Assembly: GCF_005222225.1 (NCBI RefSeq)
Contig: NZ_CP036536.1
Location: 3,186,001 to 3,250,000, forward strand
Direction: 5' to 3'
Origin: Salinimonas lutimaris
GTDB lineage: Bacteria > Pseudomonadota > Gammaproteobacteria > Enterobacterales > Alteromonadaceae
Length of the DNA stretch: 64,000 nucleotides
Part shown: piece by piece, positions 1-64,000 of the stretch
Layout of the letters: the number at the start of each line of letters is the position of its first letter
Numbering within the stretch: position 1 is the first letter of the stretch
Notes under the pieces: model-generated
Told to the model about the DNA's origin: nothing
Database searches by the model: none
Seen by the model: only the letters and a program-made list of their open reading frames with translations
Made by a program: the position numbers and the translations under genes

Positions 1-77
1 TCCGGATGACGTGCGATAACATCAAGGGTGCTGCAACCAATTGAACCGGTGGCCCCCAAAATCGTAATTGTCTGCAT
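1..77 (-). CDS. dxr: 1-deoxy-D-xylulose 5-phosphate reductoisomerase, N-terminal fragment (runs off the window)
   Basis: Only the first 25 or so codons are inside the window. The minus strand reads [20 protein letters not shown], which has the Rossmann NADPH-binding start (GATGSIG) of DXR, the enzyme that reduces and rearranges DXP to MEP in the non-mevalonate isoprenoid pathway. The ATG shares one base with the cdsA stop (TGATG), so the two are translationally coupled. The position after cdsA and uppS is the classic gammaproteobacterial order rpsB-tsf-pyrH-frr-uppS-cdsA-dxr. The rest of the gene lies to the left of base 1. Confidence 0.93.
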
Positions 78-940
78 CAGGCCATCCAGGTTACATAACA
101 AAATGCAAACACCGGAAAGGCTGCAGTAAGGCTGTCGATTCTATCCAGTACACCGCCATGCCCGGGCAGCAGTTTACCGCTGTCTTTAATACCCGCGCAG
201 CGTTTGAGCATACTTTCATTTAAATCGCCCAGCGCCGATACACCAACGGTAATCCCGCCAATCATCAGATGCAGCCAGATCATCGACATCGCCACGTGAT
301 AATGCAGTGCAGCAAACGCAATGATGGCCACAGAGGCGGTCACCCCGCCCAGCAATCCTTCCAGAGTTTTGCCCGGTGATACGTTCGGGCGCAGCTTATG
401 TCGACCAAACTTCACCCCGACAAAAAATGCGCCAATATCCGCCGCCCATACAATACCCAGTACGTAGAAAATCAGTGAAGAACCGTAGAAAGGATCCACA
501 TCGTGCAGGCTGGTGCGCAGGCTCACCACCGCAACCCAGGTTGGAATCAGGGTAAGCGCGCCAAACAGCACACGGATGCTTTTACTGTTACGCCAGAAAG
601 CAGAATAACGAGGATAGGCGATTATCATCGCCAGTGACACCACCCACCACAGTGCAGCGATGCCTAAAATGAAGTGATAAAGGCCGTGCAGCTTGCCCTG
701 ATACCAGATTTGCGATACATCAACAATCGTCGACAAAAGCATACACACCGCAAAGGCTGCGACCATGAGGGCGAATTTTTTAGGACGTTCACATATCCCT
801 GACATATTCGCCCATTCGTAAGCACCCAGACCGATGACACCGGCAATCGCTACTTCAAACCACCAAATGGGCAAAAATAAAATTGCAATCAGCGCCAGCG
901 GCGCCAGGATTAATGCAGTTATTATACGTTGTTTTAGCAT
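77..940 (-). CDS. cdsA: Phosphatidate cytidylyltransferase
   Basis: CdsA makes CDP-diacylglycerol from phosphatidate and CTP, the branch point of phospholipid synthesis, in the inner membrane. The protein is largely hydrophobic with about eight membrane segments, and its C-terminal part carries the CDP-diglyceride synthetase signature ([13 protein letters not shown], then [13 protein letters not shown]). I chose the ATG at 940, giving 287 residues close to the usual 285, because [20 protein letters not shown] is a normal family start and a purine-rich AAAGGAG lies upstream. A longer frame to 1015 would overlap the uppS end and add a hydrophilic tail unlike the family. Its stop overlaps the dxr start. 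Confidence 0.95.
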
Positions 941-995
941 AGTGGCTTCCGGCTCCTTTGGGTCAGCCTGGTTACTGGCAAGTTCAGTATTAGCG

Positions 996-1763
996 TCAGA
1001 CGCTAATCTGTTCACCGGTTAAGCCGAACCGGCGCTGGCGAATATTGAAATCGTCGACAGCCTGCTGAAACACTTCTTCAGTAAAGTCAGGCCAAAGTAC
1101 GTCAGTAAAATACAATTCTGCATAAGCACATTGCCATAATAAGAAGTTACTGATTCGACGCTCGCCACCGGTACGAATCATCAGATCCAGTTCGGGTAGG
1201 TTGGCAGTTGAAATATAGCTAGAGAGGCTCTCTTCAGTGATATCACTAACCTGCTGTTTGCCGTCCAGCACGTTTTGAGCAACCTGTTTGGCTGCGTGGG
1301 TTATATCCCAGCGCCCACCATAGTTAGCAGCAATATTAAGGACCAGAGACTGGTTGTCCCGGGTTAATGCTTCTGCTTTTGCAATTTTGGCCTTCAATTT
1401 ATCGTCAAATGCAGACACATCACCGATAACCTGTAAGCGCACATCGTTTTTATGCAACCGCTTTACTTCGCTATTCAACACTAAATTAAACAGCTCCATC
1501 AGTACACTGACTTCTTCTTGCGGGCGCTTCCAGTTTTCACTGCTAAAGGCAAACAGTGTCAAAGACTTGATTCCCGTGGTTCGGGCAAAGCGAACAACAG
1601 CACGAACAGAATCTACACCTGCTTTATGACCAAATGTACGAATTTTGCCTTTCTTTTGAGCCCAGCGACCGTTGCCATCCATGATGATGGCAACATGCTG
1701 CGGCCCAGCCTGTTCTGGCTGGGCCGCTTCGGTCCGGGCGGGTTGTGACCGCTTAGATAACAT
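996..1763 (-). CDS. uppS: Undecaprenyl diphosphate synthase (cis-prenyltransferase)
   Basis: UppS condenses eight isopentenyl units with farnesyl diphosphate to make C55 undecaprenyl diphosphate, the lipid carrier for peptidoglycan and for surface polysaccharides such as the one encoded at 24-38 kb. The diagnostic motif [13 protein letters not shown] is near residue 23, with the catalytic Asp of DGNGRW, followed by [14 protein letters not shown] and the C-terminal [19 protein letters not shown] block. At 255 residues the length is normal. It sits between frr and cdsA with short gaps, as part of the lipid and translation block. Confidence 0.96.
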
Positions 1764-1771
1764 GACCGCTT

Positions 1772-2329
1772 TTAGACTTCCATTAGCTCTTTTTCTTTCT
1801 CTGCCAGTTTCACATCAACTTGCTTGATGAAATCGTTGGTCAGAGTCTGAATATTTTCTTCTGCTGCGCGACTTTCGTCTTCGCTGATTTCCTTTTCTTT
1901 AAGTAGGTCCTTCACGTCACCGTTAGCATCACGACGAATGTTACGAATGGCAACTCGCGCTTGCTCAGCTTCGGCTCGAACCACTTTGATCAGGTCTTTA
2001 CGACGCTCTTCAGTCAGTGGCGGCATAGGGATACGGATTGTGGTACCAGCGCTCATTGGGTTTAAGCCCAAATCTGCCTGCATAATCGCTTTTTCAACCG
2101 CTTGCGTGGCACTTTTGTCAAACACTGTCAGCGCTAGTGTGCGGCTGTCTTCTGCTACCACGTTGGCAATCTGACGCAGCGGCGTGTCGGCGCCATAATA
2201 AGACACCTGAATGCCGTCAAGCAGGCTTGGGTGAGCACGGCCGGTACGAATTTTACTTAACTGGCTTTTCAGTGCGCTGATGCTTTTTTCCATACGCTCG
2301 CGCGCATCTAATTCAATTTCATCAATCAC
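1772..2329 (-). CDS. frr: Ribosome recycling factor
   Basis: RRF splits post-termination ribosomes together with EF-G. The 185-residue product has the standard length and the usual start [20 protein letters not shown], the conserved [15 protein letters not shown] segment of the helical domain, and the C-terminal helix ending in EKEKELMEV. It is preceded by pyrH (25 bp gap) and followed by uppS (8 bp gap), so it is probably co-transcribed with both. Nothing looks abnormal. Confidence 0.97.
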
Positions 2330-2354
2330 GATTACTTTCCTATTTTATTGCTTT

Positions 2355-3089
2355 TCAGTCTTGAGCATGGTCGATCAGCGTACCTTCTTGCTCACCCATG
2401 ACCACACGTTTCAGGCAACCCGGTTTATTCATGTTAAACACACGAATTGGCAGGCTGTGATCACGTGCCAGCGTAAAGGCAGACAGATCCATTACTTTTA
2501 ATTCTTTATCCAGCACTTCGTTGTAGGACAAGCGCTGATATAACTGCGCTTCCGGATTTTTCACCGGGTCATCACTATACACACCGTCTACTTTGGTTGC
2601 TTTTAACACAGCATCGGCTTCGATTTCGATACCGCGCAAACAGGCAGCTGAGTCAGTGGTGAAAAACGGGTTACCGGTACCGGCAGAAAAAATCACCACC
2701 CGGCCAGATTTCAGCAGGCTGATAGCTTCTGCCCAGTTGTAGGCATCGCACACGCCATTTAGCGGAATGGCTGACATCAGGCGGGCGTTAACAAATGCAC
2801 GGTGCAGTGCATCACGCATGGCCAGACCGTTCATTACGGTAGCCAACATACCCATATGGTCGCCCACAACCCGGTTCATGCCGGCTTTCGCCAGGCCTTC
2901 ACCACGAAACAGATTACCACCACCGATAACCAGGCCAACCTGGACACCCAGCTCCACCAATTCTTTGATTTCCTGAGCCATCCGGTCCAGAACTTTCGGG
3001 TCAATGCCGAAACCTTCTTCGCCCATCAGGGCCTCACCGCTAAGCTTTAGCAAAATTCGACGATAGGCTGATTTTGGTGTGATACTCAT
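2355..3089 (-). CDS. pyrH: Uridylate kinase (UMP kinase)
   Basis: PyrH phosphorylates UMP to UDP using ATP. It is a hexamer of the amino acid kinase fold, not related to eukaryotic UMP kinases. Visible motifs are [14 protein letters not shown] at the N terminus, [11 protein letters not shown] for nucleotide binding, [13 protein letters not shown], and [14 protein letters not shown] take the start at 3089 ([16 protein letters not shown], 244 residues) rather than the ATG at 3107, because an AGGA lies about 11 bases upstream of the inner ATG and the outer one has no ribosome binding site. A terminator at 3200-3226 separates it from tsf. Confidence 0.95.
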
Positions 3090-3199
3090 TGTTTGATTTG
3101 TCCTCATAAACGCGGCTTGTCGTATTTCTCGCTATGCAAGAAATGGGACAAGGCGGCTAAATTATTCTGATAAACGACGTTCGCGCCGACCAATACTTA

Positions 3200-3226
3200 C
3201 AAAAAAGCACCTCCGAAGAGGTGCCC
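3200..3226 (-). terminator. Rho-independent terminator after tsf
   Basis: Reading the minus strand, a 7 bp stem GCACCTC/GAGGTGC closes a TTCG tetraloop and is followed by six T. It lies about 45 bases past the tsf stop and ends the rpsB-tsf transcript before pyrH. Confidence 0.9.
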
Positions 3227-3271
3227 GTAGTGTATCTGACTATTGCGTTATGCAAAAGTGAAAGGCCAGAA

Positions 3272-4144
3272 TTATTTCTTAGCAGCAGCCATTTGAGCAG
3301 CAACTTCTGCAGCGAAATCTTCTTCTTTCTTCTCGATACCTTCACCAACTTCAAAACGGATGAAGTTGTGAACGTCTGCGCTGTTGCTCTTCAGCAGGTC
3401 ACCAACAGAAACAGAAGGATCTTTAACGAAAGGCTGACCAGTCAGGCTGATTTCGCCAGTGAATTTCTTCATACGGCCAGCAACCATTTTCTCAGCGATG
3501 TCAGCTGGCTTACCAGACTGCATAGCGATATCGATTTGGATGGCTTTTTCTTTTTCCACAACTTCAGCCGGAACTTCTTCAGGCTTAACAAACTGTGGGC
3601 TTGCCGCTGCAACGTGCATAGCCACGTCTTTAGCCAGCTCTTCGTCACCGCCAGTCAGGATAGAGATAACTCCGATACGGCCGCCGTGTACGTACGCGCC
3701 CAGGTTGTCACCTTCGATGCTAACAACGCGACGAGGAGAGATGTTTTCGCCGATTTTGGCTACCAGGTTCTCACGAACTGTGCTGATAGTTTCGCCATTC
3801 AGCTCTGCATTGTTCAGCGCTTCGATGTCATTCAGACCCTGAGCGTGAGCAACGTTAAGAATTTCGTTACCGAACTTCAGGAAACCTTCGTCACGAGCAA
3901 CGAAGTCAGTTTCACAGTTCAGTTCAAGCATGGTTGCGCGGCTGCCTTCAACCTTAGTCAGGATCACACCTTCAGCGGCGATACGACCTGCTTTTTTCGC
4001 AGCTTTCGCCTGACCAGACTTACGCATGTTATCAATCGCCAGCTCGATGTCACCATCGGTCTCAACCAGCGCTTTTTTACAATCCATCATGCCTGCGCCT
4101 GTGCGCTCACGTAGTTCTTTAACTAGTGCTGCAGTCACTGCCAT
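3272..4144 (-). CDS. tsf: Elongation factor Ts
   Basis: EF-Ts is the nucleotide exchange factor for EF-Tu. The 290-residue protein begins [20 protein letters not shown] and carries the family blocks [18 protein letters not shown] and, in the core domain, [15 protein letters not shown] with the conserved TDFVAR that contacts EF-Tu. It follows rpsB after a 122 bp gap containing a hairpin that could attenuate transcription, as between rpsB and tsf in E. coli. A strong terminator follows. A long open frame on the opposite strand is a by-product of its biased codon use. Confidence 0.97.
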
Positions 4145-4177
4145 TTTTCAATTCCTCAGCATTAATATTTAATGGTA

Positions 4178-4197
4178 AAAGGGGCATTTGCCCCTTC
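4178..4197 (-). terminator. Hairpin between rpsB and tsf, possible attenuator
   Basis: A perfect 7 bp stem AAGGGGC/GCCCCTT with a 4 nt loop sits in the rpsB-tsf gap on the minus strand, followed by only a short T run. E. coli has a partial terminator at the same place that lowers tsf relative to rpsB transcription. The same role here is an inference. Confidence 0.55.
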
Positions 4198-4266
4198 ATA
4201 GATATTCTTCGGATAATATGACAGCGGCATGTCAAACCATGACGCTGTCATAAGAGCTGGTAGCGA

Positions 4267-4998
4267 TTACTCAGCTGCTTCTACGAAGTCGTCCTGCTCA
4301 GCTTGCGCTTCCAGGTTGCTGTCGCGACCTGAAGCTACAGCGCTTGCAGCGGCTTCAAGGTACAGCTGAATTGCACGAATCGCATCGTCGTTACCAGGGA
4401 TAACGTAGTCTACGCCATCTGGGTTAGAGTTAGTATCTACCACACCAACAACCGGGATACCCAGGTTACGTGCTTCAGTTACTGCGATGTGCTCGTGGTC
4501 AGCATCGATAACAAAGATCGCGTCAGGCAGGCCGCCCATGTCTTTGATACCGCCCAGGCTGTTTTCAAGCTTGTCCATTTCACGCTGAAGCATCAGCGCT
4601 TCTTTTTTAGTCAGCTTTTCGAACGTTCCGTCCTGGCTTTGTTGCTCAAGGTCTTTCAGACGCTTGATTGACTGACGAACTGTTTTCCAGTTAGTCAGCA
4701 TACCGCCCAGCCAACGCTTGTTTACGTAGTACTGGTCGCATTTCAGGGCTGCTTCTTTAACTGCTTCACCAGCTGCACGCTTGGTACCAACGAAAAGGAT
4801 TTTACCTTTTTTCGATGCAACGCCAGAAAGGTAGTTCATCGCTTCGTTGAAAAGCGGAACCGTTTTTTCCAGGTTGATGATATGAACTTTGTTACGCGCA
4901 CCAAAGATGTAAGGCTTCATCTTAGGATTCCAGTAACGAGTTTGGTGACCGAAGTGAACACCTGCTTTCAGCATGTCACGCATTGAAACATTAGCCAT
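4267..4998 (-). CDS. rpsB: 30S ribosomal protein S2
   Basis: S2 binds the 30S head/body junction late in assembly. The 243-residue product starts [20 protein letters not shown] and contains [13 protein letters not shown], the helical insert [19 protein letters not shown], and the C-terminal [14 protein letters not shown] and [13 protein letters not shown] segments. An upstream in-frame ATG at 5163 would add 55 residues translated from the leader RNA and is not used. The ATG at 4998 has a good GAGGA ribosome binding site. Expression is probably autoregulated through the leader (separate entry). Confidence 0.97.
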
Positions 4999-5105
4999 GA
5001 TTTTTTCCTCAATATTGGGGTTAGGCCTCCATACACCCCTTGTATCGATCCGGCGAACCGGACACCCCGATAACAAGTGTCGGTGTATGTGTGTTATTAA
5101 GATTA
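4999..5105 (-). promoter_or_regulatory. rpsB leader RNA, candidate S2 autoregulatory element
   Basis: The transcribed leader can fold into several hairpins just upstream of the rpsB ribosome binding site: TCCGG-TTCG-CCGGA (5049-5062), a flanking stem made by ACACCGA and TCGGGGTGT, and GGGG/CCCC enclosing TGTATGGAGGCCTAA next to the start. This resembles the conserved rpsB 5' leader by which S2 represses its own and tsf translation in E. coli and relatives. The hairpins are seen in the sequence; binding by S2 is inferred. Confidence 0.6.
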
Positions 5106-5179
5106 ATCGTACCTGATTTGCGCCACAACCAAGCCAGTCAGAAACCGTCTTTTTTATGGCCAAACAAACAGGCGGGCGC

Positions 5180-5208
5180 TTTATACCATGACGACCGGTC
5201 TAACTCAA
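5180..5208 (-). promoter_or_regulatory. Sigma-70 promoter of rpsB-tsf
   Basis: On the minus strand a -35 TTGAGT (5203-5208) is separated by 17 bases from a -10 TATAAA (5180-5185) that also has an extended -10 TG. A GC-rich discriminator (GCGCCCGCC) follows, as in stringently controlled ribosomal promoters. The predicted transcript starts near 5173, giving a leader of about 175 nt. Confidence 0.7.
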
Positions 5209-5346
5209 GTTAAACGCCCTATTTAACTGCCTTTGCCTATACACAGTGCTGATGAACAGTTACCATAGGTGCATTGTTCTTGATCCGTGCGTATTCAGCC
5301 TTATTAAGAAACCAGTTATTCATTATCACAATGTAAGAGGATTCCG

Positions 5347-6138
5347 GTGGCAGCAATTATAAAAACTGCAGAAGAAATCGAAAAAATGCGCGTGGCAGGC
5401 AAACTGGCCGCGGACGTTTTAACGATGATCACACCTTATGTAAAAAAAGGCGTGACAACAGATGAACTGAACACCATCTGTCATGACTACATCATCGAAC
5501 ACGGTGCAACGCCTGCTCCGCTGAATTATGGTCATCCGCCGTTCCCAAAATCGATTTGTACTTCCGTGAACCACTGTATCTGCCACGGTATCCCGTCAGA
5601 CAAAAAACTGAAAGACGGCGATATTCTGAATATTGACGTGACCGTTATCAAAGATGGCTATCATGGTGATACTTCAAAAATGTTCATCGTGGGCAAACCG
5701 GCGATTCTGGCCGAGCGCCTGACCCGCGTGACCCAAGAATGCCTGTACAATGCGATTAAACAGGTGAAGCCCGGCATGCGCTTAGGTGATATCGGCCATC
5801 TGTGCCAAACGCACGCTGAAGCGCATAACTATTCAATCGTACGCGAGTATTGTGGTCACGGTATCGGTGCCGGTTTCCATGAAGAACCACAGATTGTGCA
5901 TTATGGTCGTCCGGGTACAGGTGAAGAGCTGGTACCAGGTATGTGCTTTACCATTGAACCCATGGTCAATGCTGGCAAGCGCTATTCCAAAATTCTGCCG
6001 GATCAGTGGACCGTTGTCACCAAGGACCGCAGTCTGAGCGCTCAGTGGGAGCACACCCTGCTGGTTACCGAAGATGGTGTTGAAGTATTGACTCTACGCG
6101 ATGAAGAAGATCTGCCAAGGGTTATCAGCCACAGCTAA
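5347..6138 (+). CDS. map: Methionine aminopeptidase, type I
   Basis: MAP removes the initiator methionine from nascent proteins. The 263-residue sequence has the type I metalloprotease layout: HGIPSDKKLKDGDILNIDVT supplies the first metal Asp, GYHGDTSKMF the second, YCGHGIGAGFHEEP the metal His, FTIEPMVN a Glu, and QWEHTLLVTEDG the last Glu. It starts at GTG with a strong AAGAGGA ribosome binding site five bases upstream. It is divergent from rpsB, the same arrangement as in E. coli and many relatives. Confidence 0.96.
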   Translation: MAAIIKTAEEIEKMRVAGKLAADVLTMITPYVKKGVTTDELNTICHDYIIEHGATPAPLNYGHPPFPKSICTSVNHCICHGIPSDKKLKDGDILNIDVTVIKDGYHGDTSKMFIVGKPAILAERLTRVTQECLYNAIKQVKPGMRLGDIGHLCQTHAEAHNYSIVREYCGHGIGAGFHEEPQIVHYGRPGTGEELVPGMCFTIEPMVNAGKRYSKILPDQWTVVTKDRSLSAQWEHTLLVTEDGVEVLTLRDEEDLPRVISHS

Positions 6139-6150
6139 TCCCCGGTTTTT

Positions 6151-6185
6151 ATGCATGATGGCGGCCTTCCGCTGCTGTCATGCAT
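6151..6185. repeat. Inverted repeat in the map-glnD gap
   Basis: ATGCATGA at 6151-6158 is mirrored by TCATGCAT at 6178-6185, with a smaller GCGG/CCGC stem inside. No T run follows, so it is not a classic terminator. It may slow polymerase or protect the map mRNA 3' end; the role is unknown. Confidence 0.45.
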
Positions 6186-6297
6186 AATGAGTATTTATTC
6201 AATTTATCCTCCTCTTTATGCCATATTTATCTGCTGCTAAAGCCTTTCATTCATGCTAAGGTGCGCCTGATATCTCCACACAGATAAGGGACCACCA

Positions 6298-8949
6298 TTG
6301 AGTTTGCAGAAGTTAATCACTCAGGTTGAAAATATTTCGTCTGCTGACGACCTGCCCGGCATCAAACAATGCGTGAAGGACAGTTATCAGTGGCTCACGG
6401 CCTCATTTAATGAAGCGCCGGTCAGTCAGCTGGTCACCGGAAGAGCGCAGTTTGTTGATGCCCTGCTACTGCATATGTGGCATTTACTAAGCCTGGATGA
6501 TGTCAGCGATCTGTCGCTTTGCGCTGTGGGCGGTTATGGCCGTGGTCATCTACAACCTTATTCTGACATTGATTTGCTGATACTAAGCCGCAAACCGCTT
6601 AACACTGATGTGCAGGAGAAAGTCAGTCGCTTTATTACCCTGTTGTGGGATATCCGGCTTGACGTGGGTCAGTCGGTCAGAACTATCAAAGAAACTGTGA
6701 AGCTGGCTAAAGACGATATCTCCATTGCCACAAATCTGGTGGAAAGTCGCTTACTGATCGGCAGTGAAACGGTTTTTGAAAGTCTGCAGGACGAGCTTAA
6801 CGCTCGCAGTTACTGGAGCAGTCAGTCTTTTTTCATCGCAAAATACGATGAACAGCGTGCCCGACATGCAAAATTTAATGGCACGTCATACAACCTTGAA
6901 CCCAACATTAAAGAAAACCCCGGATGCCTGCGGGATATTCAGTCCATTGGCTGGGTGGCCAAAAAACATTTTAAAGAATACGACGGCTGGAATCTGGTCG
7001 GCCATGGGTATTTTACCGAAGATGAACACAGCGAACTGATACGCAGCAGAATGCATTTGTGGCGCATGCGCTTTGCCCTGCATCTGGTGGCCGGCCGTTC
7101 TGAGAACCGTTTACTGTTTGACTACCAACCTGATGTGGCAGAGCGCCTGGGCTATGGCCGGGAAGGAAAATCATCGGTTGAGCAAATGATGCGGGATTTC
7201 TTTCGCACGGTGCGCCAGGTTAGTGAGCTGAATAAAATGCTGTTGCAGCGGTTTAAATATGACATGCTTAATCAGGGTGTGAAAGAGCAGATCATCATCA
7301 ACGATGACTACTGGCTGCTGGATGGCATGATAGCCCCGCGTCATGAGAAGGTGATTACCACCCCTGAAGCCATGCTGGATTTTCTCGCCGTGGTCGCCGA
7401 CACGCCGGCAGTCTGCGGACTGGATACCGCCGCTATTCGGCAGCTGCGTGATACTCGCCGCGACTATGAAAACCACTATTTTGTTGAGCGTGAGAGCTGT
7501 CGCAAAAAATTAATGGCCCTGTTCCGTCATCCGCACTTTTTTGATTATGCCTGGGATATCATGCATGAGTACGGTGTGTTACAGGCTTACCTGCCTGAAT
7601 GGGACAAAATTGTCGGTATGATGCAGTTTGACCTGTTTCATGCCTACACCGTGGATGAACATACGCACCGGCTGGTAAAACACGTCAATCGCTACTTCGA
7701 CCCGACTAACCATGAGTTCCCCCGTTGCAGCCGCATTGTACGTAACCTTGATAAACCTGAGCTACTCTACATTGCTGCCATATTTCATGATATTGCCAAA
7801 GGTCGTAATGGCGATCACTCGGTACTGGGGGCTAAGGATGTGCGCACTTTTTGTGCCCAGCATGGCATTAGTGCTCAGGATGCTGACTTAATCGCCTGGC
7901 TGGTGCACAACCATCTGCTGATGTCTGTGGTTGCTCAGCGCCGGGATATTTACGATCCCGATGTTATCAGTGAATTTGCCACCGCCGTGCGCAGTCACAA
8001 TCATTTGAATCAGTTATATGCACTGACGCTGGCAGATATCCGGGCCACCAACGATAACTTGTGGAATGACTGGAAAGCATCACTGCTGCGCGAGCTGTAC
8101 CTGATGACCCAGAAGGCTCTGGATAATGGACTGCAATGTCAGGCCACACTGGATGAACGGGTCAACACACACAAGCAACTGGCCCGTCAGCTGCTGGCTG
8201 AAACCGGTACTGACCAGATTAAAATTGATGTGTTGTGGACACGGCTTGATGATGATTATTTTGTGCGCTTTAAGCCCGCACAAATCGCCTGGCATACGCA
8301 GGAAATTATCGATGCTGAGCAAACCTTGTTTACCGATGATCCGGATACCCTGCTGATCCGCGCCAACGACAGTAGTGCTAAAGGCGGCACAGAGATTCTT
8401 ATTTACGGCAAGGACAGAAAAGCGCTGTTTGCGCAGGTTGCCTCTGTACTGGACAGTCGGAACTGTTCGATCCATGATGCGCACATTACGGTTACCCGCG
8501 ATGGCTATATTTTTGATAGCCTGCTGGTTCTGGAAAATGATGGCTCCAGACTATCGTCTGAAAGCCGCACCAAAAGTTTGGAAGAAGCCGTGCTTAATCA
8601 GCTGAATAAGCCCGGTTTTTCCCATGATAATAAACGTAAGCTTCCGCGCCAGATGCGCCAGCTTAACGTCCCTACAAAAGTTCGTTTTTTCAATCTGGGG
8701 GATGAAAATACCCTGATTGAACTGGAGGCACTGGACGCCCCGGGAATACTGGCCAAGGTCGGGCATGCATTCGTCGATCGCCACGTCACCCTGAAACTGG
8801 CTAAAATTGCCACAATCGGGGAGCGGGCGGAAGATATATTCATTGTCAGCAACGATGAAGGACGTGCCCTGAGCCAGGAACAACAGGTAGAATTGAAAAA
8901 ACGTATTCTGTTCAAACTCGATCAACTTGAAGATATCAATATACCATGA
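6298..8949 (+). CDS. glnD: Bifunctional PII uridylyltransferase / uridylyl-removing enzyme
   Basis: GlnD senses glutamine and adds or removes UMP on PII proteins, controlling nitrogen assimilation. Of 883 residues, the N-terminal nucleotidyltransferase domain shows [19 protein letters not shown] (about 77-95), the HD domain that removes UMP shows [17 protein letters not shown] (about 495-511), and two ACT domains near the end (from [13 protein letters not shown] and from [14 protein letters not shown]) bind glutamine. The start is TTG at 6298 with an AAGGG upstream; no ATG occurs in frame for nearly 60 codons. Its stop overlaps the dapD start by four bases. The map-glnD-dapD order is conserved in gammaproteobacteria. 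Confidence 0.95.
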
Positions 8950-9770
8950 CTGAACTACAAACTATTATTGAGCAAGCCTTCGACAACCGTGATGAGTTGT
9001 CTGCTGCATCTGCCCCACAGGACATTCGTGATGCAGTCAACAAGGCCATTGATATGCTGAATGACGGCAGCGCCCGCGTCGCAGAAAAAATCGACGGTGA
9101 CTGGGTTGTGCACCAGTGGCTTAAAAAAGCCGTACTGCTGTTTTTCCGCCTGCACAACAACGAAATGATCGAAGGTGCAGAGAGCCGCTTTTTTGACAAG
9201 GTGCCACTGAAGTATCGCAACTACAGCGAGCAGGATTTTGCCGCTGACGGCGTACGTGTTGTGCCACCAGCCGCGGTTCGCACCGGCTCATTCGTCGGTA
9301 AAAACGTGGTAGTAATGCCTTCTTATGTCAACATCGGCGCTTATGTGGGTGAAGGCACGATGGTCGATACCTGGGCTACAGTGGGTAGCTGTGCTCAAAT
9401 TGGTAAAAATGTTCACCTGTCTGGTGGTGTGGGAATTGGTGGTGTGCTTGAGCCACTTCAGGCTAATCCGACAATCATTGAAGATAACTGCTTTATCGGC
9501 GCCCGCTCAGAAATTGTGGAAGGCGTGATTGTAGAAGAAGGCTCGGTTATCTCAATGGGTGTATATATTGGTCAGAGCACCCGTATTTATGATCGCGAAA
9601 CCGGCGAGATCCATTACGGTCGCGTACCGGCAGGTTCGGTCGTTGTGCCAGGTAACCTGCCTGGCAAAGACGGTAACTACAGCCTGTATGCTGCCATTAT
9701 TGTGAAAAAAGTGGATGCCAAAACACGCTCTAAAGTGGGTATTAACGAATTGCTGCGTAGCGCCGAGTAA
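8946..9770 (+). CDS. dapD: 2,3,4,5-tetrahydropyridine-2,6-dicarboxylate N-succinyltransferase
   Basis: DapD succinylates tetrahydrodipicolinate using succinyl-CoA in the lysine and diaminopimelate pathway. The 274-residue protein has the family start [17 protein letters not shown], the middle [18 protein letters not shown], and a left-handed beta helix built of hexapeptide turns ([23 protein letters not shown], then [11 protein letters not shown]). It is coupled to glnD by an ATGA overlap and is followed by a strong two-way terminator. Confidence 0.96.
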
Positions 9771-9803
9771 TCATAGGGCTGCACCAGCTGAACGTACACT
9801 GAT

Positions 9804-9832
9804 AAAAAAAGCGGCTAAAGCCGCTTTTTTTG
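9804..9832. terminator. Bidirectional terminator between dapD and yqcA
   Basis: The stem AGCGGC/GCCGCT (9810-9825) is flanked by seven A on the left and seven T on the right, so it can end both the dapD transcript (plus) and the yqcC-truC-yqcA transcript (minus). Confidence 0.92.
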
Positions 9833-9838
9833 TATAAT

Positions 9839-10288
9839 CTAGCTGGCGAACAGCTTATCTTTGATGCCATTAACCCACTCTACCACGTCGTTTTCCGGCT
9901 CCAGCGTTTCAATCGCATCCACTTCCAGCATATCCGCTACAGCGTTACCCTGTAGTTCCAGCAGTAATTCATGCATATGACGACCGCCTCCACAGAAGTT
10001 ATCGTAGCTACTGTCTCCCAGTGCTGCTACCGCAAATGGCTTTTGATTGAGCAGCGGAAACTCATCTTTTAAGTCGCTGTAAACAAACTCCAGATTAGGC
10101 GGCACATCCCCTTGTCCGGTGGTCGAGGTTACCACCAGAATAGCGTCTGATTCGGTAAAGTCTGTCACCGCAGCATCTTCAAATAATTCGCAGTCATAGC
10201 CCTGAGAGGCCAGGTTTTCTTCAACCTGCTCAGCCACGTGTTGCGCATTACCATAGACACTACCAACGAAAATGCCCAGTTTTGCCAT
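9839..10288 (-). CDS. yqcA: Flavodoxin YqcA-like
   Basis: A short-chain flavodoxin of 149 residues. The FMN phosphate loop is FVGSVYGNAQHVAE at the N terminus, with STTGQGDVPPNL and GDSSYDNFCGGGRHM forming the flavin-ring loops. It probably carries electrons to an unidentified partner. The partnership with TruC and YqcC on one transcript matches E. coli yqcA-truC-yqcC, which supports YqcA over the related MioC. I place the start at ATG 10288 because an AGGTG lies six bases upstream; a GTG three codons earlier lacks one. Confidence 0.87.
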   Translation of the reverse strand: MAKLGIFVGSVYGNAQHVAEQVEENLASQGYDCELFEDAAVTDFTESDAILVVTSTTGQGDVPPNLEFVYSDLKDEFPLLNQKPFAVAALGDSSYDNFCGGGRHMHELLLELQGNAVADMLEVDAIETLEPENDVVEWVNGIKDKLFAS

Positions 10289-10308
10289 TTTTATCACCTA
10301 TCTGCTTA

Positions 10309-11043
10309 TTAATTAACTTTAAATTCTTCCCAGCACGCCAGCAGTTTATGCATGGCATCGTGCACCGGACAATGGATATCCAGCCATTTCCCGCTTAACG
10401 GGTGCTGTACGCCTAATCGAGTACAGGTGAGGGCCAGGTTAGTAAAATTAAACTGTTGCCGCATAAATTTATTTTGCTTGCCGTCGCCATGGGTGGTGTC
10501 ACCGATGATTGGGTTGCGTAGATGCACCATGTGCCGGCGTAGCTGATGTTTACGCCCGGAGTGAGGAAACAGCTTTACATAGGTATAACGCGAGCTGGAA
10601 TATCTGCCCGACTGAAAAGGCAGCACAAAGCGCTGCACCGGGGTATAGAAAGTACAGGCCGGTTGTGGGGGAATGGCCCCGCGATCCTTGTCGGCAATTT
10701 TATCAGCCTTGAATTTGAGCGCATAATCTACCATGCCGTCAGCATGAATATGCCCGCGCACAATCGCCGCGTATTCTTTTTGCACAGTCCTGGCCATCAT
10801 CTGCTGGCCGACCTCACTGGCAATCTGACCAGAAAAGGCAAATAACAGAACACCGGACGTTGGCCGGTCGAGCCGGTGTACCGGAAACACATGCTGGCCA
10901 ATCTGGTCGCGAAGCATCTGCACCGCAAAACGGGTTTCGTGTTTGTCAATTGGGCTGCGATGCACCAGCAGACCACAGGGCTTTTCAATGGCGATCAGGG
11001 TATCATCCTGATACAGGATGCGTAACGGTGTATCAGTCATCAT
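10309..11043 (-). CDS. truC: tRNA pseudouridine(65) synthase
   Basis: TruC converts U65 in certain tRNAs to pseudouridine. The 244-residue protein belongs to the RluA-type family: PLRILYQDDTLIAIEKPCGL at the start and the catalytic motif PVHRLDRPTSGVLLFA, with the Asp of HRLDR as the nucleophile. GRKHQLRRHMVHL and PIIGDTTHGD follow, the second being the block that is typical of TruC. Its ATG comes three bases after the yqcC stop. A second ATG immediately follows the first and could also be used. Confidence 0.93.
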   Translation of the reverse strand: MMTDTPLRILYQDDTLIAIEKPCGLLVHRSPIDKHETRFAVQMLRDQIGQHVFPVHRLDRPTSGVLLFAFSGQIASEVGQQMMARTVQKEYAAIVRGHIHADGMVDYALKFKADKIADKDRGAIPPQPACTFYTPVQRFVLPFQSGRYSSSRYTYVKLFPHSGRKHQLRRHMVHLRNPIIGDTTHGDGKQNKFMRQQFNFTNLALTCTRLGVQHPLSGKWLDIHCPVHDAMHKLLACWEEFKVN

Positions 11044-11046
11044 GAA

Positions 11047-11361
11047 TTATCGGATTTTACTCAGGTTGTCGAGCACCATCAGCAAGTGGACTAACGGCAT
11101 ATGTTCCTGTCCATAAGCTTCATGAGCCATGGGAGCCACCGCCATGTCCGCAGGTAACTGCTGATGCAGCTGAACATGTTCACGTATACCGGGCAGGTAA
11201 ATAAACTGCAGCCATTGTTCAAACGATAGCGTATCGATGGCAAATGGCTCCCGGGAGGCTAGCGCAGAGGGCTCGGGCTGCGTTTCGCTCCACAAGCGGG
11301 CCGCTTTGAGATAAGCGATAATGTCGTCTAATTTGGCGTCTATAAAAGCAATATCAGTCAC
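11047..11361 (-). CDS. yqcC: YqcC family protein
   Basis: A 104-residue protein of the YqcC (DUF446) family, whose function is not known. The recognisable core is LSFEQWLQFIYLPGIREHV in the middle, followed by an alpha-helical C-terminal part. It starts at GTG with a weak ribosome binding site. It is the first gene of a yqcC-truC-yqcA transcript, with a good promoter 30-70 bases upstream. In E. coli yqcC also neighbours csrB; here two plus-strand genes lie between them. Confidence 0.88.
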   Translation of the reverse strand: MTDIAFIDAKLDDIIAYLKAARLWSETQPEPSALASREPFAIDTLSFEQWLQFIYLPGIREHVQLHQQLPADMAVAPMAHEAYGQEHMPLVHLLMVLDNLSKIR

Positions 11362-11399
11362 AATTTACTAACTTTACAACAGGGTTAAAAATTTTACCC

Positions 11400-11428
11400 A
11401 GTATAGCAAGGCCAGACTGGCTGGTCAT
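11400..11428 (-). promoter_or_regulatory. Sigma-70 promoter for yqcC-truC-yqcA
   Basis: Minus strand: ATGACC (11423-11428), 17 bases, TATACT (11400-11405). The predicted start is near 11393, about 30 bases ahead of the yqcC GTG. Confidence 0.55.
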
Positions 11429-11486
11429 CGGCTGTTTGGGTGGGTAAACTAGGCGTCTTTTCACCCCCCTGAACTTTAGAGGCATT

Positions 11487-12551
11487 ATGAGCGCAGAACG
11501 TATCGAGTCGATCAGTGAGTTTTTACTTCATGCTGGCACAAACTTTAGCGTACTTGATATGGGCCGGGGCATGGCAGAATTGCCTGCGCAGACGTTCCTG
11601 GAAATAGAAAACGGTCAACGTGTGGTCCCCTGGCCACGCCAGCAACACGCCTGGTTTGCGGTTATTTTCTGGAATAATCAGCCACAGGCACAAGAATATA
11701 TCTGGTTTTTAAAGTTTCCGGTGGATGAACAGGGATTGCTGGTCACAGCCACCCGCAACCATTTTTTACAGATTATTGTTGATGCGCTGGGGTCAAGCCT
11801 GAGTGAAGACACAGAAAAAGCAGAAAAACTGCCGGATAACCCGTATACCTTTGTACCCAATCAGTCTGTTATGGCTCAGTTCAGTGCATTCACCCGCCAG
11901 TTATTTAACAAGCCTCTAGCGAAGGGAGCAACTGAAGTCGAGGAATATATCCGTCACCCGGCCGTTATGGACTGGACTAAACTGTCGGTACAGGCTATTG
12001 CTGATGTCGCATTGCGCCTGCCCGATAAAGCCCTTAGCGAGCCTCTGATTCGTCAGATGGACTTATATGCGGCTGACTTTATTCAGACCTTGTTGCATGC
12101 GGCTGAAAATACGCCTCTGCCGGATGAATTTGAGCAGGCGCTGGTGACTACCCTTGAGCAGGGTCTTACCCCCGATGATGAAAAACGTCTGGATCTGGCT
12201 CGCCTGCGCGCCCTGGCGAGCAGCCAGCCGGCGCCCCGTGTTCAGCGCTTACTGACACAGTTACTGGCCCCTGAGCAACCGGTTGACATGGATACATTAA
12301 GTGTCATTGCAGGCCGGCATTTTGTGCAGTTTGATGAGTCCCTGCTAAAAGCCTTTTTTGAACAGGTGGCGATGGTTGATGAGAAAAAGCAGTTTAATGG
12401 TGCGCTGTTTCAAGGCTTTTTTGCCGATCTGGTGCGTTTACCCGTATTACGCGACCAGGTGCTGGCCTTGCTACGCACCCCTGAGCGCAGCGACAGTCTG
12501 GCTCGCGCTATTGGGACCTTGTTCTCACAAACCCGGGGAGCACAGTCGTGA
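11487..12551 (+). CDS. DUF3549 family protein
   Basis: A soluble, mainly helical 354-residue protein that I assign to the DUF3549 family of gammaproteobacteria from its start (MSAERIESISEFLLHAGTNF, then VLDMGRGMAELP) and its position. No catalytic motif is evident. The second half is rich in Leu and Ala with repeated helix pairs. It overlaps the next gene by four bases (GTGA), so the two are coupled and probably work together. The pair lies between yqcC and csrB and points convergently towards csrB. Function unknown. Confidence 0.8.
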   Translation: MSAERIESISEFLLHAGTNFSVLDMGRGMAELPAQTFLEIENGQRVVPWPRQQHAWFAVIFWNNQPQAQEYIWFLKFPVDEQGLLVTATRNHFLQIIVDALGSSLSEDTEKAEKLPDNPYTFVPNQSVMAQFSAFTRQLFNKPLAKGATEVEEYIRHPAVMDWTKLSVQAIADVALRLPDKALSEPLIRQMDLYAADFIQTLLHAAENTPLPDEFEQALVTTLEQGLTPDDEKRLDLARLRALASSQPAPRVQRLLTQLLAPEQPVDMDTLSVIAGRHFVQFDESLLKAFFEQVAMVDEKKQFNGALFQGFFADLVRLPVLRDQVLALLRTPERSDSLARAIGTLFSQTRGAQS

Positions 12552-12853
12552 CACTGGGTGAGGTAATTCTGCTGTTAGTCATGGTGGTTGTGGCCATGCA
12601 GTTTTGGCGTATTCGCAGTATCAGTGAACAGGCTAATCAGCAAATTGCCCGCTATTGTCAGACCCATAATCTGCAGCTGCTGGCAGTGGCCAGAAAACAA
12701 ACCCGTTTGTCGTTTCGTTATGGCAAGCTTGACTGGCTATCGGTATTTATATTTGAGTTTTCCGGCAATGGAGAAGATAAGTATACCGGTGAAGTGCAGA
12801 TGATAGGACGCAACGTCATCAATACTGAGTTGCTTCCCTACCGGGTGAGTTAG
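12548..12853 (+). CDS. DUF3301 family small membrane-anchored protein
   Basis: A 101-residue protein with one N-terminal membrane segment (about residues 3-18, LGEVILLLVMVVVAMQFW) followed by a short soluble domain containing LQLLAVARKQTRLSF and FEFSGNGEDKYTGEV. The topology and sequence fit the DUF3301 family. It starts with GTG inside the stop of the DUF3549 gene. Its own stop lies 30 bases before the 3' end of the convergent csrB RNA, whose terminator stem may also serve this transcript. Function unknown. Confidence 0.8.
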   Translation: MTLGEVILLLVMVVVAMQFWRIRSISEQANQQIARYCQTHNLQLLAVARKQTRLSFRYGKLDWLSVFIFEFSGNGEDKYTGEVQMIGRNVINTELLPYRVS

Positions 12854-12882
12854 CGTTTGAGACTTTGCCGTCGTCAAAAACG

Positions 12883-12917
12883 TCAAAAAAAGCGACAACA
12901 ATATTGCTGCCGCTTTC
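12883..12917 (-). terminator. Intrinsic terminator of the CsrB-like RNA
   Basis: Minus strand: a 10 bp stem (AAGCGGCAGC with GTTGTCGCTT, two G-T wobbles), a 6 nt AATATT loop and a run of T. In the other direction the stem is followed by TTTCTTT, so it may partly terminate the convergent DUF3549-DUF3301 transcript. Confidence 0.9.
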
Positions 12918-13719
12918 TTTGAATTTTGAGCATCCATCTCTGCTGTCCGTAGCAACAGGTCAATCATGACCTAAATCCATGTACGCCCTTTCCCTCTTAT
13001 CCCGCAAGTCCTGTGCGGGCTGCCGTTCCATTGACAGTTCCCTTTTCCATTGGTCCTTACATCACAACACATCCTTCATGTTGCAACCCTCGTCCCTGAG
13101 GTGGTCCCTAGACGCCTGCCTGGCTTAACTCCCTCTCCTGCCGGTGTTCCATGCCGGCTCCTGTGCATCCCTGCTACGTTGTTCCTTTAACGTAATCTCA
13201 CCCCTGAGATGTCCTTTTTTGCCAATCCCTGGCCTGTCTTCCTTTTCACTCCCTGATTCTCTTCCATGATTTCCGCAGGTCCGGCGCTCCCTGCCGACAC
13301 CTGCGCTTCCCTGCAGCGTCAGTTCCCTTGACGCACACTCACTACAGTGAGCATTCCTTTGTGCCTGCCTGGCATATCGTCCCTGATTACCCACACTCCC
13401 TGTGGGCTCACGCTCCTTGTTTAGCCTGACACTCCTTGTGCCAGCTTCCCTGCCGCTCGCCTCCCTGCGCGCTATCCCTTTAACGCCGATCCCTTTGGCG
13501 TATTACCATCCACTGGCTTGTCCTTCGACCATACCGGCCGTGTTCCCTTTCCTTTAACCTTATTCCTTAAGGTGTCTTCATCTGTGAAGATGTCCGGGCT
13601 CACTCCTTTGAACTGTCCTTTGTCCTTAAGTCCGTTTCTCAACCAATCCGTGTTGACTAACTGTTCCCTAAGTTCCAATCTAGTTCGTGTCGTCCTGACT
13701 CGTCGTGTCTCCCTGTGAC
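12884..13719 (-). ncRNA. csrB: CsrB-family CsrA-sequestering RNA, unusually long
   Basis: An untranslated minus-strand RNA of about 836 nt. I counted 53 GGA triplets on this strand, about one per 16 bases, mostly as AGGGA, AAGGA or CAGGA. Several are exposed in loops of perfect stems: CCCGCA/TGCGGG with loop CAGGACT (13001-13019), GCGTCA/TGACGC with loop AGGGAAC (13316-13334), CCCACA/TGTGGG with GGGAG (13390-13406), ACGCC/GGCGT (13483-13501), ACGTT/AACGT (13176-13193) and ACCTTA/TAAGGT with AGGAA (13557-13573). This is the design of CsrB RNAs, which titrate the translational regulator CsrA. The 5' end (GTCACAGGGAGACACGACG) resembles that of E. coli CsrB as I recall it, and the locus between yqcC and syd is syntenic. 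A strong terminator ends it. E. coli CsrB is about 370 nt, so this is about twice as long. Open frames across it are short and have no family features. Confidence 0.9.
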
Positions 13720-13723
13720 AGAA

Positions 13724-13732
13724 ACTATAGTA
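13724..13732 (-). promoter_or_regulatory. -10 region of the csrB promoter
   Basis: Minus strand TACTATAGT contains overlapping -10 candidates (TACTAT, TATAGT) six to eight bases before the proposed start at 13719. No good -35 lies at 16-18 bases, which suits an activator-dependent promoter. Confidence 0.55.
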
Positions 13733-13822
13733 CGACTCACAAAAACCTTTGCGACCGCTATTTCAATATTTTTTCGTGTTAATCTGATTACTGAATCTGA
13801 ATAATCTTATTTTTCTATTAAT

Positions 13823-13835
13823 TAACAATTAGATA
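13823..13835. promoter_or_regulatory. Candidate IHF site upstream of csrB
   Basis: TAACAATTAGATA matches the IHF consensus (YAANNNNTTGATW) at all defined positions but one, in an AT-rich stretch between the GacA/UvrY-type box and the promoter. IHF is known to act at the E. coli csrB promoter. The match is weak evidence by itself. Confidence 0.3.
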
Positions 13836-13888
13836 CGAGAAAATCATACATCTTTCGTCTAATAAAAAGGGAGAAAAACCTACAAAAA

Positions 13889-13906
13889 TGTACGAAATGT
13901 CTTACA
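13889..13906. promoter_or_regulatory. GacA/UvrY-type upstream activating box for csrB
   Basis: TGTACGAAATGTCTTACA fits the GacA/UvrY/LetA consensus TGTAAG-N6-CTTACA with one mismatch. It is centred about 180 bases upstream of the proposed csrB start, the distance typical for csrB and rsm RNA promoters, whose transcription needs a BarA/UvrY-type two-component system. Confidence 0.7.
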
Positions 13907-13955
13907 TGGGTTGTCCTAAATTTCTACAACATTCCCATGTCGCTGATCGAAACTT

Positions 13956-14597
13956 TTATGCACCTGGTCTTATTTTGAACAATAACTGGCCTGTAACGCC
14001 GGCTACCTGAAGAGATTTCAATACGCTAAAGCCACAATCCTGAAACAAGGACTGATAGGCAGGTAAGGTTGCAAAAACCGCCGCTCCGTTTGAGGTGACA
14101 GACTCACCAACCACTGTTTCGATGGCACCGACCAGAATATGTCCCATCCCCTGATGCTGGTATTCAGGGTGAACGGCAATCAGGGAAATCATATGACAGG
14201 ATGGATCCGGCAAGGCTGAGAAAATCTGGGTTTCTTTGTCTACAAACTGACGGGTACCGGCTAATCCGGCGGTCAGCATCATCTTAAACCGCCAGTTCCA
14301 TAATCTGGCCGGCGTGAACCCCGCGTACGGCAGACAAAGACAGGCAACCGCCAGCAAACGGGATTCGTAGTACAGCCCCAATATGACCTGCTGACTGTCC
14401 CAAAAAGCGGTTAGTTCCTGTTTCAGTGCTTGTCGTAAACGACTTTCAAAGCCTTCTCTGGCTTGATCAAAAATCACCGACAGAACCGCGTCATCATGAT
14501 AAGCCGCGTATAGCACCGAGGCTGCCGCATTCAGATCATCCGGGCTCAGATAACTGGCAGTGATATTATCGGCAGAGATAGAATGATTGACGGACAT
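13956..14597 (-). CDS. GNAT family N-acetyltransferase
   Basis: A 213-residue protein with the acetyl-CoA binding fold of GNAT enzymes: MISLIAVHPEYQHQGMGHIL is the strand 4 / motif A region with the Q-x-x-G-x-G/A pattern (QHQGMG), followed by a C-terminal FATLPAYQSLFQDCGF segment typical of the family. The substrate cannot be read from sequence. A GGAG ribosome binding site lies seven bases ahead of the ATG. It stands alone between csrB and a lipoprotein gene. The csrB activating region lies just past its stop codon. Confidence 0.85.
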   Translation of the reverse strand: MSVNHSISADNITASYLSPDDLNAAASVLYAAYHDDAVLSVIFDQAREGFESRLRQALKQELTAFWDSQQVILGLYYESRLLAVACLCLPYAGFTPARLWNWRFKMMLTAGLAGTRQFVDKETQIFSALPDPSCHMISLIAVHPEYQHQGMGHILVGAIETVVGESVTSNGAAVFATLPAYQSLFQDCGFSVLKSLQVAGVTGQLLFKIRPGA

Positions 14598-14685
14598 GAG
14601 CGCGCTCCGTTTGATAATGGCAGGCTTGACTGTTCAGATAATAGCCAGATTTATTATCAAAAGAAACGCATATGGTTAAAACCGG

Positions 14686-15045
14686 TTACAGATACCCGTA
14701 TGCGCTGTCGCCCCATCCGACAAGCTGGCCGTTTTTAAACACCAGCGGAGTGCACTCATCCTTGGTAGTCAGGCCATCTTCCATGGTGCGCTGTGTGCGA
14801 TAGTAAAGTACCCGATAGGTGCCATCATCTTTTTGATGCATTTCACTGAAATCCGCCACCCCCATTTTATTGACAACCTGTTCAAAGGCTGTGCCGGTGC
14901 TCAGATTGGCAATGTGCTTACGGTTATTGAATTCCCGGTCTTCCCATTCGTTGTTGTAACCTTTTCCATTACCATCAACGGAAATCACACAGCCAGATAA
15001 CAAAACCGGTGCGCTGACAGCAAGAGCAAGCATAAGCATTTTCAT
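14686..15045 (-). CDS. DUF3192 family lipoprotein
   Basis: A 119-residue lipoprotein precursor: the signal MKMLMLALAVSAPVLLSGCV ends in the lipobox LSGC, with Cys19 as the acylation site. The mature part carries the DUF3192 pattern (NRKHIANLSTGTAFEQVVNKM, then VLYYRTQRTMEDGLTTKDEC and PLVFKNGQLVGWG). The fold resembles the SmpA/BamE-type small domains, but that is inference. An AAGGGA ribosome binding site precedes the ATG. A paralogue with a membrane anchor instead of a lipid lies at 20081-20455. Function unknown. Confidence 0.85.
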   Translation of the reverse strand: MKMLMLALAVSAPVLLSGCVISVDGNGKGYNNEWEDREFNNRKHIANLSTGTAFEQVVNKMGVADFSEMHQKDDGTYRVLYYRTQRTMEDGLTTKDECTPLVFKNGQLVGWGDSAYGYL

Positions 15046-15276
15046 GAGTGTATCCCTTTCAAATTTTTTATTTATTAATGTGTGTAAAACAAAGTAAACA
15101 AATTGCAGGCCAATTATATCCTTTTGTTTTTAATGCCTTTTTATTTTCACTGTGATAATGAATTTCACAAGATTTGAGAATTTTGACTAAATTATGGTGA
15201 GTTTCGCATTACTGGCTGTATAGTGACGCACAGGTTAATCATGCTAAATTATACTTTTCTCTTAAACAGGTTTGTT

Positions 15277-15579
15277 ATGGGCAGTGATGTGATACAGCAA
15301 CTGGTGATGCTAAGCCACCAGCTTCATCAGCAAGGGCTTCAGCCCAGCGTCGGACTACTTCGAAGCAAAGCACCTATGAAGGTCAGTGTGACGCAGGCCA
15401 TTGATGCGATTAAACGGTTTAACGCCAGTGATAAAGCACCAGCGCCCACCAAGACTGACGATGCCCGCTCAATCGATGCGCTGCAAAAACGAGTGGATAC
15501 ACTGGAAGCCGCCGTCGCCGTACTGGAGCAACGGCTAAATAAGCTCACTCAGGCAGACGCGGACTCAGTGACTGAATAA
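15277..15579 (+). CDS. Small protein with HTH-like N terminus and C-terminal coiled coil
   Basis: A 100-residue protein of unknown function. The N-terminal part (VIQQLVMLSHQLHQQGLQPS, then VGLLRSKAPMKVSVTQAIDA) has the helix pattern of a small winged-helix DNA-binding region like that of KfrA-type proteins. A low-complexity linker (DKAPAPTKTDD) leads to a predicted coiled coil (ALQKRVDTLEAAVAVLEQRL). I chose ATG 15277, with AGG six bases upstream. Starts at 15241 (also with AGG) and GTG 15223 are possible. Its 3' end overlaps the convergent syd gene by 35 bases. Confidence 0.6.
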   Translation: MGSDVIQQLVMLSHQLHQQGLQPSVGLLRSKAPMKVSVTQAIDAIKRFNASDKAPAPTKTDDARSIDALQKRVDTLEAAVAVLEQRLNKLTQADADSVTE

Positions 15580-16099
15580 AAGACACCAAATCGGGGGCCA
15601 GTACTTCGGTGGCTTTTTTGCCCACCCGTTCCAGCAGTACTTCTGCGGTCTGGTTGTCGACAGTCAGAATCAGCTCATCATCACTGGTTAAACCAAAAAA
15701 CAGTGTTTCAGGCTGTTTCAGGCGTCGCTTCATCAACACATGCCCGATGAGATTTTCCTGCAAACGCTCAAAATCCTGCTGGTTAATGACCTGCAGCAGT
15801 TCACAATCTCCCTGTGCTGCGGTAGCCGGCAGATTTTCTGAATAATAACAGCGGAAAAATTCGCAATACTGGGCATTAAGCTTAAGTTCCAGCGCCTTTT
15901 CCACTTCCACAAAGCTGCCCGGCTGTGTCTGCCTGACCGGTCGCCATGCCACCTGTTCGCCGTCTGTGGCCGGATGGCGATGACAAGGTGAATCCCAGCC
16001 GGCTTCATACGTCACTTGCAGTGGCCGCCCTGCTGCATCCGCCTTACTCAGCAGGCTGGTAATAAAACCGTCAAGCACCTGGTCTATAGTTTGTGACAT
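15545..16099 (-). CDS. syd: SecY-interacting protein Syd
   Basis: Syd is a peripheral protein that binds cytosolic loops of SecY and is thought to check the translocon. The 184-residue length matches the E. coli protein (181). Family features include VLDGFITSLLSKADAAGRPL at the N terminus, SPCHRHPATDGEQVAWRPV in the acidic-cleft region, and YCEFFRCYYSENLPA. It is divergent from queF, as in E. coli, and csrB lies further along on the same strand. Its last 35 bases overlap the small plus-strand gene. Confidence 0.92.
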   Translation of the reverse strand: MSQTIDQVLDGFITSLLSKADAAGRPLQVTYEAGWDSPCHRHPATDGEQVAWRPVRQTQPGSFVEVEKALELKLNAQYCEFFRCYYSENLPATAAQGDCELLQVINQQDFERLQENLIGHVLMKRRLKQPETLFFGLTSDDELILTVDNQTAEVLLERVGKKATEVLAPDLVSFIQSLSPRLPE

Positions 16100-16194
16100 A
16101 AGCTGATAACATCCTCATTTTGATAAGTTCGGCAAACCGACGATTTGATCGTACAATTCACGATAATGCTAAGTTTACGTTTTATCAGGTTGTT

Positions 16195-17034
16195 ATGACA
16201 AACAAATACACCACATCACTCCCCGAAGGCCTGACGCTGGGCCAGAGCGTGGATTATGAAGCCAATTATAATCCGGCGTTGTTGCAAGGGGTGCCCCGGG
16301 CACTGAGTCGCGATGCTCAGGGTATTCGCGCTGATGCGTTACCTTTTGATGGCCATGACACCTGGACGGGTTTTGAACTGTCCTGGCTTAACCATAAAGG
16401 CAAACCTCAGGTGGGTATTGTAGAGTGTCACGTACCGGTGACCTCAGCCAACCTGATCGAGTCAAAATCGTTCAAGCTGTATCTCAACAGCTTCAATCAG
16501 ACCCGGTTTGCGTCCACCGCCAGTGTAAAAGACACACTGACCCGGGATTTATCTGCCTGTGCCGGCGAACCCGTGAATGTGAGCGTCTATCTGCCACAGG
16601 AATTTAATGGATTTGATATTCGCGATTTGCCCGGCGAATGTATTGACGATTTGGATATCGAGGTGGATAGCTACACGCCAGACAGCAATCTGCTACTGAC
16701 TACCGAGCAGCATGTTGAAGAAACCCTGGTCAGCCACCTGTTGAAATCAAACTGCCTGATTACCAGTCAGCCGGACTGGGCCAGCATCATCATCCGTTAC
16801 CACGGGCAGCAACTGGACCGTGAAGCCCTGTTGCGCTATCTCATCGGTTTTCGTCAGCATAATGAGTTTCATGAACAGTGCGTGGAGCGCATATTTACCG
16901 ATTTACTGGCCTTGCCCGGCATGCAGAAGCTGACCGTGCTGGCGCGCTACACCCGTCGTGGTGGCCTGGATATCAACCCGTTCCGGTCTAATTTTGAGTC
17001 TCCCTACCCTCGTCTCAGAACGGCCCGACAGTAA
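16195..17034 (+). CDS. queF: NADPH-dependent 7-cyano-7-deazaguanine reductase
   Basis: QueF reduces preQ0 to preQ1, the only known biological nitrile reduction, in the synthesis of the tRNA base queuosine. At 279 residues this is the bimodular (YqcD) type. The first module has [17 protein letters not shown] for substrate contact and the second carries the catalytic Cys in [15 protein letters not shown] and the [13 protein letters not shown] helix. The true start is ATG 16195 ([20 protein letters not shown]). An upstream frame to 16120 only adds a non-family extension. Confidence 0.95.
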
Positions 17035-17102
17035 TCGGGCAAATCGAGCTGGCTTATGCCACACTAACTATATAATCGTAAGCAATGGAATGAATTTCCT
17101 GC

Positions 17103-18626
17103 ATGACAGAAAAGCAGTTACAAAAATTAAAAGACCAACATGTACTTCTGGCTCAATTCATTGTCCGACTTTCTGCATTTTATGAAGGATACTCTGACGA
17201 GCTGGATACCGAACTGCAAACCCTGCGCAGTCATCTGGCGGGCCAGCCTGATTTCACGCTGGCCCGGGTCAGTATGGACAAACTGGAGCGGCTTTTTCAG
17301 AGCAGTGAACAAAAACTGACTCGCTTTAATCATGCCACGATTGAAGTGGTAGAGCAGTCAGTAAAAAGTCTGCAACGCTCTTTTGCCCATGATGATGCCT
17401 TTAAGAAGCACACTGCCCAGCTGCTGACCAGTGCATCTCAAACCGAACATAATCTGTTTGCCCTGATAAAATTATGCCTCAACGTGATTGCGCTGTACCG
17501 GCAACTGCCGGCAAGCTCAGCAGCAGGACCTGGTCCAGCCCCGTCAGGCAATCAGCCGAGTTCTGCACTGTTAAGCGATAAATTCAGCGCAACCGTCCAC
17601 AGTGAACTGCAACAGCTGCTCGACACCTACTCAACAAAACTGCCGGATAATCATCAGCTGGCAGATCTTCGTCAGCATCTTGATAATGGCCTGAGTCATC
17701 AGGATTTGCTGCAAACCTGCCTGATCATTTTACGGGTACTCGTGAAAGACTCGCTAAGCGAAGCGACGTTTTCCGGTAAAGTGATTCAAAGTCTGCATAA
17801 CGCGCTGGGGGCAGTGAATAAGGATGTAAGCCGGAGCATTACCAAATCTCAGGACGTATTTGCCAGCCGGGTAAAAACCGACGATGACATGCTCAGTCAG
17901 CTATCCGTATTTGAGGATACTGTGAATGAATCGGCGTCTGTTGAGTCCTTGCGCAGCGAAGCTCAGCGTTGTCTGCAAAAAATGGCGTCCACGCTGACCG
18001 AACGTCAGGAGCATGAACAGACCGAACAGAACGAGCTTATGGGCTTGTTGCAGAATATGCAGACCCAGTTAACCACCTTAGAGCAACAGACCGAATTTTA
18101 TCGCAGAAAACTGGCTGAACAGGTGATTGCCAGCCAGACCGACCCACTGACCCGACTACCAAACCGGCAAGCCTACAATGAGCGTATCAGTGCTTTGCGC
18201 CAACAGGCACGGGCGGCCAATACATCGCTGTGTCTGGCGGTGGCAGACATTGACCACTTTAAGTCGATCAACGACAAATATGGTCATGCTGCCGGCGACA
18301 AAACCCTGCAAATCGTTGGCAAACAACTTAAAAGTGGCCTGACCGGTACTGAGTTTATTTCCCGCTGGGGTGGCGAAGAATTTGTCATGATATTTCCAGC
18401 CACCGAGTTGGGTGTGTTAAAACAAAAACTAGACCGGCTCCGAACCCGCCTGACGGAGCTTCCGCTTAAATTCAAACAGGAGAAAGTCACCATTACAGCA
18501 TCCTTTGGCGGTGCATGTTTTGGTCCGGACGACACCGCTGACAGTGTTTTTGAGCGCGCCGATAATCTGCTGTACAGCGCTAAACGCTCCGGTCGAAACT
18601 GCGTAGTTATCGAACAGGACAAATAA
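17103..18626 (+). CDS. Diguanylate cyclase (GGEEF) with long helical N terminus
   Basis: A 507-residue cytosolic protein. Residues 1-330 are helical with a coiled coil near 300-340 (TEQNELMGLLQNMQTQLTTL) and contain no sensor domain I recognise. Residues about 345-505 form a GGDEF domain: DPLTRLPNRQAYNE, ADIDHFKSINDKYGHAAGD, SRWGGEEFVMIFPA with the active GGEEF, and SFGGACF. These features predict c-di-GMP synthesis. The position of the RxxD inhibitory site, five residues before GGEEF, reads TGTE, so product feedback at that site is probably absent. Its stop is one base from the ppnN start, so they are coupled. Confidence 0.9.
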   Translation: MTEKQLQKLKDQHVLLAQFIVRLSAFYEGYSDELDTELQTLRSHLAGQPDFTLARVSMDKLERLFQSSEQKLTRFNHATIEVVEQSVKSLQRSFAHDDAFKKHTAQLLTSASQTEHNLFALIKLCLNVIALYRQLPASSAAGPGPAPSGNQPSSALLSDKFSATVHSELQQLLDTYSTKLPDNHQLADLRQHLDNGLSHQDLLQTCLIILRVLVKDSLSEATFSGKVIQSLHNALGAVNKDVSRSITKSQDVFASRVKTDDDMLSQLSVFEDTVNESASVESLRSEAQRCLQKMASTLTERQEHEQTEQNELMGLLQNMQTQLTTLEQQTEFYRRKLAEQVIASQTDPLTRLPNRQAYNERISALRQQARAANTSLCLAVADIDHFKSINDKYGHAAGDKTLQIVGKQLKSGLTGTEFISRWGGEEFVMIFPATELGVLKQKLDRLRTRLTELPLKFKQEKVTITASFGGACFGPDDTADSVFERADNLLYSAKRSGRNCVVIEQDK

Positions 18627-18627
18627 T

Positions 18628-19992
18628 ATGAAAAAAGTGCAGCTAAATCCTCTGGGCTGGATGAGCCAGCTTTCTCAGCTTGAAGTGTCACAGCTTCAGG
18701 ATACCACCCGTAGTCAGCTTTACGATGTTTTTCGTAACTGTTGTCTGGCCGTACTCAACAGCGGGGTCGATGAAGACAACTACGAAATGCTGTTTGCGCC
18801 CTATCAGGATTTTGATATTCGCCTGATACGCCGGGAACGCGGGGTAAAAATTGAGCTGGTAAATCCGCCGGAAGTAGCGTTTGTCGATGGCAAACTGGTA
18901 CGCGGTGTTCATGAGCATGTATTTGCGGTATTGCGCGATATGCTGTTTATGGGGAATAAGTACGCTTTTTTGCATGATCCTGTACCGGCCGATAGCGTGG
19001 CTACCACCGATATGGTGTTTGATATGCTGCGCCATGCTCAGGCTCTGGAAGGTAATGATGAGCTGAACACCATTGTGTGCTGGGGCGGGCATTCGATTAA
19101 TCAACACGAGTATAAATACACCAAGGAAGTGGGTTATCAGCTTGGCCTGCGCGAGATGAATATATGCACCGGCTGTGGCCCCGGGGCGATGAAAGGTCCA
19201 ATGAAAGGGGCTACCATCGGTCATGCCAAGCAACGCTATACACATGGCCGCTACATTGGTATTTCAGAGCCCAGTATCATTGCTGCCGAGCCGCCCAATG
19301 CTATTGTTAATGAACTTATCATCATGCCGGACATTGAAAAACGACTAGAGGCATTTGTCCGCTTTGCCCATGGCATTGTGATTTTTCCTGGTGGTGTGGG
19401 AACCGCCGAAGAGCTGCTGTATTTGCTCGGCATTTTGACCAACGAACGCAATGCCCAACAACCTATTCCCGTGATTCTGACCGGCCCGCAGGGGACCGAA
19501 GCCTACTTTGAGGCTATTGATGAGTTTGTTGGTGCTACCCTGGGCAAAAAAGCCCAGAGCAAATACCAAATCATCATTGATGATCCGGTAGAAGTAGCCC
19601 GAACGCTGTGTGAAAGCAAACACAAAACCGAGCAATACCGGCTGGCGGTAGGCGACTCTTTCAGTTTTAACTGGTCGCTGAAAATTGAAGAGGCTTTTCA
19701 GATTCCGTTTATACCCACTCACGAGACCATGGCAGAACTGGCCCTGCATTCACAGCAGGACACCGCCAGCCTTGCGGTGGCGTTGCGCAAAGCCTTTTCC
19801 GGTATTGTAACCGGTAATGTAAAGGCCGAAGGGATCAGGCAAATCAAGGAAAAGGGCCCCTTTCAGTTAACCGGTGAGCCAGAGCTTATCCTCCGGATTG
19901 ATACCCTGCTGCAATCTTTTGTGGCGCAGCAACGAATGAAGCTTCCGGGATCCGAATATGTTCCGTGTTATACGATTACGCCGAATGAATAA
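18628..19992 (+). CDS. ppnN: Nucleotide 5'-monophosphate nucleosidase PpnN (YgdH)
   Basis: PpnN hydrolyses purine and pyrimidine nucleoside monophosphates to the base and ribose 5-phosphate; in E. coli it is activated by (p)ppGpp. The 454 residues equal the E. coli length. The central LOG-type fold shows CTGCGPGAMKGPMKGATIGH and the catalytic FPGGVGTAEELLYLLG. The flanking YgdH-specific N- and C-terminal regions are intact (PLGWMSQLSQLEVSQLQDTT at the start). The gene follows the diguanylate cyclase almost directly, putting a c-di-GMP enzyme and an alarmone target on one transcript. Confidence 0.95.
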   Translation: MKKVQLNPLGWMSQLSQLEVSQLQDTTRSQLYDVFRNCCLAVLNSGVDEDNYEMLFAPYQDFDIRLIRRERGVKIELVNPPEVAFVDGKLVRGVHEHVFAVLRDMLFMGNKYAFLHDPVPADSVATTDMVFDMLRHAQALEGNDELNTIVCWGGHSINQHEYKYTKEVGYQLGLREMNICTGCGPGAMKGPMKGATIGHAKQRYTHGRYIGISEPSIIAAEPPNAIVNELIIMPDIEKRLEAFVRFAHGIVIFPGGVGTAEELLYLLGILTNERNAQQPIPVILTGPQGTEAYFEAIDEFVGATLGKKAQSKYQIIIDDPVEVARTLCESKHKTEQYRLAVGDSFSFNWSLKIEEAFQIPFIPTHETMAELALHSQQDTASLAVALRKAFSGIVTGNVKAEGIRQIKEKGPFQLTGEPELILRIDTLLQSFVAQQRMKLPGSEYVPCYTITPNE

Positions 19993-20080
19993 CCCTGACA
20001 TTTACGATTAAATCATTCCTTCTTCACAGGATTTTAAGGTAAACTGTGCAGTGTTTTTTTCCATAACAATGTGAAGAAGG

Positions 20081-20455
20081 ATGAATAGTAAGGTTATTCG
20101 GTTACTCCTGTTTGGTACCGCGGCCTACGTGCTGTTTGTATTTCTGGTAATTTCGTTTTATCCGGACAAACCAGAAAACATGGACTGGCAGGACAGAGAA
20201 GAATACAACAAGGTTCAAATTACCAAGCTTCGTTTGGGGACGACCCGTGAGGAAGTGCTTGCCATGCTTGGTTCACCAGATATTACCGAAGCTAAAATGG
20301 ACGAAACACCGACTATTCAGGTTATGTTCTACCGCACGCAGCATGTCCGCGCCGATGGTCTGACTACGCAGGATGAGTGCACCCCATTGTTATTTGAAAA
20401 TGATCAGCTGATTGCCTGGGGCGAAGGGGCTTACCAGAGCTACCTTAAAAGTTAA
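20081..20455 (+). CDS. DUF3192 family membrane-anchored protein
   Basis: A 124-residue protein with an N-terminal membrane anchor (about residues 7-27, RLLLFGTAAYVLFVFLVISF) and a DUF3192 domain: QITKLRLGTTREEVLAMLGS, then MFYRTQHVRADGLTTQDECT and PLLFENDQLIAWGEGAY. The domain is clearly paralogous to the lipoprotein at 14686-15045; both keep GLTTxDECTPLxF and WG near the end. The LGxTREEVLxxLGxP core recalls SmpA/BamE-like modules. It precedes the HDOD-like gene by five bases. Function unknown. Confidence 0.83.
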   Translation: MNSKVIRLLLFGTAAYVLFVFLVISFYPDKPENMDWQDREEYNKVQITKLRLGTTREEVLAMLGSPDITEAKMDETPTIQVMFYRTQHVRADGLTTQDECTPLLFENDQLIAWGEGAYQSYLKS

Positions 20456-20460
20456 TCACC

Positions 20461-22125
20461 ATGCTTGCCTCTCTGGGAACGGATTACCAAAAGCTTATCC
20501 AGCAAAGTCAGTCAGCCAGTAAAGCGCTGGCCAGACAGGGAAAGTTGCTTAATGTTCCCAATACCGGGCTGGGTATCGCCCGCCAGATTGTTCAATTTAA
20601 TAAGCATCATCCCCAGGCTGCGCTCGCCGCTGTGTGTGCTATGCGTCAGGAAACCGCGCTGAGCAATCCACTGCCCCTGAAAGTCAGCCTGATGATGGCG
20701 ATACTCACACATCGCAGCCGGCTCAACGACCATTATGCGCAACATCTGATAGCCGGTGCATTTACGTTATTCAGCGCCACCACCTATCACCGGGATACCC
20801 ATAGCCTGCATGTTGAGCGCTCTGTGTTGCAGGGACTTCGCCAGCATTTACAAAAGCCTCAGTTAAAAAACTGGCGGGATATTCTGGCGGTACACAAAGT
20901 GCTCGAACAGCATGATTTTGTAAAATATCTGAAAAGCCCTGGTATCAATACTGCCCAGTGGTGGCTGATAAGCTGCGCCCATCTGGCACTGCATTTTCAG
21001 CAACAGTTCTTTGTACCATTGCGCCAGGTGGCCCGCTATTCGCCGGCGCACCGGCAAGCTTTAATTCACCAATGGCTGGCGTTTCCCGGTGATCGCTGGC
21101 CCGCCGCACAGGGCACCAACAGTCATGAACGCTCTACGGTCATGTTTAACACTGGGTCAGACATTGCCCTGTTTACCCAGAGTAATGGCAAAAAAGCCCT
21201 TAACTGGCGGGCTAATGATGTCACACTCTTTCCGACCCGCAGTATTGCATTTTCACAGTGGCTGGCGTTGTGCGAGCAGTTTCCGGCAGATTATGAGCAG
21301 GCCACCGCCTTTAAGCCCGCCGGCCGGATATACCCGCTCAATCACCCGCCGGCATCATTGCTCAAAGTCATTGATGCGCTAAGCGATCCGGATGTGGATA
21401 TTACTGAACTGGCCCTGCTGATTGAGGAAGAAACGGTGTTTGCCAAAGCATTGAAAGCCTCCGCATCGATGGATAACCGGCTTAACCTGCCGGTCAATGA
21501 TGTGAAGCAGGCCGTGCTCACCTATGGCACTGAGCGGGTCGGCGATATGCTGGTCAGACAGGCATTAATGCAGCGTCTGACCCAGCACGAGTTCCCGCTA
21601 TCCGGTACCTGTAATACATTAATCGCCTTAACAGCCAGCCTGGCCTCTGCCATTTGTGAGGACGTAAAATGCCAGATGACTCCGCAGGCGGCGGGTCTTG
21701 TCAGCACTTTTATGCTCGCGCCCTTGTACAGTCTGCCTGCATTAAAAGTCTTGCTGCATTTCCCGCATAAAACCAGTGCTTTGCACAGCGTTGACAGTTT
21801 ACTGTCGCTCCAGTGTGACCCGCCCTTTTCTGCGCTGGCTACAGAGCTGGCAGCAAACTGGCATCAAAGCAAATTACATCAGGCATTATTAGGACATTGC
21901 GGTAAAATGCCCGCGCAGGTATCAGGGCCGCTGAAAACAGAATACGCTTTACTGTGTTTAAGTTTGCTGCTGGCCCGCCAGTGGCTGCACGCTACCTCCC
22001 CTATGGACGATCGCAGTATTGAAGCGCTTCGGCAATGCTTACATATTTTGCCTGTTCGTCAGTCCAATATTGCCGTGTATAAAGAAAAACTCAGTGACCT
22101 GATTTACTGTCACTTGTTACGATAA
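20461..22125 (+). CDS. HDOD-like domain protein
   Basis: A 554-residue cytosolic protein. The N-terminal 280 residues are helical and unrecognised. From about residue 300 the sequence follows the HDOD pattern: PPASLLKVIDALSDPDVDIT, ELALLIEEETVFAKALKASA, then VNDVKQAVLTYGTERVGDML for the alanine-rich helices. The metal-binding HD pair is not apparent, as is usual in HDOD proteins, so it is more likely a signalling or scaffold protein than a phosphohydrolase. It lacks a clear ribosome binding site and starts five bases after the DUF3192 stop, which suggests coupling. Confidence 0.65.
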   Translation: MLASLGTDYQKLIQQSQSASKALARQGKLLNVPNTGLGIARQIVQFNKHHPQAALAAVCAMRQETALSNPLPLKVSLMMAILTHRSRLNDHYAQHLIAGAFTLFSATTYHRDTHSLHVERSVLQGLRQHLQKPQLKNWRDILAVHKVLEQHDFVKYLKSPGINTAQWWLISCAHLALHFQQQFFVPLRQVARYSPAHRQALIHQWLAFPGDRWPAAQGTNSHERSTVMFNTGSDIALFTQSNGKKALNWRANDVTLFPTRSIAFSQWLALCEQFPADYEQATAFKPAGRIYPLNHPPASLLKVIDALSDPDVDITELALLIEEETVFAKALKASASMDNRLNLPVNDVKQAVLTYGTERVGDMLVRQALMQRLTQHEFPLSGTCNTLIALTASLASAICEDVKCQMTPQAAGLVSTFMLAPLYSLPALKVLLHFPHKTSALHSVDSLLSLQCDPPFSALATELAANWHQSKLHQALLGHCGKMPAQVSGPLKTEYALLCLSLLLARQWLHATSPMDDRSIEALRQCLHILPVRQSNIAVYKEKLSDLIYCHLLR

Positions 22126-22359
22126 GCCAGCTTTCATTCATTAAAAACGGTGAATTCCTGCGATTTATTCAAAAGTGTATTAAGATCTTTACTAGGCGAC
22201 AGGCTGCGGATGTTATAAAATGCGCGCGGTTTTGGTTCATGACTAATCGCCTGCCGGCTCAATAAGCTATAGATTTCCGGCAGTCTGGCATTAGTCACAA
22301 CAGCACTTCGCTGTTTTACTAATCTTTCAAACGACAAAATTACCAGAGGATTTCCCCAC
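22126..22359. other. Intergenic region upstream of isocitrate dehydrogenase
   Basis: No gene is supported. A good -10 hexamer (TATAAA near 22216, plus strand) lacks a fitting -35. The short minus-strand open frame here has no ribosome binding site or family similarity. Confidence 0.4.
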
Positions 22360-23367
22360 ATGACTCAGCAATGCATTACGGTCATCCGCGGCGATGGTAT
22401 CGGCCCAGATATCATTGATGCCACCATTCAAATCCTGGACAAAGTTGGTTGTAACTTTGAATATGAATATGCAGACGCCGGTCTGGTAGCCTTAGAGAAG
22501 CACGGAGAATTGCTTCCTAAATCTACCCTGGAGATGATCGAAAAGAATAAGGTTGCTCTGAAAGGGCCTCTGACTACACCTGTTGGTGAAGGCTTTACTT
22601 CTATTAACGTCAGTCTGCGTAAACAGTTTAAACTGTATGCAAACCTGCGCCCGGTGCTGTCTTTCAAAGGCACTAAAGCACGCTACGAAGATATCGACAT
22701 CATCACTGTACGTGAAAACACCCAAGGTATGTACTCAGGTCTTGGTCAGGTGGTTTCTGAAGACGGTAACGAAGCAGAAGCAATGAGTAAAATCACTCGT
22801 GATGGTGCTGAGAAAATTGTGACTTTTGCTTACGAACTGGCTCGTCGCGAAGGTCGTAAGAAAGTGACTGCCGTACATAAGGCAAATATCCTGAAATCAA
22901 CATCAGGTCTGTTCCTGAAAGTAGCCCGTGAAGTGGGTGAGCGTTATCCGGATATCGAAAGTGCCGAGATGATTGTTGATAACACCTGTATGCAGCTGGT
23001 AATGAACCCGCATCAGTTTGATGTCATCGTGACCACTAACCTGTTCGGTGACATTATTTCTGATCTGTGCGCCGGTCTGGTTGGCGGTTTAGGGATGGCA
23101 CCTGGTGCCAATATCGGTGAAGACTGCGCCATCTTTGAAGCGGTTCATGGCTCAGCGCCAGATATCGCGGGTAAAAACCTGGCAAACCCAACCTCGGTTA
23201 TTCTGGCCGCAATTCAGATGCTTGAGTACCTGAACATGGGCGACAAAGCAGAAAAAATCCGTGGCGCACTGAAAGATGTGATTGAAACTGGCGACCGCAC
23301 GACTCGTGATCTGGGCGGTGAAGCCGGTACTACTGAGTTTACCCAGGCACTGCTCGACCGTTTGTAA
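22360..23367 (+). CDS. NAD-dependent isocitrate dehydrogenase
   Basis: Oxidative decarboxylation of isocitrate to 2-oxoglutarate in the TCA cycle. The 335-residue protein is of the short beta-decarboxylating dehydrogenase type ([19 protein letters not shown]). The substrate loop [11 protein letters not shown] has the Ser-x-Asn-x-x-x-Arg arrangement that binds isocitrate, which separates it from LeuB. Specificity for NAD is predicted because the cofactor loop reads [15 protein letters not shown], with Asp-Ile where NADP enzymes of the E. coli type have Lys-Tyr. It stands alone with its own terminator. Confidence 0.9.
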
Positions 23368-23395
23368 GCATCAGTTTTCTATATAAAGATACATA

Positions 23396-23417
23396 AGGCA
23401 GCCTCGGCTGCCTTTTT
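23396..23417 (+). terminator. Terminator after isocitrate dehydrogenase
   Basis: AGGCAGCC/GGCTGCCT stem followed by five T, 29 bases after the stop. Confidence 0.88.
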
Positions 23418-23515
23418 ATGTATTTCTGTACCTAAGTACATCTAGGCTTCTTTCCCAAGAGCGCTTACTCTTTTTCCTGCCTTCACGGCTTTCACTAACA
23501 AGGAAGGAAAACACG

Positions 23516-23827
23516 ATGAAATCACTAAAAACGGTACTTTATAGCTCTCTGGCTGCCTTGTCACTGATTCACCTGCCGCTGCATGCTCAGGACCAGTCTA
23601 TTAACAGTCCGATGCACAGCGAGCAGCAGATTGAAAAGCTGAACCTGAATGCAGCGACACTGGAGGAACTGGTATTACTGCCAGGCATAGGAAAAAGTAA
23701 AGCTCAGGCGATCATCCGCTATCGCGAAGAAATGGGCTACTTTATTGAAGTTGATCAAATCACAGAAGTACGGGGTATTGGCCAGAAGATGCTGGAAAAA
23801 ATCCGCGATTACGTGAAGGTAGAATAG
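23516..23827 (+). CDS. ComEA-like helix-hairpin-helix protein
   Basis: A 103-residue protein with a cleavable signal peptide (MKSLKTVLYSSLAALSLIHL, cleavage near HAQ-D at 24-26) and a C-terminal ComEA-type double HhH domain: LNLNAATLEELVLLPGIGKS then KAQAIIRYREEMG and ITEVRGIGQKMLEKI. Such periplasmic proteins bind double-stranded DNA and act in natural uptake of DNA in competent species; without the rest of the uptake genes in view, that role is an inference. It is monocistronic, with a terminator following. Confidence 0.9.
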   Translation: MKSLKTVLYSSLAALSLIHLPLHAQDQSINSPMHSEQQIEKLNLNAATLEELVLLPGIGKSKAQAIIRYREEMGYFIEVDQITEVRGIGQKMLEKIRDYVKVE

Positions 23828-23883
23828 TTACATTCCCATCACGGTGACAAACCGCGATCTTGTCTCCCCCGGCAACGGGTTTT

Positions 23884-23912
23884 AGGCCAGTTTATTAACT
23901 GGTCTTTTTTAT
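23884..23912 (+). terminator. Terminator after the ComEA-like gene
   Basis: Eight-pair stem GGCCAGTT/AACTGGTC (one G-T wobble) with a TATT loop, followed by six T. Confidence 0.85.
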
Positions 23913-23977
23913 TAGTCATCTGCTGGCTATCTGGCCAGGACCGGACACAAATGACAGAAAACATGGGCCTACAAATA

Positions 23978-24006
23978 ACAAAAAGGCTCCGTAGGAGCCT
24001 TTTTTA
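23978..24006. terminator. Bidirectional terminator, end of the galU transcript
   Basis: AGGCTCC/GGAGCCT stem with a 3-base loop, flanked by A on the left and T on the right. It lies 27 bases past the galU stop on the minus strand and backs up the ComEA terminator on the plus strand. Confidence 0.88.
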
Positions 24007-24032
24007 ATTATGATATTGTCTGGCAGCAGACT

Positions 24033-24923
24033 TTACTTCAACGAAGCAAGGTATTCTTTAAACTGCTCGCCCAGATCAGGGTGACGCATCGCATACTCAA
24101 CATTGGCCATCATATAGCCCAGCTTGCTGCCACAGTCGTGACTCTTGCCTTTCATGGTATAGGCATCAACCTGTTCAATCTTCATCAGTGCATCAATGGC
24201 ATCGGTCAGCTGCACTTCACCGCCAGCACCCGGAGGCGTATACTCAAGCAGATCCCAGATTTTCTCAGACAGCACATAGCGACCCACAATAGCCAGATCC
24301 GATGGCGCTTCTTCCAGCGAAGGCTTCTCAACCATCTTGTGAATCTTAGCAGAATCACCGGCTTCCACTTCTTCACCGTCAAGATCAACGATACCAAACT
24401 TAGTGACATCTTCCTGCGGCACCTGTTCAACCATAACCTGACTCACCCGGCTGGTATTAAACTTAGCTACCATATCTGCCAGGTTGTCTTTCTTAGGATT
24501 ACTGGCCACGTCATCGATAATAACGTCTGGCAGAACAACCGCAAACGGGTCTTCGCCTACCAGTGGACGAGCACATAAAATAGCGTGTCCAAGACCAGCA
24601 GCGTGGCCCTGACGTACATGCATGATAGTCACATCTTTAGGACAGATTGACTGTACTTCTTCCAGCAACTGACGCTTAACCCGCTTTTCCAGCGTAGCTT
24701 CCAGCTCGAAAGACGTATCAAAGTGGTTTTCAATGCTGTTTTTACTAGCATGAGTCACCAGGATAATCTCTTTGATCCCTGCCGCAACACACTCGTTTAC
24801 TACATACTGAATAAGCGGTTTGTCCACAACCGGCAGCATTTCTTTTGGAATTGCCTTGGTTGCCGGAAGCATACGGGTACCCAGACCCGCTACAGGAATA
24901 ACTGCTTTTTTAACCTGACTCAT
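24033..24923 (-). CDS. galU: UTP-glucose-1-phosphate uridylyltransferase
   Basis: GalU makes UDP-glucose, the donor for glycans and the substrate of Ugd and GalE, both encoded nearby. The 296-residue protein has the nucleotidyltransferase start [20 protein letters not shown], then [24 protein letters not shown], and [12 protein letters not shown] with the metal-binding Asp. It starts two bases after the ugd stop, so the two are one unit: GalU makes UDP-glucose and Ugd oxidises it to UDP-glucuronate. A terminator follows galU. Confidence 0.95.
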
Positions 24924-24925
24924 GA

Positions 24926-26269
24926 TTACTGGTTTCCTTTTACTGATAATCCGCGTCCGATGGCATAGTAATGTAGTCCATAATCTGCCATACGCTTAGG
25001 TTCAAATAGGTTTCTGCCGTCAAATAACACCGGCTCAGAAAGTTTCGATTTAATTAGTTCAAAGTCCGGCGCCCGGAACATCTGCCATTCAGTACAGATA
25101 ACCAGACAGTCCGCGCCTGTCAGGGCAGACTCTTTCGTGCCCATCAGTGCCAGATCATCACGGTCACCGTAAATGCGCTGGGTTTCTTCCATGGCTTCCG
25201 GATCATACGCCTGTACCTTAGCACCTGCATTCCACAGTTTTTCCATCAATACACGGCTGGATGCTTCACGCATATCATCGGTATTAGGCTTAAACGACAG
25301 ACCCCACAGGGCGATAGTTTTACCTTTAACATCATTATTAAAATGACGCATGATGTACTCAAACAGCTTTTCTTTCTGGTCGTAGTTAACCTCTTCAACT
25401 GACTGCAAAACACGGGCTTTGTAACCGACGCCGTTTGCACTACGAATAAGCGCCTGCACATCTTTAGGGAAACATGAGCCGCCGTAACCACAGCCAGGAT
25501 AGATAAACTGATACCCGATACGGGGATCTGAGCCAATACCATGACGTACGTGCTCGATGTCTGCACCAAACAGTTCAGCCAGATTGGCAATTTCATTCAT
25601 AAAGCTAATTTTAGTAGCCAGCATACAGTTCGCCGCATACTTGGTCAGCTCGGCACTGCGAATATCCATCACAATCACTTTATCGTGGTTGCGGTTAAAC
25701 GGTGCATAAAGCTCACGTAGCTTATCAGCAGCTTTATCGCTGTCTGTACCCAGAATAATACGGTCAGGGCGCATACAGTCAGTAACTGCAGCTCCTTCTT
25801 TTAAGAACTCAGGGTTTGAAACCACATCAAAGTCACCTTCTTTGCTCAGTGATGACAGGGTTTCATTGATTTTTGCTTTGACTTTGTCGGCGGTCCCTAC
25901 TGGCACCGTTGACTTATTGATAACAATCATGCGCTTATTCATATGCGTGGCAATGGTTTCCGCCACTTTCAGCACATATTTCAAATCCGCAGAGCCGTCT
26001 TCATCCGGGGGTGTACCCACTGCGATAAAGGCCAATTCACCGTGTTCAACGCCACGCTTTGCGTCAGTAGTAAATTCCAGTCTGCCAGCTTCGAAGTTGC
26101 TGGTCACCAGTGGCGTCAGACCTGGCTCATAAATTGGTATCTGGCCTTTTTTCAGGTTGTCGACTTTATTTTGGTCAACGTCGACACACACTACATCGTG
26201 CCCAACTTCGGCAAGCACAGCGGCTTGCACCAATCCCACATATCCGATTCCAAAAACTGTGACTTTCAC
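24926..26269 (-). CDS. ugd: UDP-glucose 6-dehydrogenase
   Basis: Ugd oxidises UDP-glucose twice with NAD to UDP-glucuronate, a common capsule precursor. The 447-residue protein has the N-terminal Rossmann motif [20 protein letters not shown], the STVPVGTAD loop, the catalytic Cys in [10 protein letters not shown] (about residue 260), and the C-terminal domain beginning [20 protein letters not shown]. It precedes galU by two bases. A 125 bp gap separates it from the glycosyltransferases, so it may have its own promoter. Confidence 0.95.
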
Positions 26270-26394
26270 AACCCTTCCTTAAAAACGTTCCGTTCAACTA
26301 ATAAAACACTACTAGCCAAAAAGGTTTATAGAGGTGTCTCATATTGGTTACAGAAATAACCCACACTGATGACACATTGATGACGTTGCAAGAA

Positions 26395-27258
26395 TTATTC
26401 TAACTTGCCCGACTTACCTTTTAGCCCATCTATCAAGCCCCGCAGAACAAAATGTCCGCGTAACTTCCCATCTGGAAACCACCATCGGTTTACCAGCCAT
26501 CTGACTGGCAGAGCCAAGAGATTACGGCACTTCCAATAAAGTGGTACATGCCGCCGTCTGGAGAGGATAAGCACATTGCGCACCTGATAATAAAGTCTTA
26601 CTGGTGCGCCGCGTTTAAAGTTCAGTCCAAGTATCCGATGACGGCCGTCTCCCTGACGATGTTTCATTTTTACATTGCATGCCTGCAGCACATGAAACCC
26701 TTGACTCCGTGCCCGCCAACACCATTCATGATCCACGCCATCAATAAACAATAACGAGTCTTTTTTTCCAACCCTATGATAAGCCTCAACATTTATGATC
26801 ATTCCTGATGCAATGATTTGGCGAACGCTTTGCAGTTGGTCACAGATAGTATTTGGTTTGTGTATCTTTGCCTGAACAGTTTTGTCCATAAATTCACACA
26901 CGATCTGTGGACCAAGACAGGCGACCCGGTCCATTGTTTCCAGTGCGTAATAATAAGAATCTAGTAGAGCCTGTAAAAACTCTGTGGTCAGCTGACTATC
27001 CTGATCCAGAATCAGTACTGCCTCCGCCCCCTGTTCAATCAGTTTATCAATTCCCTGATTCTGGGCTTCAGCAATGCCTACGTTGGCCGGACAATGAAGA
27101 TAGGTTTTTTCTGTCAGTTCGAGCTGGGCACCGGTTAACGGCACCGGTGTGTTGTCCACCAGAATGACAGGGATATGCAAAGATTCCAGAGCAGATAGCA
27201 TGGCGTTTAAATGCGCTACCTGTGGATGATAAAGAATAATTACGGCGCCGACGGTCAA
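26395..27258 (-). CDS. Family 2 glycosyltransferase, rhamnosyltransferase-like
   Basis: A 287-residue GT-A type glycosyltransferase. The start VGAVIILYHPQVAHLNAMLS, the NVGIAEAQNQGI loop and the metal-binding LILDQDSQLT are typical of the RfbF/rhamnosyltransferase branch of family 2, which moves dTDP-rhamnose units. FIDGVDHEWCWRARSQGFHV is the acceptor-side conserved block. It overlaps the upstream glycosyltransferase by four bases. The rml genes at 34-38 kb would supply dTDP-rhamnose, which fits, but the donor is inferred. Confidence 0.83.
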   Translation of the reverse strand: MTVGAVIILYHPQVAHLNAMLSALESLHIPVILVDNTPVPLTGAQLELTEKTYLHCPANVGIAEAQNQGIDKLIEQGAEAVLILDQDSQLTTEFLQALLDSYYYALETMDRVACLGPQIVCEFMDKTVQAKIHKPNTICDQLQSVRQIIASGMIINVEAYHRVGKKDSLLFIDGVDHEWCWRARSQGFHVLQACNVKMKHRQGDGRHRILGLNFKRGAPVRLYYQVRNVLILSRRRHVPLYWKCRNLLALPVRWLVNRWWFPDGKLRGHFVLRGLIDGLKGKSGKLE

Positions 27259-28157
27259 TGTCTTACAATCTTTTCAAGTACTAAACGATCCAGTTTATAG
27301 GCCAGCCTGACCACCCTCGATGGCATCAGACGTAAGCATAATACACCGATTGCATAGGTAATGTTAACCACTGAATAACGACGTAATTTTTGCATAGCAA
27401 TAAAGCGGGCTCTGCACTCATTCAACGATTTTGTTAACCCTCTGCGTTTATAGAAATCATTCACCCGGCGAAACTCAAGGTGCTTCTCGCGCAAATTACG
27501 TATTACCATGCCCCTGGCCGCCAGAGAAATCCATAAGAAATAGTCCTGCGTATTTTGCAGCTCACTGTCATATCGCATATTTTGTTCAAACACCGAACGG
27601 CGCATGACTACGGTAGGATGATTCAATGTGCAGCGACGAGGTAAGGCCCGCACAATCACATGATGCGATGATGGCATGACCCGGGAGCCAACCTTCACGC
27701 CATGCTCATTGATTTCTGTCAGTGCGGTGCCCAGCACGTGCACTTCAGGGTGTGATTCAAGAAACTCAATCTGTTTTTCAAAACGTTCCGGCAGGCTGCG
27801 ATCGTCTGCATCCATCCGGAAAAAGTACTCACAGCGGGTGCCGCTCAGCATCCACTCAATGGCTTTATTCATGCTGGCTGCCAGCCCCGACTGACGGGAA
27901 TTTTGTGCAATCACAATTCGTGAGTCCTGCCCGGCAAACCGTAATAGCCGGCGCATAGCAACAGATGATACGTCACCATCGAGGATGATCAGAAAGGTAA
28001 ACGCCGTATAGGTTTGCTCAAGTACGCTCAGGATAGCCTGTTCCAGCCAGTCAGGATCGTCCTTGTGGTAGGTCGACATAGCGACCAGCGCGGGCGTGGT
28101 TACAGTCTGCTTTGGCGGAACAATAAAGCGAAATGAAAGGGGGTTGCTATCAGGCAC
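27255..28157 (-). CDS. Family 2 glycosyltransferase
   Basis: A 300-residue inverting glycosyltransferase. The N-terminal ALVAMSTYHKDDPDWLEQAI, the QTYTAFTFLIILDGD segment, the NSRQSGLAASMNKAIEWM loop and the FFRMDADDRSLPERFEKQIE block with the DADD metal site identify the GT-A fold, similar to amylovoran and capsule transferases. VRALPRRCTLNHPTVVMRRS is the second conserved region. The donor and acceptor cannot be read. It lies between wecA and the rhamnosyltransferase-like gene, overlapping the latter. Confidence 0.83.
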   Translation of the reverse strand: MPDSNPLSFRFIVPPKQTVTTPALVAMSTYHKDDPDWLEQAILSVLEQTYTAFTFLIILDGDVSSVAMRRLLRFAGQDSRIVIAQNSRQSGLAASMNKAIEWMLSGTRCEYFFRMDADDRSLPERFEKQIEFLESHPEVHVLGTALTEINEHGVKVGSRVMPSSHHVIVRALPRRCTLNHPTVVMRRSVFEQNMRYDSELQNTQDYFLWISLAARGMVIRNLREKHLEFRRVNDFYKRRGLTKSLNECRARFIAMQKLRRYSVVNITYAIGVLCLRLMPSRVVRLAYKLDRLVLEKIVRH

Positions 28158-28224
28158 AATCTGTCATGGCTGCGAAAAACGGTCTGCAATACTACACGAG
28201 TCAGCGCCAAAGGTTAACGGGCTT

Positions 28225-29283
28225 TTATATCACCCGTTTAAATTTGCGAATCATGCGCCAGATATTCTGAATAATATAACTGTATACGGTCAGCAGCGCG
28301 ATGAATCCAAGGAACATGACCCACTCAGGTACCATAAATACTTCGCCCAGCACACCTACCATGCAATACAGACTGCCCATAAACAAAATAGCAACCAGCG
28401 CCTGATTGGAGCTTAAGCCGGCGCGCATAAATATATTGTGCAGATGTTTGCGGTCCGGGCGTAACACAGACTGTCCTTTACGGGCCCGTCGATACATAAT
28501 CGCGGCCATGTCCATCAACGGAAGACCGATCAGCCAGACGGCAGTAATCGGACGAAATGCGGCTTCCACACCCTGGGCATGATCAACCAGAAGCCACACA
28601 ATGGTCAGGCCGACAAACATACTCCCCGCATCGCCCATAAAGATTTTATTACCCTTAAAACCTTTCCAGCTAAGATTAAAGGCCAGAAACGGCACAATGG
28701 CGGCGGCAATAATCAGCGGCTCCATAATGGCGCCCCCATTGCCGGTTGCCAGTAATAAGCCAACCACAAATAGCAGTACCACCAGGCTCATACCGCCAGC
28801 CAGTCCGTCGATGCCATCAATCATATTAAACGCGTTAATTACGCCTACCACGCATACGATGGTAAAGAAGTAGCCGGCCAGGCCCAGATCAACCTGCCCT
28901 AACCCGACAATATTGCCCAGTGACGTAATATAGTTTTGAGCGCTCCAGGCCATAATTGCAGCAACACCAAACTGACACATAAGACGGCCTTTGGCACTGA
29001 GCTCAAACCGATCATCCATCATGCCCAGTAAAACGATAAACGCAGAGGCAGTAAAAAACAGAGGGTTATTTTTCATCCACACATCGGTCACGATACTGGC
29101 CACCAGTACCGCCATGAAAATAGCTACACCACCGGTCAGCGGAACCATCCCGTGATGGCGCTTGCGTAGATTAGGCTGGTCCACCAGACCAAACTGATGG
29201 GCCAGCGGCGTCATCACAACCAATAGAATCAACGCTACAAAAAATGCAGTGAACAGCGGTATTAGTTGGAGGTAGTCGAACAT
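28225..29283 (-). CDS. wecA: Undecaprenyl-phosphate sugar-1-phosphate transferase, WecA type
   Basis: WecA-type enzymes move GlcNAc-1-phosphate (or a related sugar) from its UDP form to undecaprenyl phosphate, the first step of many O-antigens and capsules. The 352-residue polytopic protein has about eleven membrane segments and the family motifs: RKRHHGMVPLTGGVAIFMAV, MMDDRFELSAKGRL, NAFNMIDGIDGLAGG with the catalytic aspartates, KIFMGDAGSMFVGL, and RPDRKHLHNIFMRAG. It is the first gene of the minus-strand glycan set, divergent from the export genes. Confidence 0.88.
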   Translation of the reverse strand: MFDYLQLIPLFTAFFVALILLVVMTPLAHQFGLVDQPNLRKRHHGMVPLTGGVAIFMAVLVASIVTDVWMKNNPLFFTASAFIVLLGMMDDRFELSAKGRLMCQFGVAAIMAWSAQNYITSLGNIVGLGQVDLGLAGYFFTIVCVVGVINAFNMIDGIDGLAGGMSLVVLLFVVGLLLATGNGGAIMEPLIIAAAIVPFLAFNLSWKGFKGNKIFMGDAGSMFVGLTIVWLLVDHAQGVEAAFRPITAVWLIGLPLMDMAAIMYRRARKGQSVLRPDRKHLHNIFMRAGLSSNQALVAILFMGSLYCMVGVLGEVFMVPEWVMFLGFIALLTVYSYIIQNIWRMIRKFKRVI

Positions 29284-29606
29284 GTTATGAAAAATCCATT
29301 GCCAGCGGGTGTCTTACATGATGTGTAAAGACGCAAAAACTCTTTAGTAATCCGTTTAACAACAATATTGTTGAGTCCAGAACTCGTTATTATTAAGCGC
29401 ACATAGTGTGGGTGATATGGTTCTGGTATCGGTATAATAATAGACAATTCGGAAAGTGACTACCCTCTGACCACAAAATTTATTGAACTGTTTGATAAAT
29501 GATAAGACCAAATGGCAGGCTCAGACAGCCAGTATATTGCGGCTGCCAACAAGGTGAAATTTACATTTTATATGGTATGCTTAGCGCCAATTTGCATCTG
29601 GAATAG
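29284..29606. promoter_or_regulatory. Divergent control region of the polysaccharide locus
   Basis: No gene. This 323 bp region separates wecA (minus) from the export genes (plus). It holds a 14 bp perfect palindrome CAACAATATTGTTG (29360-29373), a consensus -10 TATAAT on the plus strand (29433-29438) without an obvious -35, and an extended -10 TGGTATGCT (29573-29581) closer to the first gene. I found no ops (GGCGGTAG) element for RfaH. Confidence 0.4.
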
Positions 29607-29621
29607 TTGAAAGTAACCCAA

Positions 29622-29987
29622 ATGTCATTCAAATATTTAGTGCTCGGGTCGCTGGGAGCGGCACTGGTCACATTAATCACCGGGTGCGCCTCAGCGCCCG
29701 GACCGGTCTCTGCGGATGTTCCTCTGGTACACGGAAATTATGCTTCGAATGTGGCCAGTGAACGCGCCGCTATCGCACCAGCGACGTCCATCGCGTATGG
29801 CCAGACAATTGATCTGGATGGCCTGACCTGGCAGATCGGCAAACCTTATCATTCTGCTGCGAAACAGTTGTGTCACCCGCTATATCCTGCTGCTCAGGAG
29901 CAGGCCACCACCACCGCCCCCACCTTACTATGTCAGGGCCCTGCTGGCTGGGTGAAGTATGCATCGGTGCTTAGCGTAGGAGCGTAA
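29622..29987 (+). CDS. Small lipoprotein at the head of the polysaccharide export genes
   Basis: A 121-residue protein with a lipoprotein signal (MSFKYLVLGSLGAALVTLIT, then GC), so Cys22 is probably acylated. The mature part has no family I recognise; it contains two Cys residues (in KQLCHPLYP and TLLCQGPAGW) that could form a disulfide. I chose ATG 29622; a TTG five codons earlier is possible. It directly precedes the KpsD-like exporter and is likely co-transcribed, which suggests a role in the outer membrane export step, but that is inference from position. Confidence 0.7.
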   Translation: MSFKYLVLGSLGAALVTLITGCASAPGPVSADVPLVHGNYASNVASERAAIAPATSIAYGQTIDLDGLTWQIGKPYHSAAKQLCHPLYPAAQEQATTTAPTLLCQGPAGWVKYASVLSVGA

Positions 29988-30005
29988 ACGCTGCGCTTAG
30001 TTCGA

Positions 30006-31877
30006 ATGAATAATTGGAAGAATTCAGTGAGTAATATCAGTAATAAATTGAAAGTAATGGCCGGGCTATTCCTGGCCTGTTTCTGTGTGGCCGGCGCACA
30101 GGCGCAAAGTCTTGCCGACCTGCAGCAGTTACGTGAGCAGGCACAGCAGCAACAATCTGGCGGCAATAGCGCAGCAGCCTCTTCAGCGCAGTCTGGCTCG
30201 ATGGGCAGTGTGTCTCCCATGCAGATGAGCGGTAGCCGTACTATCTCCAGTATGAATAATGGCCAGTCCAGTATGGGGCAGTATAGCAACTCATCAAGAG
30301 GCGGTATGACGCTGCCCGGTGAGCCGACTATTGATACGGTTTACCCGGTACAACAGCCAATGGAAAATCCGCCCTATGCGGCCAATCTGTTTATCGGAGG
30401 CTTTGAGTCTGAACGCGCAGACGGCCTGAATGATAACTATCTGATTGCACAGGGTGATAAAATCTCCATCTGGATGTGGGGCGCCGTCAACTTTTCTGAT
30501 GTTGTGACCGTCGATAACCAGGGCAATATTTTTATTCCGAATATCGGTCCGATTCATGTTGCTAATACCCCAGCCGGGTCAGTAAACAGCATGGTGACGG
30601 CAAAAATTAAACAGGTTTACACCAATGATGTCAGTGTCTATGTCAACCTGCTGACCTCAACACCGGTCTCCGTGTATATCAGTGGCCCGGTTCTGCGCCC
30701 TGGCCAGTATGCCGGGCAGGCATCTGACAGCGTACTGTATTTTCTTAAACGTGCCGGCGGTATTGATTTTCACCGCGGCAGCTTTCGCCAGATTGATGTA
30801 AAACGCGATGGTAAAGTTGTGGCCACAGCGGATTTATATGAGTTTCTGCGTACCGGTACCCTGCCTAACCTGTCATTTAAAGATGGCGATGTAATCATGG
30901 TGCGACCGGTCGGTTCCACGGTAATCGTTGAAAATGGCGCGCGTAACAGCTTTACGTTTGAGTTCAAAGAAGATGAACTCACCGGTGACATGCTGACCAA
31001 ATACGCCACGCCCAATGATTTCATCAACCATGTTTCGATTGCCGGTGTTCGCCATGGTCAACAATTTTCCCGTTATCTGAGCCTCGATGAATTTAGCGAC
31101 TACGGCCTGAAAGCCGGCGATACGGTTGAGTTTATCGATGACCATGAACAAAAGGTTTACCGCATCAATATTCAGGGAAGTCATACCGGCCCATCACAAA
31201 TCATGGTGGACAAAGGCACTCGCCTTAAAGAAGTACTGAATTATGTACAGGTGGACCCGAAAATTTCAGATGTCGACAACATCTACCTGCTACGTGAGAG
31301 CGTGGCAGAAAAACAACGGGAAATTATTGAGCGCTCGCTTCAACAGCTAGAACGCAGTGTATATACCGCGCCTGTTGGCTCAACCGGTGAAGGCGCGATC
31401 CGCGCTCAGGAAGCTCAGCTGGTGTCAGACTTTGTAGCCCGGGCCCGTGAAGTAGAGCCTCAGGGGAAAGTCGTGGTGTCAGAAAATGATCAGGTTGCCA
31501 ATGTTTTGTTGGAGCCTAACGACACCATTTTTGTGCCTGGTGTGACTGACCTGATTCAGATTGGCGGTGAAGTGATGCTGCCACAGGCAGTGGTTTACAA
31601 CCCTGATGCCACTGCAGCCGACTATATTGCCTGGGCCGGCGGATTCACCCAGCGGGCAGATGATGAACGCATTCTGGTTATCCGCAAAAACGGTCTGGTT
31701 GAGTTTGACAGCATTGCCGGTATTACCCGCTCCAGCAAAGAAGGTGAAGTAGATCTGAAACCGGGCGACCAGGTCATTGTGCTACCCGCCACTGATGCCA
31801 AAACATTGCAGGCAGTCAAAGATATCACCCAAATCATTTACCAGATTGCGGTGGCAGCCAACGTCGCGCTTGATTAA
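30006..31877 (+). CDS. KpsD/Wza-like polysaccharide export protein with SLBB domains
   Basis: An outer membrane or periplasmic polysaccharide export protein of 623 residues. A signal peptide (VMAGLFLACFCVAGAQA, residues 17-33) leads to a low-complexity Gln/Ser-rich segment, then the export domain (YLIAQGDKISIWMWGAVNFS, then VDNQGNIFIPNIGPIHVANT) and SLBB repeats (SVYISGPVLRPGQYAGQASD; IQIGGEVMLPQAVVYNPDAT). The KpsM/T/E-like genes that follow favour the KpsD type over Wza. ATG 30006 lacks a good ribosome binding site; a GTG at 30027 with GGAAG six bases upstream is an equally likely start and keeps the signal peptide. Confidence 0.85.
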   Translation: MNNWKNSVSNISNKLKVMAGLFLACFCVAGAQAQSLADLQQLREQAQQQQSGGNSAAASSAQSGSMGSVSPMQMSGSRTISSMNNGQSSMGQYSNSSRGGMTLPGEPTIDTVYPVQQPMENPPYAANLFIGGFESERADGLNDNYLIAQGDKISIWMWGAVNFSDVVTVDNQGNIFIPNIGPIHVANTPAGSVNSMVTAKIKQVYTNDVSVYVNLLTSTPVSVYISGPVLRPGQYAGQASDSVLYFLKRAGGIDFHRGSFRQIDVKRDGKVVATADLYEFLRTGTLPNLSFKDGDVIMVRPVGSTVIVENGARNSFTFEFKEDELTGDMLTKYATPNDFINHVSIAGVRHGQQFSRYLSLDEFSDYGLKAGDTVEFIDDHEQKVYRINIQGSHTGPSQIMVDKGTRLKEVLNYVQVDPKISDVDNIYLLRESVAEKQREIIERSLQQLERSVYTAPVGSTGEGAIRAQEAQLVSDFVARAREVEPQGKVVVSENDQVANVLLEPNDTIFVPGVTDLIQIGGEVMLPQAVVYNPDATAADYIAWAGGFTQRADDERILVIRKNGLVEFDSIAGITRSSKEGEVDLKPGDQVIVLPATDAKTLQAVKDITQIIYQIAVAANVALD

Positions 31878-31879
31878 TT

Positions 31880-32659
31880 ATGGTCAGCTTTAAAGATAAT
31901 TTAATTGCCTGGCGAAGAGTCATCTTCGCCTTGTTTTTGCGCGAGTTGCAGGGCAAGTTTAACGATAAGCTTGGCCTTGGCTGGGCGTTTTTCGAACCTT
32001 TTATCTTTATCTTCGGACTGTCATTTGCCCGAAGTTTTATTTCTGGTGACGAGGTTCATTCAATACCTATCCTGAACTTTATGATTATTGGGATGGTGTA
32101 TATTCAGTCATTTATGACGTGTCTTGGTTCTGTAAGTGGTTCTATCAAACGTAATAAACCCCTGTACGCATTTCGTCAGGTTCAACCGATGGCGTCCCTG
32201 ATTACATCAGCTCTTCTTGAATTCACAATAAAAGCCGGAGCAATCATTCTGCTGCTGTTAAGTGTTTACTTATTAAAGAAAGACTTTCAGGTAGATAATC
32301 CCTTACTCCTCATTTATTTGTATTTTTTACTGTGGACATTTTGCCTATCAATAAGTCTGATATTCGGAATAGCGGCTACCTACATCCCAGAAATAAATAA
32401 AATTAAAGGCCTTATTCAAAGACCAATTTTCTTTATTTCATGCACATTTTTTAGTTTACAGGATATTCCAAGAGAGCATTGGCACTATCTGGACTGGAAT
32501 CCTTTAGTGCACTTCATCGAACTGACACGATATGCCTGTTACCCTTCATACGGTAATTTAGGTGTGAGTATTTCATACATAACAGAAATTACTGTTATCT
32601 TTATATTTTTCGCACTGGCTCTATATCATCTTACCTGGAAAAAGGTATTGTCCCGATGA
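31880..32659 (+). CDS. kpsM: KpsM-like ABC-2 permease for polysaccharide export
   Basis: The inner membrane channel of an ABC-dependent capsule exporter, 259 residues with about six membrane segments. FALFLRELQGKFNDKLGLGW, then AFFEPFIFIFG, matches the ABC-2 capsule permease start, and the late FSLQDIPREHWHYLDWNPLV, then HFIELTR, is typical of KpsM/BexB. It overlaps kpsT by four bases. Base composition is visibly more AT-rich than the neighbours, especially over 32200-32650, a hint that this export cassette was acquired separately. Confidence 0.88.
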   Translation: MVSFKDNLIAWRRVIFALFLRELQGKFNDKLGLGWAFFEPFIFIFGLSFARSFISGDEVHSIPILNFMIIGMVYIQSFMTCLGSVSGSIKRNKPLYAFRQVQPMASLITSALLEFTIKAGAIILLLLSVYLLKKDFQVDNPLLLIYLYFLLWTFCLSISLIFGIAATYIPEINKIKGLIQRPIFFISCTFFSLQDIPREHWHYLDWNPLVHFIELTRYACYPSYGNLGVSISYITEITVIFIFFALALYHLTWKKVLSR

Positions 32660-33330
32660 TAAAAATTGAAAATCTAACAAAAAGTTACCCCAGCAAGATT
32701 GGCCCTCAGTATATTTTCAAGAATCTGAACTTTTCTTTTCCCACCGATAAAAATGTCGCCATCCTGGGAAGAAATGGTGCGGGTAAATCTACGTTATTCA
32801 GATTGCTGGCTAAAAGCGAATATCCTGATCGCGGCAGAGTACTGACTAATCGCTCTATGTCATGGCCGGTGGCGCTTCAAACCGGCATCCACCCGCAGAT
32901 GACTGGCCGAGAAAATGCACGATTTATAGGCAGAATTAATAATGTACGCTCGCTAGCTTCCTACGAAAATAGTGTACAGGAGTTTGCTGAGCTCAATAAA
33001 AAATTTGATTTACCGGTGAAAACATACTCATCAGGCATGCGGGCCAAACTAGTTTTTGCCTGTTGTATGAATATTGATTTTGATGTGTATCTGATTGATG
33101 AGGCCACATCGGTAGGCGATCCCCTATTCCGGCGCAAGGCTAAGGAAACGCTTAGAGAAAAAGCCAAAAATGCCGGGGTGATTATGGTGTCGCACGAGTT
33201 AGATCAGATTCGTGAATACTGCAGTTCAGCGGTGCTTATCGATAAGGGTAAGCTGACGTATTTTGAAGATTTAGAGGAAGGTATTGCCATTTACACAGGT
33301 GATAAAAATTCAGGAAAAGGTAAAAAATAG
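32656..33330 (+). CDS. kpsT: KpsT-like ATPase for polysaccharide export
   Basis: The nucleotide-binding subunit paired with KpsM, 224 residues. Walker A is ILGRNGAGKSTLFRLL (about 38-53), the signature is TYSSGMRAKLVFACCM, and Walker B is FDVYLIDEATSVGD, followed by the switch His in IMVSHELDQI. SGMRAKL and IDEATSVGD are characteristic of the KpsT/BexA/TagH branch. Starts inside the kpsM stop codon; its stop shares a base with the GTG of the next gene. Confidence 0.92.
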   Translation: MIKIENLTKSYPSKIGPQYIFKNLNFSFPTDKNVAILGRNGAGKSTLFRLLAKSEYPDRGRVLTNRSMSWPVALQTGIHPQMTGRENARFIGRINNVRSLASYENSVQEFAELNKKFDLPVKTYSSGMRAKLVFACCMNIDFDVYLIDEATSVGDPLFRRKAKETLREKAKNAGVIMVSHELDQIREYCSSAVLIDKGKLTYFEDLEEGIAIYTGDKNSGKGKK

Positions 33331-34448
33331 TGCTGAAGTCTACGCAAAAAAAACTAAAGCAGTTAACCAGTCACGCAGCACGGGTTTTTGCTGTAATCTG
33401 GGTAATTTATGGGGTATATCTGCTGTTGTGGGCTGCCCCTCAGTATGAAAGTCAGAGCCAGCTGATTATCAAAAAATCGGACGGCGGGAGTTCCTTTGAT
33501 CCGACATCATTAGTAATGGCGTCTGTGTCTGACGCGCCTTTATCTACTGATAGTGTTCTGGTAGAAGCTTTTATCAAATCTCAGGATATGTATGATTATC
33601 TCGTCGAGAATTATGCACTGAATAAAAATTACCAATCGGATCGGGCGGACTTTTTCAGTCGGCTAAGCAGCAGTGCATCTAAAGAGGCTAAATTTCAGTA
33701 TTTTCTGGACCATATCGAAGTTGAGGTTGATTCGTCTTCGGCTGTCATCACTTTGCGTACGCGAGGCTTTACCAGTGAGTTTGCCAATACACTGAATAAA
33801 GCCATCATTGAACACGCAGAAGACTTTATCAACAACATCAATAATGATCTGGCAAAATCTAAACTGGGCTTTGCCAAAGGCGAGCATGAACTCGTTGAAC
33901 AAAAGCTTAGTAAAGCCAAGCGAGACTTACTGGCTTTCCAGGCAAAATACAATGTACTGGATCCTACCGCTGAAGGCGCGGCGTCTCAGCAAATTGCATT
34001 TTCGATGGAAGCAACCCTGGCTCAAAAACAGGCAGAGTTGCGGGCGATGTCCTCTACGATGAGCGATCTGGCCCCGGAAATCCGGAATATTCGCCGCCAA
34101 ATCACTGCGCTGCAGGAAGCGGTCAGCAAGCAAAAAAACGAACTAAATTCTGGGGCTGTGTCTTCTAAAGACAATATTTCGATGACTGAGGTGATGGCCC
34201 AGTACAGCGATTTGCAAATTCAGCTACAACTCGCTATTCAGGCATATTCATCCTCATTGATAACGCTGGAAAATACCCGGGTTGAAGCCTATGAAAAGGT
34301 TCAGCATCTGGTGACCATCGAAAAACCAACGCAACCCGATTCCCACCAATACCCCGAAATCATTTATAATATGACCCTTTTTGGCGTTATTTTGTTTATG
34401 TTGTACGGTATTGGTCGAATTGTTATTGCAACCATCAAAGAATTATAA
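33330..34448 (+). CDS. kpsE: KpsE/BexC-like capsule export adaptor
   Basis: A 372-residue inner membrane and periplasmic adaptor. One membrane segment lies near residues 18-33 ([15 protein letters not shown]) and another near 348-366 ([15 protein letters not shown]), with a periplasmic region between them that includes a long coiled coil (about 170-310, e.g. [20 protein letters not shown]). This is the polysaccharide co-polymerase 3 layout that links the ABC exporter to KpsD. It starts with GTG overlapping the kpsT TAG, and the export order here is D-M-T-E. rmlA follows after eight bases. Confidence 0.87.
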
Positions 34449-34456
34449 GGAAGATT

Positions 34457-35341
34457 ATGAGTGAACGCGTAGGGATTATTCTTGCCGGTGGATCCGGCAC
34501 CCGTTTGCACCCATTAACTAAGGTCGTCAGCAAGCAGCTGATGCCGATTTACGATAAACCCATGATTTATTACCCGCTGTCTACTTTGATGCTGGCGGGG
34601 ATCAAAGAAATCCTGATCATTACCACTCCTGAAGAGCAGGGCCGGTTTATTGAACTGCTCGGCGATGGCAGTCAGCTTGGTATCAAGCTGGAATACGTGG
34701 CTCAGCCTTCGCCAGACGGTCTGGCGCAGGCCTTTATTCTGGGCGAAGAATTTATTAATGGTCGCCCATCGGCGCTGGTTCTGGGAGATAACATCTTCTA
34801 CGGCCATGACATGATGAAATCACTGCAACATGCCAACAACAATACGCGCAATGCGACCGTGTTTGGCTATCATGTTACTGACCCTGAGCGTTATGGTGTG
34901 GTCGACTTTGATCAGGATGGCAAAGCTATCAGCATTGAGGAAAAGCCGGCCAAACCCAAGTCCAGTTATGCGGTAACAGGCTTGTACTTTTATCCGCCCC
35001 AGGTTGTGGATATTGCCAAAGCAATTGAGCCCTCCCCTCGTGGCGAGCTTGAAATTACTGATGTCAACAATGTGTTTTTACAGCAGGAGTTGCTGGATGT
35101 TGAGGTCATGGGTCGTGGTTCAGCCTGGCTGGATACCGGCACTATCGACAGCCTGATGGATGCATCGAACTTTATTGCTGCCATTGAGAAACGTCAGGGT
35201 CTAAAAGTGTGTTGCCCTGAAGAAATTGCGTATCGTAAGGGGTTTATCAGTGCTGAGCAATTACAAGAACTGGCGAAACCACTGGTTAAGAGTGGTTATG
35301 GTAAATATCTTCTTCAAATATTAAGTGAAAACGTTTTTTAA
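34457..35341 (+). CDS. rmlA: Glucose-1-phosphate thymidylyltransferase
   Basis: RmlA joins dTTP and glucose 1-phosphate to dTDP-glucose, the first of four steps to dTDP-L-rhamnose. The 294-residue protein has [40 protein letters not shown], then [12 protein letters not shown] with the catalytic Asp and [29 protein letters not shown] ribosome binding site precedes ATG. It is followed two bases later by rmlC; together with rmlD and rmlB the set is complete. Confidence 0.96.
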
Positions 35342-35343
35342 TC

Positions 35344-35889
35344 ATGCAAATTATTTCTACAGCAATTGACGATGTAAAAATCATCGAGCCGAAGGTATTT
35401 GGCGATGAGCGCGGCTTCTTTATGGAAACGTTCCGCGATAACTGGTTTCGTGAGCAGTGTGCCGATGTCACCTTTGTTCAGGACAACCGCAGCCGCTCAA
35501 AGCAGGGCATTTTGCGCGGCATGCATTACCAGCTGGAACAAACCCAGGGCAAACTGGTGTCTGTCACCGAAGGCGAGGTCTTTGATGTTGCCGTGGATAT
35601 GCGTAAAGACTCCTCAACCTACGGTAAGTGGGTGGGTGCACTGCTAAGCGCCCAGAATAAGCGTCAGCTTTGGGTGCCGGCCGGCTTTGCGCACGGATTT
35701 TATGTGACTACTCAGGTTGCCGAATTCAGCTACAAGTGTACTGATTATTACCATCCTCAGTCAGAAGTATCGCTGGCATGGGATGATCCGGCGGTGGGTA
35801 TTGAATGGCCGCTGGTTGATGGCCAGCTACCGTCGTTGTCAGATAAAGATACCAAAGGCTATGCCTTTGGTGATGCCCCTGCATTTTAA
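35344..35889 (+). CDS. rmlC: dTDP-4-dehydrorhamnose 3,5-epimerase
   Basis: RmlC epimerises C3 and C5 of the dTDP-4-keto sugar. The 181-residue cupin protein contains FGDERGFFMETFRDNWF, QDNRSRSKQGILRGMHYQ with the catalytic His, VAVDMRKDSSTYGKWVG, and WVPAGFAHGFYVTT. The length is normal for the family. It lies between rmlA and rmlD with gaps of 2 and 10 bases. Confidence 0.95.
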   Translation: MQIISTAIDDVKIIEPKVFGDERGFFMETFRDNWFREQCADVTFVQDNRSRSKQGILRGMHYQLEQTQGKLVSVTEGEVFDVAVDMRKDSSTYGKWVGALLSAQNKRQLWVPAGFAHGFYVTTQVAEFSYKCTDYYHPQSEVSLAWDDPAVGIEWPLVDGQLPSLSDKDTKGYAFGDAPAF

Positions 35890-35899
35890 GGCTGCCAGT

Positions 35900-36754
35900 A
35901 TGATTGTGGTTATCGGAAAATCGGGCCAGCTGGCCCGGGAACTGGCAGCTTCCGCACCGGATACAACGGTGTGTCTTGGTCGGGATGATATTGATATTAC
36001 GAATGCGCAGAGTATCAACACAACACTGCAACAATACAGTGCCAGTGCCGTTATCAATGCCTCTGCCTATACGGCTGTTGATAACGCTGAATCTGAACAG
36101 GAGCAGGCATTTCTTATCAATGATACCGCAGTGGGTTTATTGGGTGAGTATTGTGCAGCCCACAACCTGCACCTGGTACAGGTGTCGACCGACTATGTAT
36201 TTAACGGTCAGCATCACACACCGGTTGAGGTTGATGCACTACGCGACCCGATTGGGGTGTACGGTGCCAGTAAAGCTGCTGGCGAACAGGCGCTGGAGTC
36301 GATTCATGGACTCAGTTATACCCTGATTCGTACTGCCTGGGTCTATTCGCGCTTTGGCAATAACTTTGTGCATACCATGCTTCGTTTGATGAAGGAAAAA
36401 CCACAGCTGGGCGTGATTGCCGATCAGGTAGGTACGCCGACCTGTGCTGCCGGTCTGGCGCAGGCCTGTCTTTTTGCAGCATACCATGCTGTTCAGGGTA
36501 ATCATCACTGGACTGATCAGGGCGTTGCCAGCTGGTATGACTTTGCTGTAGCTATCCAACGCCTGGCTGTTGCCAAAGGGTTGCTGGATAAGGCGGTGCC
36601 GGTCAATCCGATTACCACGGCTGACTACCCGACCCCGGCGCAGCGCCCCGCGTATAGTGTATTAAGCAAATCCACCCTGAAAACTGCCTTCGCTGATGTG
36701 GAACAAAAACATTGGGAAGCCCGTCTGGCCAGCATGCTGGACACACTGAATTAA
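35900..36754 (+). CDS. rmlD: dTDP-4-dehydrorhamnose reductase
   Basis: RmlD reduces the last intermediate to dTDP-L-rhamnose. The 284-residue short-chain dehydrogenase-like protein starts MIVVIGKSGQLARELAASAP with the GxxGQLG-type loop, then VINASAYTAVDNAESE, the VSTDYVFNG segment and the catalytic Tyr-Lys pair in GVYGASKAAGEQA. The frame extends upstream to 35717 inside rmlC, but the start at 35900 gives the family N terminus. Confidence 0.95.
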   Translation: MIVVIGKSGQLARELAASAPDTTVCLGRDDIDITNAQSINTTLQQYSASAVINASAYTAVDNAESEQEQAFLINDTAVGLLGEYCAAHNLHLVQVSTDYVFNGQHHTPVEVDALRDPIGVYGASKAAGEQALESIHGLSYTLIRTAWVYSRFGNNFVHTMLRLMKEKPQLGVIADQVGTPTCAAGLAQACLFAAYHAVQGNHHWTDQGVASWYDFAVAIQRLAVAKGLLDKAVPVNPITTADYPTPAQRPAYSVLSKSTLKTAFADVEQKHWEARLASMLDTLN

Positions 36755-36767
36755 AGAGATAAAGATC

Positions 36768-37856
36768 ATGGCGAAAACATTATTAGTTACCGGTGGGGCT
36801 GGATTTATCGGCGCCAATTTTGTTCACTACTGGCTGGCACAGCACAGTCAGGATAAGGTTATTGTGCTTGATGCACTGACCTATGCCGGCAATCAGGAAA
36901 ACCTGACCATGCTGGAAAGTAATCCTCAGTTCACCTTTGTTAAAGGTGATATCTGCGATACTGATCTGGTTGTGGACTTACTGCGCAAGCACAGCGTCGA
37001 TACTCTGGTCCACTTTGCCGCAGAGTCTCATGTGGATCGCTCAATACTGGGCCCGGATGCCTTTATTGAAACCAATATTATCGGCACTTACTCGTTGCTT
37101 AAAGCTGCCAAACTGGTGTGGCTGGACGGCCCGCGTTCAGAAGGTAAAGATCCGCTGCCTCACCGCTTTCATCATGTGTCTACGGATGAGGTCTATGGTA
37201 CGCTGGAAGCTGATGACCCGGCGTTTACAGAAGACACTGCCTATGCGCCCAATTCGCCGTATTCAGCCAGTAAAGCCGCCTCAGACCATTTGGTTCGAGC
37301 TTATCATCATACATACGGCCTTGAGGTGACAACCAGCAACTGCTCTAACAACTACGGCCCGTTTCACTTCCCCGAAAAGCTGATTCCACTGATTATTACC
37401 AATATTCTGTATGATAAAGCCCTGCCAGTATACGGCGATGGGCTGCAAATCAGAGACTGGCTGTATGTGGAAGACCATGCCCGCGGCATTGAGAAAGTGT
37501 TACTGCAGGGCGAGATTGGTGAAAATTACAATATTGGTGGCCATAATGAATGGGCGAACATTGATATTGTAAAACTTATCTGTCAGCTGATGGACGAAAA
37601 ATTTGCTGAAGACGAGACGCTGGCGCAGCGGTATCCGCAGGCCAGACAGGTCGCTGCCGGTAACAGTGCTGAGCTGATTACGTATGTCACCGATCGTCCT
37701 GGTCATGACCGCCGCTATGCCATCGATGCTACCAAGTCGCAGAATGTGCTGGGTTACACGCCATTTGAATCGTTTAACTCAGGCATTCGCAAAACCCTGA
37801 ACTGGTATCTGGATAATGAAGCCTGGTGGCAGCCATTACTGGAGAAACAGCTTTAA
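36768..37856 (+). CDS. rmlB: dTDP-glucose 4,6-dehydratase
   Basis: RmlB removes water from dTDP-glucose to form the 4-keto-6-deoxy sugar, step two of the pathway. The 362-residue extended SDR protein has LVTGGAGFIGANFVHYW, VHFAAESHVDRSI, the active-site STDEVYGTLE and YSASKAASDHLVRA. The rml order here is A-C-D-B, with rmlB last rather than first; a terminator follows at once. The operon therefore probably runs from the lipoprotein gene to rmlB. Confidence 0.96.
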   Translation: MAKTLLVTGGAGFIGANFVHYWLAQHSQDKVIVLDALTYAGNQENLTMLESNPQFTFVKGDICDTDLVVDLLRKHSVDTLVHFAAESHVDRSILGPDAFIETNIIGTYSLLKAAKLVWLDGPRSEGKDPLPHRFHHVSTDEVYGTLEADDPAFTEDTAYAPNSPYSASKAASDHLVRAYHHTYGLEVTTSNCSNNYGPFHFPEKLIPLIITNILYDKALPVYGDGLQIRDWLYVEDHARGIEKVLLQGEIGENYNIGGHNEWANIDIVKLICQLMDEKFAEDETLAQRYPQARQVAAGNSAELITYVTDRPGHDRRYAIDATKSQNVLGYTPFESFNSGIRKTLNWYLDNEAWWQPLLEKQL

Positions 37857-37866
37857 CAAACTGACC

Positions 37867-37896
37867 AAAGCAGGCCCCTCCGGCCTGCTTTTTTAT
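37867..37896 (+). terminator. Terminator after rmlB
   Basis: AGCAGGCC/GGCCTGCT stem with a 5-base loop and six T, about 12 bases after the stop. It closes the polysaccharide export and rhamnose operon. Confidence 0.92.
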
Positions 37897-38086
37897 TCCC
37901 TCAGGTCACCGGTCTTATCGCTTTCAGCTTATATAGCACAAGGCTTTTAACCTTTTCTTTACTTGTGTATCTTGGTGCCGTCTAGTATAACAACGGTACT
38001 TTTGGGATCGTGCACGTCACGTGAGCAGGCATAGATCTGTCATCACGACCCGAATATTTAAAAATACAATAATACGGAATCTGATT

Positions 38087-39598
38087 GTGACAACAAAATC
38101 TAACGACACCAGTTTCTTCGGCCATCCAGGGGGCCTGCAGACACTCTTTTTCACCGAAATGTGGGAACGCATGAGTTATTACGGCATGCGCGCACTTTTG
38201 GTTATTTTTATGACCATGGCCATTCAGCAACAAGGCCTGGGCTTTTCTAAAGACGATGCTTACGCTATTTATGGTTTGTACACTGGTGCAGTGTACTTTA
38301 TGGGCCTGTTCGGTGGCTGGCTTGCTGACCGTTTATTCGGTGGCCGGGATGCCGTATGGTACGGCGGTATCATTATTATGAGCGGCCACATTGTACTGGC
38401 CATTCCCAGCACCGATACCTTCTTTATCGGTCTGATTCTGGTGGTACTGGGGACCGGACTGCTTAAGCCAAATATCAGTGCAATGGTTGGCCAGCTCTAC
38501 GGCGATAAGGACTCTCGTCGAGACGGTGGTTACACGCTGTATTACATGGGTATTAATATCGGTTCCATTATCGGTAACCTGGTCTGTGGCTATCTGGCGA
38601 CGACAGCAGGCTATCACTGGGCGTTTGGTGCAGCTGCCATTGGTATGGCAATCGGTCTTGTTCAATACAAAATGACCCAGCATAAACTCCCGGATGTATC
38701 ATGTCAGCCAACCGTACAGATGAGTCAGGCAGGAGTGCGTAACAGCTGGCTGGGTGTTATAGCCTTTTTACTGACCGTTGCCGTTATCACCGCACTGACC
38801 AGTATGGGCCAGATGACTATCAATGTAGTAACGGTGGCAGAATCCGTGGCTTACCTGATTACAGCCGTGTTTGTGATTTACTTCTGCGCGATCTTTTTCA
38901 TGGGTCAGCTCGATGGCAATGAGAAAAAACGCATGCTGGCGCTGCTACTTATCTGTGTAGCTTCGGCGTGCTTCTTTGCCGGCTTTGAGCAGGCAGGCTC
39001 TTCGCTTAATATCTTTGCCAATGAAAATACCGACCGTATGCTGGGCTCGTTTGAAATTCCGACCGCCTGGTTCCAGTCGCTAAACTCGTTCTTTATTATT
39101 GTACTGTCTCCGTTCTTTGCGGCCTTATGGATAAACCTTGGCAAACGCATGATGGATCCGTCCTACGGCATGAAATGTGCGCTGGGTACAATTATTATGG
39201 CCAGCGGCTTTGTGGTAATGTTCTTTGCTGCCCAACTGGCGGCAAGCGGCCTTGAAGTCGCGCCGTACTGGCTGGTTGCCACCTACTTCCTGCACACGGT
39301 GGGTGAACTGTGTCTGAGCCCGGTTGCGCTAAGTGCAGTCAGCAAACTGGCACCGCGCCGCTTTGCCGGTCAGATGATGGGCTTATTTGTACTGACGTAC
39401 TCAATTGGCAGCGTAATTGCAGGTGTACTGGCAGGCGCATTCGGTGGTGAAGAAACCAATGATATGGCCGGCTTGTTTATTTACATCGCCCAATTTGCCG
39501 GAGTGATCGGCGTTATTGTACTGGCTCTGTCACTGAAAACCCGTTACTGGGAAAAACTGGCAGAAAAAGAAGATATTGAAGGCTCCAAAACAGCCTGA
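38087..39598 (+). CDS. POT/PTR family proton-coupled peptide transporter
   Basis: A proton-dependent di- and tripeptide importer of 503 residues with about 12-14 membrane segments. The family signature FFTEMWERMSYYGMRALL contains ExxER-x-x-YY, which couples proton and peptide movement; GTGLLKPNISAMVGQLY and YTLYYMGINIGSIIGN are further POT blocks. I chose the GTG at 38087 with GGAA upstream; an ATG at 38021 would add 22 basic residues. It is flanked by terminators, so it is independent of the polysaccharide genes. Confidence 0.9.
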   Translation: MTTKSNDTSFFGHPGGLQTLFFTEMWERMSYYGMRALLVIFMTMAIQQQGLGFSKDDAYAIYGLYTGAVYFMGLFGGWLADRLFGGRDAVWYGGIIIMSGHIVLAIPSTDTFFIGLILVVLGTGLLKPNISAMVGQLYGDKDSRRDGGYTLYYMGINIGSIIGNLVCGYLATTAGYHWAFGAAAIGMAIGLVQYKMTQHKLPDVSCQPTVQMSQAGVRNSWLGVIAFLLTVAVITALTSMGQMTINVVTVAESVAYLITAVFVIYFCAIFFMGQLDGNEKKRMLALLLICVASACFFAGFEQAGSSLNIFANENTDRMLGSFEIPTAWFQSLNSFFIIVLSPFFAALWINLGKRMMDPSYGMKCALGTIIMASGFVVMFFAAQLAASGLEVAPYWLVATYFLHTVGELCLSPVALSAVSKLAPRRFAGQMMGLFVLTYSIGSVIAGVLAGAFGGEETNDMAGLFIYIAQFAGVIGVIVLALSLKTRYWEKLAEKEDIEGSKTA

Positions 39599-39610
39599 TG
39601 ATACGTATAT

Positions 39611-39637
39611 AAGCCGGTGTTCACACCGGCTTTTTTC
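39611..39637 (+). terminator. Terminator after the peptide transporter
   Basis: AAGCCGGTG/CACCGGCTT stem followed by T, 12 bases after the stop. Confidence 0.92.
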
Positions 39638-39666
39638 ATTCAGCTTCAGATATGTAGTTTTATTGT

Positions 39667-39969
39667 ATGGCTTTTTATTTTACAACCCGCCACATCCCTG
39701 GCTTACAGGACCGTCCTCTTGCAGAGCGTATGGCACTACTTGAGGCTGCTGGCAAACAAATGTCAGTTCCGGAAAAGACCTTACTGAATGTGCTTAAATT
39801 GCTGGTGATTGTGCCGGTATTTATTTTTATTATGCGAACTGCAAACGATTGGTCATCGTTGCTGTGGGCATTTGTAGTATTCCTACTCTACCCATTGCTG
39901 GTTAAACCCGTGCAGTACTCGTTATGTGCAAAGTATCTTGTTTTGCCTGAATCCCCATCTAAGGAGTGA
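39667..39969 (+). CDS. Small membrane protein of unknown function upstream of galE
   Basis: A 100-residue protein starting [20 protein letters not shown]. It has a cytosolic helical N-terminal part and two membrane segments (about 41-57, [17 protein letters not shown], and 63-80, [16 protein letters not shown]). I do not recognise a function. Its stop codon overlaps the galE start region: the galE ribosome binding site AAGGAG lies in its last codons, so the two are probably translated together. Confidence 0.7.
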
Positions 39970-39971
39970 TG

Positions 39972-40991
39972 ATGAAAACCATTCTTGTAACCGGCGGCGC
40001 CGGCTATATCGGCAGTCATACCACGTTACAATTACTGGAGCGCGACTTTCAGGTTGTCGTTCTGGATAACCTGGCCAACGCCAGCCCTGAATCTTTACGT
40101 CGGGTAGAGAGCCTGACCGGCAAGTCGGTCACCTTTGTGCAGGGTGATATCCGCGACACCGCCGTACTGGATGACATTTTCAGTCAACACGACATTCACG
40201 CGGTAATTCACTTTGCCGGCTTGAAGGCTGTGGGTGAGTCGGTTCAAAAGCCGCTGGAATATTACGAGAACAACGTATACGGCACGCTCACGTTATGTAA
40301 AGCAATGCGCCAGCACAACTGTAAAAACATTGTGTTTAGCTCTTCAGCAACAGTTTACGGCGACCCTGCCGCATTACCACTGCGCGAGGACATGTCGACC
40401 GGTCAGCCAACTAACCCCTATGGTATGTCTAAACTGATGGTGGAAAATGTACTGCGCGATCTGTATGCCTCAGATGACGAATGGAATATTGTGTTGTTGC
40501 GGTACTTCAACCCGGTGGGTGCGCATCCGTCTGGCCAGATTGGTGAAGATCCTAACGGTATTCCGAACAACCTGATGCCGTATATCTCGCAGGTCGCCAC
40601 CGGTAAGCTGAAACAACTCAGTGTATTTGGTGATGACTATGATACGAAAGACGGTACCGGCGTACGCGACTATATACACGTAGAAGACTTAGCCAACGGC
40701 CACCTCAAAGCACTGGACAGAATTGATTTGTCGATGGGACTGGATGTTTATAATCTGGGCACCGGTCAGGGATATTCGGTTCTGGAGATGGTCAACGCGT
40801 TTGAGCAGGCTTCCGGTCAGACTATCAATTATACACTGGCCCCGCGTCGTAATGGTGATGTGGCAGCCTGTTATGCCGATCCGACTAAAGCCGCACAAGA
40901 GTTGAACTGGCATGCCGAAAAAGGCCTGCAGGATATGTGTAAAGACGTATGGCACTGGCAGTCCAATAACCCTCAGGGTTACGCCAAATAG
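39972..40991 (+). CDS. galE: UDP-glucose 4-epimerase
   Basis: GalE interconverts UDP-glucose and UDP-galactose. The 339-residue protein has [34 protein letters not shown], the [10 protein letters not shown] catalytic segment and [15 protein letters not shown] with Tyr-x-x-x-Lys. Three start codons sit together (GTG 39966, ATG 39969, ATG 39972). I use the last because AAGGAG at 39961-39966 is correctly spaced only from it. It may feed galactose into the same polysaccharide as the genes at 24-38 kb. Confidence 0.95.
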
Positions 40992-41014
40992 CCATAGCGC
41001 TTACTCATCAATAC

Positions 41015-41042
41015 TAAAAACCCGGCTATGCCGGGTTTTTTA
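41015..41042. terminator. Bidirectional terminator between galE and mlaA
   Basis: AACCCGGC/GCCGGGTT stem with a TAT loop, five A on the left and T run on the right. It ends galE (plus) and probably the ccm-mlaA operon (minus, stop at 41070). Confidence 0.92.
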
Positions 41043-41069
41043 TGCTTGTCTCAGTCTGCCAGGCAAGGT

Positions 41070-41876
41070 TTATTCTTCACCCTCGTCATCCAGCAGGGAT
41101 TCAAATTCAGCAAAGTCTTCCTGCTGTTGCTCGGTGTCTACTGCCTGACGACCTACTTCGCCATCGGTGACCCGAAATTCCAGATTCTGGAAGTACGCAT
41201 TTTTCACAAAATTGTACTGATCAAACGAGTTTTCCAGCTGCTGCTCCTGGTCAATCAGCGATGCTCTGGCTTCCAGCAAAGATACTGCAAAAGCAGCAAT
41301 AGAATAGGTGCCGTTGATTACGGTATTCGGATAAGTATAGCCATCAGCAACCCGACCAGTAAAGCTACGTGGATCAGACGGACCTAAGCCGGGTAACATC
41401 AGAAACGGGCCCGTTTCCACGCCCCACACTGCCAGCGTTTCACCAAAGCTTTCGCGCTGACGTTCAATACCAACTTTACTGGCCACATCAATCGTGCCCA
41501 GTAAGCCTACTGTTGAATTAATCAGAAATCTGGCCAGGCTGTCCATCCCCTGATCAAAGTCGCCCTGTAACAGATTATTGGCAAAGTTGGCCGGCTCTTC
41601 GAGATTGTTGGCAGCATTTAGCAGGCCGGTACGGGCAAACTGCGGCATTACCGTGACATACCCCACCGTCACCGGACGAATCAGGTACGCATCCAGATAC
41701 TCCCAGTTAAAGGTCCACATTTCCCGGTTTACTGACTCAAACGGATCACGGGGATCAGACACATTGGCGGGATTATTTTCTTCAGCCCGCTCTTCGGCAT
41801 TGTTTGACGCACAACCAGACATGATGCCTGACATCAACAAGAGGCTGAACAGCCACATGCGTTGTTGTTTAATCAC
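41070..41876 (-). CDS. mlaA: MlaA family outer membrane lipoprotein (VacJ)
   Basis: MlaA removes mislocalised phospholipids from the outer leaflet and passes them to the Mla pathway. The 268-residue protein has a lipobox (FSLLLMSGIMSGC) and the family core: DPFESVNREMWTFNWEYLDA, FANNLLQGDF, RFLINSTVGLLGTIDVA and GPFLMLPGLGPSDPRSFTGR. It overlaps ccmI by four bases, so it is the tenth gene of the ccm operon. The C-terminal tail is very acidic (FESLLDDEGEE). Confidence 0.93.
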   Translation of the reverse strand: MIKQQRMWLFSLLLMSGIMSGCASNNAEERAEENNPANVSDPRDPFESVNREMWTFNWEYLDAYLIRPVTVGYVTVMPQFARTGLLNAANNLEEPANFANNLLQGDFDQGMDSLARFLINSTVGLLGTIDVASKVGIERQRESFGETLAVWGVETGPFLMLPGLGPSDPRSFTGRVADGYTYPNTVINGTYSIAAFAVSLLEARASLIDQEQQLENSFDQYNFVKNAYFQNLEFRVTDGEVGRQAVDTEQQQEDFAEFESLLDDEGEE

Positions 41877-43171
41877 TGTAGTTCCTTATTTATCACAATT
41901 TTATGCTTTGCATGGGCCTTGTCCCCCAGTGAAAGCGTTATTTCGCCCTGCCAGTCTCCGGCGCTGGCCATTACGTCCTTATCTTCAGAAATCCGTGCAA
42001 TAATCCTGACATCAGAAAGCGTGGACAATGTGTAAGCCGGCAGCATGGCGCTGCTGTTATCTAGTGTTACCGTAACCGGAAATGCTGATAGAGGCTGCCT
42101 GACAACCGCCGCTGGCATTTTATTCTGCGAGCGGGCATCCTGAGCAAATACAATCAGGTATCCGCTCGCCGGGATGTTATCTGTAACCCGTTCAGATAAC
42201 TCAACGGTCACTGTCACGGTATTGTCAGTGGTGCTTTCATTAGTCCGGGCAGCGGATTTTGGTTCACTGCTATTATCAGCGACTGACTGCTGACCAACCT
42301 TAGCGGCATCGGATTTCATTTGTGTGATCCTGGCCGACAATGAGGTCACAATATCACTGTTTGCCGGCAGCGCACTACGCACCTGTTCAAAATACTGTTC
42401 AGTGGTAGCCAGGTCCCCAATCTTAGCGGAAGCCACAGCCAGCATCAGGGCATACTGCTGGTTGTCCGGACTGGAGGTCAGCCGCGCTTTAAGCACATTC
42501 TGCGCAGTCACAATCTGGTTGCGCTGGTCAGTGGCCATTAACAGTTGTATGTAAGTGGTTACTACTGACATGTTATCGGGCACAAGGGCATAGGCTTTTT
42601 CCAGCGCGGCAACAGCTTGTGATGTCTGATTGACCGAGCCCAATAAACGGCCCAAGAACATCCACCCCTGAGCGTCATCCGGCTCATGCTGTAAACGCTG
42701 GCGAATCGCCAGAATCAGATTTTTTATATCTGTTGCTGAAAAGTCACTGGCTTGGCCACTGCTGAGTTTTTGCGACAGCGTCGGCAATGCTGCCACAGCC
42801 TGCCGGGCACTGGCAACCTGGTCAAGCTGATTAACCTGATAATACGTTAACCCTCCGGCAACAAGTGCAACCAGCGCCCCTACCGCCACAACCAGGCCAC
42901 TGACCCGTCGCTGACGGGCTGGCTTCCGGTTGTTTTCATCATCTGCCAGCGACAGTTTGAGTTCATCTATTGCCTGTTGTTTATCCTGCTCACTGATGAT
43001 GCCTTCACTCGCTTCCCGGTCTATTTCCTCAAGACGCTGACGCACCAGGGCAATATTATTGGCAAAGCGTCCTTTGCCGGATTGTCTGTGCCATACCCAA
43101 GGCAACAAAACACTCAGCACCAGCAATGTGAGCAACACCGCAGCGCCTATATGAAAACCATGCCACGACAT
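41873..43171 (-). CDS. ccmI: Cytochrome c maturation protein CcmI
   Basis: CcmI holds apocytochrome c for haem ligation. The 432-residue protein has two N-terminal membrane segments (about 8-27 and 91-110) separated by a cytosolic loop with RLEEIDREASEGIISEQDKQ, then periplasmic TPR repeats (PDDAQGWMFLGRLLGSVNQT and following), and a C-terminal domain beginning near TVTVELSERVTDNIPASGYL, as in the long CcmI form. Overlaps ccmH by one base and mlaA by four. Confidence 0.9.
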   Translation of the reverse strand: MSWHGFHIGAAVLLTLLVLSVLLPWVWHRQSGKGRFANNIALVRQRLEEIDREASEGIISEQDKQQAIDELKLSLADDENNRKPARQRRVSGLVVAVGALVALVAGGLTYYQVNQLDQVASARQAVAALPTLSQKLSSGQASDFSATDIKNLILAIRQRLQHEPDDAQGWMFLGRLLGSVNQTSQAVAALEKAYALVPDNMSVVTTYIQLLMATDQRNQIVTAQNVLKARLTSSPDNQQYALMLAVASAKIGDLATTEQYFEQVRSALPANSDIVTSLSARITQMKSDAAKVGQQSVADNSSEPKSAARTNESTTDNTVTVTVELSERVTDNIPASGYLIVFAQDARSQNKMPAAVVRQPLSAFPVTVTLDNSSAMLPAYTLSTLSDVRIIARISEDKDVMASAGDWQGEITLSLGDKAHAKHKIVINKELQ

Positions 43172-43614
43172 TATTTATCCCGCTCCAGCAGTTGATCGGC
43201 CTTTTGCAAACGGGCCCTGGTGTCGGCGTCAGCCGGGGCTGAGCGCTTTCTTAACACCAGAATCAGGCCGCCCAGCGTAAAGAGCACTGGCAGCACCCAT
43301 AGCCATACCGTTGCCACAGTGACCGGCGGCTCGTAATACACAAAGTCACCATAACGGGCTTTCATATAATCGATAATTTCCTGCTCAGATTTGCCCTGTC
43401 GAATCAAGCTGGCCACCTTTCGCCGCATATCATGGGCAATCATGGCATCGGAGTCGGCAATATTCTGATTCTGGCACATCGGGCAGCGCAGCTCTGCCGT
43501 CAGGGTTAAAAACAATGCCCGGTCCTGTTGTGAGTTAAAGTTATACCGGTTATCTGCGCTGATGGCCGCTGTACTGAACAATAGCAACAGCAAACTGCAT
43601 ACAAGTGACTTCAT
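43171..43614 (-). CDS. ccmH: Cytochrome c maturation thiol-reductase CcmH
   Basis: CcmH reduces the CXXCH motif of apocytochrome c or resolves its mixed disulfide with CcmG. The 147-residue protein has a signal peptide (MKSLVCSLLLLLFSTAAISA), the family motif LRCPMCQNQNIADSDA with both redox Cys, and a C-terminal membrane anchor (TVWLWVLPVLFTLGGLILVL). This is the short CcmH form, with CcmI encoded separately. Confidence 0.95.
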   Translation of the reverse strand: MKSLVCSLLLLLFSTAAISADNRYNFNSQQDRALFLTLTAELRCPMCQNQNIADSDAMIAHDMRRKVASLIRQGKSEQEIIDYMKARYGDFVYYEPPVTVATVWLWVLPVLFTLGGLILVLRKRSAPADADTRARLQKADQLLERDK

Positions 43615-44198
43615 TGGCTGCCCCCGGCTTCTTGCACCAGTTGCTGATACATCGGACCCACCTTATTGTTCCAGACCCGTTCGTTGATATCGCCTACGTG
43701 GTGCATTCTCACAGTACCATTTGCATCGATAACAAAATGCTCCGGTGCGCCGGTCACACCCAAATCCAGAGATGTGTCCCGCTGCACATCGAAAATGTTA
43801 AAGGCATACGGGTTGCCATACTGGGCCAGCATTTCGGCGACTTCGTTTTGTACATCAATAAGACGTTTGGTGCCAAAATCAGGGTCCAAATCCTGGTCAA
43901 AGTACAATCCGACAAACCGTACCCCCTGCTCTTTAAGCTGCGTCAGATAGGGCATTTCCACCGCACAGGTTACACACCACACGCCCCATACATTTAAAAT
44001 GGTGACCTGACCAGTCAGATCCTCCGGGGTGTACTGCTGCCGGGGATTCATCAGATCGGGCAGCTGAAACTGGGGCAATGGCTTTCCGTTTATCTGTGAG
44101 TCCAGCGCACGGGGGTCCGAAAATAATCCTTTAAACAAAAACACTGCCATCGTTAAAAAAATGATGAGCGGTATCGCCACAACCAGACTTTTTTTCAT
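43611..44198 (-). CDS. ccmG: Thiol:disulfide interchange protein CcmG (DsbE)
   Basis: CcmG is a membrane-tethered thioredoxin-like reductant for cytochrome c maturation. The 195-residue protein has an N-terminal anchor (residues 5-25), then the thioredoxin fold with the active site NVWGVWCVTCAVEMP (WCxxC) and the family-specific cis-Pro loop GVTGAPEHFVIDANG. Overlaps ccmF and ccmH by four bases each. Confidence 0.95.
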   Translation of the reverse strand: MKKSLVVAIPLIIFLTMAVFLFKGLFSDPRALDSQINGKPLPQFQLPDLMNPRQQYTPEDLTGQVTILNVWGVWCVTCAVEMPYLTQLKEQGVRFVGLYFDQDLDPDFGTKRLIDVQNEVAEMLAQYGNPYAFNIFDVQRDTSLDLGVTGAPEHFVIDANGTVRMHHVGDINERVWNNKVGPMYQQLVQEAGGSQ

Positions 44199-46207
44199 GC
44201 CTGCTCTCCTGCCAGTTCCCGGGTTGACGCGCCAGACTGCTGAGCGGGATTACGTTTGATTCTGGCCAGTTTGCTCATCCGGTATCGTTTGTCACTGATA
44301 GCAAGAATACCACCGAGCGCCATAATGGCTCCTCCGCCCCAAATCCAGATAACAAAAGGCTTGATATAAATGCGTACAGCCCAGGCACCATCATCGAGGG
44401 GCTCACCCAGCGCCACAAACAAATCCCGGGTCAGTGTGCTGTGAATAGCCGCTTCGGTCATTGGCATTTTCTGCACCTTATAAAGTCTTTTTTCCGGATG
44501 CATAATGGTTACCTGTGCCTGTTCGCGGGTCACCGTAAACTGTCCGCGGTCGGCATGATAATTAGGGCCGTCATGAGTACTCAGCGTATCAAAGGTAAAG
44601 GTATAGTCTGCCAGGGCAATGCTGTCGCCCGGCGCCATACGAACATCCCGCTCCTGTTCGTAATTCGACACCAGAGTAATTCCTATCAGGGTCACCGCAA
44701 ACCCGACATGCCCGAGGATCATGGCCCAGTGACTGCGGGTCAGCTGACGAAGGCGGGCTGGTTGACTAAGCGCAGGATTCATCGCTGCAATACGCTGGCG
44801 CACTTCCTGAACAGAGGAGACCAGAATCCAGAAGGCCAGAGTCATTCCTAAAATAGCCATATACGATTGCTGTGAATGGGCAAAAAACAGCAGCAATGCA
44901 GCACTGATGCTGATACCGGCCGCCACCAGCAGTTGCTTCTTCAGGGCCCCGGCTGATTGATTTTTCCAGCGCACCAGTGGTCCCAGTCCCAAAATAAAAA
45001 CAAACGGAACAATCAGATACACAAACATTTTGTTGAAAAACGGCGCACCGATGGAAATGGAGCCCAGCCCCAGCTCTTTATGCACCAGAGGAAGCAATGT
45101 CCCCAGCAGCACAACTATCGTTGCGGCGCACAAAAACAGGTTATTGCCCATCAGCAGCACTTCTCTGGAAAATGCCTGATACCGGCCGGTGCTGCGCAGT
45201 GAAGAGGCTCTGGCTGCGTACAGCAGCAGCGCACCACCTGACAAGACAATCAGAATCCCCAGGATAAAAAGACCACGGGCCGGATCGCTGGCAAAAGAAT
45301 GCACCGATACAATGACCCCGGAGCGTACTAAAAATGTGCCCAGAATACTTAACGAAAAAGCCCCGACCGCCAGCAGTACTGTCCAGGACTTAAATACTTT
45401 GCGCTTTTCTGTCACGGCCAGCGAGTGCATCAGAGCAGTCCCCACCAGCCACGGCATAAACGAGGCATTTTCCACCGGGTCCCAGAACCACCAGCCACCC
45501 CAGCCAAGCTCGTAATATGCCCACCAGCTGCCCAGGCAGATCCCTACGGTTAAAAATGACCACGCGGCAATCACCCAGGGCCGTGACCACCGGGCCCAGG
45601 TTGCATCCAGCTGACCGGTAATTAAGGCAGCCACCGCAAAGGCAAAAGCCACGGCAAATCCGACATATCCCATGTACAACATGGGCGGATGGATGATCAT
45701 GCCAAAATCCTGTAGCAAAGGATTCAGGTCCTGCCCATCGATCGGGAAAAAAGGCAGCAGGCTATCAAACGGGTTAGAGGTCAGTAAGATAAACAGGTAA
45801 AAGCCAATAGACACCATTCCCAGCACAGCCAATACCCTGGCCACCATTTCTGTGGGAATACTGCGACTGAAAATAGCCACGGCCACCGTCCAGCCGCTGA
45901 GCATCAGTACCCACAGCAAGAAAGATCCTTCATGCCCGCCCCACACGGCAGTAAGTTTAAAGTGCATGGGCAGATCGCTGTTGGAGTGCTGAGCCACATA
46001 AGCCAGTGAAAAATTATCAGTGGCAAAGGCATAGGTCAGACAAACAAACGCCACCGCGGTGAAAATAAACATTACCATAGCCAGAGGCCGGGCCATTGCG
46101 GTCAGTCTGGCATCACCACTACTGGCGCCCCATAATGGATAAACCGCTAGCAGAATCGCGCTGACCAGGGCCAGCGTCAGAGCAACATTACCTAACTCAG
46201 GGATCAC
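44195..46207 (-). CDS. ccmF: Haem lyase subunit CcmF
   Basis: CcmF is the core of the haem ligation complex that attaches haem to apocytochrome c. The 670-residue polytopic protein has the Trp-rich WWD haem-handling motif ([20 protein letters not shown]) about one third of the way in, [16 protein letters not shown] after it, [18 protein letters not shown], and a periplasmic domain near the end before the last membrane segment and a basic tail. Normal length for the family. Confidence 0.96.
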
Positions 46208-46689
46208 GTTTTATCTCCGCTGGCTGCCGGATAGGCATTGTCGGGTTTTTCATGCCGAATCCCTTTCATTTTCTCGGCCAGTTCAGGGGGCATGTATTCT
46301 TCGTCATGTTTGGCCAGTACTTCGTGGGCCTCAATCACGGTGGGTGATATCAGCACGCCCGTGGCCACAATACCCTGCCCTTCCCGGAACAGATCGGGCA
46401 GGATGCCGTGATAACGGACGGTAACCGGCGCACCGGTATCGACCAGATCAAACTCCACATCAAGGGTCTGCACATCGCGATCCACCGTGCCGGGAACCAC
46501 CATGCCACCAATGCGTAAGCGCTGACCTACCTGAGGTTTCTGGCCCTGCTTGCCATCAACCACCTCAGACGGGGTGTAAAACAGATCAATATTATCGGTC
46601 AGCGCAAACAGCATCAACGCAATGGCCCCGATAACCAGCACCGCTATACCGCCAATAATACCCAGCCGCTGTTTTTGTCTTGGATTCAT
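46204..46689 (-). CDS. ccmE: Haem chaperone CcmE
   Basis: CcmE carries haem covalently from CcmC to CcmF in the periplasm. The 161-residue protein has one N-terminal membrane anchor (about 9-29), an OB-fold domain ([38 protein letters not shown]) and the haem-binding His in [12 protein letters not shown] near residue 127, with the conserved Tyr four residues later. Overlaps on both sides. Confidence 0.96.
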
Positions 46690-46922
46690 GATAACTCCTC
46701 GTTACGCGCGGGCTGCGCTGCTGTTGACTGACGTTGTCGTGCTGCCTGAATACGCGCCCGGCGGTGTTGCTCCTGTCCGATAGCCTGTATCAGCCGTTTG
46801 CGCTCCCAGCGCGAGATGCCTGCCAGCAGCGCCAGACTGATGCCGGCAACACCAAAAGACAACCAGACATATAACCCGTATCCGCCCATCGCTACAAAAT
46901 CACTGAAGGATTCAAACTGCAT
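46686..46922 (-). CDS. ccmD: Haem exporter accessory protein CcmD
   Basis: CcmD is a small membrane protein that releases haem-loaded CcmE from the CcmABC complex. The 78-residue product has the family start [20 protein letters not shown], a single membrane segment and a basic cytosolic tail ([20 protein letters not shown]). It overlaps ccmC by 11 bases and ccmE by four. Confidence 0.92.
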
Positions 46923-47670
46923 TGCCCGACTCCCTATCCCCCGCCACCAGCTTCAGTACCCAGGGGCGCTGACTTTCCCTGCGTAAAATTTCGGTTTTTA
47001 ACCGGGCGCAGGTAAGCGCGCCAATAAATGCTGCCAGCCCCAGAATATTGAGCAGCAACGGCCACAGCATCTCAGGCGCAATGGAAGGTTTATCAAACTT
47101 GGTAATCGTGGCCCCCTGATGCAGCGTATTCCACCATTCAACAGAAAAGTGAATAATCGGCACATTAATCACGCCCACCAGCGCCATTACACCGGCCGCC
47201 TTGCCGGCTTGCTGTTTATCATCAAACGCGCCGTAAAGGGCTATAACACCAATATATAAAAACAGCAAAATGAGCTCCGACGTCAGTCTGGCATCCCATA
47301 CCCACCACGCGCCCCACATCGGCTTGCCCCAGGCGGCCCCGGTAAACAAAGCAATAAAGGTCATCACCGCGCCTACCGGCGCCATCGCTATCATCGTCAT
47401 GTACGCCGTGCGCCACTGCCACACAATGCCCACCAACGCAGCGACTGCCATAGCCACATAGGTACTCATCGACAACATGGCCGCCGGCACATGAATATAA
47501 ATAATCCGGAAAGAATCGCCCTGCTGATAATCAGCCGGTGCAAATACCAGTCCCCATATGGTACCGGTAAGCAGCGCTGACACAGCCACCACGGTAAACC
47601 AGGGCAGCAGGGTGGAGCACAGGCCGTAAGCCCGCTCTGTTTTTGCATAAGGATGTAACCATTTCCACAT
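46912..47670 (-). CDS. ccmC: Haem exporter protein CcmC
   Basis: CcmC loads haem onto CcmE. The 252-residue protein has six membrane segments and the WWD motif WGKPMWGAWWVWDARLTSEL, with flanking haem-ligand His residues in RIIYIHVPAAMLSM and NVPIIHFSVEWWNTLHQGAT. Overlaps ccmB by one base and ccmD by 11. Confidence 0.95.
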   Translation of the reverse strand: MWKWLHPYAKTERAYGLCSTLLPWFTVVAVSALLTGTIWGLVFAPADYQQGDSFRIIYIHVPAAMLSMSTYVAMAVAALVGIVWQWRTAYMTMIAMAPVGAVMTFIALFTGAAWGKPMWGAWWVWDARLTSELILLFLYIGVIALYGAFDDKQQAGKAAGVMALVGVINVPIIHFSVEWWNTLHQGATITKFDKPSIAPEMLWPLLLNILGLAAFIGALTCARLKTEILRRESQRPWVLKLVAGDRESGNAV

Positions 47671-48338
47671 CAGTGTTGACTCACTTTTAAGGCATAGGCA
47701 ATGGCAAAGGGCGCCAGGGCAATAGCCAGTAACAGCATAGCGCCTATAATGGCCAGTTGTGGCAAGTAGGGCAACTGCATGGCGGCAGCTTCCACGGCCG
47801 AGGTGGCAAAGATTAGTAACGGAATAAAAACCGGCAGCAACAACAGCGATAACAATAAGCTACCGCGCTCAAGGCCCACGGTCAGCCCCACCGCAATGGC
47901 ACCAATCAGCGACAACAGCGGTGTGCCCAGAACCAGAGTGGCCAGTAAGGCAACATACATGGGCAGCGAAAGATTCAGAAACAGAGCCAGCAATGGCGAG
48001 AGCAGTAACAGGGGAACAATACTGACCAGCCAGTGCACCAGTACCTTGACCCCGGCAATCAAAAACAAAGGTTGTCCGCTTAAGGTCATCTGTTCTAAAG
48101 AACCATTTTGAAAGTCTTCGCGAAATAACCGCTCCATACCCATCAACGACGACAGGATGGCGGCAATCCAGATAACCCCCGGGCCGATTAACTGCAGCGT
48201 GGCCGGGGACGGACTCACGCCCAGCGGGAACAGGGTCACCACCATCAGTAAAAACATCAGCGGCTGGGCCAGTTCCGCTTTTTGCCGAAAGGCCAGTGCC
48301 ATGTCCCGTTTGAACACCCCCTGATACAAACAGCTCAC
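47670..48338 (-). CDS. ccmB: Haem exporter permease CcmB
   Basis: The permease of the CcmAB ABC complex, 222 residues with about six membrane segments. Recognisable are KRDMALAFRQKAELAQPLMF near the start, LLGIERLFRED-like SLMGMERLFREDFQNGSLEQ, and GTPLLSLIGAIAVGLTVGLE. It overlaps ccmA by four bases and ccmC by one. Confidence 0.94.
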   Translation of the reverse strand: MSCLYQGVFKRDMALAFRQKAELAQPLMFLLMVVTLFPLGVSPSPATLQLIGPGVIWIAAILSSLMGMERLFREDFQNGSLEQMTLSGQPLFLIAGVKVLVHWLVSIVPLLLLSPLLALFLNLSLPMYVALLATLVLGTPLLSLIGAIAVGLTVGLERGSLLLSLLLLPVFIPLLIFATSAVEAAAMQLPYLPQLAIIGAMLLLAIALAPFAIAYALKVSQH

Positions 48339-48955
48339 CAGCGGTACTCCAGTTCAAGTGTCTGAAAGTCTCCGGCATGCTGCGACAGCGCCTGATGCGA
48401 GGTCAGCATAACCATCCCGCCCCGGTCAACAAAGTCACGGATTTTGGTTTCAATCATCTGCACACCCTGTACATCGAGCGCCGTAAACGGTTCGTCCAGT
48501 AACCAGATTGCCGCAGGCTTTAGCCACAACCGGGCCAGTGCAACCCGGCGCTGCTGGCCCGCCGACAAAGATTTCACCGGCAGGGTTTCAAGACCCACCA
48601 GGCCAAGCTCATCCAAAATGGCGAGGCGCTGCTGCTCGGTGCTGCTAACCCCATGCTGGGCGCACCAGTAGGTCAGATTATCCAGCGCACTTAAATTTGT
48701 ACTCAGGCCGCTTTTGTGGCCGATATAAATAAGCTGCTGGTAATAGCGGGCATCTAGCGGCTGACCATTCCACAGGATCTGCCCGCTGGCAGGCTGCGAC
48801 AAGCCGGATAAAATACGTAACAAACTGGTTTTGCCCGCGCCATTAGCCCCCTTCAGATGCACCAGTCGGGCCTCTGATAAGGTAAAAGTTAATGAATCAA
48901 ACAACAGTCGGTCCTGTTTTAAACAGGCAATACCGGATGCAACTAGCTCTGGCAA
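48335..48955 (-). CDS. ccmA: Haem exporter ATPase CcmA
   Basis: The ATPase that drives release of holo-CcmE from CcmC/D. Visible are Walker A (LKGANGAGKTSLLRILSG), signature (VKSLSAGQQRRVALARLWL) and Walker B (AIWLLDEPFTALDVQGV). I place the start at a TTG (48955), giving 206 residues against 207 in E. coli, because GGAAGG lies seven bases upstream. The GTG at 48991 would add 12 residues not seen in the family. First gene of the ten-gene ccm-mlaA operon; the gap to the divergent gene at 49119 presumably holds its promoter. Confidence 0.92.
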   Translation of the reverse strand: MPELVASGIACLKQDRLLFDSLTFTLSEARLVHLKGANGAGKTSLLRILSGLSQPASGQILWNGQPLDARYYQQLIYIGHKSGLSTNLSALDNLTYWCAQHGVSSTEQQRLAILDELGLVGLETLPVKSLSAGQQRRVALARLWLKPAAIWLLDEPFTALDVQGVQMIETKIRDFVDRGGMVMLTSHQALSQHAGDFQTLELEYRW

Positions 48956-49118
48956 AAAAGCGCCTTCCAAATAAAAATAACCACAATGCACACAAGGTGT
49001 CAGCTTAACATATAATTAACCAGTCTCAGTGGCCTATGCACGGAATTATACTGCTGATTTTAATTAATGTTTTTCAATACTTATTAAGACCTGAACCGTC
49101 CCGGCCGATAACACCAGT

Positions 49119-51197
49119 ATGACGATACCTATTCAGATAAGCCAGCTTAACCCGTTATCCCAGTTTGCCGGACATATTCCGGACGGGACCGCGCGTTTGC
49201 CGGTGACCGATTCTGCTGCCGGATTACAGGTCAGCGTGACCCTGCAACAGGCTTATCTTAGCCTCAAACTGGCGGGTCAACAGGGGCGTCTTTATTCTAC
49301 TGAGCTTCCGCCTTCATCAACAGCGGAGCTCACCGGAACCCGTTTCATAGGCAAAGACAGCCCGTCCACCGGCTTACTGTCTCAGTTATTTCCGGTTAAA
49401 CATACCGTGGCGCTGACCACCACCGCCCAGGCCCAGCTTGCTGCCCGTCTGGCCAGTCAGACCACAGCGCAGGCGCTGCCCGCAGTCTCTATGCAGGTCT
49501 CCGGGTTAAGTGGCCACATTCTCAGCCTGTCGGCGCTAACGCCTACAGCAGCATTGCGATTACCGCTGCCCGGTACTCTACTTTCACAGTTAACCCTCGA
49601 GGGGCACTCTCTGCCATCTTCGGCCACACTCAAAATAGCGGACAACGGTCGTTCTGTTCAAGTGACTTTGGATAAAGCGCACCAGGCTTCGGCATTTAAC
49701 ATACCGTTGCCCACCCGGGCAGACCAGCAGGCAGTAAAACAGGCCATGCTTTTGCAGCAACTGGCTACCGGCGGTGTGCAGATTGCCACTCAGACAACCG
49801 ACATACAGCAGGCGATTAAACCGGCCCTGCCAGCCAGCCTGATGAATCAGGTTACTCAGCATCACGCAGCCCGAATTGAATTAAATGGTAAATACCTGAA
49901 CATTCATACACAGCAGGCCCGTCCCTTAGCCAGGTTAACTTTTTCGCCGGAGATAGCCGCCCGCTTACCGTCTGTTCCGGCTCCCGACAGTGCAAGCCGC
50001 TCGCTGCTCACATTGCCGCTGAGCACAACAAAGCCCGCGGCTATGTCCGGGGGCAAGACAGGGGCGTTGCCCACTGATACACCGAACGCTGATAACACCA
50101 AGATGCAGGCCAGAGAAATGCTGCCCGGTGAGCAAAAGCTGTCCGGCAGCACTTCATCCGCTCAGCCTGACCCCGCGCATTTTTCAAAGCCGTATGCCCA
50201 GCTTATTCAGGGAAAAATACAGGCTCTGGCCCGTCAGCTATTGGCAGATACCGGCTCAACCAACAAAGCGCTGGTCTCTTTGCTATCATCCCTGCACCAG
50301 CTGTCAGACTCACACCAACATCCACAAACCACAGGACAGGCACGTGAACTGGGCAATCGTTTACTGGCCTTACTGCCCACTCCGGCTTTAAATCATCAAA
50401 CCAGTACCGCCGGTATGGCGCTTTCCACTGAGCCTGACCCGGCAAAAGAGACCCAGGCACAACCTGCCGTGTCCGTTGATAAATTAAAATCTTTGTTAAC
50501 GGGACCGGAGCTGCTACTGACGCCTTCAATGCTCACCTCACCGGCTCCTGCGAACACTTTTGTCGGCGCTCTGGTCTCGCTGTTACAAATCACGCTGGCT
50601 GGCCGGGCGCTAATTAAGCACCCTGAACTGGCCAAAAACAGTAGTATATTATCGAGCGATTCAACCGGTTCTGCCGACTCCCGGATCACCGCCCGAACTG
50701 CCCGGGATTTTGCTACACTGGATGCCCAGCACGATACCATTAAACAGATAAAAACATTGCTGGCTAACCAGCAGTCTGCCCGGTTAGGCAATGCTGAGGC
50801 CAGATTACAGGGGCAGGAGCAACTGTACTTTTTGTTGCCGGTGGCCTCACACCGACAATCGCCTACCGAGGTTCTGATTAAACGAGATAATCAGCATCAT
50901 CATGAAAATGATAAAAATGCCGACACCAGCAGTCGTATCTGGAATCTGACCATGAAACTGGACGCCGGTACTAGTGGGCAAATTCTGGCTAAGACCAAAA
51001 TCAGCGGTCCTTCGATTGAGCTAAATCTATACACCTCTACTGACGGTCTGCTGAATACGATACGCGACACCCTGCCCTACTTGTTGCGCCGGTTAACCGC
51101 GCACGGACTCGAAGTGGCCGGCAGTTCTGTTCAGCGCGGACAGATCCCGACTACCCTGGCCCAGCATAATTACCATCTTTTTGAGACACTGGCATGA
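49119..51197 (+). CDS. FliK-like hook-length control domain protein
   Basis: A 692-residue protein with a long, low-complexity Ala/Thr/Gln/Ser/Pro-rich N-terminal part and a compact C-terminal domain (about 600-690: KLDAGTSGQILAKTKISGPS, then TIRDTLPYLLRRLTAHGLEV) that follows the Flg_hook pattern of FliK, the ruler protein of flagellar and type III secretion. No other flagellar gene is in the window, so this may be an orphan or a relocated paralogue. Its stop overlaps an FlhB-tail-like gene by four bases, which strengthens the assignment because FliK acts on FlhB. Confidence 0.68.
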   Translation: MTIPIQISQLNPLSQFAGHIPDGTARLPVTDSAAGLQVSVTLQQAYLSLKLAGQQGRLYSTELPPSSTAELTGTRFIGKDSPSTGLLSQLFPVKHTVALTTTAQAQLAARLASQTTAQALPAVSMQVSGLSGHILSLSALTPTAALRLPLPGTLLSQLTLEGHSLPSSATLKIADNGRSVQVTLDKAHQASAFNIPLPTRADQQAVKQAMLLQQLATGGVQIATQTTDIQQAIKPALPASLMNQVTQHHAARIELNGKYLNIHTQQARPLARLTFSPEIAARLPSVPAPDSASRSLLTLPLSTTKPAAMSGGKTGALPTDTPNADNTKMQAREMLPGEQKLSGSTSSAQPDPAHFSKPYAQLIQGKIQALARQLLADTGSTNKALVSLLSSLHQLSDSHQHPQTTGQARELGNRLLALLPTPALNHQTSTAGMALSTEPDPAKETQAQPAVSVDKLKSLLTGPELLLTPSMLTSPAPANTFVGALVSLLQITLAGRALIKHPELAKNSSILSSDSTGSADSRITARTARDFATLDAQHDTIKQIKTLLANQQSARLGNAEARLQGQEQLYFLLPVASHRQSPTEVLIKRDNQHHHENDKNADTSSRIWNLTMKLDAGTSGQILAKTKISGPSIELNLYTSTDGLLNTIRDTLPYLLRRLTAHGLEVAGSSVQRGQIPTTLAQHNYHLFETLA

Positions 51198-51517
51198 GTG
51201 ACACATCTTCCCAAAATTCAAAACGGGCGATTGGCTTAAAATATGCCCAGGGCAGTGACAAGTCAGCACCGCAGGTGGTGGCCAAAGGTCATGGCGATCT
51301 GGCGCAGGAGATCATTGCGGCGGCCACCGAAGCTGGCGTACTGGTACACGAAGATCCCTATCTGGCGGATATTCTCACCACCCTGGACCTGGGGCAGGAG
51401 ATTCCTGAATCCCTGTATTATGTGATCGCCGAACTAATTGCCTATTCCTATGTGTTACAAGGCAAAACGCCTCAGGGCTGGGAAGAATGTGCAGCGCGCC
51501 TGGATCAGCTGATATAA
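51194..51517 (+). CDS. FlhB C-terminal-like protein (EscU/YscU/HrcU family)
   Basis: A 107-residue protein equal to the cytosolic C-terminal domain of FlhB/YscU export-switch proteins: KRAIGLKYAQGSDKSAPQVV, AKGHGDLAQEIIAAATEAGV, LVHEDPYLADILTTLDLGQE, IPESLYYVIAELIAYSYVLQ. The auto-cleavage NPTH motif that precedes this domain in full FlhB is missing, so it corresponds to the part after cleavage. Such stand-alone tails (FhlB) occur next to FliK-like genes in several gammaproteobacteria and can stand in for the FlhB tail in specificity switching. Confidence 0.8.
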   Translation: MSDTSSQNSKRAIGLKYAQGSDKSAPQVVAKGHGDLAQEIIAAATEAGVLVHEDPYLADILTTLDLGQEIPESLYYVIAELIAYSYVLQGKTPQGWEECAARLDQLI

Positions 51518-51545
51518 TCTGTTTTTTACATTTTTGGATAACGTG

Positions 51546-52229
51546 ATGCGATATTGGTTAGGGGTAACATTACTGCTAATAATAACCGGCTGCGCGCAGC
51601 GTTCAGTGATATTGCACAAGCAAACATTAAACACACAACAACAGGCGCGAATTGTCTCCCTGCTCAGCACCTATGACTTTGCCTCTGACATGTCTGATGA
51701 ACGGGCACCGCCTGATATTGAACCGCCCGTACTGCTAATCGCACCCGATGACACTGCGTCTCATTACCACACGTTAGTGCAAGCTATTCAGCAGGCCGGA
51801 TGGCCGTCACTCACCGTACAATCAGCACCACCATCAACAGGTCTCAATCAGGCGCATTTATATTTGCCTGACAGCAATACACCTGTCCTGCGACAAATCA
51901 CACAACAAAAGCTGATTACTACCTATAAGGCTTATCGGTGTGATGAAAAAGCGAAGCTGAGTTTACAGGCCAACCAGCGCTTTATTTTAAAACGTAAGTC
52001 TTTGGATGGTGAACGCCGGGAGCCCAACATCACCGGGCAATGGACAATCACACAATGGCCCTATATCAGACTCACTGCAACATCGCCCTATATGGAACAG
52101 TTTCTTGAAATCTCGGAGCACATCGAGCAGGAAGGTCATCGTCAGTTTCGGGTGATTTCACTGCGCCCGCTGGAAGTCAGCCGCTTATACACCCCCTGTA
52201 TTGTCAGCGATGCCATGCGCATAGACTGA
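51546..52229 (+). CDS. Hypothetical lipoprotein
   Basis: A 227-residue protein with a lipoprotein signal (MRYWLGVTLLLIITGCAQ), Cys16 being the likely acylated residue. The mature protein has no family I recognise. It has mixed alpha/beta character and ends with a segment RQFRVISLRPLEVSRLYTPC. A GGA eight bases upstream favours ATG 51546. It follows the FliK/FlhB-like pair by 28 bases and may belong to the same transcript. Function unknown. Confidence 0.65.
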   Translation: MRYWLGVTLLLIITGCAQRSVILHKQTLNTQQQARIVSLLSTYDFASDMSDERAPPDIEPPVLLIAPDDTASHYHTLVQAIQQAGWPSLTVQSAPPSTGLNQAHLYLPDSNTPVLRQITQQKLITTYKAYRCDEKAKLSLQANQRFILKRKSLDGERREPNITGQWTITQWPYIRLTATSPYMEQFLEISEHIEQEGHRQFRVISLRPLEVSRLYTPCIVSDAMRID

Positions 52230-52278
52230 CATCAGTAGCAACACTGTCTTTCGATGAACAGCCCAAGAATAAGGCGAT

Positions 52279-52317
52279 TAAAAAAGCCCGTTACAGTCAC
52301 ACTGCAACGGGCTTTTG
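52279..52317 (-). terminator. Terminator after recA
   Basis: Minus strand: a 13-pair stem from AAGCCCGTTGCAG and CTGTAACGGGCTT (one G-T wobble), loop TGTGA, then T run. It may also end the convergent lipoprotein transcript. Confidence 0.9.
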
Positions 52318-52372
52318 AATAAGCAAACTACCTTGAGCCGACTTTATGCGTTACATAGGGCTCTGTGGATAC

Positions 52373-53407
52373 TTATAATGTTTCTTCTGATTCGCCTTCG
52401 GTTGGCTCAACACGTGGTGTTTTAGACAACAGTTCTTCGCGAATCTTAACTTCAATCTCTTGAGCAATCTCAGGATTATCTTTTAAGAAGTTAATGACAT
52501 TGGCTTTACCCTGACCAATTCTGTCACCGTTATAGCTGTACCAGGCACCGGCTTTATCCACCAGTTTCTGTTTTACACCCAGATCAATCAGCTCAGCTTC
52601 TTTACTGATTCCTTCGCCATAGCGAATCATAAATTCAGCTTGTCTGAATGGCGGCGCTACTTTGTTTTTCACCACTTTGACCCGGGTTTCGTTACCAACA
52701 ACCTCATCACCTTCTTTTACCGCACCGATACGACGGATATCCAGACGTACTGATGAGTAGAATTTCAGCGCATTACCACCGGTTGTAGTTTCAGGGTTAC
52801 CAAACATCACACCAATCTTCATACGAATCTGGTTAATGAAGATACACAGGGTGTTTGTGCGCTTGATATTGCCGGTCAGTTTACGCAGTGCCTGAGACAT
52901 CAGACGTGCCTGCAAACCAACGTGAGAGTCACCCATTTCGCCTTCGATCTCCGCTTTAGGCGTCAGTGCTGCTACCGAGTCCACAATCACAACATCTACC
53001 GCGCCTGAACGCACCAGCATGTCGCAGATTTCCAGTGCCTGCTCACCCGTGTCTGGCTGAGATACCAGCAGATCGTCAATGTTCACACCCAGTTTTTGGG
53101 CATAAATTGGATCCAGTGCATGCTCGGCATCCACGAATGCACAGGTTTTACCTTTTTTCTGGGCTTCAGCGATAACCTGTAAGGTCAGCGTGGTTTTACC
53201 CGAGGACTCAGGACCGTAGATTTCTACCACCCGGCCACATGGCAAACCGCCTATACCCAGCGCAATGTCGATACTTAGCGAGCCGGTAGAGATAGACTCA
53301 ATATCCATCGCCTGGTTGTCACCAAGACGCATGATTGAGCCTTTACCAAATTGCTTTTCTATCTGGCCGACAGCGGCCGTAAGAGCTTTTGATTTATTGT
53401 CGTCCAC
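52373..53407 (-). CDS. recA: Recombinase RecA
   Basis: RecA forms the strand-exchange filament on single-stranded DNA and triggers LexA self-cleavage. The 344-residue protein has [13 protein letters not shown] near the start, Walker [15 protein letters not shown], the [12 protein letters not shown] segment, DNA-binding loops including [20 protein letters not shown] and [16 protein letters not shown], and an acidic C terminus ([10 protein letters not shown]). It is controlled by a LexA box set between its -35 and -10 (separate entry) and lies downstream of pncC, as in E. coli. Confidence 0.98.
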
Positions 53408-53510
53408 AAATACTTCCTTTGAAGTGAGAAGCTATGGTTTACCAGCGCACCGCTCATATTAAGCTGACTCAGCTGACCACGCTTATAATCGAATCAAATA
53501 ATGCCTGCAT

Positions 53511-53538
53511 TTTATACTGTACAATTATACAGTTTCAA
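53511..53538 (-). promoter_or_regulatory. recA promoter with embedded LexA (SOS) box
   Basis: Minus strand: -35 TTGAAA (53533-53538), then CTGTATAATTGTACAG, a perfect CTGT-N8-ACAG LexA box of 16 bases (53517-53532) that fills the whole spacer, then -10 TATAAA (53511-53516). The E. coli recA promoter has the same arrangement. Transcription would start near 53504, about 95 bases ahead of the ATG. Confidence 0.9.
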
Positions 53539-53563
53539 GCGCTATTTATGAATTTTGTTTACG

Positions 53564-54094
53564 CTACAAGTCTTCACCGAAGGTTTCAACTAGCCAGTCG
53601 TTCAGGTAGCTGAGCGCAAAGGCAGCTGCGCGATCCCGCACCGCTGCGCGGTCGCCGCTGAATTGCTGATGTACTGTGTACACCCGCTTATCCAGAACAA
53701 AGCCAAACCATACGGTACCCACCGGTTTTTCTGCCGAGCCGCCATTGGGTCCGGCGATACCACTGATACTGATCACACAGTCTGCGCCCGATTTTGCCGC
53801 CGTGCCCCGGGCCATTTCAGCCACACATTGCGCAGAGACCGCCCCATATTCCTGCAGGGTTTGCTCGCTGACCCCCAGCAAGGAACTTTTGGCCTGATTA
53901 GAGTAAGTAACAAATGACTGATTAAACCACGCCGAACTGCCATCTACCGAGGTCAGCGCAAAGGCCAGTCCGCCCCCGGTACAGGACTCAGCGCATGAAA
54001 CAGTCATATTTTTGGCCGTTAAGTAACGCCCAACCTGTGCTATTATCCGCTGCGCTTCAGGCGCAACACTAATGGTTGAAAAACCCTGACTCAT
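53564..54094 (-). CDS. pncC: Nicotinamide-nucleotide amidase (CinA C-terminal type)
   Basis: PncC turns NMN into nicotinate mononucleotide, recycling pyridine nucleotides. The 176-residue protein is the single-domain CinA C-terminal type: VSCAESCTGGGLAFALTSVD with the active-site Ser, SSAWFNQSFVTYSNQAKSSL, and ISISGIAGPNGGSAEKPVGT, then VWFGF. It lies just upstream of recA, as ygaD does in E. coli. The start is uncertain: ATG 54094 gives a family-like length but has no clear ribosome binding site; an ATG at 54142 and a GTG at 54154 are also in frame. Confidence 0.9.
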   Translation of the reverse strand: MSQGFSTISVAPEAQRIIAQVGRYLTAKNMTVSCAESCTGGGLAFALTSVDGSSAWFNQSFVTYSNQAKSSLLGVSEQTLQEYGAVSAQCVAEMARGTAAKSGADCVISISGIAGPNGGSAEKPVGTVWFGFVLDKRVYTVHQQFSGDRAAVRDRAAAFALSYLNDWLVETFGEDL

Positions 54095-54193
54095 ATCAAT
54101 AATACAAAGCTTATTTTCTTTGTTTGCAGTGTACCATTTCATCGGCATCGGCACATCCGTGGTACGTTAAGTTAATACAATATCGAGGCACTT

Positions 54194-56761
54194 TTGGAAC
54201 AACATACTCCCATGATGCGCCAGTATCTGAACATTAAGGCGCAGCATCCCAATATCCTGCTTTTTTACCGCATGGGCGATTTTTACGAGCTGTTTTATGA
54301 TGATGCAAAACGCGCCGCCCAGTTACTGGATATCTCCTTAACCGCCCGGGGCAAGTCCGGCGGTGATCCTATTCCGATGGCCGGTGTCCCTTTTCATGCA
54401 GTGGAAAGTTATCTGGCCCGGCTGGTCAAAATGGGCGAGTCGGTCGCTATTTGTGAGCAGGTCGGCGATCCGGCCACCAGCAAAGGTCCGGTGGAGCGTC
54501 AGGTGCAGCGTATTGTGACCCCCGGCACCGTGACCGATGAAGCCCTGCTTGAAGAGCGTCAGGACAACGTACTGGCAGCGATTTGTATGCAGGGAGAAAT
54601 TTATGGATTATCCACACTGGATGTGACCAGTGGCCGTTTTCTGGTCAGTGAATGCCGTGGTGATGAAGCGCTTCTGGCTGAATTACAACGGATTAACCCG
54701 GCTGAGTTGCTCTACCCTGAAGGCTTTGACAGCCTGGCCCTGATCGAGCGTCGCAAAGGTATTCGCCGTCGTCCCGAATGGGAGTTTGAGCAGGACAGCG
54801 CGGTTGAGCAGCTTAATAAACAATTTGGCACCCGCGAACTGGCGGGCTTCGGAGTGGAAAATCTTACCGTCGGACTGGGTGCGGCAGGCTGTGTTCTGCA
54901 ATATGTTAAAGACACCCAGCGCTCAGCCCTGCCCCATATTAATAGCATTCAGCAGGATGTACAGGAAACCCGGGTTCAGCTTGATGCCGCCACCCGGCGG
55001 AATCTGGAAATTACCCAGAATATGAGTGGTAACCATGAACATACCCTGTTTAGTATCATGGACACGACCGCAACGGCGATGGGCAGTCGGATGCTGCAGC
55101 GTTACCTGCACTCACCGATCACCGACCGCCATGAACTGAACAGCCGACACGATGCTATTGAGACCCTGATGGATGCGCCGGATCTGCCGCTTGACGATCT
55201 GCTCAAAGGCATTGGCGATATAGAGCGGGTGATGGCCCGGCTGGCGCTGCGCTCGGCCCGCCCCCGGGACTTTGCCCGTCTGCGTAATGCATTTAACAGC
55301 CTGCCGACTCTGCACGACACACTGGCACCGCTCAATAATGCCCTGCTCAATACCCTGAGCCAGCAGATTGGTACTTACCCGGAGCTGCAGGAATTACTGA
55401 ATCAGGCTATTGTGGACAACCCGCCCGTGGTTATTCGTGATGGTGGCGTGATTGCCGCCGGTTTTAACAGCGAGCTGGATGAACTGCGTGCCTTGTCTCA
55501 GGGAGCGACGGATTATCTGGATGCGCTGGAGCAGCGCGAGCGTGAACGCTCCGGCATCAGCACGCTGAAAGTCGGTTACAACCGGGTTCACGGCTTTTTC
55601 ATTGAAATCAGCCGTGCCCAGAGCGAACTGGCGCCAGCCGATTACATCCGCCGACAGACACTGAAAAATACCGAGCGATACATCACGCCTGAACTCAAAG
55701 AGCACGAAGACAAGGTGCTGACCAGTCAAAGTCGTGCCCTGGCGCTGGAAAAGCAGCTGTATGAAAAATTATTTGATGCCTTTCACCCGTATCTGACTCA
55801 GTTGATTGAAACCGCCGCTGCGCTGGCCAAGCTCGATGTAATCCAGTGTTTTGCCGAGCGCTCGGTCGCACTGGATCTGCACCGCCCTACCCTGACTCTA
55901 GATCGGCAAATCAGTTACGAACAGGGCCGCCATCCGGTGGTGGAAAGTGTGATGGACGACCCCTTCATTGCCAATCCGCTGTCGCTGACCGAACAACAGC
56001 GTATGCTGATCATCACCGGTCCTAATATGGGCGGTAAATCAACGTATATGCGGCAAACCGCGCTGATTGTTTTGATGGCCTATATTGGCAGCTTTGTGCC
56101 TGCCGAGCAGGCCCGAATCGGCCAAGTGGATCGGATCTTTACCCGGATTGGCGCCTCTGACGATCTGGCTTCCGGCCGCTCCACGTTCATGGTGGAGATG
56201 ACCGAAACCGCCAATATCCTGCACAACGCCACTGAGCATTCACTGGTGCTGATGGATGAGATTGGCCGGGGCACCAGTACCTATGATGGGTTGTCACTGG
56301 CCTGGGCCTGTGCCCACTTTCTGGCCAGCAAAATTAACGCCTATACCCTATTTGCCACGCATTACTTTGAATTGACGCAACTGCCGGAGCAGCTCGACGG
56401 AGTGATTAACGTGCACCTGGATGCGGTTGAGCATGACGAAAGCATCCGTTTTATGCACAGCGTGGAGCAAGGCGCAGCCAGTCAGAGCTACGGACTTCAG
56501 GTAGCTATGCTGGCCGGGGTGCCCAAGCGTGTTATTCAGGCTGCCCGTCACAAGTTACATGAGCTGGAAAACCTGAAAAGCGTAGCGGCGCCTGTTTCGG
56601 GTGCTACCGACAACCCGGCTGGTAACCAGGCACAGACCCAGCTGGATTTTGCCCCCACGGTCAGTGAGCTTGAACTGGCTATGGAGAAAATCAATCCGGA
56701 CGATCTGACCCCCAGACAAGCCCTTGACCTGCTGTATTCACTGAAAAAAATCAGCCAGTAA
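54194..56761 (+). CDS. mutS: DNA mismatch repair protein MutS
   Basis: MutS recognises mismatches and recruits MutL. The 855-residue protein has the mismatch-binding Phe-x-Glu in [18 protein letters not shown] (residue 30s), the clamp and lever regions, and the ATPase with Walker [39 protein letters not shown] and [20 protein letters not shown]. The start is TTG at 54194 with CGAGG upstream; the next ATG is seven codons in. It is divergent from pncC. Confidence 0.96.
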
Positions 56762-56774
56762 ACCGTCTGCGCGG

Positions 56775-56819
56775 CCCAAACAGGCAGGCAAACTGATTGT
56801 TTGCCTGCCTGTTCTTGGG
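56775..56819 (+). terminator. Long hairpin after mutS
   Basis: A 15 bp near-perfect stem (AACAGGCAGGCAAAC with GTTTGCCTGCCTGTT, 56779-56813) extended by CCCAA/TTGGG outside it. The tail has few T, so it is a weak intrinsic terminator or an mRNA-stabilising hairpin. Confidence 0.6.
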
Positions 56820-56869
56820 TATACTATTGCGCCGTCCAAGTGTTAAGAATTTTTATCCAAATTCCATAA

Positions 56870-58540
<1,671 letters not shown>

Positions 58541-58593
58541 TTTCTTAGAAAAGGGGCAACCTCTCTCCCGTTGATTGCCCCACTTAACGTTGA

Positions 58594-59895
<1,302 letters not shown>

Positions 59896-59975
59896 GGCTT
59901 TTTGGGGCTGGTAGCTAGCTACCGGCCCAACTTCCTGTTACGTTTAGGGTATTATTCAGACCCTTTGACGACGTT

Positions 59976-60653
59976 ATGGCATCTGATTCGGATTCCAATC
60001 AAACTAATTTTTTTATCGAGCGCCATAAGCTTGATACTGCCCCCCCGCAATTTGCTGAAATCAGCACTGCCCTGTACGAACGCGAACTGGCGGTCATTGC
60101 CTCAGGTTCTTTACAGGATGCTAGCCGGCTCAAACAAAAATTACGTGGCCTGCCCCATCATGTAAAACGCGCAGCGCATTACATGTCAGGCAAGTACTCG
60201 CCGCTCACCGTAGACAGCCATAATGCCAGCTGGCAGGACAAACAACCCGGCAAGTGTCCGGCGGAAAAAAACCGGCCCCAGGACAACCAGAAATGGTTTG
60301 AGCAATATGCGACTTATGGTCTGGTGGTCTGTGTAGTGGTCAGTGAACTCAATCAGCAAACGATTGAACTGGACTCCGTGGACCGGATTGATGCCGACAA
60401 TGGTCGCTTGCATGTGAATAAATTTGGCTGGTTTGATTATGACGGTACTTCGCATAACTCGATGAGCAGCCCCTATTCAGCACGTCGTTTATGCCGGCCT
60501 AACAAAGCGCTGGTCACCGCTGCCTGTTGCGGACATCAGTGGAATCATAAAGGAAAAACCCCGCCACGGCCGCTCAGCCTGCGGGAGATATTGCTGGCCA
60601 CGGCGCTGGACTGGCACTATTTCCGTTATCCGATCAAACCTTCGGGCCGCTAG
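59976..60653 (+). CDS. Hypothetical protein between eno and the leu operon
   Basis: A 225-residue soluble protein that I do not recognise. The N-terminal part is helical (FAEISTALYERELAVIASGS, then LQDASRLKQKLRGLPHHVKR). A basic linker rich in Lys and Pro follows. The middle has a hydrophobic strand (YGLVVCVVVSELNQQTIELD), and the end has a Cys-Cys-Gly-His run (VTAACCGHQWNHKGK) that could bind a metal. The ribosome binding site is weak. No signal peptide or membrane segment is seen. It is probably real because the frame is long with codon use like its neighbours. Confidence 0.6.
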   Translation: MASDSDSNQTNFFIERHKLDTAPPQFAEISTALYERELAVIASGSLQDASRLKQKLRGLPHHVKRAAHYMSGKYSPLTVDSHNASWQDKQPGKCPAEKNRPQDNQKWFEQYATYGLVVCVVVSELNQQTIELDSVDRIDADNGRLHVNKFGWFDYDGTSHNSMSSPYSARRLCRPNKALVTAACCGHQWNHKGKTPPRPLSLREILLATALDWHYFRYPIKPSGR

Positions 60654-60754
60654 TTGTCACATTCGTGAGCCATAGTCTGGCTGGTCTAACCATTATCTAC
60701 ATCATGTTGCAACTGGCTTATAGCAATTTGTCATAACCGTATTGTAAAGAAAGG

Positions 60755-60783
60755 TTGACCTGTCCGGTAATGCTGGTTACATT
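60755..60783 (+). promoter_or_regulatory. Sigma-70 promoter of the leu operon
   Basis: TTGACC (60755-60760), 17 bases, TACATT (60778-60783). The predicted start near 60790 lies about 33 bases ahead of the leader peptide. Confidence 0.7.
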
Positions 60784-60822
60784 GTCGGCATACAGACTGG
60801 AATGCAATTAGAAAAAGGCGCT

Positions 60823-60888
60823 ATGTTTTTACAGCAACACGCACTACTATCTCTTCTACTCCTTATGGCAGCAAGACTGCACGGGTAG
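60823..60888 (+). CDS. leuL: leu operon leader peptide
   Basis: A 21-codon reading frame, too short for usual gene finders. It encodes eight leucines: MFLQQHALLSLLLLMAAR and then Leu-His-Gly before TAG, with four Leu codons in a row (CTT CTA CTC CTT) and two rare-type CTA codons just before. A GAAAAAGG lies upstream. It is followed by competing hairpins and a terminator, the arrangement of leucine-specific transcription attenuation. The peptide is the sensing device and need not have a function of its own. Confidence 0.9.
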   Translation: MFLQQHALLSLLLLMAARLHG

Positions 60889-60942
60889 ATTGCATCCAGC
60901 AATAAGATTCACAAAACCCGTGCTTTGCACGGGTTTTTTTTT
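60868..60942 (+). promoter_or_regulatory. Leucine attenuator (antiterminator and terminator)
   Basis: The terminator is AACCCGTGC-TTT-GCACGGGTT (60915-60935) followed by T to 60942. The segment GCACGGGT (60879-60886), inside the last leader codons, is identical to the 3' arm, so it can pair with ACCCGTGC of the 5' arm to form the antiterminator. A small GCAG/CTGC stem (60868-60880) can block that segment when the ribosome is not stalled at the Leu codons. With scarce leucyl-tRNA the ribosome stalls and leuABC is read. Confidence 0.88.
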
Positions 60943-60971
60943 GCTAACTAACCAATGAATGAGACCAAGCC

Positions 60972-62531
60972 ATGACGAATCAGGTAAAAATCTTTGATAC
61001 CACCCTGCGGGATGGTGAACAGGCGTTACCCGCCAGCTTAAGTGCCAAAGAAAAACTCCAGATCGCGCTGGCTCTCGAACGTCTGGGCGTAGATGTCATT
61101 GAAGCCGGTTTCCCGGTCTCCTCGCCAGGCGACTTTCAGTCGGTACAAATGATTGCCCGCGAAATCAAGAACTCCACTGTGTGTGGGCTGTCCCGTGCAG
61201 TCAAAGGCGACATTGATGCCTGTGGGCAGGCTTTGGGTGTGGCCGAGCAATTCCGAATCCACACGTTTCTGGCGACCTCTGAAATACATGTGAATGCCAA
61301 ACTGCGTAAATCCCAGGATGAAATTGTTGAAATGGCAGTAGCGGCGGTAAAACATGCCCGCCGGTATACCGATGATGTCGAGTTTTCCTGTGAAGATGCC
61401 GGCCGTACCCATATCGATTATCTTTGCCGTATGGTTGAGCAGGCGATTAAAGCCGGTGCCACTACCGTGAATATTCCTGATACGGTAGGTTACACCACGC
61501 CTACAGAATTTGGCGATATTATTAATAACCTGTTTAATCGGGTGCCGAATATCGACCAGGCGATTATTTCAGTGCATTGTCACAATGATCTGGGACTGGC
61601 TACCGCCAACTCGCTGGCCGCGATTGAAAACGGTGCCCGTCAGGTTGAATGTACGATTAATGGTATTGGCGAGCGGGCTGGTAACAGTTCGTTAGAAGAA
61701 ATTGCCATGATCCTGCAAACCCGCCGGGAAATGCTGGGTCTGGAAACCAATATACAGTCTAAAGAAATCTCCCGTACCTCAAAGCTGGTCTCACAGTTAT
61801 GTAATATGCCGGTACAGGCTAATAAAGCTATTGTGGGCGCTAATGCATTCAGTCATTCTTCGGGCATTCACCAGGACGGCGTCTTAAAAGCGCAGAATAC
61901 CTATGAGATTATGACCCCCGAAAGTGTGGGCATTAATAAAAATAACCTGAATCTGACTTCCCGTTCTGGCCGCCATGTCATCAAGCACCGTCTGACCGAG
62001 CTGGGCTATAACCTGGAAGACTATAATCTGGAAGATGTTTACCAGCAATTTCTGGCGCTGGCTGACACTAAGGGCACCGTATACGACTACGACCTGGAAG
62101 CCCTGCTGTTTTTCGATCAGCAAAAACATGAAGCCGCGCATTTCAAACTGCTCTATTTACAGGCCAACAGTGGCCACGAGATCATCCCCAGCGCCACGGT
62201 AAAATTGCAGGTCGGTGATGAGGAAGTCACCCGCACCTCTACGGGTAACGGCCCGGTTGATGCTGCCTATGAAGCTATCATGCAGATTCTTGGGCATCAG
62301 GATGTGGAAGTGGTGGACTTCAAGCTGGACTCAAAAGGGGAAGGCGCAGATGCGCTGGCTCAGGTCAGTGTGATTGCCGAATACAAAGGGCGCCGCTTTC
62401 ACGGGCTGGGGCTGGCTACCGATATCGTCGAAGCCGGTGTGAACGCCCTGATTTATGTACTGAATAATACCCATATAGCTGATCAGATTGACCAGCAAAA
62501 AATTCAACAAGAACGTGTAGCAGGAGTATAA
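60972..62531 (+). CDS. leuA: 2-isopropylmalate synthase
   Basis: LeuA condenses acetyl-CoA with 2-oxoisovalerate, the first committed step to leucine. The 519-residue protein has the catalytic TIM barrel with [20 protein letters not shown] (metal Asp), [40 protein letters not shown] with the metal His-x-His, and [19 protein letters not shown], then the C-terminal LeuA dimer domain for leucine feedback. Transcription is set by the attenuator upstream. leuB follows directly. Confidence 0.97.
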
Positions 62532-63629
<1,098 letters not shown>

Positions 63630-63638
63630 TACACCACC

Positions 63639-64000
63639 ATGGCCAAGACCTTATACGATAAAGTTTTTGATGCACACACGGTTGAAACCATTGATGGTGA
63701 CAGCTTGCTGTACATCGACCGTCACCTGATTCATGAAGTCACCTCACCACAAGCATTTGCCGGTCTGAATGAAAAAGGCCGCAAGGTGCGCCGTCCGGAC
63801 CGGACGGTGGCAACCATGGATCACAGTATCTCAACCCGCTCTCTGGCGCTGGACGCCTGCGGCCCTCAAAATGCGCTGCAGTTACAAACCCTGGCCAACA
63901 ACTGTGAAGAACACGGTGTGCGTCTGTTTCCGGTGGGCCACCAGAAACAGGGCATTGTGCATGTAATGGGCCCTGAGCTGGGCCTGATTCAGCCGGGCAT
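63639..64000 (+). CDS. leuC: 3-isopropylmalate dehydratase large subunit, 5' part (runs off the window)
   Basis: The first 120 codons of LeuC, the [4Fe-4S] subunit of isopropylmalate isomerase that works with LeuD. It begins [20 protein letters not shown] and continues [20 protein letters not shown], the typical start, with [14 protein letters not shown] and the aconitase-family [20 protein letters not shown] segment at the end of the window. A CAGGAG ribosome binding site lies in the end of leuB. The rest of the gene, and probably leuD, continue to the right. Confidence 0.95.

Follow-up and report, generated by a model that had tools for sequence, protein, structure and literature searches.

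The GGA triplet in a hairpin loop can act as half-site for a CsrA dimer, and the sponge RNA CsrB of Escherichia coli holds about 9 CsrA dimers. The usual ligand of CsrA is described as the hairpin-loop GGA, and bridging is given as possible over 10 to 63 nt, with an optimum above 18 (PMC7652899). In the surveyed genus, whose members include Alteromonas and Salinimonas as judged from locus matches to named records, what are probably such RNAs have been described under other names. For A. macleodii Te101, three very abundant RNAs, Aln1a-c, were reported; they start at three non-coding sites within 404 bp, of which Aln1a is the strongest. The Aln1 RNAs are rich in A(N)GGA motifs, and sequestration of CsrA was proposed as their role (PMC5864184). 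A. mediterranea expresses AltRNa1, reported as 424 nt (PMC4223743). Among the papers listed in searches of the open-licence PMC literature, only these two on Alteromonas bear on the locus (PMC3840354 and PMC5568370 deal with other subjects), and no report was found of a CsrB as long as the one described here.

We analysed a window of 64,000 nt from Salinimonas lutimaris (contig NZ_CP036536.1, positions 3,186,001 to 3,250,000), in which a sequence-only reading had pointed to a giant CsrB-type RNA. The best-supported reading, to which we give a probability of about 0.88, is that the region encodes an elongated csrB, a presumably UvrY-driven sponge RNA of about 835 nt that would titrate CsrA by sequestration. 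We identify the RNA as CsrB because of synteny, the upstream box and its spacing, the terminator, the GGA triplets in local hairpin loops and the covarying helices in 14 related RNAs. The features are listed in Table 1.

The gene order yqcA-truC-yqcC-[RNA]-syd-queF is shared by the window and E. coli, with matching orientations. The order in E. coli K-12 is yqcA, truC, yqcC, csrB (minus), syd (minus) and queF (plus), and that in the window is a flavodoxin gene, truC, yqcC, DUF3549, DUF3301, the RNA (minus), GNAT, two small ORFs, syd (minus) and queF (plus). The name TruC was assigned from best match and position, because the score of 301 bits is below the NCBIfam cut-off of 328. The earlier placement of the RNA between yqcC and syd is correct for the block as a whole, which is the position that defines csrB, but the direct neighbours are the DUF3301 and GNAT genes, yqcC and syd being 2-3 ORFs farther away. 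By its position, the window RNA is thus very likely orthologous to E. coli csrB. The window also contains an ordinary known element, the t44 RNA (Rfam RF00127, 79.9 bits), at 5020-5111 on the minus strand.

The reported number of GGA triplets was reproduced. The 836 nt between 12884 and 13719 contain 53 triplets on the minus strand and none on the plus strand, as compared with a mean of 32.1 (sd 3.8, maximum 44, n=1000) for dinucleotide shuffles of the same stretch and with a maximum of 22 per 836-nt stretch elsewhere in the window, both strands being scanned. The spacing of the triplets ranges from 6 to 31 nt with a mean of 14.9, and the 3' end of the RNA is probably located at about 12885 rather than 12884. 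The location of GGA in minus-strand hairpin loops was likewise borne out: using a stem of at least 4 bp and a loop of 3-12 as the definition of a local hairpin, 33 of the 53 triplets were assigned to local loops, against 18.3 ± 3.4 when the other letters were shuffled around fixed GGAs (maximum 27, n=300). The same script gave 15 of 22 for E. coli CsrB, against 8.8 ± 2.4 after shuffling (maximum 15). In the single minimum-energy fold of the window RNA, 31 of the 53 GGA are fully unpaired and 16 lie wholly within a hairpin loop (9 of 22 in E. coli CsrB). Over the fold ensemble, both RNAs have their GGA 80% unpaired, as compared with 46% and 44%, respectively, when all bases are taken. The fold z-score is −5.4, and the real 836-nt stretch beats 20 of 20 shuffles. 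The RNA therefore shows what is expected of its class, GGA repeats above chance and mostly in hairpin loops or single strands.

Upstream of the RNA is a box of the type that we take to be a UvrY/GacA site. Exact matches to TGTAAGNNNNNNCNTACA occur at two places in the whole genome, one of which is this box. When one mismatch is allowed, the pattern is no commoner than expected by chance (14 and 17 matches against 11 and 19 for the control). A similar pattern, TGTGAGAGATCTCTTACA, was detected at −191 of E. coli csrB as compared with −187 in the window. Among 59 rows of relatives, the box is present in 44, and in 35 of these it is located at −186 or −187. No consensus sigma-70 promoter for the RNA was found by the promoter scan. 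The sequence GTCAC..GGA.ACACGACGAGTCAGG, which also served to select the rows, recurs at the 5' ends of relatives. On the minus strand of the interval no internal intrinsic terminator was found, the only one being that at 12922-12883, in agreement with the earlier remark that no T-rich break occurs inside. Synteny, box spacing and terminator likewise support the earlier view that locus, 5' end sequence, terminator and upstream box agree with csrB.

Table 1. Features of the csrB-like locus in window coordinates
Feature	Position	Strand	Remark
Candidate Csr sponge RNA (very likely csrB ortholog), ~835 nt, 53 GGA	12885..13719	-	5' end (13719) deduced from sequence conservation
UvrY/GacA-type box (putative) TGTAAGACATTTCGTACA	13889..13906	-	starts 187 nt upstream of inferred 5' end
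-10 hexamer TACTAT	13727..13732	-	positions -13 to -8; similar hexamers in many relatives
Conserved 5' segment	13690..13719	-	median 90% identity to 41 long relatives, rows chosen by the same motif
Variable middle	13038..13689	-	44 of 53 GGA; accounts for extra length
Conserved 3' module and terminator	12885..13037	-	covariance-model match; contains 7 of 53 GGA
Intrinsic terminator	12883..12922	-	sole one detected on RNA strand; closes RNA
DUF3301 gene	12548..12853	+	convergent neighbour of RNA
DUF3549 gene	11487..12551	+	anchor in comparison of relatives
yqcC (DUF446)	11047..11361	-	
syd	15545..16099	-	

The RNA cannot be filed under the Rfam CsrB family (RF00018). With this model, the use of which the sequence-only reading had proposed, the best score in the window was 10.2 bits against a cut-off of 71. 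Rfam searches of the window at gathering and relaxed E-value thresholds gave no CsrB call, the matches being far below the family cut-offs, and at the cut-off the CsrB model found nothing in the window's own genome. Under stricter filters, none of 369 genomes of the class passed, with one weak match below the cut-off, and E. coli alone passed among 14 control genomes. Because of these last two results, the failure of the Rfam model is weak evidence against CsrB. Homology in sequence to E. coli CsrB appears to be limited to motif, position and ends, and a model of the 3' module (see below) has no match there. The window RNA appears to be a stretched member of a known RNA family, not a new kind of system.

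The interval was then compared among relatives, as the earlier reading had recommended. In the genus, 57 of 59 genomes were examined, 2 being left out at contig ends, and a GGA-dense element near the DUF3549/DUF3301 genes was detected in 54; two of the three negative genomes are cut at contig ends. In locus L263 (genome G015, 1-6001), no GGA-dense element was observed in 6 kb beside the DUF3549 gene; it may be farther away or absent from the assembly. The median for the 54 positive loci is 39 GGA and a GGA span of 515 nt. The window element is the genus maximum in both (53 GGA, 780 nt span), followed by counts of 49-51 in 625-632 nt. A named Paraglaciecola locus has 46 GGA in 649 nt. In other genera of the family, the element was found in 34 of the 65 genomes fetched, with at most 40 GGA.

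For estimation of length from start to terminator, 81 loci were entered and 59 rows (54 distinct sequences) were kept; 12 rows with a GGA cluster were dropped for want of a recognised 5' motif or terminator, and 10 for being below the cluster threshold. The estimates range from 317 to 835 nt, with 20 to 53 GGA. The window RNA is the longest of the 59 rows, the next being 669 nt, and the other 53 distinct sequences have a mean length of 511 (sd 107). The window is the extreme of a genus in which long versions are usual, rather than a singleton.

The ends and the middle of the RNA differ in conservation. A covariance model was made from the 3'-terminal 155 nt in 17 relatives, excluding the window. 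It matched the window at 12885-13037 on the minus strand with 113.9 bits (E=6.2e-28), with a weak plus-strand echo of 15.7 at the terminator, and 28 of 38 further sources outside the training set at E<0.001; no match was obtained up to E=1 in L227, L252 or the E. coli csrB locus. In the comparison of the window with 41 long relatives (rows of at least 430 nt), the median identity over gapped columns was 90% for the first 30 nt, 67% for the last 175 nt and 44% for the middle, the last value being depressed by length differences alone; the baseline for the shuffled 3' end is 50%. As the 5' motif was the rule for row selection, the 5' conservation in the 59 rows is partly by construction. Given these identities, head and tail are homologous across relatives, and the fast-evolving middle carries the length together with most of the GGA. 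The window RNA has both the conserved 5' segment and the 3' module near the DUF3301 gene, the combination that defines what is probably the Aln1-locus family.

The secondary structure was examined in 14 aligned RNAs from the A. macleodii group; the window is not among them. The structure comprises 102 predicted pairs in 23 helices with 98.2% of cells paired, a figure favoured by prediction from the same alignment. Double-sided changes were found at 19 pairs in 11 of the 23 helices, as compared with 4.6 in shuffles and 5-6 in slid structures.

A single RNA of about 835 nt is likely, and yet this is the weakest part of the earlier reading, because the A. macleodii locus that we infer to correspond gives three start sites, Aln1a-c. 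In genome G012, RNase P and SRP RNA enclose 336 kb in which a single GGA-dense element occurs, the studied locus (score 25.3, the rest at most 3.3). On the basis of this RNase P/SRP RNA bracket, Aln1, AltRNa1 and the studied locus are probably the same locus. Aln1 was equated with it by the bracket argument only, since the 404-bp interval of Te101 gave no match to ORF ends in G050 and G012. Two observations fit poorly with this identity: AltDE1 and G012 do not agree in the spacing to RNase P and SRP RNA, and the identity of the G012 element to that of G050 is 84.6%, against a published average of 77% between the two species (PMC5864184). If Aln1 is the studied locus, its expression in Alteromonas is already established, and there may be several start sites.

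The sponge locus might accordingly work as several RNAs, either nested transcripts from internal starts or pieces processed from a long one. The three start sites in the Aln1 interval (PMC5864184) and the 424-nt size of AltRNa1 (PMC4223743), both placed at the locus by the bracket, point in this direction. Nevertheless, the RNA strand showed neither an internal terminator nor a consensus internal promoter, be it in the window or in G050, although the promoter scan is weak evidence on internal promoters, missing the main promoter too. Furthermore, the 5' motif and the 3' module each occur once in the window, the latter as one strong match. Moreover, decay products can give rise to internal 5' ends in differential RNA-seq data. 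We consider the working as several RNAs possible, albeit unlikely. Tandem duplication as the origin of the length found no support: the 5' motif is present in one copy even when up to 4 of 17 mismatches are allowed, and the 3' module gives one strong match. Direct repeats in the RNA are limited to one 16-nt pair at 81%, and the sole repeat detected by Tandem Repeats Finder was a 9-nt double near the terminator. Of the earlier statement, one RNA rather than tandem copies, the second half agrees with the lack of support for tandem duplication and with the finding of no internal terminator, but the first half is weakened by the three start sites of Aln1a-c.

A different doubt concerns the function of the extra length. 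The RNA could be a Csr sponge of which the added part arose by neutral drift, many GGAs being weak or unused and the CsrA capacity unraised. Such drift would agree with the poor conservation of the middle (median 44%, against 67% for the 3' end and 50% for the shuffled 3' baseline) and with the 20 of 53 GGA that are without a local hairpin by the definition used. The density of GGA, however, stays between 5.7 and 7.9 per 100 nt in all 59 rows over a 2.6-fold range of length, suggesting selection for sites, even if the finding of rows by GGA density itself favours such constancy. On this evidence we regard neutral drift as doubtful. A coding function of the interval, or a role as a long mRNA leader, is highly improbable, since against the minus-strand ORFs of 89 and 68 aa stand the lack of a Pfam match at E<=0.01 for any of the three ORFs found there (89, 68 and 66 aa), in line with the earlier finding of no credible gene, the indels of relatives not divisible by three together with the covarying helices, by which the alignment speaks against coding in relatives, and a terminator that closes the RNA in front of a convergent gene.

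The preferred reading of an elongated csrB requires Csr partners, and the window's genome has one csrA and a UvrY ortholog (291.7 bits against a cut-off of 280). In one member of the genus, a second CsrA-family gene above the Pfam cut-off was noted (G065:C1:1699221-1699376, minus). A second Csr RNA of similar density was looked for in the genome by a scan with two triple-motif patterns and by inspection around the second box, and none was seen. With the ARGGA pattern, 16 of 19 genome matches fell at the csrB locus, and with MAGGA 4 of 21, the remainder being scattered. No second GGA cluster of comparable density was found genome-wide with these patterns, which sparser GGAs or other contexts could escape, and there is no GGA cluster in the 7 kb surrounding the second exact TGTAAGNNNNNNCNTACA box. 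Two of the scattered matches overlap at 3392925-3392993. At this place (L272, about 2420-2500), near-tandem GTTCAGGACT...AGTC units were observed in a T-rich stretch, possibly forming a repeated small hairpin.

Some related loci carry two RNAs. A second GGA-dense element in the same orientation, 0.4-3.1 kb away, was detected in L121, L122, L123, L125, L126, L127 and L215 (Marisediminitalea/A. lipolytica-type), the second element of L126 being at the edge of the locus. The elements of these seven loci are shorter, with totals of 35-54 GGA, and two loci of other genera, L229 and L235, also have two elements, with totals of 34 and 32. In the five of the seven loci that were searched with the 3'-module model, L121, L122, L125, L127 and L215, both copies were recovered. 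The totals of two RNAs resemble that of one long RNA elsewhere, and a conserved total capacity is suggested. At the same time, many single-RNA loci have only 19-31 GGA (e.g. L120, L128, L102 and L115).

By the proposed mechanism, phosphorylated UvrY would bind the box at −187 and activate transcription from 13719, giving an RNA that extends for about 835 nt to the single terminator. Its many short hairpins would present loop GGA, any of which could serve a CsrA dimer as half-site, and sequestration of CsrA by the RNA would free the target mRNAs. The 5' end and the 3' module of about 150 nt are conserved, and the middle probably grew by the addition of hairpins while the GGA density hardly changed. 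Some 20-25 CsrA dimers could thus fit on one molecule, and we infer a capacity above 20; given the GGA spacing and the bridging range, neighbouring sites would not all be usable by one dimer. As a tentative extension, for which we see less than an even chance, sponge capacity is tuned by RNA length, the middle gaining or losing hairpins between a fixed head and tail; the window RNA would be a single molecule for more than 20 CsrA dimers, and lineages with two RNAs would reach similar capacity by duplication. Seemingly one orthologous sponge RNA is available in nature at graded lengths, from 317 nt with 20 GGA up to 835 nt with 53, partly in named marine isolates, so that the scaling of sponge capacity, and hence of the sharpness of the CsrA switch, with sites per molecule is directly testable. 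Rfam's CsrB model misses the window RNA.

Among described systems, Aln1a-c of A. macleodii Te101 are probably from the same locus and share the A(N)GGA-rich sequence and the proposed role as CsrA sponge (PMC5864184). They differ in size, three RNAs being reported from 404 bp and one of 424 nt for AltRNa1, whereas the G012 and G050 elements are estimated as 627 and 635 nt and the window RNA as 835. CsrB1 and CsrB2 of Shewanella, likened here by description and not by sequence, are BarA/UvrY-driven CsrA antagonists, as is proposed for the window RNA, but they are two RNAs against one in the window (PMC11045786). E. coli CsrB is alike in gene neighbourhood and orientation, in the 5' GTC..ACAGGGAG, in the UvrY-type box about 190 nt upstream, in a mean GGA spacing of about 15 nt, in the 80% of GGA unpaired in the ensemble and in the terminator. 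The window locus differs in that the neighbours common to both are separated by additional genes (DUF3549, DUF3301, GNAT) and a pair of small ORFs, and in its failure with the Rfam model. The sequence-only reading had put E. coli CsrB at roughly 20 GGA in about 370 nt; by our count it has 22 GGA in 369 nt, and the window RNA, with 53 GGA in 835 nt, is indeed more than twice as large in both length and GGA number.
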